Assembly (NCBI GenBank): GCA_037576195.1
Contig: CM075101.1
Coordinates: 42,718,001-42,782,000, forward strand
Reading direction: 5' to 3'
DNA: 64,000 nucleotides
DNA from: Phytoseiulus persimilis
Taxonomy: Eukaryota > Arthropoda > Arachnida > Mesostigmata > Phytoseiidae
A model generated the notes under the pieces. The model did no database searches. It saw only the letters and a list, made by a program, of their open reading frames with translations, and was not told the DNA's origin. The position numbers were made by a program, and so were the translations under genes. Position 1 is the first letter of the stretch. Every line of letters starts with the position of its first letter. Positions 1-64,000 of this stretch are shown here, in pieces.

Positions 1-1739
1 ACATTGGATGAGTTCAAGCGTTTGCTTCTCTTGCTCCGCGTCTTTACCCAAGTTTTTGCGTTCCTCGATGTCGGAACTAAGTGAGCCGACCTCTGAAACT
101 TTTCACAAACTGGGATGGAGCGGTCATCAGGAGAGCCAATCGGTTGTGTGTGGTTAGTCTAGGGCTATTGCTGCCACAAACTTATTTTGAGGCTGGCCGA
201 TGATCGAGTGCTCCTCGATCACCCATTCAGCGAGGCTTTTCTTCGGAACGGATGCTGTGGTCGCTGGCGACAAGAGCTAGAAGGGGTTACTTCCATCCGG
301 GCTTCCAAAAAGTCACCCCGACTCCCCGCCTCTTCACCTAGAAGTTCCTCTTCTGATGACGATCCTTGGTTTTCCCATCGCTTCTATCTCGCTTGCTCCG
401 GGCTGGAAAGAACGGTTAACGAGAGAGGATGGACCGGCTAAAATTTCGTTTAAGCCGAAACAGAATTCTCAAGAAAGGGGCAGTGACTCCGTGAGCCATT
501 CCGCCACCGACTTGAGTTGACCGCCGCCGCTAGCGGAGCTCGTTCGTCAGTGTAATTTTTGCCGGGAGAGTGTAACGTAAGAGTGATGAATCGGAACTGT
601 CTTTTTTTCCGAAGCACCCGTCCTCGTCGTCGCGTGCTGCAGATGTCCGGGCAACGAAGGAGTTAATTTTTGCTAAAATCGCTCTGTCGCTTGCCCGTCG
701 CGGGCTGCGTCGTTTTTTCCAACGAGAACCGTGCGACGCCGTTTCGCCTAATGACACCGGGCTCGGGTGTGTTTGTGTTTTCGTGCAAGCGCGCCCAGTT
801 CTGTCTATCTTTGAGATTCTGTCATGATCGTACGAAATTTAGAGGAAACTATCAGACTTAAATCATATTCGCGCAGTATCGCTCACCCCAAGTTTTTCAG
901 ATCCAATGAATCTCCAATTTAACTTGTACAATAAGCCCCTTCGGACCGCGATGCGTTCACTCTTCAGTACCTCGTGCATACATGACACTTGCGCAGCTCT
1001 CCTGTAACGCTGAACGAAACTCTTCTAGGAATCCATGCGTGTGCGCAACATGCTACGATCTTTATGGAGCCCTTATGTAAGACCTATCATCGATAATAAA
1101 TGTTCCGATCGGAATGCTTTATCGCGCGACAGAATGTCGCTGCTTCGAGAAGAGCCTGCGACCGGTATCGATTTTCTCGATTCTGTTCGGGGATGTTCCG
1201 AAAGCGTTCGGCGATCCGGTGTGAAATAAATCTCGTGGAAACCTTTTCACAGTAAGAAGCGTCGTAAAAGAGCCAAGAAGCCGGAGAAATAGGGGGAAAA
1301 GGAAAGAGCGTGATACAGCGGCCACCCTTAAGATCAGATTCAAATCAATTTGGATCAATAAATGTCTTCAAGGATCTATTAGGAGGCCCAATAACCCTTC
1401 GTCTTCGGACTTCGCGTCTTGTCGAGAAGGCGGTCGGGTCCTCTTCAAAGTGTTTTTGAGCATCCAGAGTGAGATCCTCTCACTCTTCTCGTTTTATTCC
1501 TTTTCTCCGCTTCGCATTACTGCCTTCACTACCTGTTATAATCCAGACACCTTTCTCCACACTCTTCCGAGTGATTCCAACGTCTCGATGCAGGTTCCCG
1601 TCGGAATTTCGACTCTTGAATTTCGACCCGTCATCCCCTCGATGGCTCCGATTTCCGGGGGTGGCAGGGTACTCAGACTCACTTGAGCTTCGAATAACCT
1701 TTCCTCTCTCCGTTCTGTTCAGGACTTTCGTTCCATGCA
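1..1739. other. No supported gene
   Basis: Only short open frames on both strands, none with a recognisable domain, convincing splice pattern or codon bias. I see no repeat with paired ends either. It is probably intergenic or intronic. Confidence 0.5.
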
Positions 1740-2027
1740 ATGGCCCGTGCGGTGCTTCATATTGTGCTTCGAATTCTCGCACTCCATCTCCGGTTTCTCG
1801 TCTTCGGGCTCATCGTCTCCCAGATTGATGCAGCCAATAATATAATTACCGGGTCGACGCAGAAAATGTTGCTCACGAACGAGGCCCCTAGTGCAAAGTC
1901 TTGCTCCGGATACTTCTTCGGGAAGGATGTTCCTCGTTTTTGTACGACTCGGGAGTTTTGTTCTATGTATACGCCGAATTCGAAAGCAGCCCGTCCGTCC
2001 GTGTGTCCGACCATTCGTCAAAGTAAC
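1740..2027 (+). CDS. Candidate first exon of a secreted Cys-rich protein
   Basis: I do not recognise the product. A true ATG opens a frame whose first ~31 residues look like a long signal peptide: basic residues, a hydrophobic stretch, then a plausible cleavage site after an Ile-Asp-Ala. The mature part has four cysteines within about 40 residues (CSGYFFG, then two more, then a Cys near SVCPT), the spacing of a small disulfide-bonded module. The open frame runs to 2066, but a possible donor (GTAACA) lies near 2028, so the true end may be earlier and more exons may follow. A second frame at 2243-2509 could be one of them, but I cannot show splicing between the two. Chance hydrophobicity in non-coding DNA remains possible. 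Confidence 0.28.
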
Positions 2028-5000
2028 AGGATCCCCTCGGTGTCACGAGTTTCATTCCATGCTTGAGGGTATTTTTTGAGGGAAATTTATTCAAAATGAA
2101 GAATACTTCAGGGATCTCTACTCGGCGGATGTTTCGCTTCCTGTGGGCATCGGGCTCGTGACGCTTTGCATAATTGAATCGATGAGGTCGATTCGACTCG
2201 TGTGCACGAGACATTCCTACTTCTTTCTCGAGAGGACTATTTTTGTGGAACTCGGTCTTTTTTCGGGAGCCCAAGCTTCTGAATCTCGCAGCGAAACAGC
2301 TTCTTATCAACGAGTACTCGAAGATTCAATTTTACCCCACAAGGAGGACATGTGGAGCCGAGACTGGTTCTCACGCGTGGAAAAAAATCATGATAAGCCG
2401 CATTGCCGAAATGGTCGAACTTCCGATGGCGAATATTTTCCGGTTGGGAATCGCCTTTCGACTCCGCGTTACGTCAATGAACCGCGCTTTAGGGAGCCGG
2501 ACTCGATGAGATGAGATGGCAACACGAGTGGCTCGAGCCGAGTATGATGTCTCTGCTCGACCGTTATCTGCCGGCATTGGAAGCCGTTCCGGAGCCGTCG
2601 GTAGCTTGAGGATCTTTCGTCTCATTTTCTGGTTTTCGCCGACGCTGCTCGGGTTGTCCACATTTTTTCTTGACTTCTTCTGCTACTTCTAATACGATTT
2701 TGATGTTTTCCTTCCCTGGCTCGGTTGAAGAACCTCAGTTTGCACAATGCACATGGAGATATGGCTTTTGCCCTCTGGCGGCCCTTGGCCCACCGTTGAA
2801 CCAATATTCCACGAGCCGCACGTGCGCGAACACAACCAGGACCAGCGACAACAGCCATAGCCGTCGTAGCCACGGTCGCTAAGAGCACCACTTGAGGTTT
2901 TGATCGGGGAATAACACCGACATCGAAAAAAAAAAATGAATTTAGGTATGCTATTGAACTGAGGATGAGAGAGCGACATCAATCGGAGAAGTTGTCGCGC
3001 CAAGATTTGACAGCCTGAGACTCGTCGACCCTCCCGGGGCAGCTGGCCAGCCGTCGGCGTCGACAAACAACAAAATTTTCGACAGGTTTGACTTAAGATT
3101 CGAAACCCTTGTGTGGGTCGTTGTCCGAAGTCATGCCGTGATTTCATGGAACGAAAGAAATCGTAGGAGAAAGACTCGTGAGGAACGTCGAAGATTTATT
3201 TAACTGTTTGACGCTTGTGCTCCCGCCGTCAGAAACGATGGAATCTGTTCTCCCACCATGCCAGATGTATTCCGCGTTTCTGCTCCGACCATGTACAGAG
3301 CACCTACTCTGATGCGACATCCACTTGCTCGGCGAACGGTTCCTGAGAGCATCTATCCAGTGAGTGGACCAGCCCCCGCTACGCGGAGTCACAACGTGTT
3401 CGCACGTTCAAAATTAGGCTAGGTCGGGTCAACTCAACTCGGACTGGGGTAGACTCCCAGAGAAAAAAAGGCCATCTCTGGTTCTAGAGGTGACAGTGTT
3501 CCGGCTATCTCAGCTTTCTGAAGGGAAGGTAGACTCGGGTGGGGTTGGACTTGGGTAGTATTTGCCCTTCCCGCGAAAACCCTTTAGAAAATGGAGGAGG
3601 CTTCATGTCGATCCTATCATGGGTATTGCTCAAAAACAGTCACAGATGACCAGGGGGGATCGCTTTCCATTTACGTACATGCTTTCAAATCACGTGTGCC
3701 GAAATGGAAGATGAAGAATCACTGGACCACCCGTATTCCGAGGCTCTGCAGCCATATTTACACTGAAAGCCATCTTCGCGTTCTTGAGTTGAGAACCGTT
3801 CGGGGAGCTCTCAGTTTTTCGTCAAGTGCCTTGTCGTATTTAGACGTTTTTGACGTCGCGCGGCTTCCTCCCCGACATTCTGCGAAGTTTCCAGACACTG
3901 GTGGCAGCAGAGGCTCTCGTTTCTCGCCATCAGAAAATGCTGCCACCAGAAGTCGGTCGGAAGCAGCACCTAAACGGCAACGTAGCGCGAATAACTCCGA
4001 TCGCTGATAGCAGCTTGAAGCGCAGTTCTGTGGGTTCAGAACCTGCGCGATCGAGACCCCTAACCAATAACGCTTACTTGGAAATGCCGAAACAGCTCCA
4101 GGGATCGTCCAAGATGTCAGAGAGATACTTCCTCCGCTCGCATCCTAGGCTCGAGGAGCTGTTAACGATTAGAAACTTGAAGACCCAGGTTCCTGAGACC
4201 AACCGCTATGGGCGGTACCATCAAAGCACAGATTGTTCTCACCCCTCGATCATCAGACGTTTCTCTATGACGGCCGGAGCACGAGAAGTCTATGCGCTCG
4301 TTTCTCCATCCGCTCGTCGCCGTTTAATAATCGTCCGGAGTAATTTGCTGCTCGGTGCTGTGCTCGTGGCGCTGGCTGGGCTGCAGGGCTGAGCAGGCAA
4401 AGCAGGGACTGATTCAGAATTCGCTGAAGAAATTCTTTCCTGGCCACCCCTTCGGCCTTCTGTACCAGAGCAACGGCCTTCGGAACCTGATTTGACTCGA
4501 CGGCAGCGGCAACAAGTACCACCACTGCCAAGGCGGCGAAGAACGGGGAATAATATACAGTCCGCTATGCATTGCCGTGGCGAGCGCTCACCTCGTTCCG
4601 CACGCAGCTTGATTGTGCCGATGTTTTGGTCAGCCCTCTGGTTGACCGTACGATCAACGATACTAAAATAAAAGCAAATGAACCGAGAAGCCATGATTCG
4701 GTTTCGTTGCGTCGGCCTCTGCGCTTATGACTCGTTAAAGGCATCCTCGTCATAGAGGTCGCGGTCTCGTGGAAAAACCCTGGCTGGATTCGGTGAAGAT
4801 GCCCATTGGACTCCTAATATTTCTGGCAGTCCTGCGTGAATCTTCCATCTCTTGATCATCCTGGTGATTCCCTTGATCCTTGATGATTTCTGGAGTCACG
4901 GTTCATTGACCGTCGCTTATTCGCCTCGGCTACAGCTAGTTAGGATCTTGAAATAATGTCAAAGCTCAGGAGGCTCAAAATTCATTGGGTTAAGGGTACG

Positions 5001-5092
5001 GTCCCAGTAGTCACGGCATCGTCTCAGAGTTGTCGCCGGCTCACGAATCGCTTCAATTTAGTTTCGTTTCCCTCAGAGACGTTCTTTCGGGA
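2028..5092. other. No supported gene; scattered open frames
   Basis: There are open frames at 3850-4392 (+) and 4265-4560 (-). The - strand frame near 4.5 kb has a signal-peptide-like Ala/Val-rich stretch (AALAVVVLVAAA) but no in-frame ATG, with a stop just upstream, so it would have to be a downstream exon. The + frame contains a stretch (SERYFLRSHPRLEELL) faintly like the start of an RIIa-type helix pair, too short to assign. I claim no gene here. Confidence 0.4.
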
Positions 5093-6258
5093 TCACATCT
5101 GAAACGATTTGGGCTTGAACTGCTGTTGGTATTGCTTGGGCGTGTTGTTGAGGGCCTCTCGCTGAGTTTCCCCTACGAAAGTATTGACTCCTCTGAACGA
5201 GACCCGAAACAAGCCACGCCAGTCAGATCCCTCGATGAAGACGCCGCCATAGCTCATGATCGCCACTATGTTGTTGATAACGACAATCAAAACGATGATG
5301 CTCGTGATCACGATGATTGAGACGCTGCATTCAATCAACTAGCGATCAGGTCGACGTTTTCTCATACTTGGGAAACGTTTCCGAAGCTCCTGATTGAGGG
5401 ATGACGAGTCCTCGATAGCTAGGTAGCCCTTCCAGTGGCACTTCCAGGATGCGCGTCGAACACCCTCGTGATCGCTCGAGTTGCGATCGCCTCTGTAATT
5501 ATTCTTGACGCTGCAGTGATCCCAGAATTTTCCGGATCTCTCTCGTGGACTACGACGCTCGCTTCGATAGGGAGAGAATCAATCATCCGATTCACCTCGC
5601 TGACTTATTGACGCTCTTTAAGGACCACATTGTGCTCTGCACGGGAAGCGTTTGATTTTGTTCAAGAACTTCAACAGTTTGGTTCAAGGGCTCCGTTTGT
5701 CGGTTTGTTTGTGTTGCTGCGCGTGCGTTTGTTTGCTCGAGAATGTTGCAGACACCGCGATTGTTGTTATGAGTTGATGATAAACACTTTGTCTGACAGG
5801 GTACGCTGTGGTGCTGGCCAGGAGAGCAGCGGGAAGCTTGATGAAGAATACTCCGGCCAAGAACCGCAGAAACGCTGCGATAGCTCGCGATTTGATCTTC
5901 TTTCTGGAAACCACATCGTTTGACAAAACGAACGCTAGCAAACCACTTCTATGCAGCTGAGAGGCGGACTCATTCATTAGTTCGTCGCTCAACTCAGAGA
6001 AACTTTTCCGCCGAAAACTTGCGGCATGACCAAGCTTGGTACAGATAGTCCATCAACAGAAACTTGAAGTCATTTGAATCACAGCCGAGCTCAATCAATG
6101 TTGACCAGTCATGATTTTCAACGAGGAACTGTACGGGATTCCGATTGGAGCGATGCGAGCCCATGATCACAAGTCGCTTCGACTTCGAACAGTTCGACGA
6201 AGCGTTGCGGCCAGTCGTCAACTCGGAAGTCGATCTTGAACTTGATCGAGGGAATCAT
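5093..6258 (-). pseudogene. Possible membrane-protein gene or gene remnant
   Basis: Coding-like stretches follow one another on the - strand in different frames. An ATG frame starts at 6258 (MIPSIKFKIDFRVDDW...). A second frame covers about 6200-5994 and a third about 5992-5684, which includes a hydrophobic segment (RFLAGVFFIKLPAALL). A last frame ends at 5093 and contains a clear membrane segment (SIIVITSIIVLIVVINN) followed by a short polar tail and a stop. A CAG acceptor sits just before the last block, so introns could explain some frame changes, but the 6.2-6.0 kb changes are too close together for that and look like frameshifts. The family is unknown; a multi-pass arthropod receptor is one guess. 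Confidence 0.25.
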
Positions 6259-9200
6259 GTCGACATTCCGTAACTCTTATTCCTCTTCAATTCCAGGGCC
6301 TCCCGGGGGACAATGAGGACAAATCGGACTCCTCTCATACCGCTCCTATTGACGGTGAGTGGGTACATATACTACGTAGCACAAGAACCCCGCTAATCAT
6401 CCTTAGAGACTCTTGACCCGTTGGACGCCAGGATTCCATCAGCGTGAGTGCTCGGATTCTTGTGTGAAGGCTCGCGATCCGGGAATTCCGATCGATATCA
6501 TTAACGAGCACGTCGAGCATCAACCGCTACGGAAGTCTGGGCAATCTTTAGTTTCTTCCTCCGCTGAGCATTTATTATTAAACGAGACTCCAGCACGGTT
6601 CTTGGATCGTCGTCTGCTTGCATTGGACACCGCAAACGGTGCTGATCCGATCATCATCCCGATGGAGAGGCATTTGGCAAATGGAAGCCAGTAGAAGAGC
6701 CTTTAGATCCCGAGGGCGATACATGGCGCGGCAGGAGGTTCCCTCCGATCGGCAGGCTGCGATAGGGCAGTCGAGGCTCAGACTGCGCAAACTCTCAAAG
6801 TTCGATGAAGATCAAGCTGCGAATGCAGTGTAGCAAGCTACCCTGGTTCTGTTGAATTGATTTCTTCCCATTTATCGGCCGCCTTTCGGTTTGAATGATT
6901 GATTTTCCACGTAGGGGCGCTGAGACAAAGAAACGCCCGAGGTGGTCCATCGCAAAGTGAGTGCGTCGGTTTGCTTGCCGCTATTCCAAGGTTGACATCG
7001 TCATCCGGAGCAGCCCGGTCGCTCGGTTTCCGGATTTTCTGCGTTTTTCCAACTAATCTCGTCTACTTCTGAGATGATATCATCGCTTCAGCGTGTGGTT
7101 TGCACGAAATCGTATTACTCCTGATGTCACTTAGGGACGCCGCGTGAACCCGCTCTGGCTCGTGCTAGCTCAGACATTTTCTGTGGCTCAGATCTGCCTG
7201 TCAGCTGTTGAAAGCGGCAGCGGAACCACTGAATGCCAGCCTTGATCTTGGAACGCTGAACGTCCAACTCGAGCGTTCTGATCCGACAAATTTGTCAGTG
7301 AGTTGGAGAAAGCACTTTCCCTGTTCCTACGTCATCGTATGCACGACTGGAACCAGAGATCCGGGGACGATAACGAGGGGCAGGAGCCCTCAGCGAGTTC
7401 CAACGCGAAAAACGCCCCGGGCTATTCCTAAAACTTATCATCGGATCCGAATCGCGGTTCGGGATTTCTGATTGGCGTCGTCGGTTGCGTCACGACGCGT
7501 CGAAGATCGATCGACGCGTACCCTTAGAAGCGAAATGGAGATATGACGCGGAGGGTGAGCGAGAACGGATAGCGGACTAAGAAGCTGGAAATGAAGAAGA
7601 TGAAGACGTTGCAGCTTTCGAATGTCAAGGACTGTTTCTTTTTCCCTCTGTTCCGCTCGCTTCCGCGGTAGCTGCGTTGGTTTCGACAACAACGGTGGCA
7701 GCGCCGGGCACGAAGTCCGACTTGCGGACGGGGACGCGGTTTGTTACGGCGGCAGCGGCAGCGACGACGAGCAGCAAAGGGCAGCAGGAGTCGGTCTACT
7801 GCCGGTATCCCGTCAACCGATCCGAGAGGGAGCAAGTCTCGGACACAGAAAGCGATCAGGTGATCGAACTCGTGCCCGGACCCAAAGATCCGGACTGCCG
7901 ATAATGGTCTCGCAAGAAGAACGTCGTCTATGCATCACGCGCCATCGGCAACGAGTACAGCGGCTACGCCGACATGTCGTCGAAACACTCCGGCTCGCCG
8001 CTTTCGCATTCATCGTAACGCCATCGCGGGAGAGTCCGATCAGCCATGTTCGATGAACTTCCGAAATTATCGAATTCCAGCCAGCGCAGTGCCGCCTTGG
8101 CTCGTTGCTCTCACCCGATATGAGCACTGGTACCCCATTTCTAAGATGTTCCGCGAGAACAACCGCGCGAGCTCTCAGATCCCATCATCGAGCTTTGACG
8201 GCAACCTGGGGCTTGGAGAGGATCGGGGCGCATCAGATACTGGAACTCAGTACGGAGCACAGCACGTTACAAGTGCCACGGTCGCGACGGCACGAGCGTT
8301 AATTTTTATTATAGAACAGCAGAGGGTCCGGATGATGGATGAGGCGCAGGTTTTCGAATCATCTCCGATATGCAGCGCACGCAATCAGATCAAATCAGGG
8401 TCAAGAGTCTTGTTTCTCGGAAGTCACCAAAGCCTCGTTTCAAAGCGATCATTACCCGCGTTGTTGTTCCTGCCCGCGCTCCGAGTGCTTGTTGTGGATG
8501 CGATGTAAAGGGGTCATCTCAAACTGATTCATCGCGGCGCGGTGAATGAGAGAGACTTTGATTGTGGTCTGCTTGGAGCAGTGCTCACTTAGCTGGAAAG
8601 TGACAGTGCCGACGAATGAGTGCGCTCCCTCTCGTCTTCTTGTTCTTAGTTCCCATGCTCGGCTAATCCGGAGCGGGGGAGGCCACCGCATTCGTCGACT
8701 CTGCCGAAGGCAACAGAGCCACGAACAGAAGCACGGTGCCTGGCCGTCACCGGCGCCGGGGACGGAATTACGTAACGGTCTAGTTCCCCGTCGGAGGGTC
8801 CGAGCCGCTATCGGCCGGCAGAGCGGCGCGCAGAGGAACGATTCTCGGTCACAGAGTAACTAGAGCGCCGACTGGTCGGTGTCTGCGAAGTTGAGAGGAA
8901 AGCAAATTTATTCGTCAAATTGATGTTTCACTCACTCATGCGTGATTCTGATCGCCTCTCAGATTTGATCGGAACTCTTCCTCTTGAGCTTGAACTTCTT
9001 CCTCCTCCGACCGTTATTCAGAAGAAGTTCGGTTCCAACTCGCTCCCGTTACAGAAGTCGTTTTGTGAGTTTTGTTCGGCGCTCTTTGGATACAGTTCTG
9101 GACTAGCGTCTCGTTTTGCACTGGGAATGATGACCGACAATGACCTCTCGCGTGAGAGTTCCGCTGAAATCAATCGATCGATCGAGGGAGAATAGGGAGG

Positions 9201-10701
9201 ATGAAAATGTCAAGAACAGATGGACGAAGAAGACTGTCATAGACGAACGTCAGACCCCTCTTCACGGAATGTAGACAATGATCGACATCGATCCACTGTT
9301 ATCAGACTTCGAGAAACCCGCTAGAAATAGGCTCGAATACTCACTGCGTCGAGATGCCCATTTTGTGTCTGCTCCGTTCTGACGCAGTCTCCTCATTTCG
9401 TACCTCTGTCAACTTGACTCGCCACAGAGCAGGAACGCTTCCAAGGCGGCCGTTCTCAACGAGTGTTCGTGTTTGTTGTCAAGAATGTTTCGCAGCTTTT
9501 TTTCTGAAGTTTGTGTTTATTTTTCTTTTCAATTCTGACGCTTTCGTTTCGGCCGTCGCTGTCACGTCGGACTCGGGCGAATTTCCCCTCTGCCGCCGAA
9601 CAGCTTCACCAGCCGCCGCTCCAGAATTCAATGAGCGGTGAAGAGTGTGATAGCCGATCTGTTCGTGGCGCGACAGATCGATCGATCAATCATTCAATCC
9701 ATCGACCGAGTCCTTATCGATCATCAAAGGCCTGGTTTCTGTTTGCACAGTGCCAGAACGTCTCTTCTACTTTGAATCCATCGATCATGGGATGGAACCA
9801 TCGTTTGTAAGGTAGTCGCTCAATTCGTCCGCGGGCAGCCCTCGGAAAATGTCGAACGAGCGATGAGTTCTTTAGAGAACGTTAACAGAGCCCGCCTCTG
9901 TCCCTTCACTCGACATGAATACCGCGTCTTTCGCCTCTGTGCCGAGACGTCAACGTTGGGGCGCAGCCTTAGCGGCTTCACCTGTAGCCGCTGGAGTCGA
10001 ACATATCATCTCGTGCAAACATTACGCGAGAAAAACGAGCACAAAGGGCCTATCAGGAACCCGCTCTCGGGAGAGTTCTGGATCACGACCGTCCGCGATG
10101 ACCACGACTCGCCTGGTCGACGAAAGCGATCCGTAGTTGTCACTATGCGGCGACGGTCCGGGGGCTTCCCGAGCAAGATGTCAAAATTATTGACATGCGG
10201 TCACGAATGCTAAATACACAAATTGTCCAGTGATGCATTCCGAACGACTCACGTCAAAACGCGATCTTCCAGTCGACGCCGGGATCTTTGTTGCCGGACG
10301 CGATCAATTCTGTTGTTTGTCCCGCGCGGACTATGTACGGCAAGGCTCAGTACCGCCTTGTTGGAAGATCGCCCGGAATTGAGACTCGATGCTCGACAGC
10401 GATATGTTCTCGCTGAACAAACACGGAGTCAACGACTGTATCCTCATAAAGGCCTGCTTTCTGCTCTTCTTCATTATTTTTTGCTTGGAAAAACAATTGT
10501 GCAGAGGCATGGTCGTTTCTCGGCGGGCTGACTAGGTGGACGGATGACGTCGGCTGCTCTTGTACCTGAGCTCCGCAGCGGGGCCGCCGAGTAGGGTCAA
10601 GCGAAACAATGAAATTCCAGGGAGTCGTCAGGCCTGGTACGAGCGGCTTGTTACGTGATTTCTCTCGCTGGTTATGTCATCCGCACAATAAAGATAAAAG
10701 T
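6259..10701. other. No supported gene; one candidate exon near 7.67-7.90 kb
   Basis: A pyrimidine-rich tract ending in TAG near 7670 precedes a + strand open stretch to 7904 rich in Ala/Thr, with two cysteines (VYCRYP, DPDCR). After one TAA the same frame stays open for about 45 more codons, so it may be a decayed or terminal exon. The rest shows only short open frames. Part of this stretch may be the upstream region of the ZP gene. Confidence 0.35.
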
Positions 10702-13700
10702 ATGCTTCGTTTTATGTTAAAGGTGAGCTTATGGCCTGCCGTACTTGGTCAGGAGGCGCTGGGTACGGTCACACAGGTGCCTTCGACCGAAGGTTTCATC
10801 GTTTCCTCGACATCTCCAGCACCGAGGCCCATTCCGGGAGTAGACATAGAGTGCAACTCGAACACCATCCAGATCACGCTCGGCCAGCACCACAACTTCA
10901 ACGGGATGATCTACCCCAAGGTAGTACTCAGGTTTCGGTTCTCGTTCACGTCGTGATGAACGCTTTCCATTCTCTCGCATGACTCCCGTTCATCGTTTTC
11001 TCCTCGTTCCGGTCGGTTCCTTCCGGATCTTCGGGTGCATTCTGAAATTTGTCGCTTACGTCGTAGTGGGTTAACGGATCAGGGGTTCCCACTCCGCACG
11101 GTTTTTGAGATGTTGTACTCGAGGAGGCGAGAAAAATAAGAACCGCCGTCATACGTTCTCCTGATCCTGTGTCCGGAAACAGGCATGGGACCATCCTCGA
11201 CCCGGAACTCGGTAGCTTCCCGAAACGAATCTGGGGTTTCGGGGAGACTGACTGAACTCGAATTTCGCCGTCGACTCCTTGAATATTGGCAACGAAAACT
11301 CAGGGTGGCATTCACTCAAACGATAGATGAGATCTCTCCCATGAACAGCGCGGAAACCATCCGCGGACATTTCCTGTCCGGGACGAGAAAGTCGGTTCGA
11401 TCTAACCACCTCTCGGAAATTTCCAGGGCCTTTCGAAAAACTCATCATGCATGGTCGAGTACACGAACGTGAACGACAAGATCGTCTACACCCTGCCACT
11501 GCGAAGCTGCAACACGATGAGCACCGATGTGGTGAGTTGCCCCCAACAAGTTGGCGACGCTTCGAGCTGAGTGAAGATCATCTCTCTCCACCTAGTATCC
11601 AGGATGTTGGCCGCGGAAGGCGTCCAAGAATTCCCAATGGTGCGGTCGACTGGCTGGGGCGGCATGCTCGCATGTTTCCATCGGCGTGATCTCGAACAAA
11701 TGACCAGAGTAAAAACTTTCTTCCCCGCGACCGACGCTCCGACCATGCCCTTGTGTCCTATCCGTGGAAGGTAGAAGGACTCCCATAGCTCCCGTACTCT
11801 CCGGGCAAGCGCCTCAGTATCTCTCGGCTTCAGAGATGCAAGAACCAAACGAGCCTCTTCCCTCCCCTCAGAGTGGGTGCCGAAGGGAGGCAGCGGAGAG
11901 TAGAGAAATATTTGAGAATCCGTTCACTGGAATAGCGAGCTGGGGTTCATGCATTTTGCAGCGAATTCCCTTCTGAGCGGATATCAATGTGCGAACATGA
12001 GTAGCTCCTGAAAGCACAGAGAAGAAACGGAATGTATAGACGATGGCGGAAAGAACCCGACAACAGCCACAGAAAAAGATCAACCGGACTCAGTTTCTTG
12101 ACTAAGCGCCTGCATTCGATTCGGAGGACTCTCTGACTTTGTACGATTCGCTCCATGGGCAGAGTCAAACAATGAGCTCGAGCTAGTCGTCCATGTTAGG
12201 CGGTTGAGACGCGATTTGATTCACTAGCCAAAACGACTCGTCGACAGAGAACTCCAGGCCGAATTTCGTTCCAGCAGAAAACATGTTTTGATAAAAATCC
12301 AAAACTCGAACGATGTCCGAGCGCTCGATCGAAGTGCAATTCTCTAGTCGACAATAATAATCTATTCCGGGATACTTCTCCGGTTTCTGGCTGAGTTTTT
12401 CAAAGTGCTGGGTGCGATCTTGGAACTACTCCTCTCATTGCGCATGCGCAAAAGGCTTGCCTCTGCTCATTCGTTATACCGAAGAGCATGGCTTCGAGTT
12501 TCCGAACAAGTCTTGCCTCCTTTCACAGAGCCATCAAAGAGAAGTATCAAATGATCCACCTTTTCGTTTTATTATCATTTATTTACGGAGTTTCGTGTCG
12601 GTTACTTGCACGATTCCCATCGTTCAGGATCGTGGATGAGACAACACTACTGAGATTAGGAATTGCGTTATTTCCTTTCCTTCAAAAAATCACTGCGGTT
12701 TTTTTGACGCATAGACACTTTTCGGGAATTTCCGTTGCCTTCCGTCGACGGAAAGCGTTCAATGTATGTGTGCAGCTCTCAGACCACGGCTGTCCTTGCT
12801 CTAATGTAGAGAGAAGATCGTATTTGATTCTGGAATGAGAATTCGTTAAGCTCGTCCTCGTACTTGAAAATGAGGGCTAGAACCAGACCCCGGTGTCATT
12901 GGCTCACGTATAAATTCACCAACGACTCCTAGTAGACGTTCGGACTTGACACACACGAGAGGAGGGCTTTCGCGGGAGGCTTTTTGTGAGCGTTTTTTTC
13001 TGCTCTGTCTCTGCTGTTACCATAAGTGACGACTTGTCCGTTTCCGTGCTTGGTTTCGTTTTGCTCCAACCCAGAAGTTATTCTTCTTCGCGTGTTGGAC
13101 GCTCTGGAGCTAGGAATGTTCTCGTGCTCACAATGGGACACTCGAGAAGACTCGATAAGATGTGAACGTTTAATGAACTTCTAAATGCTCCATGAGACTT
13201 GTGGAGCTATCTCTCGGCAAATATGAGAGCCGTCCGATCTGCAATAATAACAATAATAGATTGATATTTGAGAAGACGTGATTTGTAAACGGCACCATGG
13301 CGCGACGGTCAATGTCACACCGGTGCAACTGCCTGTGCTTGTGGCGTCGGCACCCGCGGTGTCGGAACCCGGTGCCAGAGTTATGAGCTATGATCCGCAG
13401 CTGCTTGCCGCTCGTTGTTTCATAAGACGAGGCAGTGAGGCAACCCGAAGTCGAATCCGACGTGCGTTTATCGGAATTTTATGACACATCTTCTCGAACC
13501 GAAAGGCTTGGATTATTCTAAACGTTTCTCCTTCTTCCTGACGAACAGGATGACGGCGTCGAGTACTTCAACACTGTTGTCGTACAACCTCACCGGAAGC
13601 TTGTAACCAACCTGGGCAAGGGCTTCCATATCCGCTGTCGGTACCAGACTAAAGAGCGCCAGGTCACGAACAATTTCAATGTCAGGTAGGTGTTCGAAAG

Positions 13701-15401
13701 CGTTTCCTATTGACAGGAGTATTTCTTTTTCGGTTCCCGTTTTGTTCAAAGCAGGAGCGAAGAACCACGTTCGTTCCAGCTCTGGGAAGTTTCTTCCAAT
13801 CCTAACAAATGTGCCTCGCAAGTCGAATTAACCACCTGAGTCTAACTAACGCCGAGTTAGTGCTTGCGGTCGTGGCAATCCATTGCTCGTCCCACGCTAC
13901 TGATAGGCGATCGTTGGAAAAATTTCCCTCATGATTTCAATAGCATAGCTGATCGGAATTCCGTCCGCCTCCACAATCGGTTCATTTGCATTATTTGCTC
14001 GTCAATTCGTTCCTTCTCCCCGGTCTTGGCACTGAACAAAAGGTTGGAAATTTTGCAGAGATGAAGATCTTTACGCTTCCAACAAGACACCTCTCACGGC
14101 GACCGCGCCCATGCCAGACTGCACCATGAAAATCTACGTAGGAAATTCTGAACAAGAAGTCGTGGCCGAAAACGTCAAGATAGGTGATCCTCTGACTCTA
14201 GTCATCAATATCGACCTGCAAGGTGAGCTCTGAATTACGATCAGAGACGTCGGCAACCAACTCATGTCCACTTCTGCCTGCATTCCAAACCCAGTCAACT
14301 AGCCAGGGGCTCGAATAGAGCTACCATTGCTGAGGGGTAACAAAACTGTGTGATTCTCCGCAGACGTTTACGGGATGCGTGTCACTAACTGCGTGGTTCG
14401 GGATGGTCTGAACTGGGGCGAGCAACCGCTCATCAACAATGAAGGGTAAGACAGAAGGAACGAGAGAATCATGCAAGCAGGAGTGGGTCGTAAAGAGACT
14501 CGGAATCAGAAGTCGAATGCGCGCTCGTAGATGCGTGCCTGTGCCCTGGAGAATATCAGAAAGGCCAAATCACGAAAACGCCACTCCACTTCCAGATGTC
14601 CCGTTGACCAAGATATCATGGGCGCTTTCGACTATTCCGAGAATAAAACGAAAGCCCTGGTCACTTTCCAAGCGCATAAATTCCCGTACACAGCGTCGGT
14701 TTATTATCAGTGCAACGTGAAGCTTTGCCTCAAGGCCTCGGGCGGTTGTGATGACGTCCCGCCCAACTGTGACCCTCAACTTCACAGCGGACTGGTCAGT
14801 CGGAAGCGAAGGGACGTCGGAACCGTTCGGGATCTCGACGCGCTCGATGCTGACGTACGAGATATGAACATTGAGGTATTTTCCGGCCTCTACGTTAACG
14901 AAGCGGCGGACTCCGAGCCTGAAGGTAAGCACGGCCACTTTCAATCACCCTTGAACGCGAGGTGAGGAAGCTATCGTTCCCCACAGGCCGCATGATTGGC
15001 AGAAACTCCTTCACACGAGGAGAAAGTTATCCATACTACAAGTTTCTCATTCGCAAGACTTGGGGGCATCCAGGAATTCCGAAAACTCGGCGGAATTTTC
15101 CGTTTCCATAAGACACACTGGTGATCAATTCGTTCTGACTCTTGATTCCGTTGCAGCATCTTCGGCCTCCTCAATCTCATCCGCGTCTCAGTTCGACTTC
15201 TGTCTGTCGACGCGGAAGTTTGCCATCGGTATCGCGATCCTGGGTCTTCTGTTGATGCTGATCGTGATGCTTCTGATCGCCTGTATCTTGCACAGGCGTC
15301 GTCGTAAGCAGGCTCCCTCAATCGCATCGTCGATCTATTCAGGCCACCCGTACTCGAGCTCGGCGCAGTCCACATATTCCAACCGAGCGTACAGCCATTA
15401 G
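10702..15401 (+). CDS. Cuticlin-like ZP-domain transmembrane protein, seven exons
   Basis: Extracellular matrix/cuticle-type ZP protein anchored at the apical cell surface. Exons by sequence: 10702-10920, 11427-11531, 13549-13685, 14059-14222, 14364-14445, 14596-14924, 15157-15401. All junctions are GT..AG, phases agree, and the sum is 1281 nt (426 aa). Residues 1-16 form a signal peptide (MLRFMLKVSLWPAVLG). The ZP domain starts near residue 34 (DIECNSNTIQITL) and shows the hallmark IYPKGLSKNSSC, LPLRSCNTMS, CRYQ, RVTNCVVRDG and CPVDQDIMGAF blocks with their cysteines. A furin-type RKRR site (about 305-308) is followed by a spacer, a TM helix (about 367-391) and an RRRRK stop-transfer tail. 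Known ZP proteins are cleaved at such a site and polymerise. The start is the ATG directly before the signal peptide; an additional non-coding 5' exon or an extra small exon near 14990-15150 cannot be excluded. Subfamily (dusky, neyo, trynity-like and others) not assigned. Confidence 0.92.
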
Positions 15402-16271
15402 ATTATTTATATTACGAGTCCGTAAAGGAGGCTTGATAAGAGCAGGTCGGCGGATCGGAGATACGGTCAGACGAACCATTGGAGGAACGAGCGGGCAGCA
15501 GTTTGTGTACATAGGCGATTTTCAGGGTACTTAGCAGTATTAGGATTGAGTTCTGAGGCTTACCATTATTTCCATTGAGACAGAGCGAAGCAAAAGCGTT
15601 CACCGCCTCTTTGTAGGCGAGAATGTTTCTCTCGATGCGATAGCGCCGCAGCGATCTCAGCGCCGCCTGCGATGCGTTTCAGGCGTAGCAATTAGCCAGT
15701 TGCTAGCTGACAACTGAGCGCGAAGCCGTCGCGCAAAACTCGTTGACGTTATTCACGGAGACGCTTACGTGAATCAGTCGACGATAAAGTCGTCTGTCCG
15801 AGCCAATTGTGTGTCTGACCGCGCGTGAGTTCATTATTGTAGTGGTGTGTTGTCTTATTTATTTGAGGTTTGAGATTGAATGTTTCCTCCTACAACTATA
15901 ACTGCTTAGCTAGACAATGTGCCAAAGCGAGTCCCGTGTTCCGTCCTCCGATTTCCACAAACTCTCAGGTCGTCCAAACCCTCGTGTAATGCGTTTCCTT
16001 GGCCGGCCGTTCCCGGCTTTCATCAAGCGACAAGTGCAACTCCTGTGACAGAGTAAACGAGGAAAATCATTGGGATTACATCGGTGCCATGTTATAGTGA
16101 ATAACCGCTCGGAACCGGATACTTCTCCTGCATTCCAACATGATCCAGGAAGCAGGTCTTTTCAAGAAGCTCTTAATCACGCATTCAGAAAAAATCTCAT
16201 TCGACAGTTTCGAATCGAGCGGTTATTCAACTTGACCCGCAAACTTCTCATAGACGCCTCCGAGAAGGCGA
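15402..16271. other. 3' flank of the ZP gene; no gene seen
   Basis: Presumed 3' UTR and intergenic DNA. I see no AATAAA close behind the ZP stop codon; AT-rich stretches near 15.84-15.90 kb may hold the cleavage site. No open frame of note. Confidence 0.4.
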
Positions 16272-17366
16272 TCAGAGGAGAACATAATTCGAGTCAAATT
16301 TCATCGAGCTCTCGGACGTAAGTGGATTGATTGTCAGAAGAACGCAAGTCGCAGCTTCCATTGTATGATCTTTCCTGATGTTTCGATTCGGACGAAACCT
16401 GCACAACTGAACTGCCAACAAGAAAATATTCGTTGCGCAGATTTCGTGAGAGAGGCAGCTCTTGATCGCAGCGCAAGTTCGCTGCAACATAACCTACCGT
16501 AGATTAGTCGCCTAGTGCAGCATGTGGAGAATCCCATTTCTGTCGAATGCATTCGGTCAGAATAATTTTTGCCTTGGAGGGTCCCAGAGCGGAGGTGAAC
16601 TGCTCGAGAAAATCCGCGGAATACTTATTCAGATCGTTCATCCGTTAAATTATGGAACCTCCAAGCGCGACAGAAACGGGTTTCGAAACTTGAGCCGCGA
16701 GACACTCTTCCTAAATCTTCCTTAAAGACTCAGTGTGTATCGCTTACGGAGTTGAATGAAAGAGTGCATGGAAAGGAAATTCATGAATATTCGACGGAGT
16801 AACTTTCGAAAGAATAGTAAATTGGAGAACAATATCTACATTTTCTTCAGGTATAACGTGGTCATGCCATATGACAATGTGAAATGCGTTGTCTTCATCA
16901 GAGCGACCCATTTATCATATTTGACATGATCGAATGTGAGGTTGAAGGTCAAAGAGAGATACTCGAATAAATTATGGATATCAAAAGGATTTGGGCTCCT
17001 CTTAATTCTCCTCCGCAAGTTTCTCCTCCGACGCCGAGCAGAACTGGAGAGAAGAACGCTGATGAAAACTGCGATCAGTATTCGGCCGCGAATGAATGAT
17101 TGGTTAGCTCATTTAGAATCGGAAAAAATTGGAATTGACGAGGGCTTTGGAGAGGTCTCTCGAAGTTCCCGCAAGCTTTCGGAATCAGTGCCGGCAGTAT
17201 CGAGTGTACCTTTACCAAAAGAAATGATCTTCGCGATTCGGTCGAGCCATGCCTTGTGCCACAGAGCAGCGAGGCAACGTCGGCGGAAGAACGGAATTAT
17301 GAACCGAATAGAGCTTAGAGGCGGTTCTGCTGTCGCCAGAGAATGATACATCTCGGACTCGAGCAA
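16272..17366 (-). pseudogene. Possible broken membrane-receptor-like gene
   Basis: From 17366 down to 16836 one - strand frame stays open except for a single in-frame TGA near 17106. Together it spells about 175 residues with a basic cluster (SSSARRRRNLRRR), a hydrophobic helix just before it (ILIAVFISVLL) and aromatic-rich sequence to a TAG at 16836 (LFEYLSLTFNLTF). A further coding-like block on the same strand at about 16490-16385 has the hydrophobic stretch NIFLLAVQLC followed by a GT. The pattern of hydrophobic and basic blocks recalls arthropod gustatory receptors, but I see no diagnostic motif. The in-frame stop suggests decay, or an intron I did not resolve. Confidence 0.25.
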
Positions 17367-17466
17367 TAGCTGTTTTTCTCGCTAGCCATGATATCAAACA
17401 GTCCTTCGGGTTGAGAACTCGAGGACAGAAACGTTGACAACCTCTAGACTTGGGCTCCGTAGCGAT

Positions 17467-17481
17467 GTTAACTACGTTGCT
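17467..17481. repeat. SINE target-site duplication, left copy
   Basis: GTTAACTACGTTGCT; repeated exactly at 17755-17769 on the other side of the SINE. Confidence 0.88.
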
Positions 17482-17754
17482 CTGTTTTCGGCTGAACCTT
17501 TCAGCCAGCCCTCAGGAGTGTCCCGGATTCACCTTTCGGTATTGCTTCAGTAACACTCCCTATCGCCTCGCAAATCCCATTGCGGGCGGTGGGCTTGGGT
17601 CTTAAGATGGTTCAGATTCAATTCTGATATAAATTAAATCCTCTCTTGACCACATAAGAAATTTGTTGTCCCGGCCGGGGATCGAACCCGCGATTGCTAG
17701 CTTAGCGTGGCACCCAAGGCGTTGGTTTATGCCACACGGCCAACGAGCCGACTC
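17482..17754 (-). mobile_element. tRNA-derived SINE
   Basis: Read on the - strand, the first ~85 nt resemble a tRNA: an A-box-like TGGCCGTGTGGCATAAACC and a canonical B box GGTTCGATCCC, the internal RNA polymerase III promoter. A ~190-nt tRNA-unrelated body follows. The 3' end carries a perfect 7-bp hairpin (GGCTGAA, 3-nt loop, TTCAGCC), then GAAAACAG, with no long poly(A). The insert is bounded on both sides by GTTAACTACGTTGCT, as expected for LINE-mediated retroposition. The 15-bp exact duplication implies a fairly recent insertion. It is not a functional tRNA gene: the anticodon arm does not fold convincingly and the element continues well past the tRNA-like part. Confidence 0.87.
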
Positions 17755-17769
17755 GTTAACTACGTTGCT
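17755..17769. repeat. SINE target-site duplication, right copy
   Basis: Exact repeat of 17467-17481. Confidence 0.88.
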
Positions 17770-19752
17770 GTCGTGGGGATCATTGAAGAGTTCGCGAACG
17801 AAGAATGCTACTATCTTCGTTATTCGACGGAGCTCCATTGATCTCTCTCGTCCACGGCAAACTACGCGATGGCAGTTAGTATCGTTGCGTGGTTCCGGAG
17901 ATACAGAGAGTCAAGCGTGACGTCGCGTTCCTCCTCGTGTCAGGAGGATAGCAGTCCCATCTGAAACGTTCGTGCTGCAGTACTGGTATGTGTACGCATC
18001 TTGGAAGCTCGCGTATTTGTCTGTTGAACTCGTTGAGTCGTCGTGTTGAGAATTCAGGTGCATTCGTTTGCGGAAGGTAGCAAAGAAATGAGCTCAAGCG
18101 GACGAGCAGATCACCGTTTCGCCCCAGGGGCCTCATTTTCAGGACCGCAAGCTCGCGGTTCATGAACTTTGCGGGTGACCGCAAGAAAGAGCCCGCAAAG
18201 GAAAACCTCGGGCTGGAGGCCGGCGGTTCCGAGCCCGTTTTCTTCGGGATCGCGGGCTTCGCTGCCGGCGCAATGGGACTCGCTCCAGGAATCTCGACTA
18301 TCTTCAATAGTCAGCGAAGCTTGATAATATTCATCTGAATAGTTATAGGAATGATAGTTATTCCGCGTGCTTCTGCGCCTGGTGCCCTCGGGCTTGCGGG
18401 TCTGAAAATGCGGGCTTTTGCAAACTCCAGGAGTATCCTGTACTCATCCCCATGCGAGACCCCGCGTATTGCACTTAGTATCTTGGAGCAGCACTCCCCT
18501 TCTGTAGAAGGAGCGCCACCTGATTTGCACATACATCTTCCCATCCCGCGACGCCGATGTCTCAGGGCACTAAAAACAAACATGAACAGGCCGCACCCTT
18601 GTGTTCCAGGCCAGATTTGGCTGTGGTTCCATGAAATCATTTGCGGCCTATCTAGAGGATCTTTCTTCGATCGTCATTCCGATCACTTTCTAGTAAGAGG
18701 GTTCCCCGAAGTGGTTCAACTTCCGTACCGGCAAGGATGCGATGATGATGATGATCATCATCGCGGACTCTTCATGACGCAATCAACATGGTTTTCAAAA
18801 CTGTGGAGATTTCCCTGCTAACACTGAATCTTTGCGGAACAATTTCGTCCATCAAAGTAGAACTGAATCCACTCTTCCCAAGATTATCGGAGAGTTTTTA
18901 AGGGACTATGCCCCCCCTTGGGTACGGCTCTGCCAGGTGTACACCTACGCAGAGAGTGCCTCCCGTCCAAATGCTCCAAGCCGGTCCTCCTCTGAAACTC
19001 CCGGTCCCGTCGGTTGGGAGCTGGACCTTCAAGTCCAATTTCTCGGTCATCGGCAATGAGGCTCTACACTTAGGTTGCAGTCCACACACATCTCTGAGAA
19101 ATCACGGTTGAGAACTGAAGTCAGAGGGTGGAGTAGGAGGAGCAACTTTTGACGACGGATTTCTTGAGGAGTCGATGGAAGATTATCCGGTCACATAGGT
19201 CTCGGCAATTAGTAATAAATCGGCTATTTGACCCAGGGCCCTTTTCTTCCCGGGACCGGGAGCCATCAATCTTATGTTCGTGTCCTGCATCATGACCACG
19301 CGAGCCATGTGATTTGATGTATTCTGTAGTGTGTGTTGGAAAGTGTGCCGATATCTGAAGCGTAGTACGTGTCGTGCTGAGTGTTAGCTTCTCGGGCCAA
19401 AACGCTTCCCTCTCAATGTCCATTAGAGTCCGTTGCGCGGTGTGACGAGCCGGCATATGGCCCCCAGATCCCACTCCAGCCCTCTGACGTGCCCAAGAAC
19501 CCCTAGCTCCTCGCTGCCGTGTCCATGATAATGCTCTTGGAGTGCTCCGAAATCTCATCATCCTTTCTCGTCATCCACGACATCTTGGCTCCAGTCCATC
19601 CGGCTCCAGGCGCGAGTCGTTGATTTATAGGAGGAAAGAAAGGGCCTAAAGCGATCCATGTTTTGCGACAGCGCGTCATCGCACCCAACCTCCAGAGCGA
19701 GGTCGTCGAAAGTGAGAGAAACTTCAGCGCTTGCAGACCGAACCCATGGGTA
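17770..19752. other. No supported gene; GC-rich internal repeats
   Basis: Around 18.1-18.4 kb several GCGGGCTT/CTCGGGCT-type words recur, which looks like a degraded repeat. On the - strand, 19740-19558 is an acidic coding-like stretch (FDDLALEVGCDDALS) ending in a stop. It could be the last exon of a gene whose other part lies to the right of the MITE at 19755, but nothing matching appears there. Confidence 0.35.
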
Positions 19753-20582
19753 TACAGGGTGGCCTTTTTTAGTCGGGAATTTTCGAGCCCGATCTTTTTT
19801 TGACCATAACTTCGTCAATTCTTGGACTTTTCTCGAAAATCAAAAAGTGATAAATAGAGAATATCGAGGCGGTCATTTCGATCCAAAGTCAGGCAGATGT
19901 GATGGGATTCGCGGTCAACAGATGGTTTTGAGAATGACCCATTTTTTTTTCGAGGTCCTCCTCAAAATTATCGTAAAAACGTCAATATGTTTCGGATCGG
20001 ACTCGTGCGGGTCGCATTCGACGCGCAAAAGGGAGCCGGTCATTCGCCAGAAAACCGATTGAAGTTATCTCGTTTCTTCGAAAAACGGCAACCGATCGTA
20101 TCGAGAATCCCTTTAGTGTCGAGGGTGATTTTGGCGACCGAGGGCGGAATCATGAGCGTGAGTGATTTCCGGTGAGAATCAAAAATCATCGGATCGACCT
20201 CGTAGCTCAATATTCGGATGATTCACCCATTTCTGAAGGAGATAAGGAACTACTTTTTCAACCATAAATTCACCCAGAATTCACAGTCATCGATGGAATT
20301 TTCAAGATCTGGCATTCTTGCGTGATTGACGAAACGTTGCCACATCGTGCAAAATTATCGGGATTCACATGCGTGCACTCAAGCAGAAGTTCCCGTTATG
20401 TTTTCAGTCAAAAAACTAGCCCCTTATCTCCCAGACTTTAGGGTAATTTTCACCAGGGGAAATACCTTCGATTCTGCCTCGTCGAGGAGTCACGAGAAGA
20501 AATGCGGGGAAAAGCGAGGAAAACGAAATTAGCCAATGGGCAAGGCCTTGAAAAAGGGGTTGATCGCTTCCATTCTTCGGGG

Positions 20583-20704
20583 TGAGAGATCCGCCGCTTC
20601 CCTGAGCGGATCATCATCACCATCACACTTATATATAATAAAGATGTCGGATCACTAGATCACGTGAAAAACGAAAGCAGCCTCGTGAATAGACGGTTAT
20701 ATCA
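20583..20704 (+). repeat. Gypsy 5' LTR (122 bp)
   Basis: Begins TGAGAG and ends TATATCA. An inverted repeat at its start (GATCCGC...GCGGATC) could fold into a hairpin; a TATATATAATAAAG stretch supplies TATA-like and poly(A) signals. It differs from the 3' LTR at about 6 of 122 positions. Preceded by CGGGG at 20578-20582, which recurs after the 3' LTR. Confidence 0.93.
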
Positions 20705-20706
20705 AG

Positions 20707-20718
20707 TGGCGACGAAGA
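20707..20718 (+). other. Putative gypsy primer-binding site
   Basis: TGGCGACGAAGA lies two bases after the 5' LTR, where a tRNA 3' end should pair to prime minus-strand synthesis. It begins with the TGG expected from a CCA tail. I did not identify the tRNA. Confidence 0.7.
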
Positions 20719-20729
20719 TCTTTGGAAAA

Positions 20730-21365
20730 ATGTTGAGTGAAGCAGCAGTAGAAGCGATGCTGAAGCGTGTCATCGAACAGTTCAGTAAAGGCGCTATTAT
20801 GGCACCGGCAGTAGCAGCTACGGCCACCTTGGTGAAACAGATTCCAAATTTCAAATATGATCCGGATGGAGGGCTGACTTTCGCGCTGTGGTATAGCCGG
20901 TACGAGAACGTACTTCAAGTCGAAGGAGCAACACTAGATGATGCTGCCAAAGTTCGTCTCATCATACAAAAGCTGGATCAAGAGTGCTTCCAGAAGATCG
21001 ATGCCCACATACTTCCGAAAAAGAATTCTGAACTCGGGTTCGAAGACACGATTACACTGCTCAAAGAATTGTTCGGTCACCGAGGTTCTGAGTTTGCTCG
21101 CCGTTATCGGTACCTACAGACGAAGTGTACGGACATCAGCGATGGGACGTACGACGATTACACTGGTATGGTGAACCGGAGACATGAGCTGTCAGAAAAG
21201 TCCAAGGTAACCGCGGATCAAATGAAATGTCTTGTCTGGATCTGTGGACTTGAAGGTTCTGATCACAATGATGTTCGAGAACTTGCCCTACAATTCGTGG
21301 AGGAGAAGCCGAAATCAACACTACGAGAGCTGCATCAACACGTCAAGAATTTCACACGCCTATAG
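20730..21365 (+). CDS. gag: Gypsy Gag (capsid region)
   Basis: Structural capsid polyprotein of the gypsy element. The ATG at 20730 is the first after the primer-binding site; the open frame upstream of it only reads back into the LTR. About 211 residues with a typical retrotransposon Gag core: FALWYSRYENVLQVEG near the start, KVRLIIQKLD, a central LKELFGHR block, and a helical C-terminus ending KNFTRL. The TAG at 21363 is in the same frame as the downstream zinc-knuckle and protease region, so gag and the start of pol may once have been one continuous frame, the stop being either a mutation or a programmed boundary. Confidence 0.8.
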   Translation: MLSEAAVEAMLKRVIEQFSKGAIMAPAVAATATLVKQIPNFKYDPDGGLTFALWYSRYENVLQVEGATLDDAAKVRLIIQKLDQECFQKIDAHILPKKNSELGFEDTITLLKELFGHRGSEFARRYRYLQTKCTDISDGTYDDYTGMVNRRHELSEKSKVTADQMKCLVWICGLEGSDHNDVRELALQFVEEKPKSTLRELHQHVKNFTRL

Positions 21366-22136
21366 AGTACATCTGGGTCCATCTCAACTGGAATCCGCAA
21401 CGAAGTTCATGCGGTGTCCCAAGGAAAACCTACCCATCCCAGTCGCGGATGCGGAGGAATGCATTTCAGAGAAGATTGCTCTCACAGGAATTCTACCTGC
21501 AAGAAATGTGGCAAGATTGGTCATATCAGGGCCGTATGCTTCAAGAATTCAAAGAAGAGGACAAATGATGGTAGCCGGTTCGGTCAAAAGAGATCAGGTG
21601 GCCGCCACGATCCGCGGTCGAACGGCAGGCGGCGCGTCCAGGCGATAGAGATCCAAGATTATCAAGCGTCCTCAAAAAGCGTCAATCAGATCCGGAAAAT
21701 CGTGTTGATTGGCGGGGAGAGATTCGACATGAGGATGGATACTGGCGCTGAGGTCACTATCATCAGTCGTAAGGATTGGGAGAAACTGGGTAAGCCAGAT
21801 CTCGAGCCCAATCGGAACCCCATGAAGGCTGCGAATGAGGGTGAACTCGACTGTTTGGGCCACTTCCACTGCGAGTTCGAACTGGAAGGACTACGACTCG
21901 CTGGCCGGTGCTACGTGGTGAATCACCCATACAGACTTCTTGGATGCCAGTGGCTGAAGAAGCACAATGCTTTGTGGAAACAGCTGACAGGAACTTCGAC
22001 TCCCTATTCGGCAGGATGCGCAACATCGATCTCACGTATCGAGCGCATCGACCTTGAGAGGGCCACCACGGAACTGACAAGGCATCTGAAAGAGGAATTT
22101 CCTGAAGTTTTCGATCAGGTCTTGGGAAATGTCTGA
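21366..22136 (+). pseudogene. Gypsy nucleocapsid knuckles and aspartic protease
   Basis: In the same frame as gag but after its stop. It carries a degenerate first CCHC knuckle (CGGMHFREDC) and an intact second one (CKKCGKIGHIRAVC), which bind nucleic acid, then a basic linker and a retropepsin segment with the catalytic triad in MRMDTGAEVTII. The flap and C-terminal strand (RLLGCQWL) follow, in the usual order. The frame ends at a stop at 22134 because of a one-base shift near 22120; reading on in the next frame leads straight into reverse transcriptase. It is therefore the N-terminal part of a broken pol. Confidence 0.82.
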
Positions 22137-24070
22137 AAGCGAAGGCTGAATTCAAACTGAAAGAGAACACGACTCTTGTGTTTCGGAAGTGCCGCTCGGT
22201 GCCGTATGCCAGCTTGGAGAAACTCGAGGGTGAGCTGAACCGTCTCATGGACAGAGGGGTGATTTCACCCGTCTTTCATTCTGAAATCGCCGCACCAGTC
22301 GTTATCGTCAAGAAGAAGACTGGAGAAATCAGACTGTGTGCTGACTACAGCACTGGTTTGAACGAAGTTCTGCAAGATCACCATCATCCTCTACCAACGC
22401 CTCACGATATATTCACCAAGCTCAACGGCGGGGTCTATTTCACGAGCGTCGATCTAGCTGAAGCCTATCTGCAGATCGAAGTTGCTGAGGATTGCCGGAA
22501 AATGCTGTGCATCAACACTTCGAAGGGTCTGTTTCGCTTCAATAGATTGCCGTTCGGAGTCAAGACGGCACCCGCTACCTTCCAACAAATCATGGACACG
22601 ATGATCGCCGGTCTCCCGAATACAGCTGCGTATCTGGACGACATCGTGGTCACTGGAAAAGACTTGAAGGAACATAACGAAGCTGTCCTAAGGCTATTCG
22701 ACAGGATCAAGGAATACGGACTTCGGGTCCGGTTGGACAAATGCTCGTTCCTAAAGACAGAGATCAAGTTCTTGGGACAGATGATTTCCAGTGAAAGAAG
22801 AAGGCCGGACAAAGCAAAGATTGAGGCAGTGGTGAAAATGCCTGCTCCACAGAACGTGTCCGAGCTCAGAGCTCTACTGGGAATGATAAACTACTACGCT
22901 GCGTTCATGCCAGGTCTTCGAGATCTCCGCGATCCTCTTGACAAACTTCTCGAAAAGAACTGCAAGCTCGTGTGGTCGCCGGAAGGTCAAACAGTTCTCG
23001 ATAAGCTGAAGACTATCTTACAATCAGATCTGTTCCTTACTCACTACAATCCGGAGCTCCCTTTAGTGGTCGTCGCTGACGCCAGCAACTACGGTATCGG
23101 AGCCGTGCTGTCTCACAGATTTCCGGATGGGGGTGAAAAAGCAATTTTCCAGGCTTGTCGCTCACTCACATCGCCAGAGAAAAATTACTCACAGATAGAG
23201 AAGGAAGCTCTAGGGTTGATCTTCGCTTGCAAGAAGTTTCACAAATTCATCTACGGTCGCAAATTTCTACTCCTTACAGACCATCAACCTCTCCTGGCGA
23301 TATTCGGAAGCAAAACAGGTATCCCGGTCTACACTGCTAACAGACTCCAGCGGTGGGCCACAGTGCTCATAGGATATGACTTCACAATCGAGTATCGACA
23401 GACTACGAAGTTTGGTCGGGCGGACGCGCTTTCGAGACTGATAGCACAGCAAGGCAATGATAAGATCTCGGAAGACGTTGTGATTGGTGCAATCGAAGTG
23501 GACACCGACGCCGTTTTCGGAGAATGCATCCAGGCTCTACCAGTCACGAATGAGGGAATTCGCAGACTAACCGATGAAGACGATCTCCTGCGTCAGGTGA
23601 AACACTGCCTAAATGTCAAGTGGCCGGGCAAGGTAGAACGAGACAGTTCACTCTGGAACTTCTATAACAGAAGAAGCTCGTTGTCAATTGTGCAGGGTTG
23701 TATCATGTCCGACGATCGTGTGGTTATTCCAAAACCGCTGCAGAGCCGAGTTCTACGGCAGCTACACGTCGGGCATGCCGGTGTTTCCCGGATGAAACGC
23801 TTGGCAAGGAGTTTTGTCTACTGGCCGAATATCGATCGAGAGATAGAAAAACTGGTTCGCAACTGTTCTGCGCGTGCGGAGTTGAATCGGGATCCACAAA
23901 AAGCTATCCCGCACCCTTGGGAGGCGGGCAAACGGCCTTGGGAGCGAATTCACGCCGACTTCGCGGGGCCCATGGAAGGGTCAATGTTTCTCATCATTGT
24001 GGATGCCTATTCTAAATGGCCGGAAATCTTCGAGATGAAGTCTGCCTCGACGAATGCGACGATCGAATAA
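22120..24070 (+). pseudogene. pol: Gypsy reverse transcriptase, RNase H, integrase N-part
   Basis: One ~650-codon open stretch. RT motifs are in order: CADYSTGLN, FTSVDLAEAYLQI (catalytic Asp), FRFNRLPFGVKTAPATFQ, and the active-site box TAAYLDDIVV. A gypsy-type RNase H follows, with VVVADASNYGIGAVLS, a Glu in SQIEKEALG, LLTDHQPLL and GRADALSRL. The integrase H2C2 finger (HVGHAGVSRMK ... NCSAR) lacks its last cysteine. The catalytic core begins with RIHADFAGP (first Asp). A TAA at 24068-24070 ends the frame; the same frame then reopens. RT and RNase H look intact in their active-site residues, so decay seems recent. Confidence 0.93.
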
Positions 24071-24907
24071 TTCGCTCGGGTGTTTGCGAGTTTCGAAAAT
24101 CCTTCGGTTATCGTAACCGATAATGGTCCACAAGTCAAAGGGAAAGATTTCGAGAACTTTTGCGAGTCGCGGGGAATCATGCACTTAAATTCGCCAGTGT
24201 GTCACCCACAATCCAACGGACAAGCGGAAAAATTCGTGAATATCTTCAAGAGGAGCTGGAAGAAACTGCGGAGGGAGGGGAACAGCGAGATGGCTGTGCA
24301 GACAATGCTTCAGACGTACAGGTGCACCCCTGGTCTCCATGGGAAGTCCCCGGCAGAGTTTTTCCTCGGGCGGCCGCTTCGAACCGAGCTCTCGTTGCTC
24401 AGACTCGACCCGGACAAACTTCAGACGAGAGGAGAAATTCAGGCGCGGCCGAGCCGTCAAGGTGAGGCACCGAGCTCCGCGAAGCCCTTACAGCGGAACG
24501 TGAGGAGCTTCAACCCTCGCGACGCGGTATTTGTCAAAGATTTCAGGAATCCACACAACCCGAGATAGACCCCGGCGAACGTCATCAGGAAGAAGGGTAA
24601 CGTCTTGTACGACGTCGCAGTGGATGACCTGGTCTGGACTCGCCATGTGAACCAGATGGAGAACCGAGGTCCCGATACGGCCACAGACACGACTCGTAGG
24701 TCGCCAAGATCGACGCTGTTGAGAGCAATGACGAGAAGAATCCTGCCAGGTGTTGAAACATTCGAACACGATTCAACCTCGAGTTTTTCGGAAGAGGAGT
24801 TTTCAAGTCCCGATTCTACGCCGCCGTCGACTCCAATCCAAGAACGCCGCGTTCTTAGACCTCGCCATTTGCTGGCACCACCTCGGAGGTTCGATATACG
24901 CGACTGA
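24071..24907 (+). pseudogene. Gypsy integrase core and C-terminal region
   Basis: Continues pol after the TAA in the same frame. It holds the second catalytic Asp (VIVTDNGPQVKG) and the Glu of the D,D(35)E triad (HPQSNGQAEKFVN), then the PAEFFLGR block typical of gypsy integrases. A TAG at 24566-24568 interrupts it; the frame reopens immediately and runs to a stop at 24907 through a Ser/Pro/Arg-rich tail. No chromodomain or GPY/F module is evident in the tail. Confidence 0.85.
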
Positions 24908-24933
24908 CAGGGCGACGTATGGGAACTCGTCTG

Positions 24934-24944
24934 AAGGGGGGAGA
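24934..24944 (+). other. Gypsy polypurine tract
   Basis: AAGGGGGGAGA immediately before the 3' LTR; primes plus-strand DNA synthesis in LTR elements. Confidence 0.85.
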
Positions 24945-25066
24945 TGAGAGATCCGCCGCTTCCCTGAGCGGATCATCATCACCATCACATAAATATGTAA
25001 TAAAGATGTCGGATCACTAGATCACGTGAATAACGAAAGCAGCCTCGTGAGTAGACGGTTATATCA
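24945..25066 (+). repeat. Gypsy 3' LTR (122 bp)
   Basis: Same length and ends as the 5' LTR (TGAGAG...TATATCA), about 95% identical. Followed directly by the target duplication CGGGG. Confidence 0.93.
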
Positions 25067-25410
25067 CGGGGAGATGAGTTAACTTCGCTCGGTTTTCCGG
25101 CGAATGACCGGCTTCCTTTTGCGCGTCGAATGCGAACCCCACGAGTCCGACCCGATACATATTGACGTTTTTACGATAACTTCTAGGAGGACCTCGAAAA
25201 AAAAACAATGGGTCATTTTCAAAACCATCTCCTGACCGCGATTTTCATCATCATAATGAAATATCATACCTTAATTTCAAATCGAAATGACCGCCTCGAT
25301 ATTCTCTATTTATCACTCTTTGATTTTCGAGGAAAGTCCAAGAATTGACGAAGGTATGGCCAAAACAAGATCGGGCTCGAAAATTCCCGACTTAAAAAAG
25401 CCACCCTGTA

Positions 25411-26495
25411 AGATTCGGTATCAATGAGCAACCGTAATCGTCGTTCACTGCTGATATCTCAGGTGCTCTCAGACGGTACCGCAGAGAAGTCGGGGACGTA
25501 CCTCATAACTCGCCCATGGTGTTTTCCCATGACCTGACAACAAAGGCACGTAGAACGCGAACCTATTTGCATTTGTGAAAGCCTACATCACGACTCAACG
25601 ATGAAAACCGACGCGGAGAGGGCGGTTCGCATGACATTTCGATCCCAAGACGTTCCGGTCTCAAGACTTCCCGGTCTCATGATATTCCCGCGAAGCTCTC
25701 ATCAACCACGTAGTTCCAGCCCCGCTTTATGAAGTCATGGTAAATATTTATTTTCCATGCTTTCCAGGTTTTCATGTGAGTTGCAGCGGCAAACAACGGG
25801 AAACGAGTCCGGCGCTTGTGTGCGCACAAATTGGCTTGCACATTACAGCAATATGCCAGAGAGAATCACTAAGGCAGGAAACTGTAGGAGACAATAAATC
25901 CGTACATGAGGACCACAAATGATATGGAGTTGGGGCCCGAAAATGGTCCCATTGAGTGGATGCGGAGCATGAAGAAGTCACTCAGTCGGTTTTTAGGGTT
26001 AGGCATCCGTTCCTCCGAAGGATCGTCGAAATCTATGTTTTCTCAGGAGTGGGATTCGGGGAAGTTGGCTTACGTCTTGAGCGTCCTTGGCCCCATTTGA
26101 GCTGCAGCGCCTCCGCGTTCTCGTCTCATTTCAAATCAAAAAGTTCTTCTCCTCCGAAAGAACTCGATTCAGAGGCCGCATTTGCGTGAGATGACTCATT
26201 CCCAGGAAGAATTTCCCGTGAGTGGGCGCATCAAGGGGAATATCGCATCTTTTCAGTCGGTATGGTGGGCGATCGCTTTTCGACAGGTCTCGGGAGTGGA
26301 GATGCAGAGGATTTCCCGACCTCCAGTGCTGCCCTAGATGAGAAGATGAATTAAGTAGCCCGCCCGCTCGAACACGACGTGAGAAACTGCCAAAATATCA
26401 TGAAACCACCGTGTGAGCATAACCTGAACACAGTGGTATGACCTTCGCTGCCTCGCGTTCGATAAGCTCGAACGATTGTTATCGCTGTCTACCTG
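25411..26495. other. No supported gene
   Basis: Short open frames on both strands only. Presumed upstream region of the gene at 26496; I see no clear TATA box. Confidence 0.45.
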
Positions 26496-27869
26496 ATGGA
26501 GAAGTTATCTCTGTCAAGTTTGCTCGATGACAATCTGGCTTATTTCGCCGAGCCGTTTGTTCGCACCTTCGGATTCGTGATCGAAAGAACAATGCTGACA
26601 TTGTTGCCGACAGGAATCGAGACCGAATCTTCGCCTAATGGAGCCGGATTCCGGGAAGCCTCGATTGGTCTGCCGGCCGCAGCTGCTTTCGAGGAGTTCT
26701 CCCGTCCATTTTGCGCACGACTGTTCGCGCCGTGGCTCAGTGACTTGGACTCGTCTGACAAAATCCAGGTGAGTTATCTGACCGTTCCATCAGTGTAGTA
26801 GAATCGGATACGTCGAAGAACAGTCCGAGAATATTTTCGTCGTCGACAGAGCATGAAACTTCTCACAAACTGTATGGAGTTTTTACAGCTCTCGATGTAG
26901 AATGGGTGTGCTTGAATAATCCCCATATTGAGTGAGAAAGTCCTGAGAGGAAAGCCCTTTGATCGTCACTGCCAGCAGGTATCCAAATAGCCTAATCTCC
27001 AGCTGGATGTGAAGGATCACAAACGAACCGGCGCTGTGCCTCAGTCCTTACAAGTTCAAGGGAGCTTGCCGTATCCGAGGCATAGTCGCCGGTGCTGCAT
27101 GGCGACTCTTTTATGCAATGGCGCGGTGTTCGACTTCAGTGGCGGCAGACAATGCCCTACAACGCTTAAACTTCGTGAGCCGCTGGCCTCAAACGTGAAT
27201 TCACCTTGCTACGCTGTGATAAAAGACACCGAAGTGTTCGTGTCCCCGATTCCGTGCGAGAATCGGATCCACGTTTTCAACCTCTCGACGGGAGCCCTGG
27301 AGAGGTCCATTGAACTAGAACCTGCGAATAATAAATCGACTTCGCCGAACCTAATCCTGAAACGTGGACGCATCTATGTTTATCGTGCACTGGATACAAA
27401 ACTGCACGAAATTCGCTATGATCGAATCGTCGAGGTCGCCTGCACTGCTCACGAGATCATGAGCTTGCAGATAGTCGAGGAAAGGGACACATTCCGATTT
27501 CTCTACTCCGACAGAAAAGGTAGAATATTCTCTGTCCGGTCTGCCCAGGAGAAATGTTCGATCGAGCACGAGGTCAGGATCGAAGGCAGCGGATCGAATT
27601 ACCTCGTTGGTTGTTGCAAAGGCGATCTGATTCTGTGGACATCGCAGAACGAAGTTCTTGTTGTGTACAGGGACAAAACCCAGTTCAAACAGAAGATCTC
27701 CATGACGCTGTCAGTGAGGAGCTTCGTTGTAAAGGACACTCTGTACATCTGGCATCCTTCCACCATTGGCGTCTTCAGTTTGAGCACTCGGAAATTCCGG
27801 AAGCTCAAACTCGATCCTCCGTTCCACCTTTTGAAACGTACGAAGTCAACCAAGATCACATATCTGTAA
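26496..27869 (+). CDS. Hypothetical protein, beta-propeller-like, two exons
   Basis: Not recognised. Exon 1 (26496-26768) starts with a true ATG and ends ...DSSDKIQ before GTGAGT; exon 2 (27003-27869) follows an AG acceptor in phase 0. This gives a 379-aa protein. From about residue 125 the sequence is made of short beta strands in repeating groups (VFVSPIPCENRIHVFNL, RIYVYRALDTKLHEIRY, GDLILWTSQNEVLVVYR, TLYIWHPSTIGVFSL), the look of a propeller, but no WD, Kelch or F-box signature is present. If exon 1 is wrong, the protein would start at the ATG at 27099 (MATLLCNG). AATAAA-type signals near 27916 and 27956 support a transcript end. Exon 2 is the better supported part. Confidence 0.55.
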
Positions 27870-28036
27870 CTATTCACACATGAGTGATTGCGGAGAATCG
27901 CTCGACCGAGCTGCAATAAAACCGGACGAATATTGGAAGATCAAGGCGAGGGGAGAATAAAGTGCTCCATCAGTGAGCTTTCGCTGCACTGATTACGTCT
28001 CGAGGTAGCGGAGGACATTCTCAGCGACGTGACGTA

Positions 28037-28967
28037 CAGGGTGGCTTTTTTTAGTCGGGAATTTTCGAGCCCGATCTTGTTGGGCCATAACTTCGTCAAT
28101 TCTTGGACTTTCTTCGAAAATCAAAGAGTGATAAATAGAGAATATTGGGGTGGTCATTTCGATTTTGCGGTTTGCGTTCGAAGCGGATATGATGAAAATC
28201 GCGGTCAGGAGATTGTTTTGAAAATGACCCTTTTTTTTTCGAGATCCTCGTAAAAGCTATCGTAAAAACTTCAATACTTATCGGATCGGTCTCATGCGGG
28301 TCGCATTCGACGCACAAAAGGAAGCCGGTCATTTGCCAGGCTACCATTGAAGTTATCTCCTTTTTTCGAAAAATGGCAACCGATCGTATCGAGAATTCCT
28401 TTGGTGTCGAGGGTGATTTTGGCGACCGAGGGCGGAATCCTTAGCGAGGGTGATTTCCGGTGAGAATAATAAATCATCGGACCGACCTCGCAGCTCGATA
28501 TAAGGTTGATTCACCCATTTCTGAGTAATTTTCACCAAGGGAGATACCTTCGATTTTGCCTCGTTGAGGAGTTACGAGAAGAAATGCGGGGAAAATCATG
28601 GAAAACGAAATTAGCCAATGGGCAAGGCCTTGAAAAAGGGGTTGATGCCGTTTTGCGGGGAGATGAGATAACTTCGCTCGATTTTCCGGCAAATGACCGG
28701 CCTCCTTTTGCGCGACGAATGCGACCCCCACGAGCCCGATCCGATGAATATTGATGTTTTTACGATAACTTTTAGGAGGACCTCGGGAAAAAACAATGGG
28801 TCATTTTCAAAACCATCTCCTGACCGCGATTTCCATCATATCCGCCTGAATTCTGGATCAAAATGACCGCCTCGACATTCTCTATTTATATCTCCTTGAT
28901 TTTTGGAAAAAGTTATGGCCAAAACAAAATTGGGCTCGGAAATTCCCGAATTAAAAAAGCCACCCTG
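28037..28967. mobile_element. TA-flanked foldback MITE (copy 2, uninterrupted)
   Basis: 931 bp, CAGGGTGGC...GCCACCCTG, flanked by TA at 28035-28036 and 28968-28969. Terminal inverted repeats of roughly 300-330 bp surround a unique centre of about 290 bp. Same family as the element at 19755-25408 and serves as its empty-site reference: its centre-to-right-arm junction (GCGGGGAGATGAG) corresponds to the spot where the gypsy element entered copy 1. No coding capacity. Confidence 0.9.
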
Positions 28968-28969
28968 TA

Positions 28970-31119
28970 GAGTGCCATGCAATGGGGAATGCTCTCCACG
29001 CTGGGCTGAGATTCTGAGCTTGACGAAACGAATATTGTGGAGATGAACGGGCACGGTCAAGTCTGGCACGGTCTGATTCAGGAGCCTACTTTCCCGGATC
29101 AATTGTGTTACAGAGCATGTTCATTTCTCTTGATGTCCAACGCGTGGAGGAGGGAGAACGACCTCTTCTTCTATCCTTCAAATATTGGCACTCGTGAGAA
29201 ATTTTCGCTGAAAACCGAGAGCGCCACAACGGAACAGTGTCGGATGAATGGCAGACTCTGCTCGCATCTCATCTGGTGACTTTGCGAACTGCGGAAGCTA
29301 GCAAGCCGGAACTCTCGGATAAACTTTGCATGAAGGCGAAAGTTTCCCTGATTCCCAGCACACCTTGGGCACAGATTCGGTGCCATGGCTGAGTACGTTG
29401 GGCATGGATTGATCCAGGGAGTGAGGGAGATCGACATATCCGATACCCGCGGGGACTACGCGAGGGCCCGCGCATGGAACCCGCGCTTTGCGCGGCGAGA
29501 AGTGTAGGGTTGTGAGGAAGCTTTTCGAAGGGCGAAGATACTAGAGCTTGGCTGTGCAGTACTCTTTTGGCATTGCTGCGAGGAAGTACTTCCTGAGTTG
29601 AGTCTTCGGTTCAAAGGCTGACACTCCTGTAGCATTCGAAGCATCGCGTACATGGGTATCGCATTGAATCAGATTATTCCCAATCATAATAAACACAACC
29701 GCAGCCTGACCAGACCTGAGAAGCCTTGAACGACGTATTTGGTTACTTGTTGAAGACTCACGCTGCCAATTCGAGAAGTTTTCGATGGGGCTGTGGATTG
29801 CACGATTGCATGGCGTTATAGGCCTTTCCCCGGGCCTCGAATCCAGGCTGAGAGAGGTGAGAAAAGTTTCGGAGGAGTGCAAGCGGAGTCTCAAACCGAG
29901 TAAGAAAAGTCGGAAGTCAACTGCCGACACGAGGAAGTCCTGAAGACTCATCACGTGATATTCCCTCTGACGAGCAGCCGTTCCTTCCACGGGCCTCGAA
30001 GGCCACAAGCTGTCTAGCCTGTTCACATAATGGGATCATTAGACGAGTTCCCTGAATCTCCCTCAGAGCTTCAGGTTACGGAGAGTCGAAAAAAAGAAGT
30101 TCGACTCTTGCCCGAGCAAATAGGCGGGAGCTGAGTCATAGTCGCTCCCTCCTCGAATCCCATTCGTTGATATTATGTGAATCTCATGAGCTCCGAAACT
30201 CGCGTGGGACAAAGAATACGTAATGCAGCGGGAGCGGTAAATGGTGGAGTACCGTTGTGGGAGCTCGAGTTCATCGACAAGCCAGTGGCCGCTTCTCAGG
30301 AGCCGGAAAAGCGATTTCCTTTAATCGTGAATCGTCTTCCTGGGATCCTGTCCGCTCCTCGAGAAGGTCATCAACTGCTGACAGAAAGATTATCCGAAAT
30401 AATCGAAGTCCGTCGAAGTTCTGGCACTGTGAACCGCGGCGTTACAGGGTGAAGATGAATTATGTGTGCGTGTTCGATCGGAAACTATCGAGGATGATAG
30501 TGATGGCAGGATAACCCGAAATTTTCCGCTAGTTGAGCAGACTCCATCCCGAGAGAGCTATCTTGTGCTACCTTTCAAACGGTAGCGACACGTCTCCGCG
30601 GGGAGAGTCTTGAATGTTATCGAGGAACATCTTTTCTTTTGTTTCCAAAGATATGTACCATATGTTAACAGAACGGGCTGCTCATAAAAAAAATTATGCT
30701 CGCCCTTGCCGACGTCATCCCCCATCAGAGAACCTCAGGGAGCCATGTGTGGGAAATTCGTTACGAAACCATCCGACCTGGAAAGAATCATGCCAATCAA
30801 TTCCAGGTGAGGTCAGCCATAGATTCGAATTTCATTCGGTGATCAGGGAGCATTTAGGTGACCGCAATGAGGGTTTCAGGATTTCACCTCGCACACAGCT
30901 TGAGTTTCGGCAGGACAATTTTTGCCAGCCTTTGGTTTCGTCAGATCCTTGGCAATGGACGGCTACGACAGCGGACGCGGGTTCCATTTCAGATGACCGC
31001 TGTGGAGCAGTTCCATTCATGTGGAAAATCGGGATTAGATTGAACATTTCGATGTTGCTGCAGTTCGAGAATCGAGCAGTCGAAATACGAAGCTGCGATT
31101 TTGATTGATAGTCATCACA
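28970..31119. other. No supported gene
   Basis: The longest frame (29541-30026, -) has a hydrophobic stretch (AAVVFIMIGNNLI) but no splice context or family match. A further open frame at 30614-31108 (+) has no recognisable feature. I see no repeat with paired ends. Confidence 0.4.
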
Positions 31120-32066
31120 CGGCCTTCCAAAGATCCACAAATTTTGAGATCCGCGGATCCAATGAAGTAGCATCCGCGGATCTCTGCAGAAAGGATCCGC
31201 AAAGTTTCACGGTCGTCTCAAGCTGTTTCCAGCTCATTGCCTCAAATAGACTCGCAACACGCTGTCCTCGAGGCGTGGTTCAGTGCATCTTCTTTTCATA
31301 ACTTGATATGGGGGAGCATTGAGAGAAGAAAAGCCAAGTACCTACATACTATATGAGCTCTTGCATTCATGTGGCAACTCGCCAAACGAACGCATTGTTT
31401 AATTCACTGTGGAAGAACAAGCATACAATGGACTATGTACATCACAAAGCGAGTTAGGGAACTCTTGAGAGGGCTGTATCCTATCATTCTGAATTTCTCA
31501 TCTACAAATTCTTGCTCGGATCATCGGTGGATTTTGATGGCTTCCTTCTTGCCGATTCAAAAACTCTTCGGAGCATGGAAATATCGTTCAAACTTTCCGG
31601 TTTGAGGCTCACGCGGTTTCCGCTGAGGATCATTCGCAAGCTGCTGAAGTCCTGTTCGGGCTGAACGGAGGTCATATTCTGACCCCAGTACAATATGCCG
31701 GGTGCGATACTAATGGGATGTCATCTCGGAAGAGCCCTCTCCCGAGCAAAACCAGCTTACAGTCAGGTGTTGAAGCATTAACAGCTGCCTCTGAGCCACT
31801 GTGGCGCGATACAAACACACGAACAAACAAACAAAACTGAACCGGGCTCGAAAATTCCCGACATAAAAAAATCCCCAGCGAGCTACGGAACCACGGGCGA
31901 TAACCACAACAAAAGACAGGTAATCCGTGTTCTCCCCTAGGACCATTTCCTCATGGAATTTCACGATTAAATGTGCGCTGGTCTTGCGGACCCGGATCCG
32001 CGAATATCTCGTGGATCCTGCGGATTCGGATCCGCGAATATGTTGCGGATCCGCTGGAAGGGCCAG
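31120..32066. mobile_element. Degenerate hAT-like MITE with GATCCGCGGATC clusters
   Basis: Both ends carry related inverted ends (CGGCCTTCCA on the left, inverse of CTGGCCCTTCCA on the right), each followed inward by several GATCCGCG/CGCGGATC words. The flanks are TCATCACA (31112-31119) and TCATCGCA (32067-32074), a 7-of-8 match that fits the 8-bp duplication of hAT transposons. The 947-bp interior has no coding capacity and includes a fragment of the other MITE family at 31841-31874. Confidence 0.5.
31841..31874 (-). repeat. Fragment of the TA-flanked MITE terminus
   Basis: Matches the end region of the MITE at 28037-28967 (GGGCTCGAAAATTCCCGAC followed by an A-run), ending just short of the CCACCCTG tip. 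An old truncated copy. Confidence 0.65.
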
Positions 32067-32074
32067 TCATCGCA

Positions 32075-32376
32075 ACTTTTAAGAAGCGGATGGTTGGCAC
32101 TGAGAGTTTCGACACGCTATAGGGTCTGAGAACCGGTGAGGATGTGCGATTCTCTGATGTGGGGTTGAACTCATTCGTAGGGATAGCTGAGCCCATAGGC
32201 CGGCCACACCGCAAACATAGGCCATTCGAGAATTCGTCATGTTGAGCTACTCCTACCACAGCGGGAAGATTAGGGATCCCCGATGTGCGGTTGGTACTGT
32301 TGGCTCGCAATGTTTATCCGCCGCAGGGGAGGGGACTCCCCGACGACTCTGTCGTTTCGGTTACTCTGAACTCTGA
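32075..32376. other. No gene seen
   Basis: Short spacer between two transposons with no open frame of note. Confidence 0.5.
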
Positions 32377-33050
32377 TGCGTCCAGTGGCGTAGCCAGGGG
32401 GGGCGGCCTGAGCGGGCTTCAGCCCCCCCCCCCCCCCCCCCACAGGACTTCTGAGTCCATACTATTCAAGTCGAGCTTTCGAAATAAGTTTTGAATCTCA
32501 AACCTTTCGAAATGCAGCAATGTACATTATAATATGGGGAGGGCGATCCATAACGACGATCGATCCTGAGTCACATGAGGGGAGGCTCTGGGACACTCAG
32601 AGATCAGCTCTCTCGTCGGAGTGACAGGGCGATCGCGATTTTTTCCCGTAGCGTCCCCGACGGACGGAGTGCGCCGGATGCGAGTGGAATAGATTCCGCT
32701 TGACGCCTTCAAATGCGAACGCGCTGTCCACTACAGTCGTACTGAGCGCTCTCTTTGATCACAGCGTATTTGAACCTCATGGAACGGAGCATAAATAAAA
32801 GGAGACACAGCGGAATAGTCTGCTGACGAGTATCCAATTCCTTCTTCAACTCGAACTCGATGAACATTGTACACATCGTTGCGAAGGCGACAGTTGGCGG
32901 AATTTTGAAAGGATGGAAAGGGCAGTCGAGGAAGTCATCAGGCTTTGACAGCTATCCCGGGAAACAAAACATTGCTTGCGAAACATTAATCGCTTTTTCA
33001 AGTTCCTCTTCAAAGGTTCATCGCAGTGCTTCTCCCGTTCTGAATCTAGC

Positions 33051-34130
33051 ATGAAGAGACAGGAGAATATCTCCCAATTCTTCGCGAAACGCGGAGAAAC
33101 CTCTGCCAAAGTTGATTGCGTGCGCACCGATGCCTCAGCTCAGAGGAGCTCTTCCGAATGTCCATCGCAACCTTAAAAATCCAAGGTTACCAGTAATCCT
33201 CTCGACATAGGTCAATTCGTGATGACCAGAGCAACTATGCAGCTGCCCGCTCTCACTGAAGAGAGGAAACATGAAGTTCTGACAAACTGTTGGACACCGG
33301 ATGAGAGCTATAGTTTCTCGAGACTGATTCAATCGGGCCAGACTCGTACTTTCCAACTTAGTTACCTTAAAAGATGGCCGTGGTTGGCCTACAGCGGAAC
33401 GCAGGAAGGGGGTGCCTTCTGTCGCTTTTGTGTCAATTTCGCCGAGTTGAGTCAGCCGGTCGTGGAAAACAGAAGTTCCTTGGAGCTCTCGCAACGAAGC
33501 CGTTTGTCAAGTACAAAAATGCTGTACAGACATTTAAGAGCCACGAGAAGATGCTCTATCACAGAGATGCAAAGGTCGATGCTCAGAATTTTATCGAGTG
33601 GTATGCGCACAGAGATCTGTAAGATGTCAGAAGTCGAGTCTATCAGGGACGCCAGCAGCAAGTATCGAGGAACAGATCGCGATTGATACCAATTATAAAA
33701 ACGATTCTATTCTGCGGTCGGCAAAACCTCGCGCTGCGTGCTCATGACGAAAGCGGCGAAGTGGTGCGTTTGCGATCGGAGGCTAGTGGGTCAAATGACG
33801 GAAATTTCCGCGCCTTGCTCCGGTTTCGAGTCGACGCTGGCGACAGTGGTTCGGAGGAACATCTATCGGGCGGTCCAAGAAACGCCCTCTACACGAGCCC
33901 TCAGTTGCGGAATGAAATTATTGAGGCAGTCGGGAAATGTATCAGGAAGAGGATTGTTACCGAAGTTAACGCGGCGAGGTATTTCACTGTTCTCGCGGAT
34001 GAAACCAGAGATATCAGCAAGAAGGACCAACTGACCATTTGTCTGCGTTATGTTGGGTCCAATGATGCGTCGAAATTGATCAAAAAATTTTGCGAGAAAG
34101 CTTTCTTACGTTTTGCACTGTGACCAGCAA
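33051..34130 (+). pseudogene. hAT transposase, N-terminal half, broken
   Basis: Coding pieces in alternating frames: MKRQENISQFFAKRG at 33051 (a typical start for ZMYM1/KIAA1586-like transposases), then a TTF-type zinc-binding block (FQLSYLKRWPWLAYS, GGAFCRFCVNFA at 33350-33440), then the conserved TKPFVKYKNAVQTFKSHEK in another frame (33500-33620), and finally AARYFTVLADETRD with the first catalytic Asp near 33995. At least one stop (after SECPSQP, near 33175) and several frameshifts separate the pieces, so no functional protein can be made from this half as read. Confidence 0.85.
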
Positions 34131-35457
34131 GACAGGCGCTGCACTAGCCGAGAGCATCTTGCAGGTCCTACATAGTGAGGGCGTCATTGTTAGCAACATG
34201 AGGGGTCAGGGCTACGATGGGTGCAGTTCCATGAGCGGGATCCATAACGGAGTTCAGGCGGAGGTGAAGAATATCGTGCCCCAAGCTCTATATTTCCATT
34301 GTGCAAGTCATTGCCTCAATCTTGCTCTTGCACGCTCAGCGGAGCAGCCGAATATCCGGCAAATGACAGGCACCGTCGCGAGCACATGCTCTTTTATTAG
34401 TAGTTCATCACAGCGAGTCAAGCTCTTAGAAGACGCAGTAGAATCCAGCATGTCGGAAAAGAAAATACGGCGCCTCAAACCTCTATGCGCCACGCGTTGG
34501 GTTGAAACTCATAATTCTTACATCACATTCAAAGAGCTCTTGGTTCCAATTGTCAGCACTTTGTATAGGATAGCAAACGGTGGAGGAGACTCCAGTGTCC
34601 GCGCCAATGAGCTGCAATCAACGATCTGTGAACTCGAGTTCATGGTGTCCCTCTTCGTCATCGAACATTTCGTTTCTCTATTCCTTTCTCTATCGATTCA
34701 GCTGCAGTCAAAGGATCTCTATATTTTCGAGGCACGGGGAATGATCGAGAGCATGGAAACCGTGCTGAGATCAATAAGAGACAATGCAGACGAAGAATTC
34801 AGAGAGCTATTCAGGGAGGCGTCAGAAGTCTGCGCTGAGCTCGACATCGACGTCAGATCGCCACGACTCCGCGGGAGGATGACTCACAGAGAGAACCAAC
34901 CCTTGATGGACGTTGAGGAATACTTTCGTGTTTCTCTATATTTGCCCCACGCCGACCAGCTGATAGCAGAGTTCTCGTCACGTTCCCAAGGTCTTCAAGA
35001 CAGTGCGGTCAAACTTCAGTACCTGGTACCCAAATTCATACAGAAGAGTTCATTCGATGACATAACAGAGGCTTTCACTCTCTACGAGACCGACTCAAAT
35101 TGTAGTACCAGCGTGTTGCATGCTGAGTATCGACGATGGAAAGTTAAGTGGGCGAATGTTTCTCCAGATGAAAAACCAGGGAACGCGATCGATGCCCTGA
35201 ACCAGTGTTGCACGAGAAGTTTCCCGAAGATCACAATCCTCCTGCAGATCTTCGCCAAGTTACCCGTGACGACTTCCTCTGCAGAGCGAACGTTACGTTG
35301 TTTACGAGCTTTGAAAAAATACTTGAGGTCAGTAATGACTGAAAACAGGCTAAATGGGCGGGCCTCCATGAGCGTGCACCCTGAGATCACTGCCGATCCG
35401 GACGAAGTAATCGACACACTGGCCCTGAATCCAAGGAAGCTTGATTTCGTTCTTTGA
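34090..35457 (+). CDS. hAT transposase C-terminal half (intact 455-codon frame)
   Basis: The RNase H-like catalytic core continues here: the second Asp lies in RGQGYDGCSSMSG, followed by the HCASHCLNLALA and CATRWVETHNSY blocks found across DUF4371/ZMYM1-like hAT transposases. A long helical insertion region follows, and at the C-terminus the hAT dimerisation domain with its signature LLQIFAKLPVTTSSAERTL and NRLNGRASMSVH. The open frame starts inside the protein, not at a genuine start; the N-terminal half upstream is broken. Decay is uneven, with no lesion in 1.37 kb here against many in the first kilobase. Confidence 0.88.
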   Translation: MRESFLTFCTVTSKTGAALAESILQVLHSEGVIVSNMRGQGYDGCSSMSGIHNGVQAEVKNIVPQALYFHCASHCLNLALARSAEQPNIRQMTGTVASTCSFISSSSQRVKLLEDAVESSMSEKKIRRLKPLCATRWVETHNSYITFKELLVPIVSTLYRIANGGGDSSVRANELQSTICELEFMVSLFVIEHFVSLFLSLSIQLQSKDLYIFEARGMIESMETVLRSIRDNADEEFRELFREASEVCAELDIDVRSPRLRGRMTHRENQPLMDVEEYFRVSLYLPHADQLIAEFSSRSQGLQDSAVKLQYLVPKFIQKSSFDDITEAFTLYETDSNCSTSVLHAEYRRWKVKWANVSPDEKPGNAIDALNQCCTRSFPKITILLQIFAKLPVTTSSAERTLRCLRALKKYLRSVMTENRLNGRASMSVHPEITADPDEVIDTLALNPRKLDFVL

Positions 35458-35587
35458 ATTGTGTCACGGAATCACTATGGATGGTTTCTTCAGGGTGTTA
35501 CTAAATGCGTGGAAGGTTGGCAGATGGAGGAAAATTCTAGCCCCCCCCCCCCTCCCAGGGAAAATCCTGGCTGCACCACTGTGCGTC

Positions 35588-38341
35588 ACCCGCTTTTGTA
35601 GACAAAGACTACTGTTGCAGAGCAGACTAAAGGTTGCCTGATAATTTCGCCCGTCCAGACGGTCCGTGTGATAATGAATGGTCCCTGTTGTAACTGGCTG
35701 AATGGTTCTTTATGAGTCGCGTGAAATTCAACACCCAACCAGCTTCACACACCGGTAGCGTCCGTCAAAATCAAACAATCCACATCGATCCGATAGCGCC
35801 TGGCTGCGTGAACACACCCGGTACTCGTCAACGTCACGGAGGAGGGTCGATGCGAGTCTCTCAAGACAGTCGGTGTTGGTCAATGTTCGCACCAGTTCAG
35901 TCTAAATTACAGGGTGTGATAATCTCCGCGCGGGCCTGCACTCATGTCTGCACCGAGTGGTCCGTTCCCTGCGGCTTCCTCGCAGAACCTCGACGGCGGA
36001 ATGTCAGAATCTGATGTTTACGTCCAATGCTGAAGCCAGGATGTCATCAGCTTTTCGGCTTCTCAGATTGTCACCAACAGTATTTTTCCCTAATCCGGGC
36101 CTCCTAAGATTTCGTTCAGGCTCGATCGATGCAGAAGAATCATCCTGAGCCAAGGAAGCAATCCGGATGATTGCGTCATGGACACAAACACCACTAAGAC
36201 ATGGTTTCTCACACTTGAGACTGCATCTATGAGTCGGCCCGAAGTTTGATGAAGTGATGCCTAGTGGGATCGTCATCTCGGTTCGGCCATTTGGGGATCA
36301 GAAAATAGGGGAAACGAAGAACTGTTGATGCTGCCAATGGCGATTCTTAAGCGTCGGTCGGGGCTTTCGACGCCGAATTCGATATCTCGAGAAGGACCTT
36401 TCGACGTCCACGCTGTCAGGCGGCGCATACTTGAAGGATGCGATAACCGAGAACGATGGATCCAGATCTTCGGCGACGGCAATGGCGCCCTGTAGAACTT
36501 ACTGGATATGGACCAACTTCCTGAGCATCAGCTCTTACGATTCCTCCACAGTTTCAGCCTCATTTTCGTCGAGCACTGAGGAGCCGGGTCGAATTTCTTT
36601 CAAGTTTCTAGCATCGTACAGCGCTAACGGAATCAACGATTGGGTAGTGTTCTCTTCGGCACCCACCGCGCCGAGAGAACCCGCCGGCATAGAGAGCGAC
36701 GTCGCGTCAACGACGGGCCGTTACCGGCTAGTTTTTTTGTTCTCAGAGGCGCTCTCCGAACCCCTCTCCCATCCCTCCGCCTTTCTCGCGTTCGCTCACG
36801 AGGCCATTTCGGCGACTTAGTCGTGGTGGGAGCCTGGAGGAAAAATACCGCCGCAGAATTCTCGGAGTTCTGCCCCGAGATTCAACTCCGAGAATATTCG
36901 AAATAGGGAACCGAAGATGCTTCCGCGCGAGATATTTCGAGAATTATTCCGCAATCTTCCTGAATATAGAGGGATGTATCTGAAATCGAGGTTAGAACGC
37001 GAACTATAAATTTTCGGTGCCTTCCATGTGACTCTACCGAGATCGGAACTGTTTTAGGAAGTTTGTCATTGAAGCTAAGCATTCCCGAGTTACGCAAGCT
37101 CAAAGTCTGGATCCGTGGAAACCCCTCTTGATCTTTCCCTTCAAGTTTCTCCCCCTGATGCTTGAGACGAAGAACGCTCTAGAGTTTCAAATTCACCCAT
37201 ATTTATATTCGATGTCGTTTGATCATAACTCATCGGTAACATTCCCACGTACTTTCCTGGTACATCATCGGGCTCCCACGTAGCTGGATAGTTTTCGATA
37301 TACATATTTTTTTAAGGTACATCATGTGGCTTACATGTTGCGATATGGTTTTAGATTTCCACATACATTCTTCTCGACATGAAGACTCACTAGGTCAGTT
37401 TACTGCACTTCTCGCTCAGCTTACTGGACCTCACAAAGTTTTCGATGATGAAGGTTCTTGCCCATTTCCCAGCGGCCCGTACTGAGGATCGCATCTGCGT
37501 GCGCCTCGGGCGCGAACTCATATTCATAGCCGCCGAAGTCGTTCTTGAACTCGAGGAAGTTGTTTCCATGGATGGAGCCAAAATGATCTTGGGCTTGTTC
37601 TAGAGCCTTTGGTACCAGCTGCGCATCCGGCGTCTCCGGCGCTCCCGGCTCCAGCTCCCCAACCTTCTTCAGAACATCCTCACATCCGGAAGGGGTCCCT
37701 CGTCGTCCATGCGCATGCACCTCAAGATGTTGAATCCCGTCAGCTTCGAGGTCAGGACCACAGCCGCGGAGATTCGTCCATGTTGTTGTGCGAGGGCGAT
37801 CCAAGACGCCGCGGCAGTCGCAGCTAAAACCGACGTCGCGGCCTCCGCTTTGAGCCGTTACACTGCTGTGGTGAGTGAACCCCACGTATGTGGTCTTGCA
37901 TAAGCATCGACTGTATCGCTCTCGATGGCATCGTTATCCTTCCACGTCACTGTCCTCAATGAGAACATTGGGCTCTTGCCCGTAACGAGAACGTCTGTGT
38001 TACAGGGCAAGCGATCAATAAACCGAACGTGTTCGTTCGTCAACAACTTGTTAACGTAGGATACTTCATAGCCTGCACCTTTGAGTGAGAATTGAACGGC
38101 AAATGATGATCGGTTCCGAGTGGTTTCGTTTTGTTAAGTTTCATAGAGCGCCACCAGCAATGGGCTTTAAGGAATCTTTCACTCAGGATAATCTCTCAGA
38201 AGTTACATGTGACAAAACGTACTTTGGAAACGACGGCGGATTTGGTCCAGAAGGAATGAAAAGCAACTCGTCCCTCCGAGCCTCGCTTCAACAGAAAAAC
38301 ATCCGTGTAGGCAGCGCTGCTGCACTGCCTTGAATTTCGGG
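35588..38341. other. No confident gene; one candidate exon
   Basis: On the - strand, about 37855-37675, a GC3-rich stretch (AATAAASWIALAQQHGR, TSKLTGFNILRCMRMDD) ends at a TGA and could be a terminal exon, but its upstream edge lacks a clean acceptor before an in-frame stop. Overlapping frames on both strands here are equally long, so I do not call a gene. Confidence 0.3.
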
Positions 38342-38446
38342 CATACGACATTTAGACCAGGATCGAATGTGGATGAATGCATGCGGGCTGTCGGCGAGAA
38401 GGTTCTGTCACGCGCTAAATTGAAAAACTGTAGGGTGCTGAGCAGC
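38342..38446 (+). repeat. Inverted-repeat arm, left (coding-like)
   Basis: About 105 bp that recurs inverted at 39758-39862 with roughly 85% identity. Both arms keep the same reading frame open (TTF-PG...RAKLKN-RVLSS), so they may be two copies of a degraded coding transposon or gene family lying head to head, 1.3 kb apart. Confidence 0.65.
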
Positions 38447-39757
38447 GTCCCGTGGCACATGCGACAAAGCGAGATGGTTGTGAAGAATCACGGGAAGAAT
38501 GTGTCCGTTGCATGGTGCACCATGGAACATAAAATACCTTACGCGCCACTGATGCGAAGAAGACAGAATCTTGCAATTGTTGAATGCAGATGAAGGGGAA
38601 AATGGGCGTTCTGAGTTGGCATCATAGTCAGGAAGACGGAGTCTGGGTTTCACTGATTGTTTAGCTTTTGCCCTCGGCGGACGGAACGAGAACCAGGATC
38701 ACTGCGTTACCAAGCACTATTTCGGAGGCTACACAGTTCCTATTCGAGATACAGTCTTGCACTACGAGAAAAATCTTCGCGGCATGAAGATTGACGGGAT
38801 TGAGCGAGCAAGATGCCCCCGCTGCAAGGACGGAGTCGGTAGAAATATAGTCAAGCAGGACAGGATCCGCAGTCGGCTTCCGCAAGGACGTCTGTGAACC
38901 AGTCGCCTAGTCGGGGGAATTCAACCGGCAGGCCTGCAGAAGCGGATTTAGCAAAGACTCAAGGGGGGCTGCGGTGGATTTGTGCCGCAGAAAAGTTAAT
39001 ATTAGATACTGATAGATAGATAATAGGATAATGGCGCTGACTGGGTCCATCGTATGCAGGGTGGCGCCTTCAACTCGAGACTTTTTTTCGTTTGCGAGAA
39101 AAAGCCTCTGGAAGCTATAAGTCGGCCAAATGGGGCCGGCCAAATGGGAGCCGGGGCAGCGTTGGAAGGGGGAGCAACATTTTTCCATCTTAGCTTCTCA
39201 ATAGTCTCAATGCTAATGCGATGAGTGATGTCTAGTTGAAGTTGACGCCTCGTTTCCTCTGTCATCGAACTTTGAGTGGCTCCCGAACCGCGGAAGAATC
39301 GAATTTCGAAGTTCTGTTGCCGCCATAAGTGCAACCATGCCAGGCGGATGGTTTACCCGGAATCCCAACTCTATATTTACCGTCCAGACAATCGGTCCCA
39401 TGCTTACCGCAGAGGATTTTACAGTCGATGGCGACGAAGTGAGATCAATGACTTGAGACCGAAAGATGACTCCGACGCCGATTCCGGCTTTTCTGCTCCT
39501 TCCACTGCCTCACTGCCTGTTTGGAGAAAATCATCCAGTTCAACCGATTCATTCGAACCGAAGCAATATTCAGCTCATTCCTTTTCTGCCCCAGATCAGG
39601 CTACGATCCTATTGAGAGGTGACTCCCTTGACATCATTTAGTTCTTGCGAAGCGGTAACTCTGGGGGCGTAGCTCTGTCCATATCGAAGTCACAGGAGTT
39701 TGAGAGTCATTCGTTAGTCCTCGACAATACCATGTCTTCTCGCCGCGGTGACTGAGC
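38447..39757. other. Spacer between inverted arms; no gene seen
   Basis: Short open frames only (38.66-38.89 kb -, 39.28-39.64 kb +). I see no terminal repeats beyond the two arms that would define a transposon. Confidence 0.4.
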
Positions 39758-39862
39758 GCTGCTTAGCACCCTACTGTTTTTCAATTTGGCGCGTCGCAGC
39801 ACCTTGTCGCTGACAGCCCGAATGCATCCATGCACACTCAATCCTGGTCCAAATGTCGTATA
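39758..39862 (-). repeat. Inverted-repeat arm, right (coding-like)
   Basis: Inverted partner of 38342-38446. Its - strand frame (TTFGPGLSVHGCIRAVSDK) parallels the left arm's + strand frame. Confidence 0.65.
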
Positions 39863-40476
39863 CCCTTGAATTTCGCGTGGAAACGTTGTTCTCTCTGTGT
39901 GCATGCGATGTCAGGAGAGGGTGTCAGCTTCATGATGGTGATACGGTTGTTGCTTGTGGGAGGCAGCGTGTGAGGTCGCCAGCTCTCTGTTCGTTGAGTT
40001 TGTCATTGCTGTCGTTTTCGGGTAAGCCTTTTCCATCTGACGGAAGCTGATGTTCATTGCAGACGAGTCGCGCATACATACAGTGGTACGGAAATATGAT
40101 AAGTGGGACATCCATGTTTATGTTAAGAGCAAGAAATCTGATCGGGACAAAATCGGATCTGTCGCAACATCATCCGCGTGCGCCGCTAGGCGTTTCACAT
40201 TGATTTCGACAATTATCAATTTTGCTTTTCTATCGTCTGCTAAGAATTTTTTTAACATCGGTCGTTGTGGTCGGGAGGCGGTGAGCTTGTTGTCTCGCAT
40301 ATTCGTTCCGGACTTCTCGAATTGTTGGACTCTAGGAACCTTGTGCATGAGAAAAAACGAATTCATGAATTGCATTCATGAGGAAGAGGCATTGAAGCGA
40401 CGTCACTCCACTGAGAGCCACGTAAACCAAATGTTGCCTTTTATTCTCTTTGAAGTCATAAACTATTTGATCTAAG

Positions 40477-40636
40477 GTTCCTCCTCGCGACTTATGGATT
40501 GCTAGTGCGCTGACAGGAGCGGGAATTGGAGTCGGCTACATTTTATTCTACTTCAAACTTTTATACTTGCTGATCGTCATCCGATTTGTGCTCATTGCTC
40601 TTCGAGAACTTCTGATTTGGAACGGGTATGTGGTCT
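40477..40636 (+). CDS. Candidate membrane-protein exon cut by the copia insertion
   Basis: After an AAG acceptor-like site the + strand stays open to the copia target site and encodes two hydrophobic segments (ASALTGAGIGVGYILFYF and LLYLLIVIRFVLIALREL). The frame is cut at 40636, where the copia LTR begins. On the far side of the element (from 47311) the frame would remain open for some 70 codons, antisense to the Helitron remnant. The gene is unknown; this could be a host exon disrupted by the insertion or chance hydrophobic coding. Confidence 0.28.
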
Positions 40637-41099
40637 TGATAGGACTGGAAGTCGTAGGGTTTGAAGGTAGAGGTTCGAAGGTGTGGAACACTAGCTCAGT
40701 TGACAACAAGAACGACAACGCAAGAGACGTGTAGAGTAGAAGGCTCTATACCACAGTGAAGTTTATTCGAAAAAAGAGGGTCCTTATATACCTAGAAGGG
40801 GAGCGTAGCTCTCCCATGATTGGTCTAGAGTCCAGACACCAGATGAGTCACATCTTAACACAAGTCGACAGATGGTCTAGTTTGTAGGTCGGAGGGGTTG
40901 TAAACCCGACTCCGTACTCTTGGTTTTATGTGGACTGTCTGTATCAGTCCCTTACATCTGCTGTCGGGGTTGGAACCCCGATTTCGTTGCATTTCCCAGA
41001 CGTCGTGACTTGGGAGTACTGTGAGTCATCTGAGTGTGTCATGCTCTCAGACGCGTGCGAGATCTGAGCCCGACAGGCTTCAGATTCTGATCTCCAACA
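40637..41099 (-). repeat. Copia 3' LTR (463 bp)
   Basis: On the - strand it starts TGTTGGAG and ends CTATCA. About 98% identical to the LTR at 46848-47310. GGTCT at 40632-40636 is one copy of the target duplication. Confidence 0.94.
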
Positions 41100-41107
41100 T
41101 CCCCTCT
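41100..41107 (-). other. Copia polypurine tract
   Basis: Reads AGAGGGGA on the - strand, directly before the 3' LTR. Confidence 0.8.
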
Positions 41108-41668
41108 GGCTGTCGAGTCCGAAGATCTCGCAGCTGAAAAAGTATTCGCAGGATAGTTCCGTGATGTGATTAAACATTGAATATCCCCTCTGTCTATGAA
41201 GATTGAGGAATCGGTCAAGTTCAAATTTTTCTTGAGAAAGTCGAGTGATTCCTTTACAGTGATTATTTCAGTTTGGATTGTTCGTGAATCCAAATATTCG
41301 CGGTAGTCGGTAGACGCTACAACCGTTCGTTTTTCATCGAGACTGCATGCGCAGTTAGGAAGTTCGACGTAGTTTCTCTGGAGAGCGTACTATGGGTACA
41401 GCCAGTTGGGGGGCATCTAAATAAAAGTTGAGGAAGTGTGAAATATGACCTTTTTCTTGGTGATTTGACCTGGAAATCATGATCAATGTGTCTCAAGATT
41501 TGTACCATTTTCCCCTCTCACAGGGAAGTAATGATTTCTTTCAATAAAGATGAAAATCCGTAAAGTTTTCGATGGTTATTCCAGATTTCTAGTTTGGTTG
41601 CCGAGAGTCGTTGATCCAAGTTGCGAGAATGAGGGAAAAAGTCGGTTGATTTCGCCCTAGGCGGATGG

Positions 41669-41678
41669 GATAAAAAGG
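41669..41678 (+). promoter_or_regulatory. TATA-like box of the antisense gene inside copia
   Basis: GATAAAAAGG on the + strand, about 47 bp upstream of the ATG at 41725. A TCAGAGTACAGTT stretch 20-35 bp downstream could act as initiator, and TTCGTTC words follow. Position fits an RNA polymerase II core promoter directing transcription opposite to copia. Confidence 0.5.
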
Positions 41679-41724
41679 CGTGCTGAATTAGTTCAGAGTA
41701 CAGTTCGTTCCGAGTTCGTTCAGT

Positions 41725-42567
41725 ATGCATCTCCGCTCAGGGCTCCAGACTCGAGGAGTGCCCCTGGTGAGAAGAACCGAGACGGCGATTCAGCAATCCA
41801 TCCGCACCCGACGGCTGCCCGGGGTCCGCGTCGGAACCAGCGGAGGGCAGGAGCGAGTCCAGTCGGAGCCAGCTCAGAGGGATTTCACCGAGGCAGCGAC
41901 GTCCACGTTCACAATGGGCGACATCCTCAGCACGACGAAGGAGGCCAGCGACGACGAGCTCGGCTCCGTTCGGAGCAGTCCGCCGAGAGAGGAGACCCCG
42001 GAGGTCTGAGTGACCTCTGGGAGATGTGCTCGTGCGGCATCTGCCGAGTCGCCGTCATTGTGGCCGCAATGACGGTTGGTTTTGTGATCGGGCTGGTGAC
42101 AGGTGAGCTCTTAATTTTTCATTTTGTATAATTGTTTTTTTTTTTTCGGCATGATTTGGCATTGCGAGATAATTGAGGTTGTTGTCTTTGTAGGACTTGC
42201 CGTACGGGGCGACATGATGCCGGTTGCCGGCAGTCATTCAGGAAGCGCCGAGGTCACTCGGAGAGTGGTGGTTTCAGAGGAGAGCACGGTGGCGACCAGG
42301 GCAGCATGGGGGCCAAGCATTGCCGTGGGCCGTCCGAAAACGCCGGACGGCGAAGAAGAGAGCCCAGGAGGGATTGAGAGGATCAGTCTGGACGGTTTCG
42401 CCTGTCGATTAAGCGGCCCGTCGCTGACATGTTACAGTCCAGTGCAGCGACGGTGTGTTGTGTTGGCGAAGGGGCGGAACGTCAAGCCGGACACCGTTAT
42501 CGCGAAACGGGGAGGTCCGGTGGGGCTTCCGATATGTCGGGGTTACGATATTTTTGTTGAGTATTAG
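41725..42567 (+). pseudogene. Antisense spliced gene in copia: single-pass membrane protein
   Basis: Unknown family, encoded opposite to copia pol. Exon 1 runs from the ATG at 41725 to 42102; the intron is 42103-42193 (GTGAGC...TTTGTAG, 91 bp); exon 2 is 42194-42567. Splicing joins the two halves of one hydrophobic helix (VAVIVAAMTVGFVIGL before the intron, GLAV after it), strong internal support for the intron. The ~95-residue N-terminal part is Arg-rich, then acidic; the ~125-residue C-terminal part has four to five cysteines (FACRL, LTCYS, RRCVV, PICRG), suggesting a signal-anchor protein with a small disulfide domain. A one- or two-base lesion near 42005-42010 puts the N-terminal frame out of register with the membrane frame, so this copy seems broken. 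AATAAA signals lie 12 and 23 nt after the stop. Confidence 0.6.
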
Positions 42568-42578
42568 TCCAAATGGAG

Positions 42579-42595
42579 AATAAACCAAAAATAAA
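42579..42595 (+). terminator. Poly(A) signals of the antisense gene
   Basis: Two AATAAA hexamers (42579-42584 and 42590-42595), followed by a GT-rich stretch (TCTGTGTTGTGTTTATT), the usual layout of an animal cleavage/polyadenylation site. Confidence 0.65.
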
Positions 42596-42732
42596 TTCCA
42601 ATCCGGAATCTGTGTTGTGTTTATTAATTGAAGATATGGCGTTCATGCATATGTCTGAGTAACTTGGGATTTTGGATACAGCTATTGTTGATGATTGAGG
42701 GCACTTGGCATGCATTACATAGTTGAAGAGGT

Positions 42733-43699
42733 TCAGACAGAACCACTGTGACTACTAGAACTGGACTCCGGCCAGTCGATTGGTTGAGCGCGTTTCAGCT
42801 CAATTATCGTTTTGAGTAGCTGTGTTTTCAGCTCGTAATTCTCGTTAAGGAGATCGAGTAATTGTTGTCGATCTTTGGGATTGCTTTCTGTTGAGAGTTT
42901 CGAGTTGCTCAATGTGATCACACAAGTATTTGGAGGCTGTTGATTCCTCTAGTTCGTGTTCGAGACGAGCAATTTTCTTTTGATAGAATGCGCGTCCGTC
43001 ATGCCAGTTTCCTCTTTCTCGATCATTGAGGCGCTGTTTAGCCTCTGATTCAGCGCGTAGATCGTAGACTTTTTGCTTGAGCATGCGGATCTCTGTCTCA
43101 GCGAGCTCAAGTTGACGAGCTTCTTCTGATACGGCAGGGTCATCCGCACCAGTCGGAATCGACGGGCTGTAGACTTCTTCGTCTAGATAGTCTGGATCCG
43201 CCTTTAGGTGGCCAGCCGATGCAGGCCGAGTGTTCTCAGGCGCAGGTTCCGTGGAAATCTCTTGTGAGGAGCTTTGCGATTTTTGTCGCAGGCATTCGAC
43301 AGCGTATTCTAGATCCGAAATCTTCTTTTGATTTGTGGCGCACTCCACGATTAGTGTTCCGGCATATTCTGCCGATCCGAGTGCAGGGGTCGTCACTCCA
43401 GCGCGGCGTGCCGCGGTGTGGAGCAGTTTCGCTTTTTCGTTGAATTCAGGCGCGACTGCCTATCTGTAGTAGAATCGGGATTGTTCATCCATTTGGGGCC
43501 TAAGGCGGTCTGACGCCTTCTGAGCAACATCGCGTGGAACACGATGCAGATCCTGGAGTTCCAGTGCGTGAATCCAGAAAGGTGACTGTTTGGGCATAGT
43601 GCAGCGATTGGGGGGAAACCAAGCGATGGGATACTGGCGGTCGGGGCAAACTGCGTCCAAGGAACCAAGGAAAAACACGAGGGACCTGGAGGTGTACAT
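42733..43699 (-). pseudogene. Coiled-coil ORF in the copia 3' region
   Basis: Unknown family, same strand as copia pol. From the ATG at 43699 about 80 residues (MYTSRSLVFFLGSLDAVCPD...) reach a single in-frame TAG at about 43457. The same frame continues for some 200 residues to 42845: SDLEYAVECLRQKS, an acidic/Pro-rich linker, then ELAETEIRMLKQKVYDLRAE and KKIARLEHELEES with leucine heptads. A frameshift near 42895 then moves the coil into the next frame, which ends at 42733 (LLDLLNENYELKTQLLKTI...). So it is a ~320-residue protein of mostly coiled coil, broken by one stop and one frameshift. It could be structural, but nothing in it resembles copia Gag. Confidence 0.6.
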
Positions 43700-43985
43700 C
43701 AGGTTAATACCGTGATATCATGCCATGCCGAAGGAGAATCATGCGAGAGAAGTGGAAGAAGTGAATAGAGGCCGAAGAAGTGCTCTGAGGAACAGAGAGA
43801 GAAAAGATGCGTATGAACCACGCACAGCACAGCTAGGTGCCTCTTTCGGATACGTCGCAGATTCACGGCGGTTTGGAGGGCCATGGAAGAATTGAATTGA
43901 GCATTCCGAGTTGTTTGTGCTGCTTGAGTTGCATGCTAGGACCGAATGGGTAAAATAGGAATGAAGTGCATCGGATAAATGAGAT

Positions 43986-44472
43986 CTAGGGTTGAGAGAC
44001 GAGCTCCGTGGTTGGCATGAAGGGGCCATCAACTGCCGGGTTTGGCGATGGGTTCGCAAATGAATGATAGCTTCTGCGCTTATCGTAGATCATGCAAAGG
44101 ACCGTGATTCCCAGAAAAAACGGCCAATGCGAGTATAGCGCCTGCACTTGCGAAAGCATAGTGCAGAAACCTGTTGTCAATGATGACAGGGGGGAGAACG
44201 GGATAGTGTTGATCCCGGAATTCTCCCCTTTGTTCGCCACCCACAGCAGGAAGAAGGGGCCTCAGACAGACCACGGACTCGGATGCCTCATTGTAGCATG
44301 CCGATGCTGAGCGTGTACAGGCGCATTGGAAACCGGTTGGTTTCTTGCTTATTGTACAGCTGATGTTTAATGAAACACAGGCGTCATCGCAGTCTTCGAA
44401 GCGAAAATAGTTCGGAGACGCGGATTGGACAGAGAGAACGTAGAGCGTGAACAAGATTGTGGTAGCGGCCAT
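43986..44472 (-). pseudogene. Env-like signal-peptide/TM ORF downstream of copia pol
   Basis: The ATG at 44472 lies inside the last 105 nt of pol in another frame. Residues 1-17 form a signal peptide (MAATTILFTLYVLSVQS). The ectodomain has seven cysteines between residues 28 and 69 and a glycosylation site (NIS, residue 36). A hydrophobic segment begins near residue 108 (HYAFASAGAILALAVF). The frame stops at 44080; a length change in a T run near 44115 shifts it out of the frame that holds a basic stop-transfer stretch and a short cytoplasmic tail ending at 43986. As read, the anchor is broken. Position (3' of pol, overlapping it) and topology are those of retrovirus-like env genes, but the ectodomain is far smaller than known Env proteins and has no fusion peptide or furin site I can see. 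Capture of a small host secreted gene is an alternative. Confidence 0.55.
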
Positions 44473-46490
44473 GGTCGCAAACCGATCAGTGTTCGGAGTC
44501 GCTCGAAGATTGGTTTGTGAAGTGGTTTCGTCAGACCGTCACTGACATTCTCTGTCGTCGGAATATATCGATATTCGACTTGTTTACGTTCGTGTAGTTG
44601 ACGAATGAAGAAGAATCTCGTGGAAATGTGTTTTGTACGCTTGTGGAATACTGGATTCTCTATGAGCTTCATCGCTCCAATGTTGTCCACGAAGATCACT
44701 GGACGAATAGTGATTCGTAATTTTTGGAAGAGTGTTCGAAGCCAGAGAGCAGACTTTGAGCAGTCAGTGACCGCTATGAACTCGCTCTCGGTGGAGGATA
44801 GTGAGACTGATCGTTGCTGTTGGGAAGAACACAGGACTGGACCGCCGGCAAGTGTGACAAGTGAGCCACTCACCGAGCGTCGGGTCTGTTTACGAGCAGC
44901 AAAATCGGCGTCCGAATAAAGCTTGAGCGTTTCAGCTAGCGGAGTGGACGAGCTTCCGGAGTAAACAATTGACAGGTTGGGTGTCGCCTGCAAGTAACGC
45001 AGGATCTTGAGTGCTGCCTGCCAGTGTTGTTCTGAATCGTTCTCAGGGAAGCGAGCTAGGAAACCCACGGAGAAACAGACATCTGGTCGCGTACAGATAG
45101 ATAAGAACATGAGAGCGCCAAGAAGTTGGCGATAAGGTCGATCTTCTGCGCGAGTTTCAGTTGTAGGCTCAATGTCGTATATTCCCGACTCTGCGGGAAT
45201 TGAGACGGGACGACAGTCCTCAAGATTGAACCTTTTCAGGATGTTTTTGATGTACTTGTACTGGTTGAGCCAGATATTGTAATCGGAATCGATATGAATC
45301 TGAATGCCAGGGAAAAGACTCAGAGGAGAAGTCTTGAGTTTGAATGATTCTCCAGCTTGGCAAGTGTATCTGTAATCAAGTGTTCATGCGTCGAGGCGAT
45401 TAGCCCATCATCGACGTACACTGCTAGCATTAGGAGTTCGCCATTTGCGCCGTGCCAGTAGAATAGGCAGTGATCGGCTTGGCTTTGAGTGAAGTTGAGA
45501 TTCCGTAGAACATCTGCCAATTTTTGATCCCAGCATCGCGGAGCTTGTTTGAGCCCGTATAGACTTTTGTGCAACAGGCATACCCTGCCGGTGTCATCTG
45601 ACCATCCGGGGGGTTGAGTCATCCAGATTTGTTCCTGGAGATCGCCATAGAGGAAGGCGGTAGTTACGTCAAATTGACGAAGTTTTAGACGCATTGATGC
45701 ACTCGTGGCAAGCAAAACGCGGACAGTGTCCAGCCTGGCAACAGGGCTAAAGAGCTCCTGAAATTCTTGACCTGGAATTTGATTATAACCGCGAATAACG
45801 AGACGTGCACGTTATCGGTCTATTTCATTTTCAGCATTGGTTTTCCTGCGGAAGACCCAGCGACAAGTTACGGGTTTCTTGTTCTGTGTTGGGTCGACCA
45901 ATGTCCAAACACCATGAGCTTTAAGTGCGGCCATTTCCTCAGCCATTGCTTCTTTCCAGTACTCTGCTTCTGGACTCGCAAGTGCCTGTGCAAGAGTCTG
46001 CGGCTCAGGTGAAGAGGGCGCTGCTAGCTGCACCTCTGTTTCGTAGCGCTTTGGCTTACGAAAGTTCGTACGGCGTCGAAGGTTCATTGTCATTGGCTCC
46101 ATTGGGGGTATCGTGATCGAGCGCGTAGCTGCAGAATCACTTTCGTCAGCCGAGTCAAATGCTCCAGGCGGAAAGGGCTCCTCGTCAGGATGCCGGTCCT
46201 CAACGATGCTATCGCAATCGGAGGAATCATGCGCGTCCATGAAATCAGTGGCTTCATCGGCGGTTCCCAAACCGGGGACATGCGCTGCACTCTTTGGTGC
46301 CTTCCCCAAGAACCTGACGTCTTTGTTTTCCCTAATTGTGGGAGGAGAATCTTGGGTAGAAATGCTGAAGTACGTGGCTATCAGAACGGGGGAGATTGAG
46401 TTAAGGATGATTGTTTTGGCCATGGCGTTCGCAGCTTGATAGCCGGTCGCTGTTATGACAAGATCGCCAGAAACAACTTTGTAGGCAAAC
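44367..46490 (-). pseudogene. pol: Copia reverse transcriptase and RNase H
   Basis: Begins in the linker before RT (LRRRTNFRKPKRYETE), then EAEYWKEAMAEEMAALKAHG, the copia RT start, and VTCRWVFRRKTN. A TAA near 45812 interrupts it in frame. Then come FDVTTAFLYGDLQEQIWM (catalytic Asp), LYGLKQAPRCWD and the active-site box AVYVDDGLIAS. A frameshift near 45335 precedes the connection region (about 45300-45110). RNase H follows: LKLYSDADFAARKQTRRS, SSTESEFIA, VDNIGAMKL, KHISTRFFFI, stop at 44367. Upstream of the linker the integrase catalytic core is absent: Gag sequence passes into the linker within about 30 residues (near 46380-46280), an internal deletion. Confidence 0.9.
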
Positions 46491-46709
46491 AACTTTGTCA
46501 CCGCTGTTTTGCAGGACCACGGTGACCAGTGAAGACCACGCGAGCCAGTTTCTGCCATCATCAGCCAATGTGATGCTGCATGCATGATTGGATTTTGAAC
46601 CAGATCCGCTTGCGGAAGAGGAGTCAGCCATCACTCTCTCTTCAGGAGACTCTAGGAGCTCGTAATCGTCAAGATTAAACGGAGCTTCGGTCTCTGGAGC
46701 ACTTTGCAT
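46490..46709 (-). pseudogene. Copia Gag N-terminal remnant
   Basis: Starts at the ATG at 46709 with an acidic leader, then the copia Gag signature of Trp-containing helices (GRNWLAWSSLVTVVL). A frameshift near 46500 moves the rest (KLFAYKVVSGDLVI, ANAMAKTIILNSISP) into the neighbouring frame, where the sequence then runs into the Pol linker. The rest of Gag, including the CCHC knuckle, is gone. Confidence 0.7.
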
Positions 46710-46847
46710 GGGCCGAAGGAATATACCTGACTGCAACTGTATCAGCTGAGCTGTAGCTAGGTGAGTAGGTAGAGGTCAGCTTACCCGACAGCAGTCGATC
46801 GCGAAGTCACGCCGTGTCGTCACGTAGCGAATACGTGGCTGATAACG

Positions 46848-47310
46848 TGATAGGACTTGAAGTCGTAGGGTTTGAAGGTAGAGGATCGAAGGTGTGGAAC
46901 ACTAGCTCAGTTGACAACGAGAGTGACAACGCAAGAGACGTGTAGAGTAGAAGGCTCTGTACCACAGTGAAGTTTATTCGAAAAAAGAGGGTCGTTATAT
47001 ACCTAGAAGGGGAGCGTGGCTCTCCCATGATTGGTCTAGAGTCCAGACACCAGATGAGTCACATCTTAACATAAGTTGACAGATGGTCTAGTTTGTAGGT
47101 CGGAGGGGTTGTAAACCCGACTCCGTACTCTTGGTTTTATGTGGACTGTCTGTATCAGTCCCTTACATCTGCTGTCGGGGTTGGAACCCCGATTTCGTTG
47201 CATTTCTCAGACGTCGTGACTTGGGAGTACTGTGAGTCATCTGAGTGTGTCATGCTCTCAGACGCGTGCGAGATCTGAGCCCGACAGGCTTCAGATTCTG
47301 ATCTCCAACA
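46848..47310 (-). repeat. Copia 5' LTR (463 bp)
   Basis: On the - strand TGTTGGAG...CTATCA, matching the 3' LTR with about ten substitutions. Flanked by GGTCT at 47311-47315. No obvious tRNA-matching primer site follows it on the - strand. Confidence 0.94.
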
Positions 47311-48660
47311 GGTCTGTTTTTCAATCGTTTCAGACGTCCTATATAGTCGATGTCGAATTCTAGCCGCACACGTTTCGACCTGTTGTCGTCACACGGACTC
47401 GGGCAATGTTCAACGTGACGTAAGTCCAACGATTGCCACAGAACAGCTCTACCTCCTAGAGATCGCTGTACAGTGCTGTACACGGGAGCAGCATTGACTG
47501 GTGGTAATTGTTCAAGGCCGCCGCATGCGATCAAATCTAAATCGCCAAAGTTGTTTTCGTATTCGCAATTCATTCCTCGTAGTCGTGAGTTGACCGAATG
47601 GATAACATGTGAACTGCACATACTTATTTCGTCTATGATCACACATTTAACGTTTTTCAGTAGATGGCGATGATTTTGGAGCACTTCATTGGGGAGTTGC
47701 GTCGTTTGTCTCGATAGAGTGAGTCGGAAAGCGTCATGAACTGTTAATCCGTTTATCACGACCGCTGCTTTGCCCGTTGTTGCTGTTGCTATGTATGCAT
47801 TGTTCAATGAGTTATGCTGATGAGTATAGCGTTTGTGTGTTTCCATTAGAGCTTCCAAAGTGAATGTTTTCCCACAACCCGCTGGACCTGTCAGAAAAAT
47901 TTGGATCGGTTCTCGGTTTGGATCGTGTGGGCGATGTATGACTTCCAATTCGAGTTCGCGTTGCTCGGTATTTGGTTCACACATCGCAGGCGCAGTAGTC
48001 CTCTTCGCTCATGCAATTACTTCTGGGACTGGTCGCGCTCACAGAGGTTGGGATTGTACGTTCATTCAGATCATCATTATTCGCTGGTAACGGGGAGTTT
48101 ACGGAGTCCTTGCTTTTCTCAGGAGAGTCGGTGACAATTTCTTCGTTCATGGAGCACATTTCTTCAACTTCACGTAGAAATGTTCCGATGTTAGCGTTGC
48201 TTTCGAATTCTTTCCGCCTCTCCTGTATCTCAAGTTTTCTTGCTTCAGATATTTGAGTTAAGGTATCGCGATCGAGAACGCGATAGTCATCTACAGGTTC
48301 GTCGTCATACATCGTTTGTGCTACCCCAGCATCTTCATCGTTTCTTTCATTCTCATAGGATCTTTCCCCAGGGCTATACAACGCTGCCAATCGCGCTAGC
48401 GTTGTATTTTCAATGTCACTCTGCGCATGAGCTGAGTTTGATCGAGTTCTGGATTCGCTTCATGTATCATTGTCCGTTCTCGATGCAATTGACTTATTCC
48501 TCGATTGAATTTGTTGACATACTCGACAACATAGGCGGCACAGGTATACGGATCGAGTATGATTTGCAGATCCATGTTCGAATCTAGCACGGACGCTATC
48601 CAAGGGTTGAATGTATTCACGCAGATTTGAGTCTTATCTCACTTGAACATCATGAATGGG
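47311..48660 (-). pseudogene. Helitron Rep/helicase remnant
   Basis: Part of a rolling-circle transposon protein. Near 48640-48450 lies the Helitron-specific block NTFNPWIASVL ... DPYTCAAYVVEYVNKFNRG. Next (48390-47977) comes a Glu/Ser-rich linker in another frame. From about 47984 a PIF1-type helicase follows: Walker A GPAGCGKTFTLEAL, ATTGKAAVVINGLTVH, Walker B-type CVIIDEISMCS, and the LDLIACGGLEQLPPV block. After LWQSLD the match fades and the frame runs into the copia LTR. Both the N-terminal Rep (HUH) domain and the C-terminal helicase motifs are missing, so it is a fragment with at least one frameshift. Confidence 0.85.
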
Positions 48661-49017
48661 CGCTTCAAGCTCGATCTCGTCGAGTCTTCGTATTGGCCGT
48701 AATTGCAGTCAATATCGGCTAAAAGATCATGAATCGCGACGTAGGCTTTTGTTTCTTGTGAAATGCGCGCGTAAGCTACTTGGTGTCAAATATTCAAGTC
48801 ATTTGATAGAACTGAGAATAGCCGCAGCAGCTTCCGAGAATACAGGCACGGATCACAGTCGGATAGAAGAACTGTATGAGCGCGGGATCAAGAAGTGTTA
48901 GCTGATCCAGTGAGAACGAATAAAAAACCGTGCAACTACCAGCAAGAAGACATTTTCAACTTGGAAGGACTGGAAATTAGAACCCACAAGAAGGAATCAG
49001 AAGTAAATTCCAGCACA
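48661..49017. other. Possible end of a BEL/Pao 5' LTR; otherwise unassigned
   Basis: The stretch ends ...CAGCACA directly before the primer-binding site at 49018, so its right part should be the tail of a BEL/Pao LTR. I cannot find the LTR start or a second LTR in the window. Confidence 0.4.
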
Positions 49018-49029
49018 TGGCGCCCAACG
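49018..49029 (+). other. BEL/Pao primer-binding site (tRNA-Lys type)
   Basis: TGGCGCCCAACG matches the first 12 nt of the primer site used by retroelements primed with tRNA-Lys. It lies upstream of a gag-like sequence on the same strand, in the right order. Confidence 0.6.
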
Positions 49030-49039
49030 GCTCAGTTGA

Positions 49040-50608
49040 CCAGTTCTGAAAAGGCAAGAAGTCCAAGACAGCGGAAGTGCGAAGAAAAAAATTCGAAGGA
49101 AGGGCAGCCACCAAACGTGAGTTGGAAAACTTGGAAATCGACAAAATCGTCGACGTTGCAGGAAGACGAACCCAAACCTGCATGCTCCACAGCTGCAATG
49201 CAACAAGACGAGGCAAGTCGAATTCCAGTATTGGATGTTCAAGACAGTGTGCTCAAGGAGCGGGAGCTCATCCTGCAAGAGGCAAACAGCATGGCCGACT
49301 ACGCGCTCAAAACAGGTCGTGCAAGAGCTGCAAACAGGTTCCAGCTTCAGGGTTACGTCAATGTGATCAAAGACCGTCAAGAGCAAATATCGAGGCTCAA
49401 TGCCATCATACTCCAGCCCGACAATTTCGAATTGGAAGACCAACACAGGAAGCTTTGAGCAAATCGCGGCAACGACGCTCTGCAGTTGGACATAAAGAGA
49501 ATCGGAGTAGAATACATTGTAACGACGATATAAGGCATTGATCGGCAGCCGATTCGAGTTGCCGAACCGGTCGAAGCAGATCGGCGAACTCGAAAACCAG
49601 AGACCTTGAAACTCGAGGAATTCACGGGAAGCCTCGAATCGTGGCTGTCGTTCTGGAAAAGGTTCGAAGAGCGAGTCCATAAGAACGATAGTTTAACAAC
49701 GATGGAAAAATACGACTACCTCCGTCAGTATTCAGCTCCAAACATCATCAACAAGCTAAAAACAGTTCCGTTGGCTGAAGAGTTCCACGAGACAGCGGTG
49801 AAACGATTGAAAGATGAGTTTGGAAGTGAAGAAAAAGTCGTGTCACATTTAACCGAAAAACGTTTGCAAGTCAAAGATGTGCAATCGAGATACGACGTAG
49901 AAGGAGTGTGTTCCCTGGTACAGTTGGTGAGGTCATCCCTGGCAGCACTGAGAGATACGGACTTGACACAGGAGTATGTGTCACCATTTTTCCTGCCGAT
50001 CTTGAAAAAAGTGATACCAGTGGAGCTGTATCTCGAGTTTCAAACATCTCAAAGGACTGTGTTGAGCGAGAACCGAAGTACGACCAGCATGAATTCTACA
50101 GCAGCCGAAGCGAGTGCAGAAACTCTTGATGCTTTGATAGAGTTCCTCTCGGATATCTGTGAAGATCTGAGTGTAGTAGATCCCGAAAAACTGCGTAAAC
50201 TCAATGAACGCGAGATTCGTTTCGAGGCACGGGGCACTCCTCCAAACTCGGAAAGTAATGGTCAGATTGGTCTCGGAATCACCCCTCCAGACTTGGAAAA
50301 GTATGGTCAGATTGGTCCTGGGATCACTCCTCCAAACTCGGAAAATAATGGTCAGATTGGTCTCGGAATCACCCCTCCAGACTTGGAAAAGTATGGTCAG
50401 ATTGGTCCTGGGATCACTCCTTCAAACTCGGAAAGTAATGGTCAGATTGGTCCCGGGACCACTCCTCCAAACCCGGAAAGTAATGGTCAGATTGGAGACG
50501 GAATCACCCCTCCAGGTTTTGGGAAGTACGGTCAGATTCGTCTCGGAAGCACCCCTCCAGACTCGGAAAAGTATTGTCAGATTGGTCCTGGAATCACCCC
50601 TCCAGAGT
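49040..50608 (+). pseudogene. BEL/Pao Gag remnant running in frame into the minisatellite
   Basis: Early coding pieces in two frames (RRKKFEGRAATKRELENLEI near 49080; ERELILQEANSMADYALKT to 49458) resemble the helical start of Pao Gag. From about 49600 one open frame carries the DUF1759-type Gag core: LKLEEFTGSLESWLSFW, FEERVHKNDSLTTMEKYDYL, a block ending TAVKRLKDEFG, and LTQEYVSPFFLPILKKV. At about 50220 the same frame passes without a break into the 15-residue repeats (TPP-NSESNGQIGLGI) for eight to nine units, to a TAG at 50608. No protease, RT or integrase of this element follows. The in-frame passage suggests the repeat array began as a repetitive C-terminal part of this Gag. Confidence 0.75.
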
Positions 50609-53600
50609 AGGAGAGTAATGACCAGATTGGTCCCGGAATCACCCCCCCCAGAGTTGGAAAGTAATGGCCACATTGGTCCCGGGATCACTCCTCCAAACTC
50701 GGAAAGCAATGGTCAGATTGGAGACGGAATCACCCTTCCAGGTTTTGGAAAGTACGGTCAGATTCGTCCCGGAAGCACCCCTCCAGACTCGGAAAAGTAT
50801 TGTCAGATTGGTCCCGGAATCACCCCTCCAGAGTTGGAAAATTATGGCCAGATTGGTCCCGGAATCACCCCTCCAGAGTTGGAAAGTAATGGCCAGATTG
50901 GTCTCGGAATCACCCCTCTAAAGTTGGAAAGTAATTGCCAGGTTGGTCTTGGAATCACCCCTCCAGAGTTGGAAAGTAATGGCCAGATCGGTCTCGGAAA
51001 CACCCCTCCAGAGCTGGAAAGTAATGGCCAGATTGGTCCCGGAATCACCCCTCCAGAGTTGGGAAGTGATGGCCCTATTGGTCTGGGAATCACCCCTCCA
51101 GATTGGAAAAGTATGGTCAGATTGGTCCCGAGATCACTCCTCCAAACTTGGAAAGTGATAGTCAGATTGGTCTCGGAATCACCCCTCCAGACTTGGAAGA
51201 GTATGGTCAGATTGGTCCCGAGATCACTCCTCCAAACTTGGAAAGTAATGGTCAGATCGGTCTCGGAATCACCCCTCCAGACTTGGAAAAGTATGGTCAG
51301 ATTGGTCCCGAGATCACTCCTCCAAACTTGGAAAGTAATGGTCAGATTGGTCTCGGAACCACCCCTCCAGACTTGGAAAAGTATGGTCAGATTGGTCCCG
51401 AGATCACTCCTCCAAACTTGGAAAGTAATGGTCAGATTGGTCTCGGAATCACCTCTCCAGAGTAGGAGAGTAATGGCCAGATCGGTCCCAGAATCACCCT
51501 TCCAGAGTTGGGAAGCAATGGCCAGATTGGTCCCAGAATCACCCCTCCAGAGTTGGAAAGTAATGGGAAGATTGGTCTTCCAATCACCCCTCCAGAGTTG
51601 GGAAGTAATGGCCAGATTGGTCTCGGAATCACCCCTCTAAAGTTGGAAAGTAATGGCCAGGTTGGTCTCGGAATCACCCCTCCAGAGTTGGAAAGTAATG
51701 GTCAGATTGGTCTCGGAATCACCCCTCCAGACTTGGAAAAGTATGGTCAGATTGGTCCTGGGATCACTCCTCCAAACTCGGAAAATAATGGTCAGATTGG
51801 TCTCGGAATCACCCCTCCAGACTTGGAAAAGTATGGTCAGATTGGTCCTGGGATCACTCCTTCAAACTCGGAAAGTAATGGTCAGATTGGTCCCGGGACC
51901 ACTCCTCCAAACCCGGAAAGTAATGGTCAGATTGGAGACGGAATCACCCCTCCAGGTTTTGGGAAGTACGGTCAGATTCGTCTCGGAGGCACCCCTCTAG
52001 ACTCGGAAAAGTATTGTCAGATTGGTCCTGGAATCACCCCTCCAGAGTAGGAGAGTAATGACCAGATTGGTCCCGGAATCACCCCCCCCAGAGTTGGAAA
52101 GTAATGGCCACATTGGTCCCGGGATCACTCCTCCAAACTCGGAAAGCAATGGTCAGATTGGAGACGGAATCACCCTTCCAGGTTTTGGAAAGTACGGTCA
52201 GATTCGTCCCGGAAGCACCCCTCCAGATTCGGAAAAGTATTGTCAGATTGGTCCCGGAATCACCCCTCCAGAGTTGGAAAATTATGGCCAGATTGGTCCC
52301 GGAATCACCCCTCCAGAGTTGGAAAGTAATGGCCAGATTGGTCTCGGAATCACCCCTCTAAAGTTGGGAAGTAATTGCCAGGTTGGTCTCGGAATCACCC
52401 CTCCAGAGTTGGAAAGTAATGGCCAGATCGGTCTCGGAAACACCCCTCCAGAGCTGGAAAGTAATGGCCAGATTGGTCCCGGAATCACCCCTCCAGAGTT
52501 GGGAAGTGATGGCCCTATTGGTCTGGGAATCACCCCTCCAGATTGGAAAAGTATGGTCAGATTGGTCCCGAGATCACCCCTCCAGAGTTGGAAAGTAATG
52601 GCCAGATTGGTCTCGGAATCACCCCTCTAAAGTTGGAAAGTAATTGCCAGGTTGGTCTCGGAATCACCCCTCCAGAGTTGGAAAGTAATGGCCAGATCGG
52701 TCTCGGAAACACCCCTCCAGAGCTGGAAAGTAATGGCCAGATTGGTCCCGGAATCACCCCTCCAGAGTTGGGAAGTGATGGCCCTATTGGTCTGGGAATC
52801 ACCCCTCCAGATTGGAAAAGTATGGTCAGATTGGTCCCGAGATCACTCCTCCAAACTTGGAAAGTGATAGTCAGATTGGTCTCGGAATCACCCCTCCAGA
52901 CTTGGAAGAGTATGGTCAGATTGGTCCCGAGATCACTCCTCCAAACTTGGAAAGTAATGGTCAGATCGGTCTCGGAATCACCCCTCCAGACTTGGAAAAG
53001 TATGGTCAGATTGGTCCCGAGATCACTCCTCCAAACTTGGAAAGTAATGGTCAGATTGGTCTCGGAACCACCCCTCCAGACTTGGAAAAGTATGGTCAGA
53101 TTGGTCCCGAGATCACTCCTCCAAACTTGGAAAGTAATGGTCAGATTGGTCTCGGAATCACCTCTCCAGAGTAGGAGAGTAATGGCCAGATCGGTCCCAG
53201 AATCACCCTTCCAGAGTTGGGAAGCAATGTCCAGATTGGTCCCAGAATCACCCCTCCAGAGTTGGAAAGTAATGGGAAGATTGGTCTCCCAATCACCCCT
53301 CCAGAGTTGGGAAGTAATGGCCAGATTGGTCTCGGAATCACCCCTCTAAAGTTGGAAAGTAATGGCCAGGTTGGTCTCGGAATCACCCCTCCAGAGTTGG
53401 AAAGTAATGGCCAGATTGGTCTCGGAATCACCCCTCCAGAGTTGGAAAGTAATGGCCAGATTGGTCTCGGAATCACCCCTCCAGAGTTGGAAAGTAATGG
53501 CCAGATTGGTCTCGGTATCACCCCTCCAGAGTTGGAAAGTAATGGCCAGATTGGTCCCGGAATCACCCCTCCAGAGTTGGGAAGGAATGGCCTTATTGGT

Positions 53601-53669
53601 CTGGGAATCACCCTTCCAGAGTTGGGAAGTAATGGCCTTATTGGTCTGGGAATCACCCCTCCAGATATT
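50225..53669. repeat. 45-bp minisatellite, main block
   Basis: Tandem units of about 45 bp (typical start TTGGAAAGTAATGGCCAGAT, then a TTGGTCTCGGAATCACCCCT part and a CCAGAG end), roughly 75 copies. The unit is a multiple of three and lacks stops in two + frames and one - frame, so long open frames arise (15-residue periods such as ELESNGQIGLGITPP or SWKVMARLVSESPLQ, and IPRPIWPLLSNSGGV on the - strand). Variant types alternate in ordered runs. Segment 50255-51136 recurs at +1440 bp (32 units) and 51103-51650 at +1709 bp, with a 269-bp duplication inside. Confidence 0.95.
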
Positions 53670-53880
53670 TTTAAGATAGATTTTTTTGACAGACTAGCCG
53701 GCATTTGGCCGACTACGCTGGCCGACCCGTCCCTTGATTCGGGAGTCTACTGCTGACAGACACACATTGCCTTACATGTAGTGTCATGAGACCTTCGGGA
53801 GTGGCCACCGATTCTCGAAAGGATTCTGACCTGGAATCGAGGCACTTTCCTCTCTCTTCACTTGGTCAGCATCATGGCCT
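53670..53880. other. Non-repetitive segment inside the array
   Basis: About 210 bp without the 45-bp period. Its first bases (AGATATTTTT) are also found at 56125-56134, just before the full-length LINE begins, so the same array edge was present at both places. Confidence 0.6.
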
Positions 53881-53933
53881 CGAGAAGTATGGTCAGATTG
53901 GAGACGGAATCACCCCTCCAGGTTTTGGGAAGT
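53881..53933. repeat. Single minisatellite unit
   Basis: One array unit (GAGAAGTATGGTCAGATTGG and so on) ending in GTTTTGGGAAGT, which is also the left target-site copy of the truncated LINE. Confidence 0.85.
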
Positions 53934-55765
53934 GTTCTGCTGGACGTGAAAAACGCCTTCAATTCGTTAGAGTGGGGGGAGATTCTGCAAGCCTTGAGAG
54001 AGAGAGAGGGTTTTCGGGGTATTTGCAGACGATTATATCAGCATATCTAAATGGCCGGGAAATAGCTACGGAGGGTGGGGCTTACAAAGTCACGGCGGGG
54101 GTACCGCAGGGTTCCATTCTGGGCCCAACTCTGTGGAATCTTGCTTACGATGGTGTTCTGAGAATTGATCTGCCGAGGGGAGCTGAACTGTTAGCGTACG
54201 CTGACGACCTAGCACTGACTGTGACGGCGAAAACGGAAGGGGAGGTAGAGAGGGGGGGGAATTTGGCCTTGAGGAAAATCCATGAGTGGATGGGGGAAAT
54301 CAAACTGGAGCTGGCACCGCAAAAAACAGAAGCATTGTATCTCATCGGGAGGAAAAGGGCCAAGGGAATCAGGCTGAGCTTAGGCGGGATAGACATCAAG
54401 CTAGTAGAAAGGGTGAAATATCTAGGGGTTGTGCTGGATCGCGCGCTCACGGGAGGGGAGCATGTGAAATATGTGGCGGCGAGGGCGAGGGAGACGGCAC
54501 GCAGGCTGGGCATGCTGATGCCGAGGGTCGGCGGGGCTGGGGGGGTGCAGCGACGGCTGCTGGCGTCAGTTGCGGAATCAGCGGCAATGTACGCGGCCCC
54601 GGCTTGGGCCCACCTGGCGCTCGGGACTCAGGGCAGGCGGAAGGCCGTCCGAGCGGCGCAGAGGACGCTGGCGCTCCGTGCGAGCCGAGCGTATAGCACG
54701 GTTTCGACGGAGGCTGCCCTTGTCCTCGCCAAGATGGTGCCGTGGGACCTCCTGGCGTTAGAGAGAACCAGGTGCTGGGGCAGGAAGGGGAGGGACGGGA
54801 AACAGCCAGGGACGATACCATCAGACAATGGCAGAGGGAGTGGGATGAGGGACTGGTCGGGGACTCGAAGGGCAAATGGACGAGGGAATTAATCAGGGAT
54901 CTCAAGGGGTGGATGGGCTGCGAGTTCGGGGATTTAAACTACGGGATGACCCAGGTGCTGACGGGGCATGGGCAGTTCCAGACATTCATGGTGAAAATAG
55001 GGAAAACGGACTTTGATGTCTGCGTCCTGTGCACGTCCGGTGAGTCCGACGGGGTGGAGCACACCGTTTTGCACTGCGACGCCCTTGGAGACATCAGACG
55101 GGAGGGAATTCAAGGTTTTCAGGGGACTGGCGTGAGGGAGATGGTGGAGTTCGGGCTGAGGGGGAGGGAGGAGTGGAAGGCTGTCGTAAGGTACTTGGAA
55201 AGGATAATGATGGGGAAAACAGCGAGGGAGGAAGCAAGGAGGTCGCGAACTCCGGGACACGTCAGAGGGCAGAAGCGGGGGAAGAGGTCCGCTCGCAAGA
55301 GAGGGCCTCTGAGCCCGCGAGAGAGCTGACGGTCTCTCACGAGACAAGTGGAGCAATGGGGATTGGCTTTCTTCGGACGAGTGAGAATAGCGATTAGAGG
55401 GACACTGGCAGCTAGACACCAGCACAAAACGGACAATGGCAGAGACGTTCATTGCAAACCACGGCACACGACAACGGTACACGTTCACCACATACAACAC
55501 CACTCAAACACGCACATAGCTTGCCAGCAGTAGAGGAACGGGAGGAGTGAAGGGGAGAGAGAACGACTCCCGCTCTCATGAGTTCGAAGTAATGCTAACC
55601 CAGTTCCGTCCGTGAGAGCGGCACCTCCGCCCGAAAGCGGGGGTTCGGGAATCACCAGGTTTTTAGTGGGTTTGCGACTCCCACAGTATCGTGCTGGAGC
55701 TGTGGCATGGTCTGCATCACGCATTTTTCTCCCTGGCCCCAAAAAAAAAAAAAAAAAAAAAAAAA
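53934..55765 (+). mobile_element. 5'-truncated R1-like LINE
   Basis: The element starts inside reverse transcriptase (LLDVKNAFNSLEW) and ends in a 25-nt poly(A). GTTTTGGGAAGT at 53922-53933 is repeated at 55766-55777: a 12-bp target duplication, which together with the 5' truncation is the mark of target-primed reverse transcription. RT sequence includes AGVPQGSILGPTLWNLA and the active-site AYADDLALTV. One frameshift near 54760 separates it from the C-terminal CCHC-like finger (CVLCTSGESDGVEHTVLHC) and the ORF2 stop at 55329. A 430-nt 3' UTR follows. Confidence 0.94.
55666..55684 (+). other. Conserved 3' hairpin of the LINE (copy 1)
   Basis: GTGGG, nine-base loop, CCCAC, preceded by TTTTTA, about 60 nt before the poly(A). 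The same hairpin occurs at 61566-61584 in the other LINE. It may be the RT recognition structure. Confidence 0.55.
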
Positions 55766-56134
55766 GTTTTGGGAAGTACGGTCAGATTCGTCTCGGAAGC
55801 ACCCCTCCAGACTCGGAAAAGTATTGTCAGATTGGTCCTGGAATCACCCCTCCAGAGTAGGAGAGTAATGACCAGATTGGTCCCGGAAGCACCCCTCCAG
55901 AGTTGGAAAGTAATGGCCACATTGGTCCCGGGATCACTCCTCCAAACTCGGAAAGCAATGGTCAGATTGGAGACTGAATCACCCCTCCAGACTCGGAAAA
56001 GTATTGTCAGATTGGTCCCGGAATCACCCCTCCAGAGTTGGGAAGTAATGGCCAGATTGGTCTCGGAATCACCCCTCCAGAGTTGGGAAGTAATGGCCTT
56101 ATTGGTCTGGGAATCACCCCCCCCAGATATTTTT
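55766..56134. repeat. 45-bp minisatellite, second block
   Basis: The array resumes after the truncated LINE (about eight units) and ends in CCAGATATTTTT, the same edge as at 53.66 kb. Confidence 0.92.
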
Positions 56135-56553
56135 CATCCGCATCATCCGGGCCCGAGGGGTTGACGATCCACGGAATTAAATACGAAAAGCTCGGTTTTT
56201 GAAGAGACACCTGCTGGATCTACTTTGGGCGACTGTTGCGGTCCTTGAGGCAATCGATCCGCGACAATCCGCTTGGATTGAGATAGGCAGGCTAACAGAG
56301 AGGTAAGGAAGCAAAGTCTCTTCGGGTTTTTCCCTAACCGCTCAGGGGAGGACTGTCTCGAAGACGGGGGTTAGGACTGTCCGGCTAGGACAGTTTTCGT
56401 TCGCTTTGGAGGGTTTTCCCAAGCGGGGGAACCTAGAGCATAGGTAGTTGTTTCAGAGGTTAGAGAATTGCGGCGGGAACTCCGCCAATAATTTTGGCCA
56501 CACTCTGTTAGGGGGTTAGGGCTTCAGAAGGGGGGAAGACTAGACGGGGCAGG

Positions 56554-58682
56554 ATGGCTCGAAGGGGCTCGGCGCCCGAGCCTGAGCTGGGAGAACTCGA
56601 CGCTTTCGAGAGAGACAACGGCCCCCGAAGGGAGGAGAGGGGGCGAGGTGCCCGGAGAGGGGGATATCGAGGGGGGGATGTTGCCCAAGAAATGGGGGAG
56701 GGGGAAGCCTTCAAGCGTAGCGCAAAAATTGCGCGCTCGCCGGCAAAGGGCATGGAAGGACTTGACGGAGGGGCGCGGCTATCGTTGGCCCATTCGACAC
56801 AAGGAAGGGGGATGGAGCTGGGGGACGAGGGGAAACCTGGGGAGGGGGCGCTAGGATCGAGGAAAAGGGGACCCGAGGGCGTACCCCAGAGAAGGAGACA
56901 CTGCGGAAAAGAACAGGGGTGGAGGGGACCGGCATGCAGGGAGCGCCGCCGACCCTAGGAGGTGGGGCGACCCAGAAGGGGGAGAGCCAGGGGGCTAGCG
57001 TTGGGAGAGACAAAGACGGAATCCAGCTCGAGCATGAGCTCAATCTCATGAGGAAGTACATGGAGAAACTCTCGAATCTTTGTAGAGCTCAGAATACCAA
57101 GGTGGAGCTGAAAGACCTGGGTAAGGTCATGCCCATTCTGTATGGTAAGCTGGAAGCCAGCCTCAGGAGGTCTTTAACCAAGGGGAGAGAGTCAGGGGAT
57201 GCGATATTGACCCGGACTGGGCACGGAAAAAGGTGGGGCGATACATGCAGTAAATGCGGCAGAGAGGGAAGCGGCAATAGGGTGAAAACAAGGGAGGAAG
57301 AGGTGGGGGAGATCGAGAAGAGGATCTCGACGGCGGTAACGCTCGAGGACCGCCTGGGTCGCCTTGACCTCGAATGGTCGGAGGAGTGCTTCAAGCACGT
57401 CAAGCGGACGCCGGAGGAGAACTGGGCCAGGGGTACCGAGATGGTTCTTTGGGGAGGGGGATAAGCCGGAGGGAGGGATCTGGAGAGACATTCGGGCACG
57501 ATTCCCGAAGATTGAGGAGCTCTGCGGGCTCGCGGCGGGCAACGTGGCGGTCCTGAGGAGTTTCGACGAGATGGGAATTGTTGGGGAATCGAGGGGGTCT
57601 AAGCGACCGGAGGGCACCAGACGACTGGTCGTAGGGATCATGAAAAAAGGGCAGATCGCAGGGGCGGAGACTCTCATTATGCTGGAAAGAGGGCTGGAGA
57701 AGGTTCTGGAGGTCGCCGGAACTGGGAGGGACCGACCGGAGGTCTTCGTTGACCCGGCCTGTCGAAACCAGCGGCTTCTCAGAGCTCTGGAAGTTGCATA
57801 CAGAGTCGTGGGAAAGACCCTTGGGGTCGGTGGGGAACTCGGGGTATGCTCAAGGGGGAAAATCGTCTCAACAGGGACGACGACCGGGAATGAGGGCTCC
57901 CAGAGGGCCACGTTAAAAGTTAAGGTGGGGGAGGGGGGACATTTGCGGAGGCTCTGAGGGGGATCAGGGAACAATGGGACTCCTGCAAATCGGATCTGAG
58001 AATCCGAGGGGTACCGACAAAGGATGGGGAGGGTAATCTCATTATAAGACTCAACGAGGTGAAGGAGGGTGCAGGGAGGGATCTAGTGAGGACACTCGAG
58101 GAGAAGGCGAATCTAGACGCCTACGTGAGAGTGGCACGTGGGGAGCGAACAGTGGCTCTCTGGGGTTTCGACCCGCTGGTCTCACCGGTGGAAGCGGAAC
58201 GTGCTCTCCGGAGCCTTCTGCAGATACCGGATGTCGCCAAGGTCAAGGCAGATGAGCCCCGTCTCGTCAGAGCCGAAGTGTGGCGAGCCCTGGTCACATT
58301 ACCAGTGGAACACGCGGACGCTCTCCTGCGTCACAGGACTGTCCAACTGGGGAGTCGGTGGTGCAGGCCCGAGCTGTGGGTTGACATTCAATTGTGCTTT
58401 AGGTGTCATGTGCCGGGGCACAGGGCGAAGGACTGCAAGGCTTGGGGTTGGGAGGGGAAGCTATGTTACAGATGCGGGAGCCCGGATCATCTGGCGAACG
58501 ATTGCGTGGAGTCCCCGAGGTGCTATGTATGTAAGTTGGACGGGCACCGGGCTGACAGCAGCGCCTGTCCGGCTCGGGGGCAAAAAATAAAAGAGGTCAT
58601 TGGTGCGGGGAAACGGGGCAACCGAGGCAATACAAGACCGACCGACGAGTGGATCACGGTGGGGAAAAAATCAAATAGATAA
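56554..58682 (+). pseudogene. LINE ORF1: Gag-like RNA-binding protein
   Basis: About 700 codons over four frames. N-terminal: Arg/Glu-rich, low complexity (56554-56958). Middle: helical segment (LEHELNLMRKYMEKLSNL, 57029 on) and a second basic/acidic region (57364-57957). C-terminal (about 57950-58682): a folded domain (DLRIRGVPTKDGEGNLI ... VDIQ) followed by three CCHC knuckles, CFRCHVPGHRAKDC, CYRCGSPDHLANDC and CYVCKLDGHRADSSAC. This is the standard layout of R1/Jockey-group ORF1 proteins, which coat the element's RNA. Frameshifts lie near 56940, 57400-57460 and 57955. It ends with TAA at 58680, two bases before the ORF2 ATG. Confidence 0.88.
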
Positions 58683-58684
58683 GA

Positions 58685-61357
58685 ATGAGTGAGGTGGGGA
58701 TAATCCAGATTAACTTGAACAGGTGCAGGGAGGCACATAATATGCTGGAAAGGGTGGGACGGGACAGAAGGGTGGGCTTGGCCCTGATGTCGGAGCCGAA
58801 CAAGGCTACCGTCAAGGGAAGGGCGGACTGGATCTGCGATGAGCTGGCAAATGCCGCGGGGTGGGTAATGGGACCACTGAAGCTGAGAGGGAGGGGTCAA
58901 GGGAAAGGGTCCATGTGGGTTCACGTGGATGGGGTCGGAGTTTTCTACTCATGCTACATATCACCTAACGTGGACTGGGAGTGTTTCAGAGAGTTCGTGC
59001 AAGAGCTGGGGACAGCATCGAGGGCAAAACGGGGTCAAATATCGTCATCACGGGGGATTTCAACGCGAAAAGCGTAACATGGGGAAATGCAGTGAGCGAT
59101 GCAGTGAGCATGGGATGGTCCCGACGTTCTTCGCGGCCAGAGGACAGTTGTTTATTAACTTGACCATGGCGAACGGGAGGGCTTTGGGAAACATTTCGGG
59201 GTGGGAAGTCTTAACAGACCAGGAGTCGCTCAGCGATCACAGATACATTGCATTCAGGTTGAGGGCAGCGGCAGCGGCGGGGACAGCGCTCGGGAGACAG
59301 GGAGGAAAATGGGATCCGAAGAAGCTGGACTTCGCGAAAGTGAGGGACTACATCGACGGGAGATGCAGGGGTAAAAGGGGGGGAGACTTGAGCGTGGCAG
59401 CATAGGAGGGGATTATGGAGAGGGCATGTAGCAAGGGGGGGTCGAGGGTAAAATATGTGGGAGGTAAGAGACCGAATTACTGGTGGAACGAGAAAGTAGC
59501 GGCCCTGCGCCGAAAGTGCATCCGGCTACAGAGAACTGCCAGTAGGACGGCTAGCTGGCTAGGACGTAGAGACAGGGGGGAAGAAGGGAGGACCACCTTC
59601 TTGGCACATATGATCAAGTATAGGGAGGCCAGAGCAGAACTAAGGGCGGGGATTAGAAGAAGCAAGGTGAGGGCCTGGAGGGAACTGATTGGGGAAGTGG
59701 AGAGGGACTTATGGGGAACACCGTATAAGGTTTTCATGGGGAAACTTAAGAGCAAAGGGCCTGAGATGCACAGGATAGGCTATGGAAAACAATTCAGGAG
59801 CTTTTCCCGGAGCGCCATGATAGAGGGGACTGTACATATGGGAGGAATGGGAAATGTGGAGCTGGCTCACGAGGTTACTCCACAGGAGATAATTCGGGCA
59901 GCCGACGGACTGGCGAAGGGCAAGGCGCCAGGGCAGGACAGGATTATCAACAGTTGACGCTGTAGGGTGGGTCCTGAAGAGGGCAGTGCAGGAGAGGGCA
60001 AAAAGCACAAAGACAAGGGGTTTCGTTCTGTTGGTTTTGCTGGATGTTAAAAATGCTTTCAATTCGCTGGGGAAAGATTTTGCAGGCGCTAGTGGATAGG
60101 GGGTTCTCAGGGTATCTGTTGAGGATCATATCATCGTATTTGTGGGATAGGGGGATCAGCACGGGCGGAGGTGTATACAAAGTCACGGCGGGGGTTCCGC
60201 AGGGTTCCATTTTGGGACCCACTTTGTGGAATCTTGCGTATGATGGGGTTCTGAGGTTGGATTTGCCAAAGGGAGCCGAGCTGCTGGCGTACGCCGATGA
60301 CCTGGCCTTGATGGTGACTGGAAAAACGGAAGGGGATGTACAAAGGGTGGGGAATCTGGCATTGGGGATGATCCATGAATGGATGGGGCTAATAAGCCTG
60401 GAGCTGGCGCCGCACGAAACTGAAGCACTGTATCTGATTGGGAAGAAAAGGGTAAAGGGGATCAAGCTGAGCTTGGGGGGGACCGAAATCCATCTGGTAG
60501 AGAGGGCTAAATATCTGGGGGTGATGTTGGATCGTGGGCTCACGGGAGGGGAGCCTATTAAGTATGTGATGGCGAGAGCAAGGGAAACGGCACGCAAGCT
60601 GGGAGTGCTAATGCCGAGGGTTGGCGGGGTACGGGATGGGCAGCGACGCCTACTGGCTCCGGTTGCGGAGTCGTCGGCAATGTACGCGGCCCCGGCGTGG
60701 GCGCACCTTGCACTCAGGACCCGGAGGGCTCGGACGGCTATCAGAGCGGCTCAAAGGACGCTGGCGCTTCGGGTGAGCCGGGCTTACAGCACGGTCTCGA
60801 CTGAGGCTGCCCTCGTCCTCGCAAAGATGGTTCCATGGGACTTCCCATGGGTTAATTGTGAATACGGGGAACTAAGCTATGGGGCAACGCAAGTCGTTAC
60901 TGGACATGGTCAGTTCCAGACTTACATGGTCAGAATCGGTAAAGCCCTGTCGGACGTCTGCGTTCTCTGCGACTCTGGCACCGCGGATGATGCTGATCAT
61001 ACGGTGCTCCGTTGTGCAGCGTTGGCGGAGGTCCGAGGGGTCACAAGAGGGGATGCAATGGGGGAAACAGTCAGGGAGATGTGGGAGTGGGGCATGCAAG
61101 GTCAGGCACAATTCACGCTAGTGATGAGATTCTTTGAAGCCGTCATGAGAGAAAAGGTAAGACGGAAAGAAAGGCGAAGAGCAGTGGTTCATGGAGGGAC
61201 TCTCCGGCTAGAAAGGGATGTTCTTTCGCCAAGACGCCGGAACAACCCACTGGAAACGGGCGGGAGGGAAGGGGGGGAGTCTGGGGTTGACGTTGAAGAT
61301 GGGTCGGCGGTCCGCCCGGGCCGGACTGGCGAAGGCGTTAATGCCCCCGGCACCTGA
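58685..61357 (+). pseudogene. LINE ORF2: endonuclease and reverse transcriptase
   Basis: Starts MSEVGIIQINLNRC, the apurinic-type endonuclease start. Endonuclease motifs continue in shifted frames: LALMSEPN, VITGDFNAKSVTWG (about 59045) and SLSDHRYIAFRL (about 59230). An RT N-terminal region follows (PNYWWNEKVAALRRK, GKAPGQDRI at about 59930), then a deletion: the next matching sequence is VDAVGWVLKRAVQERAK, so the first RT motifs are lost. From 60044 RT continues open with AGVPQGSILGPTLWNLA, AYADDLALMV, KYLGVMLDRGL, and a C-terminal finger (CVLCDSGTADDADHTVLRC), stop at 61357. The catalytic YADD is present but the enzyme is incomplete. Confidence 0.9.
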
Positions 61358-61565
61358 CACAGCATTTGATACGACACGTTTGGTAAAAGGAGCACATGAC
61401 ATCTCGGGCAGACAACATTGGAGGTAGCCTGGGGTAGAGTGGTTATAAGGAGCTGAGAATTTCGACTCCCGCTCCCATGGTAACGAAGTAATGCCAACGC
61501 AGTTCCGGCCATGGGTGGCGGACATTCACCCGAAAAGTGAAGGTTGGGGAGACACTAGGTTTTTA

Positions 61566-61584
61566 GTGGGTATGCGACTCCCAC
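61566..61584 (+). other. Conserved 3' hairpin of the LINE (copy 2)
   Basis: Same stem (GTGGG/CCCAC) as 55666-55684 with loop TATGCGACT; the flanking bases are also kept while much of the nearby UTR differs. Confidence 0.55.
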
Positions 61585-61652
61585 AGTACCGAGCGGGGCT
61601 GTGGCTCGGTCTGCATCACACATTTTTAATCCTGGTCCCCGCAAAAAAAAAA

Positions 61653-61710
61653 GATTGGTGTCGTAATCACCCCTCCAGATTCGGAGAAGCATGGTCAGAT
61701 TGGTCCCGGA
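61653..61710. repeat. 45-bp minisatellite, short block
   Basis: One to two units between the LINE and the foldback MITE; ends in GTCCCGGA (61703-61710), the left target copy of the MITE. Confidence 0.85.
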
Positions 61711-62636
61711 TAGACATGAATTTCCGAGAATCGGAACTCGGAAATTATTTTTTGAGTCGGAAAGGGAGATCCATCATCAACGGACGTTTTCAACCCACCG
61801 AAATCATCCGAGAAATGGTTTCCGACTTGGGCATGAGAAACGGAGTATCGATAGGAGGATATGAACCTGTGCTCCGCCATTGGCTCCGTTGAGACGCTTT
61901 TCACTCATTCGCTTGTATGAGTGAGATTTTTTGTGATGCTGAACTCGACGAAGTGAATTTCCAGTTGAGCCGATCTCTCCAGACTGGAGGCAGTTTTGTC
62001 AACATGTTGTCGAAATGGTGACATGAGAAGTGTGGGAGGTATTGAGTTTCTCGAGCGCGCACATCGCGACAATCGTCGGATGGCGAGGCGAGCTCACAAG
62101 CTCAACGGAACCATCATTCAGAGCCCACAGTGGAAGCGTGAAGAACCCCGTGAGATGTCGAGTCAAAGGCGTCGTAAGTATTTCGAATCTTGGATTCTGA
62201 TTTTGTTCCATTTGGAAACCCACAGAGCCGTAGGCAGCTGCCGTTGGAGGGAAGACTCGCGTTCGATGGATGCGAGACGTTCTGAAACGAATCTGAAAGT
62301 TCTCACAAGTTCTTCTGCGGCTGTCTCAGATCCCGCAAACTCCGGTGAGGGCATCCTTACTTCATCAGACGCAGAACTGCTTACTTTATCCACTTCTTCG
62401 AGCTCAGCATCACAAACAAAATCTCACTCATACAAGCGAATGAGTGGAAAGCGTCTCAAGGGAGCCAATGGCGGAGCACATGTTCATATCCTCCTATAGA
62501 TACTCCGTTTCTCGTGCCCAAGTCGGAAACCATTTCTTGGATGATTTCGGTGGGTTGAAAACGTCCGTTGATGATGGTCTCCCTTTCCGAATCAAAAAAT
62601 AATTTCCGAGTTCCGAGTCTCGGAAATTCATGTCTA
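61711..62636. mobile_element. 926-bp foldback MITE, hAT-like, with captured sequence
   Basis: Starts TAGACATGAATTTCCGAG and ends with its inverse; inverted arms of about 235 bp (61711-61945, 62402-62636) are about 95% identical. Exact 8-bp target duplication GTCCCGGA at 61703-61710 and 62637-62644. TAG-type ends and 8-bp duplication fit hAT (or P-like) transposons. The unique centre (about 61946-62401) contains an open, exon-like stretch on the + strand (GIEFLERAHRDNRRMARRAH ... EMSSQRRR) followed by GTAAGT at 62174 and a CCACAG at about 62220-62225, then a Ser-rich frame. This may be a captured gene fragment. Confidence 0.9.
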
Positions 62637-64000
62637 GTCCCGGAATCACCCCTCCAGGTTTTGAAAAGTATGCTGAGATTTGTCTCGAGATCACCCCTCA
62701 GACTTGGAAAGTGATAGTCAGATTGGTCTCGGAATCACCCCTCCAGACTTGGAAGAGTATGGTCAGATTGGTCCCGAGATCACTCCTCCAAACTTGGAAA
62801 GTAATGGTCAGATTGGTCTCGGAATCCCCCCTCCAGAGTAGGAGAGTAATGGCCAGATCGGTCCCAGAAACACCCCTCCAGAGTTGGAAGGTAATGGCCA
62901 GATTGGTCCCAGAAACACCCCTCCAGAGTTGGAAAGTAATGGCCAGATTGGTCTCGGAATCACCCCTCCAGAGTTTGAAAGCAATGGTCAGATTGGTCCC
63001 GAGATCACTCCTCCAAACTTGGAAAGTAATGGTCAGATTGGTCTCGGAATCACCCCTCCAGACTTGGAAAAGTATGGTCAGATTGGTCCCGAGATCACTC
63101 CTCCAAACTTGGAAAGTAATGGTCAGATTGGTCCCGGAATCACCTCTCCAGAGTAGGAGAGTAATGGCCAGATCGGTCCCAGAATCACCCCTCCAGAGTT
63201 GGGAAGTAATGGCCAGATTGGTCCCAGAATCACCCCTCCAGAGTTGGAAAGTAGTGGAAAGATTGGTCTTCCAATCACCCCTCCAGAGTTGGAAAGTAAT
63301 GGTCAGGTTGGTCCCGAGATCACTCCTCGAAACTTGGAAAGTAATGGTCAGATGGGTCTCGGAATCACCCCTCCAGACTTGGAAAAGTATGGTCAGATTG
63401 GTCCCGAGATCACTCCTCCAAACTTGGAAAGTAATGGTCAGAAAGGTCTCGGAATCACCTCTCCAGAGTAGGAGAGTAATGGCCAGATCGGTCCCAGAAT
63501 CACTCCCCCAGAGTTGGGAAGTAATGGCCAGATTGGTCCCAGAATCACCCCTCCAGAGTTGGAAAGTAATGGCAAGATTGGTCTTCCAATCACCCCTCCA
63601 GAGTTGGAAAGTAATGGTCAGATTGGTCCCATGATCACTCCTCCAAACTTGGAAAGTAATGGTCAGATTGGTCTCAGAATCACCCCTCCAGAGTTGAAAA
63701 GTGATGGTCGGATTGATCTTGGAATCACCCCTCCAAAGTTGGAAAGTAATGTCCAGATTGGTCTCGGAATCACCCCTCCACAGTTGGAAAGTAATGGTCA
63801 GATTGGTCCCAAGATCACTCCTCCAAACTTGGAAAGTAATGGTCAGATTGGTCTCGGAATCACCCCTCCAGACTTGGAGAAGTATGGTCAGATTGGTCCC
63901 GAGATCACTCCTCCAATCTTGGAAAGTAATGGTCAGATTGATCTCGGAATCACTCCTCCAGAGTTGAAAAGTAATGGCCAGATTGGTCCCGGAATCACCC
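62637..64000. repeat. 45-bp minisatellite, right block, runs off the window
   Basis: About 30 units, alternating variant types as in the main block (EITPPNLESNGQIGL, ESNGQIG-P-ITPPE). Continues beyond position 64000, so the array's full size is unknown. Confidence 0.95.

Follow-up and report, generated by a model that had tools for sequence, protein, structure and literature searches.

Animal copia elements are usually regarded as plain gag-pol elements. The window considered here, which is the whole 64,000-nucleotide stretch of Phytoseiulus persimilis DNA that was analysed, holds a copia-type element in which further reading frames follow pol, one of them on the opposite strand. Do these frames belong to the element, and what might their proteins do? 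The first-pass annotation had described a copia element with extra 3' genes inside one LTR pair, and each of the named parts is present: LTRs that are 97.6% identical (452/463 sites, or 2.4% diverged) with TG...CA ends, an AGACC duplication, ORF2, a coiled-coil frame and a plus-strand gene at 41725-42567. The element itself is oriented along the minus strand, and its features are as follows (window coordinates).

47311..47315 and 40632..40636: target-site duplication, AGACC in the element sense, flanking both LTRs
46848..47310, minus strand: 5' LTR, TG..CA ends, with 40 scored genome matches out of 93 candidates
46401..46775, minus strand: amino-terminal remnant of gag, the rest of which is deleted
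44367..46630, minus strand: pol remnant (RT/RNase H) in three frames (pieces 45812-46630, 45320-45811 and 44367-45383)
44080..44538, minus strand: ORF2, with predicted signal peptide, Cys-rich ectodomain and TM helix; frame broken in the TM region here
42736..43597, minus strand: ORF3, coiled-coil protein, broken here; coiled-coil pieces span 42733-43717
41742..42586: variable cassette, its limits being where the window copy ceases aligning to copy L009, which carries another form
42579..42584, plus strand: AATAAA polyadenylation signal of the antisense gene
42194..42567, plus strand: antisense exon 2, ectodomain with four conserved Cys; stop codon TAG at 42565-42567
42103..42193, plus strand: antisense intron, 91 nt, GT...AG, phase 1, splitting a Gly codon
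41725..42102, plus strand: antisense exon 1, from the start codon to the end of the TM helix; frame broken within this exon here
41100..41741: conserved region from the cassette to the 3' LTR, ending in the polypurine tract; putative antisense 5' leader/promoter
40637..41099, minus strand: 3' LTR, adjoined (next to 41099) by the purine-rich tract CCAGAGGGGA

The element in the window belongs to a copia family but has come down to us damaged. About 2.0 kb comprising the rest of gag, protease and much of integrase (954-2947 in L009) is deleted, with the junction near 46349-46355, and neither pol, ORF2, ORF3 nor antisense exon 1 stays in a single reading frame. The middle pol piece matches RVT_2 (Pfam, E 1.2e-46), and the last pol frame stops at 44367. 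An arthropod host had been proposed from the letters alone; this agrees with 112 matches to cuticle family PF00379, which we take to be an arthropod marker.

The extra genes belong to a copia family

In the genome we found seven copies with an LTR at each end, 7.7-8.9 kb in length. Five of these have their own 5-bp target duplication, as had been expected if the extra genes were part of the element, whereas L013 and L015 have none. Divergence within their LTR pairs is 0-1.5%, except in L026 (5.4%). The extra 3' regions recur at dozens of other genome places with coding-type constraint, which goes beyond chance, and among the loci examined we found neither copies without the region nor a single-copy host source for it. 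The antisense form of the window copy itself occurs in two other copies and in fragments.

L009 encodes a copia-type gag (PF14223, Retrotran_gag_2, E 4.4e-15) and RT (PF07727, RVT_2, E 7.2e-72), and an SH3_retrovirus match (E 1.3e-13) upstream of RVT_2 places integrase before RT. A gag_pre-integrase match (E 7.8e-4) falls below the cut-off, and no core integrase model is listed in this region, which is split by a TAG. Together with the TG..CA LTRs and 5-bp duplications (in the window copy and five of the seven LTR-bounded copies), these features are those of Copia/Pseudoviridae.

Across the family, dN/dS is 0.31 for gag, 0.22 for pol after the TAG, 0.33 for ORF2 and 0.29 for ORF3; damaged copies are under-represented in these values because a copy was used for a given gene only if one match covered >85% of it. 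In the ORF3 set of 16 sequences, L032 and L018 are one place, so that 15 places are represented. ORF2, ORF3 and the antisense gene all belong to the family.

Proteins encoded on the sense strand

ORF2 (165 amino acids) starts MAATT.. and has a hydrophobic, signal-like stretch followed by about 105 residues before the TM segment, as would befit a small type I membrane protein. This part of the earlier reading of ORF2 as env-like holds at the level of sequence features. Homology to Env does not: neither ORF2 nor the antisense pieces have a Pfam match over the cut-off, and no Env, fusogen or other named family was recovered. Against solved structures, the best ORF2 match has an E value of 0.21 and antisense exon 2 has none, and an ORF2 profile gave no confirmed relative in IMG/VR. 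Two database relatives (P0001 and P0002) share 52% identity with ORF2, and AlphaFold2 models of ORF2 relatives (mean pLDDT 44) are too poor to use. ORF2 does not show the short ectodomain and N-myristoylation motif that mark FAST/sORF2-type fusogens in the available part of PMC11952523. ORF2 is also found beside other copia families of this genome.

ORF3 (294 amino acids in L009) is probably a coiled-coil protein specific to the family, as it was found only in these elements and in relatives of theirs that have decayed; among 5.8 billion proteins searched, no other match appeared at E 0.01. An HMG-box suggested by eye for ORF3 (MPKQSPFW...) has no Pfam match at E up to 1.

A spliced gene on the opposite strand

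Between pol and the 3' LTR lies an antisense coding gene that is conserved across copies, and several features indicate that it is genuine. Five forms of this gene (A to E) share a similar start motif. In the four two-exon forms (A, B, C and E), a phase-1 intron of 76-98 nt splits a Gly codon. Exon 1 ends in a TM segment in forms A, B, D and E, and by eye in form C. Four aligned Cys are present in exon 2 of forms A, B, C and E. An AATAAA lies 1-14 nt beyond the start of the stop codon in forms B, C and E; form A has none within 120 nt.

Exon 2 was compared in 16 sequences, obtained from 26 near-full-length ones by merging identical sequences and counting L002 and L030 once as the same place; fragments and stop-bearing copies were excluded. 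dN/dS is 0.21 within form B and 0.35 within form C, and the single pair of form A gives a value of ~1. A profile of exon 2 found no relative at E 1 among database proteins near exon 2 in length, and the AlphaFold2 model of the window exon 2 (mean pLDDT 56) is too poor to use. The predicted product of this separate gene would have a hydrophilic amino-terminal half, one TM helix acting as a signal-anchor and a disulfide-type ectodomain, giving a type II topology.

A chance open frame, or an antisense RNA that is only regulatory, is very improbable as an explanation. G+C-rich sequence is prone to long open frames on more than one strand, but amino-acid conservation alongside near-saturated synonymous sites, the conserved intron phase, the spacing of the Cys residues and the existence of a relative in a different family all argue against it.

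The gene pair recurs in other copia families

Two other copia families have related genes, which also lie on the opposite strand and 3' of ORF2. In L049, pol is followed by an ORF2-type frame and then by an opposite-strand relative of the antisense gene (312 amino acids), in which the four exon 2 Cys are aligned; three of them are aligned in L050. Antisense matches to the window family are weak (E 0.004 and up for the L049 type, E 0.01 and up for the L050 type), so the cross-family relation rests on place, strand and Cys spacing; it is the placement that is repeated.

For 61 of 95 antisense places, an ORF2 match on the opposite strand lies no more than 6 kb upstream, compared to 3/95 for a same-strand match, and 34/95 have no detected ORF2 neighbour. 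Among 23 places with weak antisense matches, 8 have the opposite-strand neighbour. For this count, 136 of 150 ORF2 matches were used, and overlapping antisense matches were merged by hand to give the 95 strong and 23 weak places. ORF2 and the antisense gene predate the family, and ORF3 is a family-specific addition.

Exchange of the antisense gene between backbones

The earlier description of all three 3' frames as cargo of the element stands as far as they are features of the family. However, the opposite-strand gene is not a fixed component but a swappable cassette, of which there are no fewer than four deeply diverged forms. Four forms share 36-43% amino-acid identity with near-saturated synonymous sites, whereas the backbones are mostly 0.5-6% apart. 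For example, L009, a form A copy, and L010, of form B, are 0.52% apart in gag, 0.84% in pol and 1.25% in ORF3, whereas exon 2 of form A (L019 and L020) and form B share 36% of residues, with a pS of 0.71. Furthermore, the nearest backbone carries the same form in only 6/11, 6/12, 7/17 and 7/16 comparisons, all involving form B; copies that are the sole representative of their form, and thus unable to match, account for 2/11, 3/12, 1/17 and 1/16, and the ORF3 count without L032 (the duplicate of the L018 place) is 6/15. L021 and L022 had been considered a sixth cassette form, but next to form B exon 2 they have a further ORF, whose product contains a DNA-binding domain of the Tc5 transposase type.

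We think that these are probably copia elements with a two-protein membrane module, in which ORF2 and the antisense protein would act at cell membranes during transmission of the element, as MDG1-group sORF2 plausibly does. The antisense coding region moves between elements as a cassette, and template switching between RNAs packaged together is the most likely route. In this way forms that are old and diverged come to sit in backbones that are young; the diverged forms may alter partner or receptor specificity.

A bolder proposal, which we offer tentatively, treats the antisense gene as a polymorphic locus of the recognition type within a transposon. Its surface-protein forms would be of almost the same age as the family; frequency-dependent selection would maintain them, and they would pass as cassettes from one young backbone to another. 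With ORF2 they would make a two-component membrane system (type I plus type II), encoded on both strands, for cell-to-cell transmission or exclusion.

It is also possible, but unlikely, that the antisense protein is a self-recognition or exclusion factor with which resident copies block entry, packaging or re-transposition of elements carrying the same form. Rare forms would gain and therefore old forms would persist, swapped by recombination. The great age of the forms (between-form pS 0.63-0.78) next to other genes so little diverged fits this idea, as does expression from the opposite strand, which needs no full-length RNA, and element-encoded copy-number control is described for yeast Ty1 in the available part of PMC7055915. 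However, between-form dN/dS, where computable, is 0.17-0.52; since these values are below 1, there is no direct sign of positive selection.

Still less probable is that the forms go back to independent captures, all at one site, of different members of a host gene family. The sharp cassette limits would suit such captures, and runs of about ten A residues at the 3' boundary of forms A and C resemble poly(A). However, the intron is retained, its position and phase are common to forms A, B, C and E, and the start motif extends to all five. Moreover, 18 of the 20 loci L029-L048 hold other pieces of the element, with L031 and L038 lying within or next to L021/L022, and a related gene occupies the same relative place in other copia families.

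Relation to known systems

The two-protein membrane module that we favor has partial counterparts. HTLV-1 HBZ and HIV-1 ASP are antisense proteins of retroviruses, and the likeness, drawn by description only, is an opposite-strand protein of a retroelement; the families are different. Plant Sireviruses, in the accounts available to us, are copia elements with an extra env-like ORF after pol, theirs being on the sense strand, and we know of Sireviruses with such an ORF only from plants.

The MDG1-group sORF2 of Drosophila (412, mdg1 and Stalker2; Ty3/gypsy) is likewise a short protein that crosses the membrane once; it is encoded by LTR elements that lack Env, and a role in transmission is plausible. 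In the available text of PMC11952523, sORF2-like proteins have 63-107 amino acids, a ~30-residue ectodomain and an N-myristoylation motif; they lie upstream of gag except for some in Lepidoptera, and all candidates are in the forward orientation. ORF2 differs in its length, signal peptide, Cys-rich ectodomain, position after pol and copia setting, and here a second membrane gene is antisense.

Conserved, ancient antisense ORFs between pol and the 3' LTR are already known from the plant LTR elements Grande, RIRE2 and Retand, and gene23 is reported to have its own promoter (PMC7264820, PMC11963269, in part). The arrangement here is a variant of these: the Retand antisense ORFs mostly carry TRP28 and are predicted to bind DNA, whereas ours would encode a membrane protein, and neither the window exon frames nor the L049 and L050 relatives have a TRP28 or DNA-binding Pfam match. 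The available portions of those two papers mention neither antisense membrane proteins nor exchange between copies. The bdelloid rotifer elements Juno, Vesta and TelKA are also invertebrate LTR elements with diverse ORF3s, some with TM segments and with modular sharing. However, they have the order PR-RT-RH-IN and are not copia, their modules belong to distinct ORF types and are not diverged versions of a single gene at a single site, and the antisense strand is not noted for their ORF3 in the part of PMC5408684 available. No antisense membrane gene of an animal copia element was among the matches listed in open-licence PMC literature.

Several copia families of one arthropod have in common two membrane genes, one in sense and one on the opposite strand, and in one of these families the antisense gene is deeply diverged while its surroundings are young. 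Two ideas thereby become testable, namely that transposons maintain recognition polymorphisms and that copia elements use surface proteins of their own to pass from cell to cell.

A conserved stop codon within integrase

The TAG occupies the same integrase codon in 14 of 14 retrieved copies in which the site is present, old L026 among them, and is followed by an open, constrained frame, as in elements with a conserved readthrough stop. It is conceivable, if rather doubtful, that the TAG is instead a dead founder mutation and that the elements borrow pol in trans. A stop inside integrase is oddly located, and in a hand count over the best 150 of 338 candidate matches, none of 10 at 48-52% identity has a TAG over the matched stretch (two hold TAA), and 1 of 24 at >=78% identity that cover the site is without it. 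However, the conservation just described argues against a dead mutation, as does the dN/dS of pol after the TAG, the lowest of the four sense genes. UAG-CAR-YYA is a readthrough motif, and the context here, UAG-CAA-UUC, is one base off it. Four matches at 65-69% identity also have TAGs, but all four have decayed and three of them seem to be one copy repeated. The family is a natural example in which integrase contains a stop and the sequence beyond it is under constraint. Among the same best 150 of 338 matches, 5 at <=46% identity have a TAG somewhere.

Layout of the copia family

When the LTR of the window element was used as a query, the genome yielded 40 scored places among 93 candidates, and 20 copies or pieces were retrieved for comparison. 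Seven copies are bounded by LTRs and are 7.7-8.9 kb long. Five of these have their own 5-bp duplications, which copies L013 and L015 lack. The LTR pairs of the seven copies diverge by 0 to 1.5%, compared to 2.4% in the window copy and 5.4% in the older copy L026. Read in element sense, a copy consists in turn of an LTR, the gag-protease-integrase start, an in-frame TAG, the remaining pol, a Cys-rich ORF with a signal peptide and transmembrane (TM) helix (ORF2), a coiled-coil ORF (ORF3), a cassette carrying a predicted spliced gene on the opposite strand (the antisense gene), a conserved stretch of ~0.6 kb, a purine tract, and the second LTR. In the window copy and in L009, our reference copy for comparisons, only copia gag and pol domains scored above the Pfam cut-off. 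The genome has 112 matches to the cuticle family PF00379, in keeping with an arthropod host. An N/R/S/Q-rich basic stretch lies 3′ of the gag domain in L009 gag (837-2768), and no CCHC knuckle was seen in it by eye.

The window element is flanked on both sides by AGACC and is bounded as follows:
46848-47310, minus strand, LTR
40637-41099, minus strand, LTR

These LTRs are identical at 452 of 463 sites. Relative to L009, the window copy is missing ~2.0 kb that span protease together with most of gag and part of integrase. Frame breaks affect each of its pol, ORF2, ORF3, and antisense exon 1. ORFs adjoining the 5′ LTR (window 47250-48459, minus strand) include the P-loop motif GPAGCGKT and, judged by eye, look like a PIF1/Helitron-type helicase; the window element seems to have inserted inside another mobile element. 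Separately, loci L025 (C3:16539000-16548900) and L024 (C2:7015000-7024900) carry 3′ parts of the element in tandem arrays, with one unit type of ~1.3 kb (ORF2 end plus ORF3) and another present as three units of ~1.72 kb (ORF3 plus antisense exon 2).

A conserved TAG inside pol

All 14 retrieved copies that hold the site share the codon position of the TAG, with CAATTC directly after it. Genome matches were tallied for the best 150 of 338 candidates. Among these listed matches, a TAG is present somewhere (position not given) in 23 of the 24 that cover the site at 78% identity or more, in all four at 65-69%, and in none of the ten at 48-52%; five of the remaining listed matches also hold a TAG somewhere. 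The dN/dS values are 0.22 for pol after the TAG and 0.31 for gag. Readthrough of the TAG, as predicted from these sequences, would be the simpler reading, and a founder mutation complemented in trans is the less likely alternative. A gag stop is bypassed in the Candida Tca2 element, by a mechanism that is not resolved in the portion of that report available to us (PMC2194720).

ORF2 and ORF3

The 165-aa ORF2 of L009 begins inside the 3′ end of pol. Its hydrophobic N-terminal stretch is followed by a Cys-rich region, a single TM helix, and a tail. A protein search of the host genome returned at least 150 matches (172 candidates). Many of the matches listed are intact frames of ~184-189 aa with 22-37% identity, and thus ORF2 is a widespread gene in this genome. 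Its database relatives are three proteins, two of them full length (52% identity), that have the cysteines and the motif VCLRP...GGE in common with ORF2. No match to a known Env or fusogen was found. ORF3 (294 aa in L009) gave only sub-cutoff Pfam matches (e.g., TPR_MLP1_2, E 0.0035) and no protein database relatives at E 0.01. In the host genome (98 matches), ORF3 was found in the window family and decayed relatives, with the first unrelated-looking match at E 0.25.

The antisense gene exists in diverged forms

The segment separating ORF3 from the conserved 3′ stretch cannot be aligned between some copies, and yet its flanks match those of L009 at 95-99% identity in copies L010-L015 and at 92-94% in the window copy. 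The segment carries diverged forms (A to E) of the antisense gene that follow a common plan: a hydrophilic N-terminal part with an LRSG-like motif at its start, a TM helix ending exon 1 and, past an intron, an ectodomain. Forms A, B, C, and E have a phase-1 intron of 76-98 nt with GT...AG ends that interrupts a Gly codon. In form D (L014), exon 1 is present with a matching donor site; no exon 2 was seen there. An AATAAA lies close 3′ of the stop codon in forms B, C, and E; form A has none there. Over exon 2, the window form and the other forms share 33-42%, and four Cys residues are invariant across A, B, C, and E. No exon 2 relatives were found among protein-database entries of about exon 2 length. 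In copies L021 and L022, an additional AT-rich segment 3′ of ORF3 contains an ORF matching HTH_Tnp_Tc5 (E 8e-19); this is apparently a DNA transposon inserted next to the form B gene.

Old antisense forms move between young backbones

Exon 2 divergence was counted for 16 places. Exon 2 sequences are 96% identical within form B (dN/dS 0.21) and 87% identical within form C (dN/dS 0.35), and the single form A pair has few changes (dN/dS ~1.0). Different forms are 36-43% identical in amino acids, with a pS of 0.63-0.78. Synonymous sites are nearly saturated, and the forms are therefore old, not fast-evolving.

The rest of the element, or backbone, is far less diverged. Most backbone pairs are 0.5-6% apart, with divergence up to 11% in ORF2 and 14% in ORF3 for the older copies L016 and L026. 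For example, divergence between L009, a form A copy whose exon 2 is itself interrupted, and the form B copy L010 amounts to 0.52% (gag), 0.84% (pol), and 1.25% (ORF3). The nearest backbone agrees in form in 6/11 cases for gag, 6/12 for pol, 7/17 for ORF2, and 7/16 for ORF3, and every agreement involves form B. These counts include 2, 3, 1, and 1 cases, respectively, that are the sole copy of a form, and L032 duplicates the L018 place (without it, the ORF3 agreement is 6/15). These comparisons indicate that the antisense gene has a separate history and moves between backbones. Runs of ~10 A residues occur at the cassette/backbone boundary of forms A and C (L009, L020, L012, and L024), ~25-35 nt past the exon 2 stop; these could be a trace of cassette joining and are only a lead.

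Comparison with known systems

A predicted small type I protein accompanied by a TM protein with a Cys-bearing C-terminal domain suggests a possible role at membranes. The nearest tested case to ORF2 and the antisense membrane proteins, in the portions of the literature available to us, is the MDG1-group sORF2, which is reported to enable capsid transfer from somatic cells to the oocyte (PMC11952523). By the description available there, ORF2 falls outside that class in size, ectodomain, and myristoylation motif. Plant Retand antisense ORFs, as far as the sections at hand describe them, look DNA-binding (PMC7264820, PMC11963269), whereas the product predicted here is a membrane protein. Our search of open-licence papers turned up no animal copia element with a membrane gene in antisense orientation, and no gene whose deeply diverged forms are exchanged between element copies. 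The age of the antisense forms suggests a possible recognition or exclusion role, which we put forward as a less likely alternative and as the boldest reading.

A probably older gene pair with relatives in other copia families

Families other than that of the window element were compared mostly through match coordinates. Locus L049 belongs to another copia family, with 67% identity across 307 nt of pol and an integrase match at 52%. An ORF2-type frame follows its pol, and the other strand carries an intact, intronless frame of 312 aa that shows the same ectodomain pattern. Only ~160 nt separate the two, leaving no space for ORF3. In a third family (locus L050), a 188-aa antisense relative lies next to an ORF2 and a match to copia integrase. 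The link between families rests on place and strand; the sequence match is weak, at E 0.004 and up for L049-type genes against the window family and at E 0.01 or more for the L050 type. An opposite-strand ORF2 match lies upstream within 6 kb at 61 of 95 antisense-gene places, compared to a same-strand match at three. For separate weak antisense matches, the opposite-strand arrangement within 6 kb holds in 8 of 23 (chance ~0.002 each). Between ORF2 and the 188-aa relative, the opposite strand carries another stretch (L050:1345-1999, plus strand) that includes a hydrophobic segment and a Thr/Pro-rich part, and weak matches to ORFs of 307-324 aa suggest that this family may carry tandem antisense genes.
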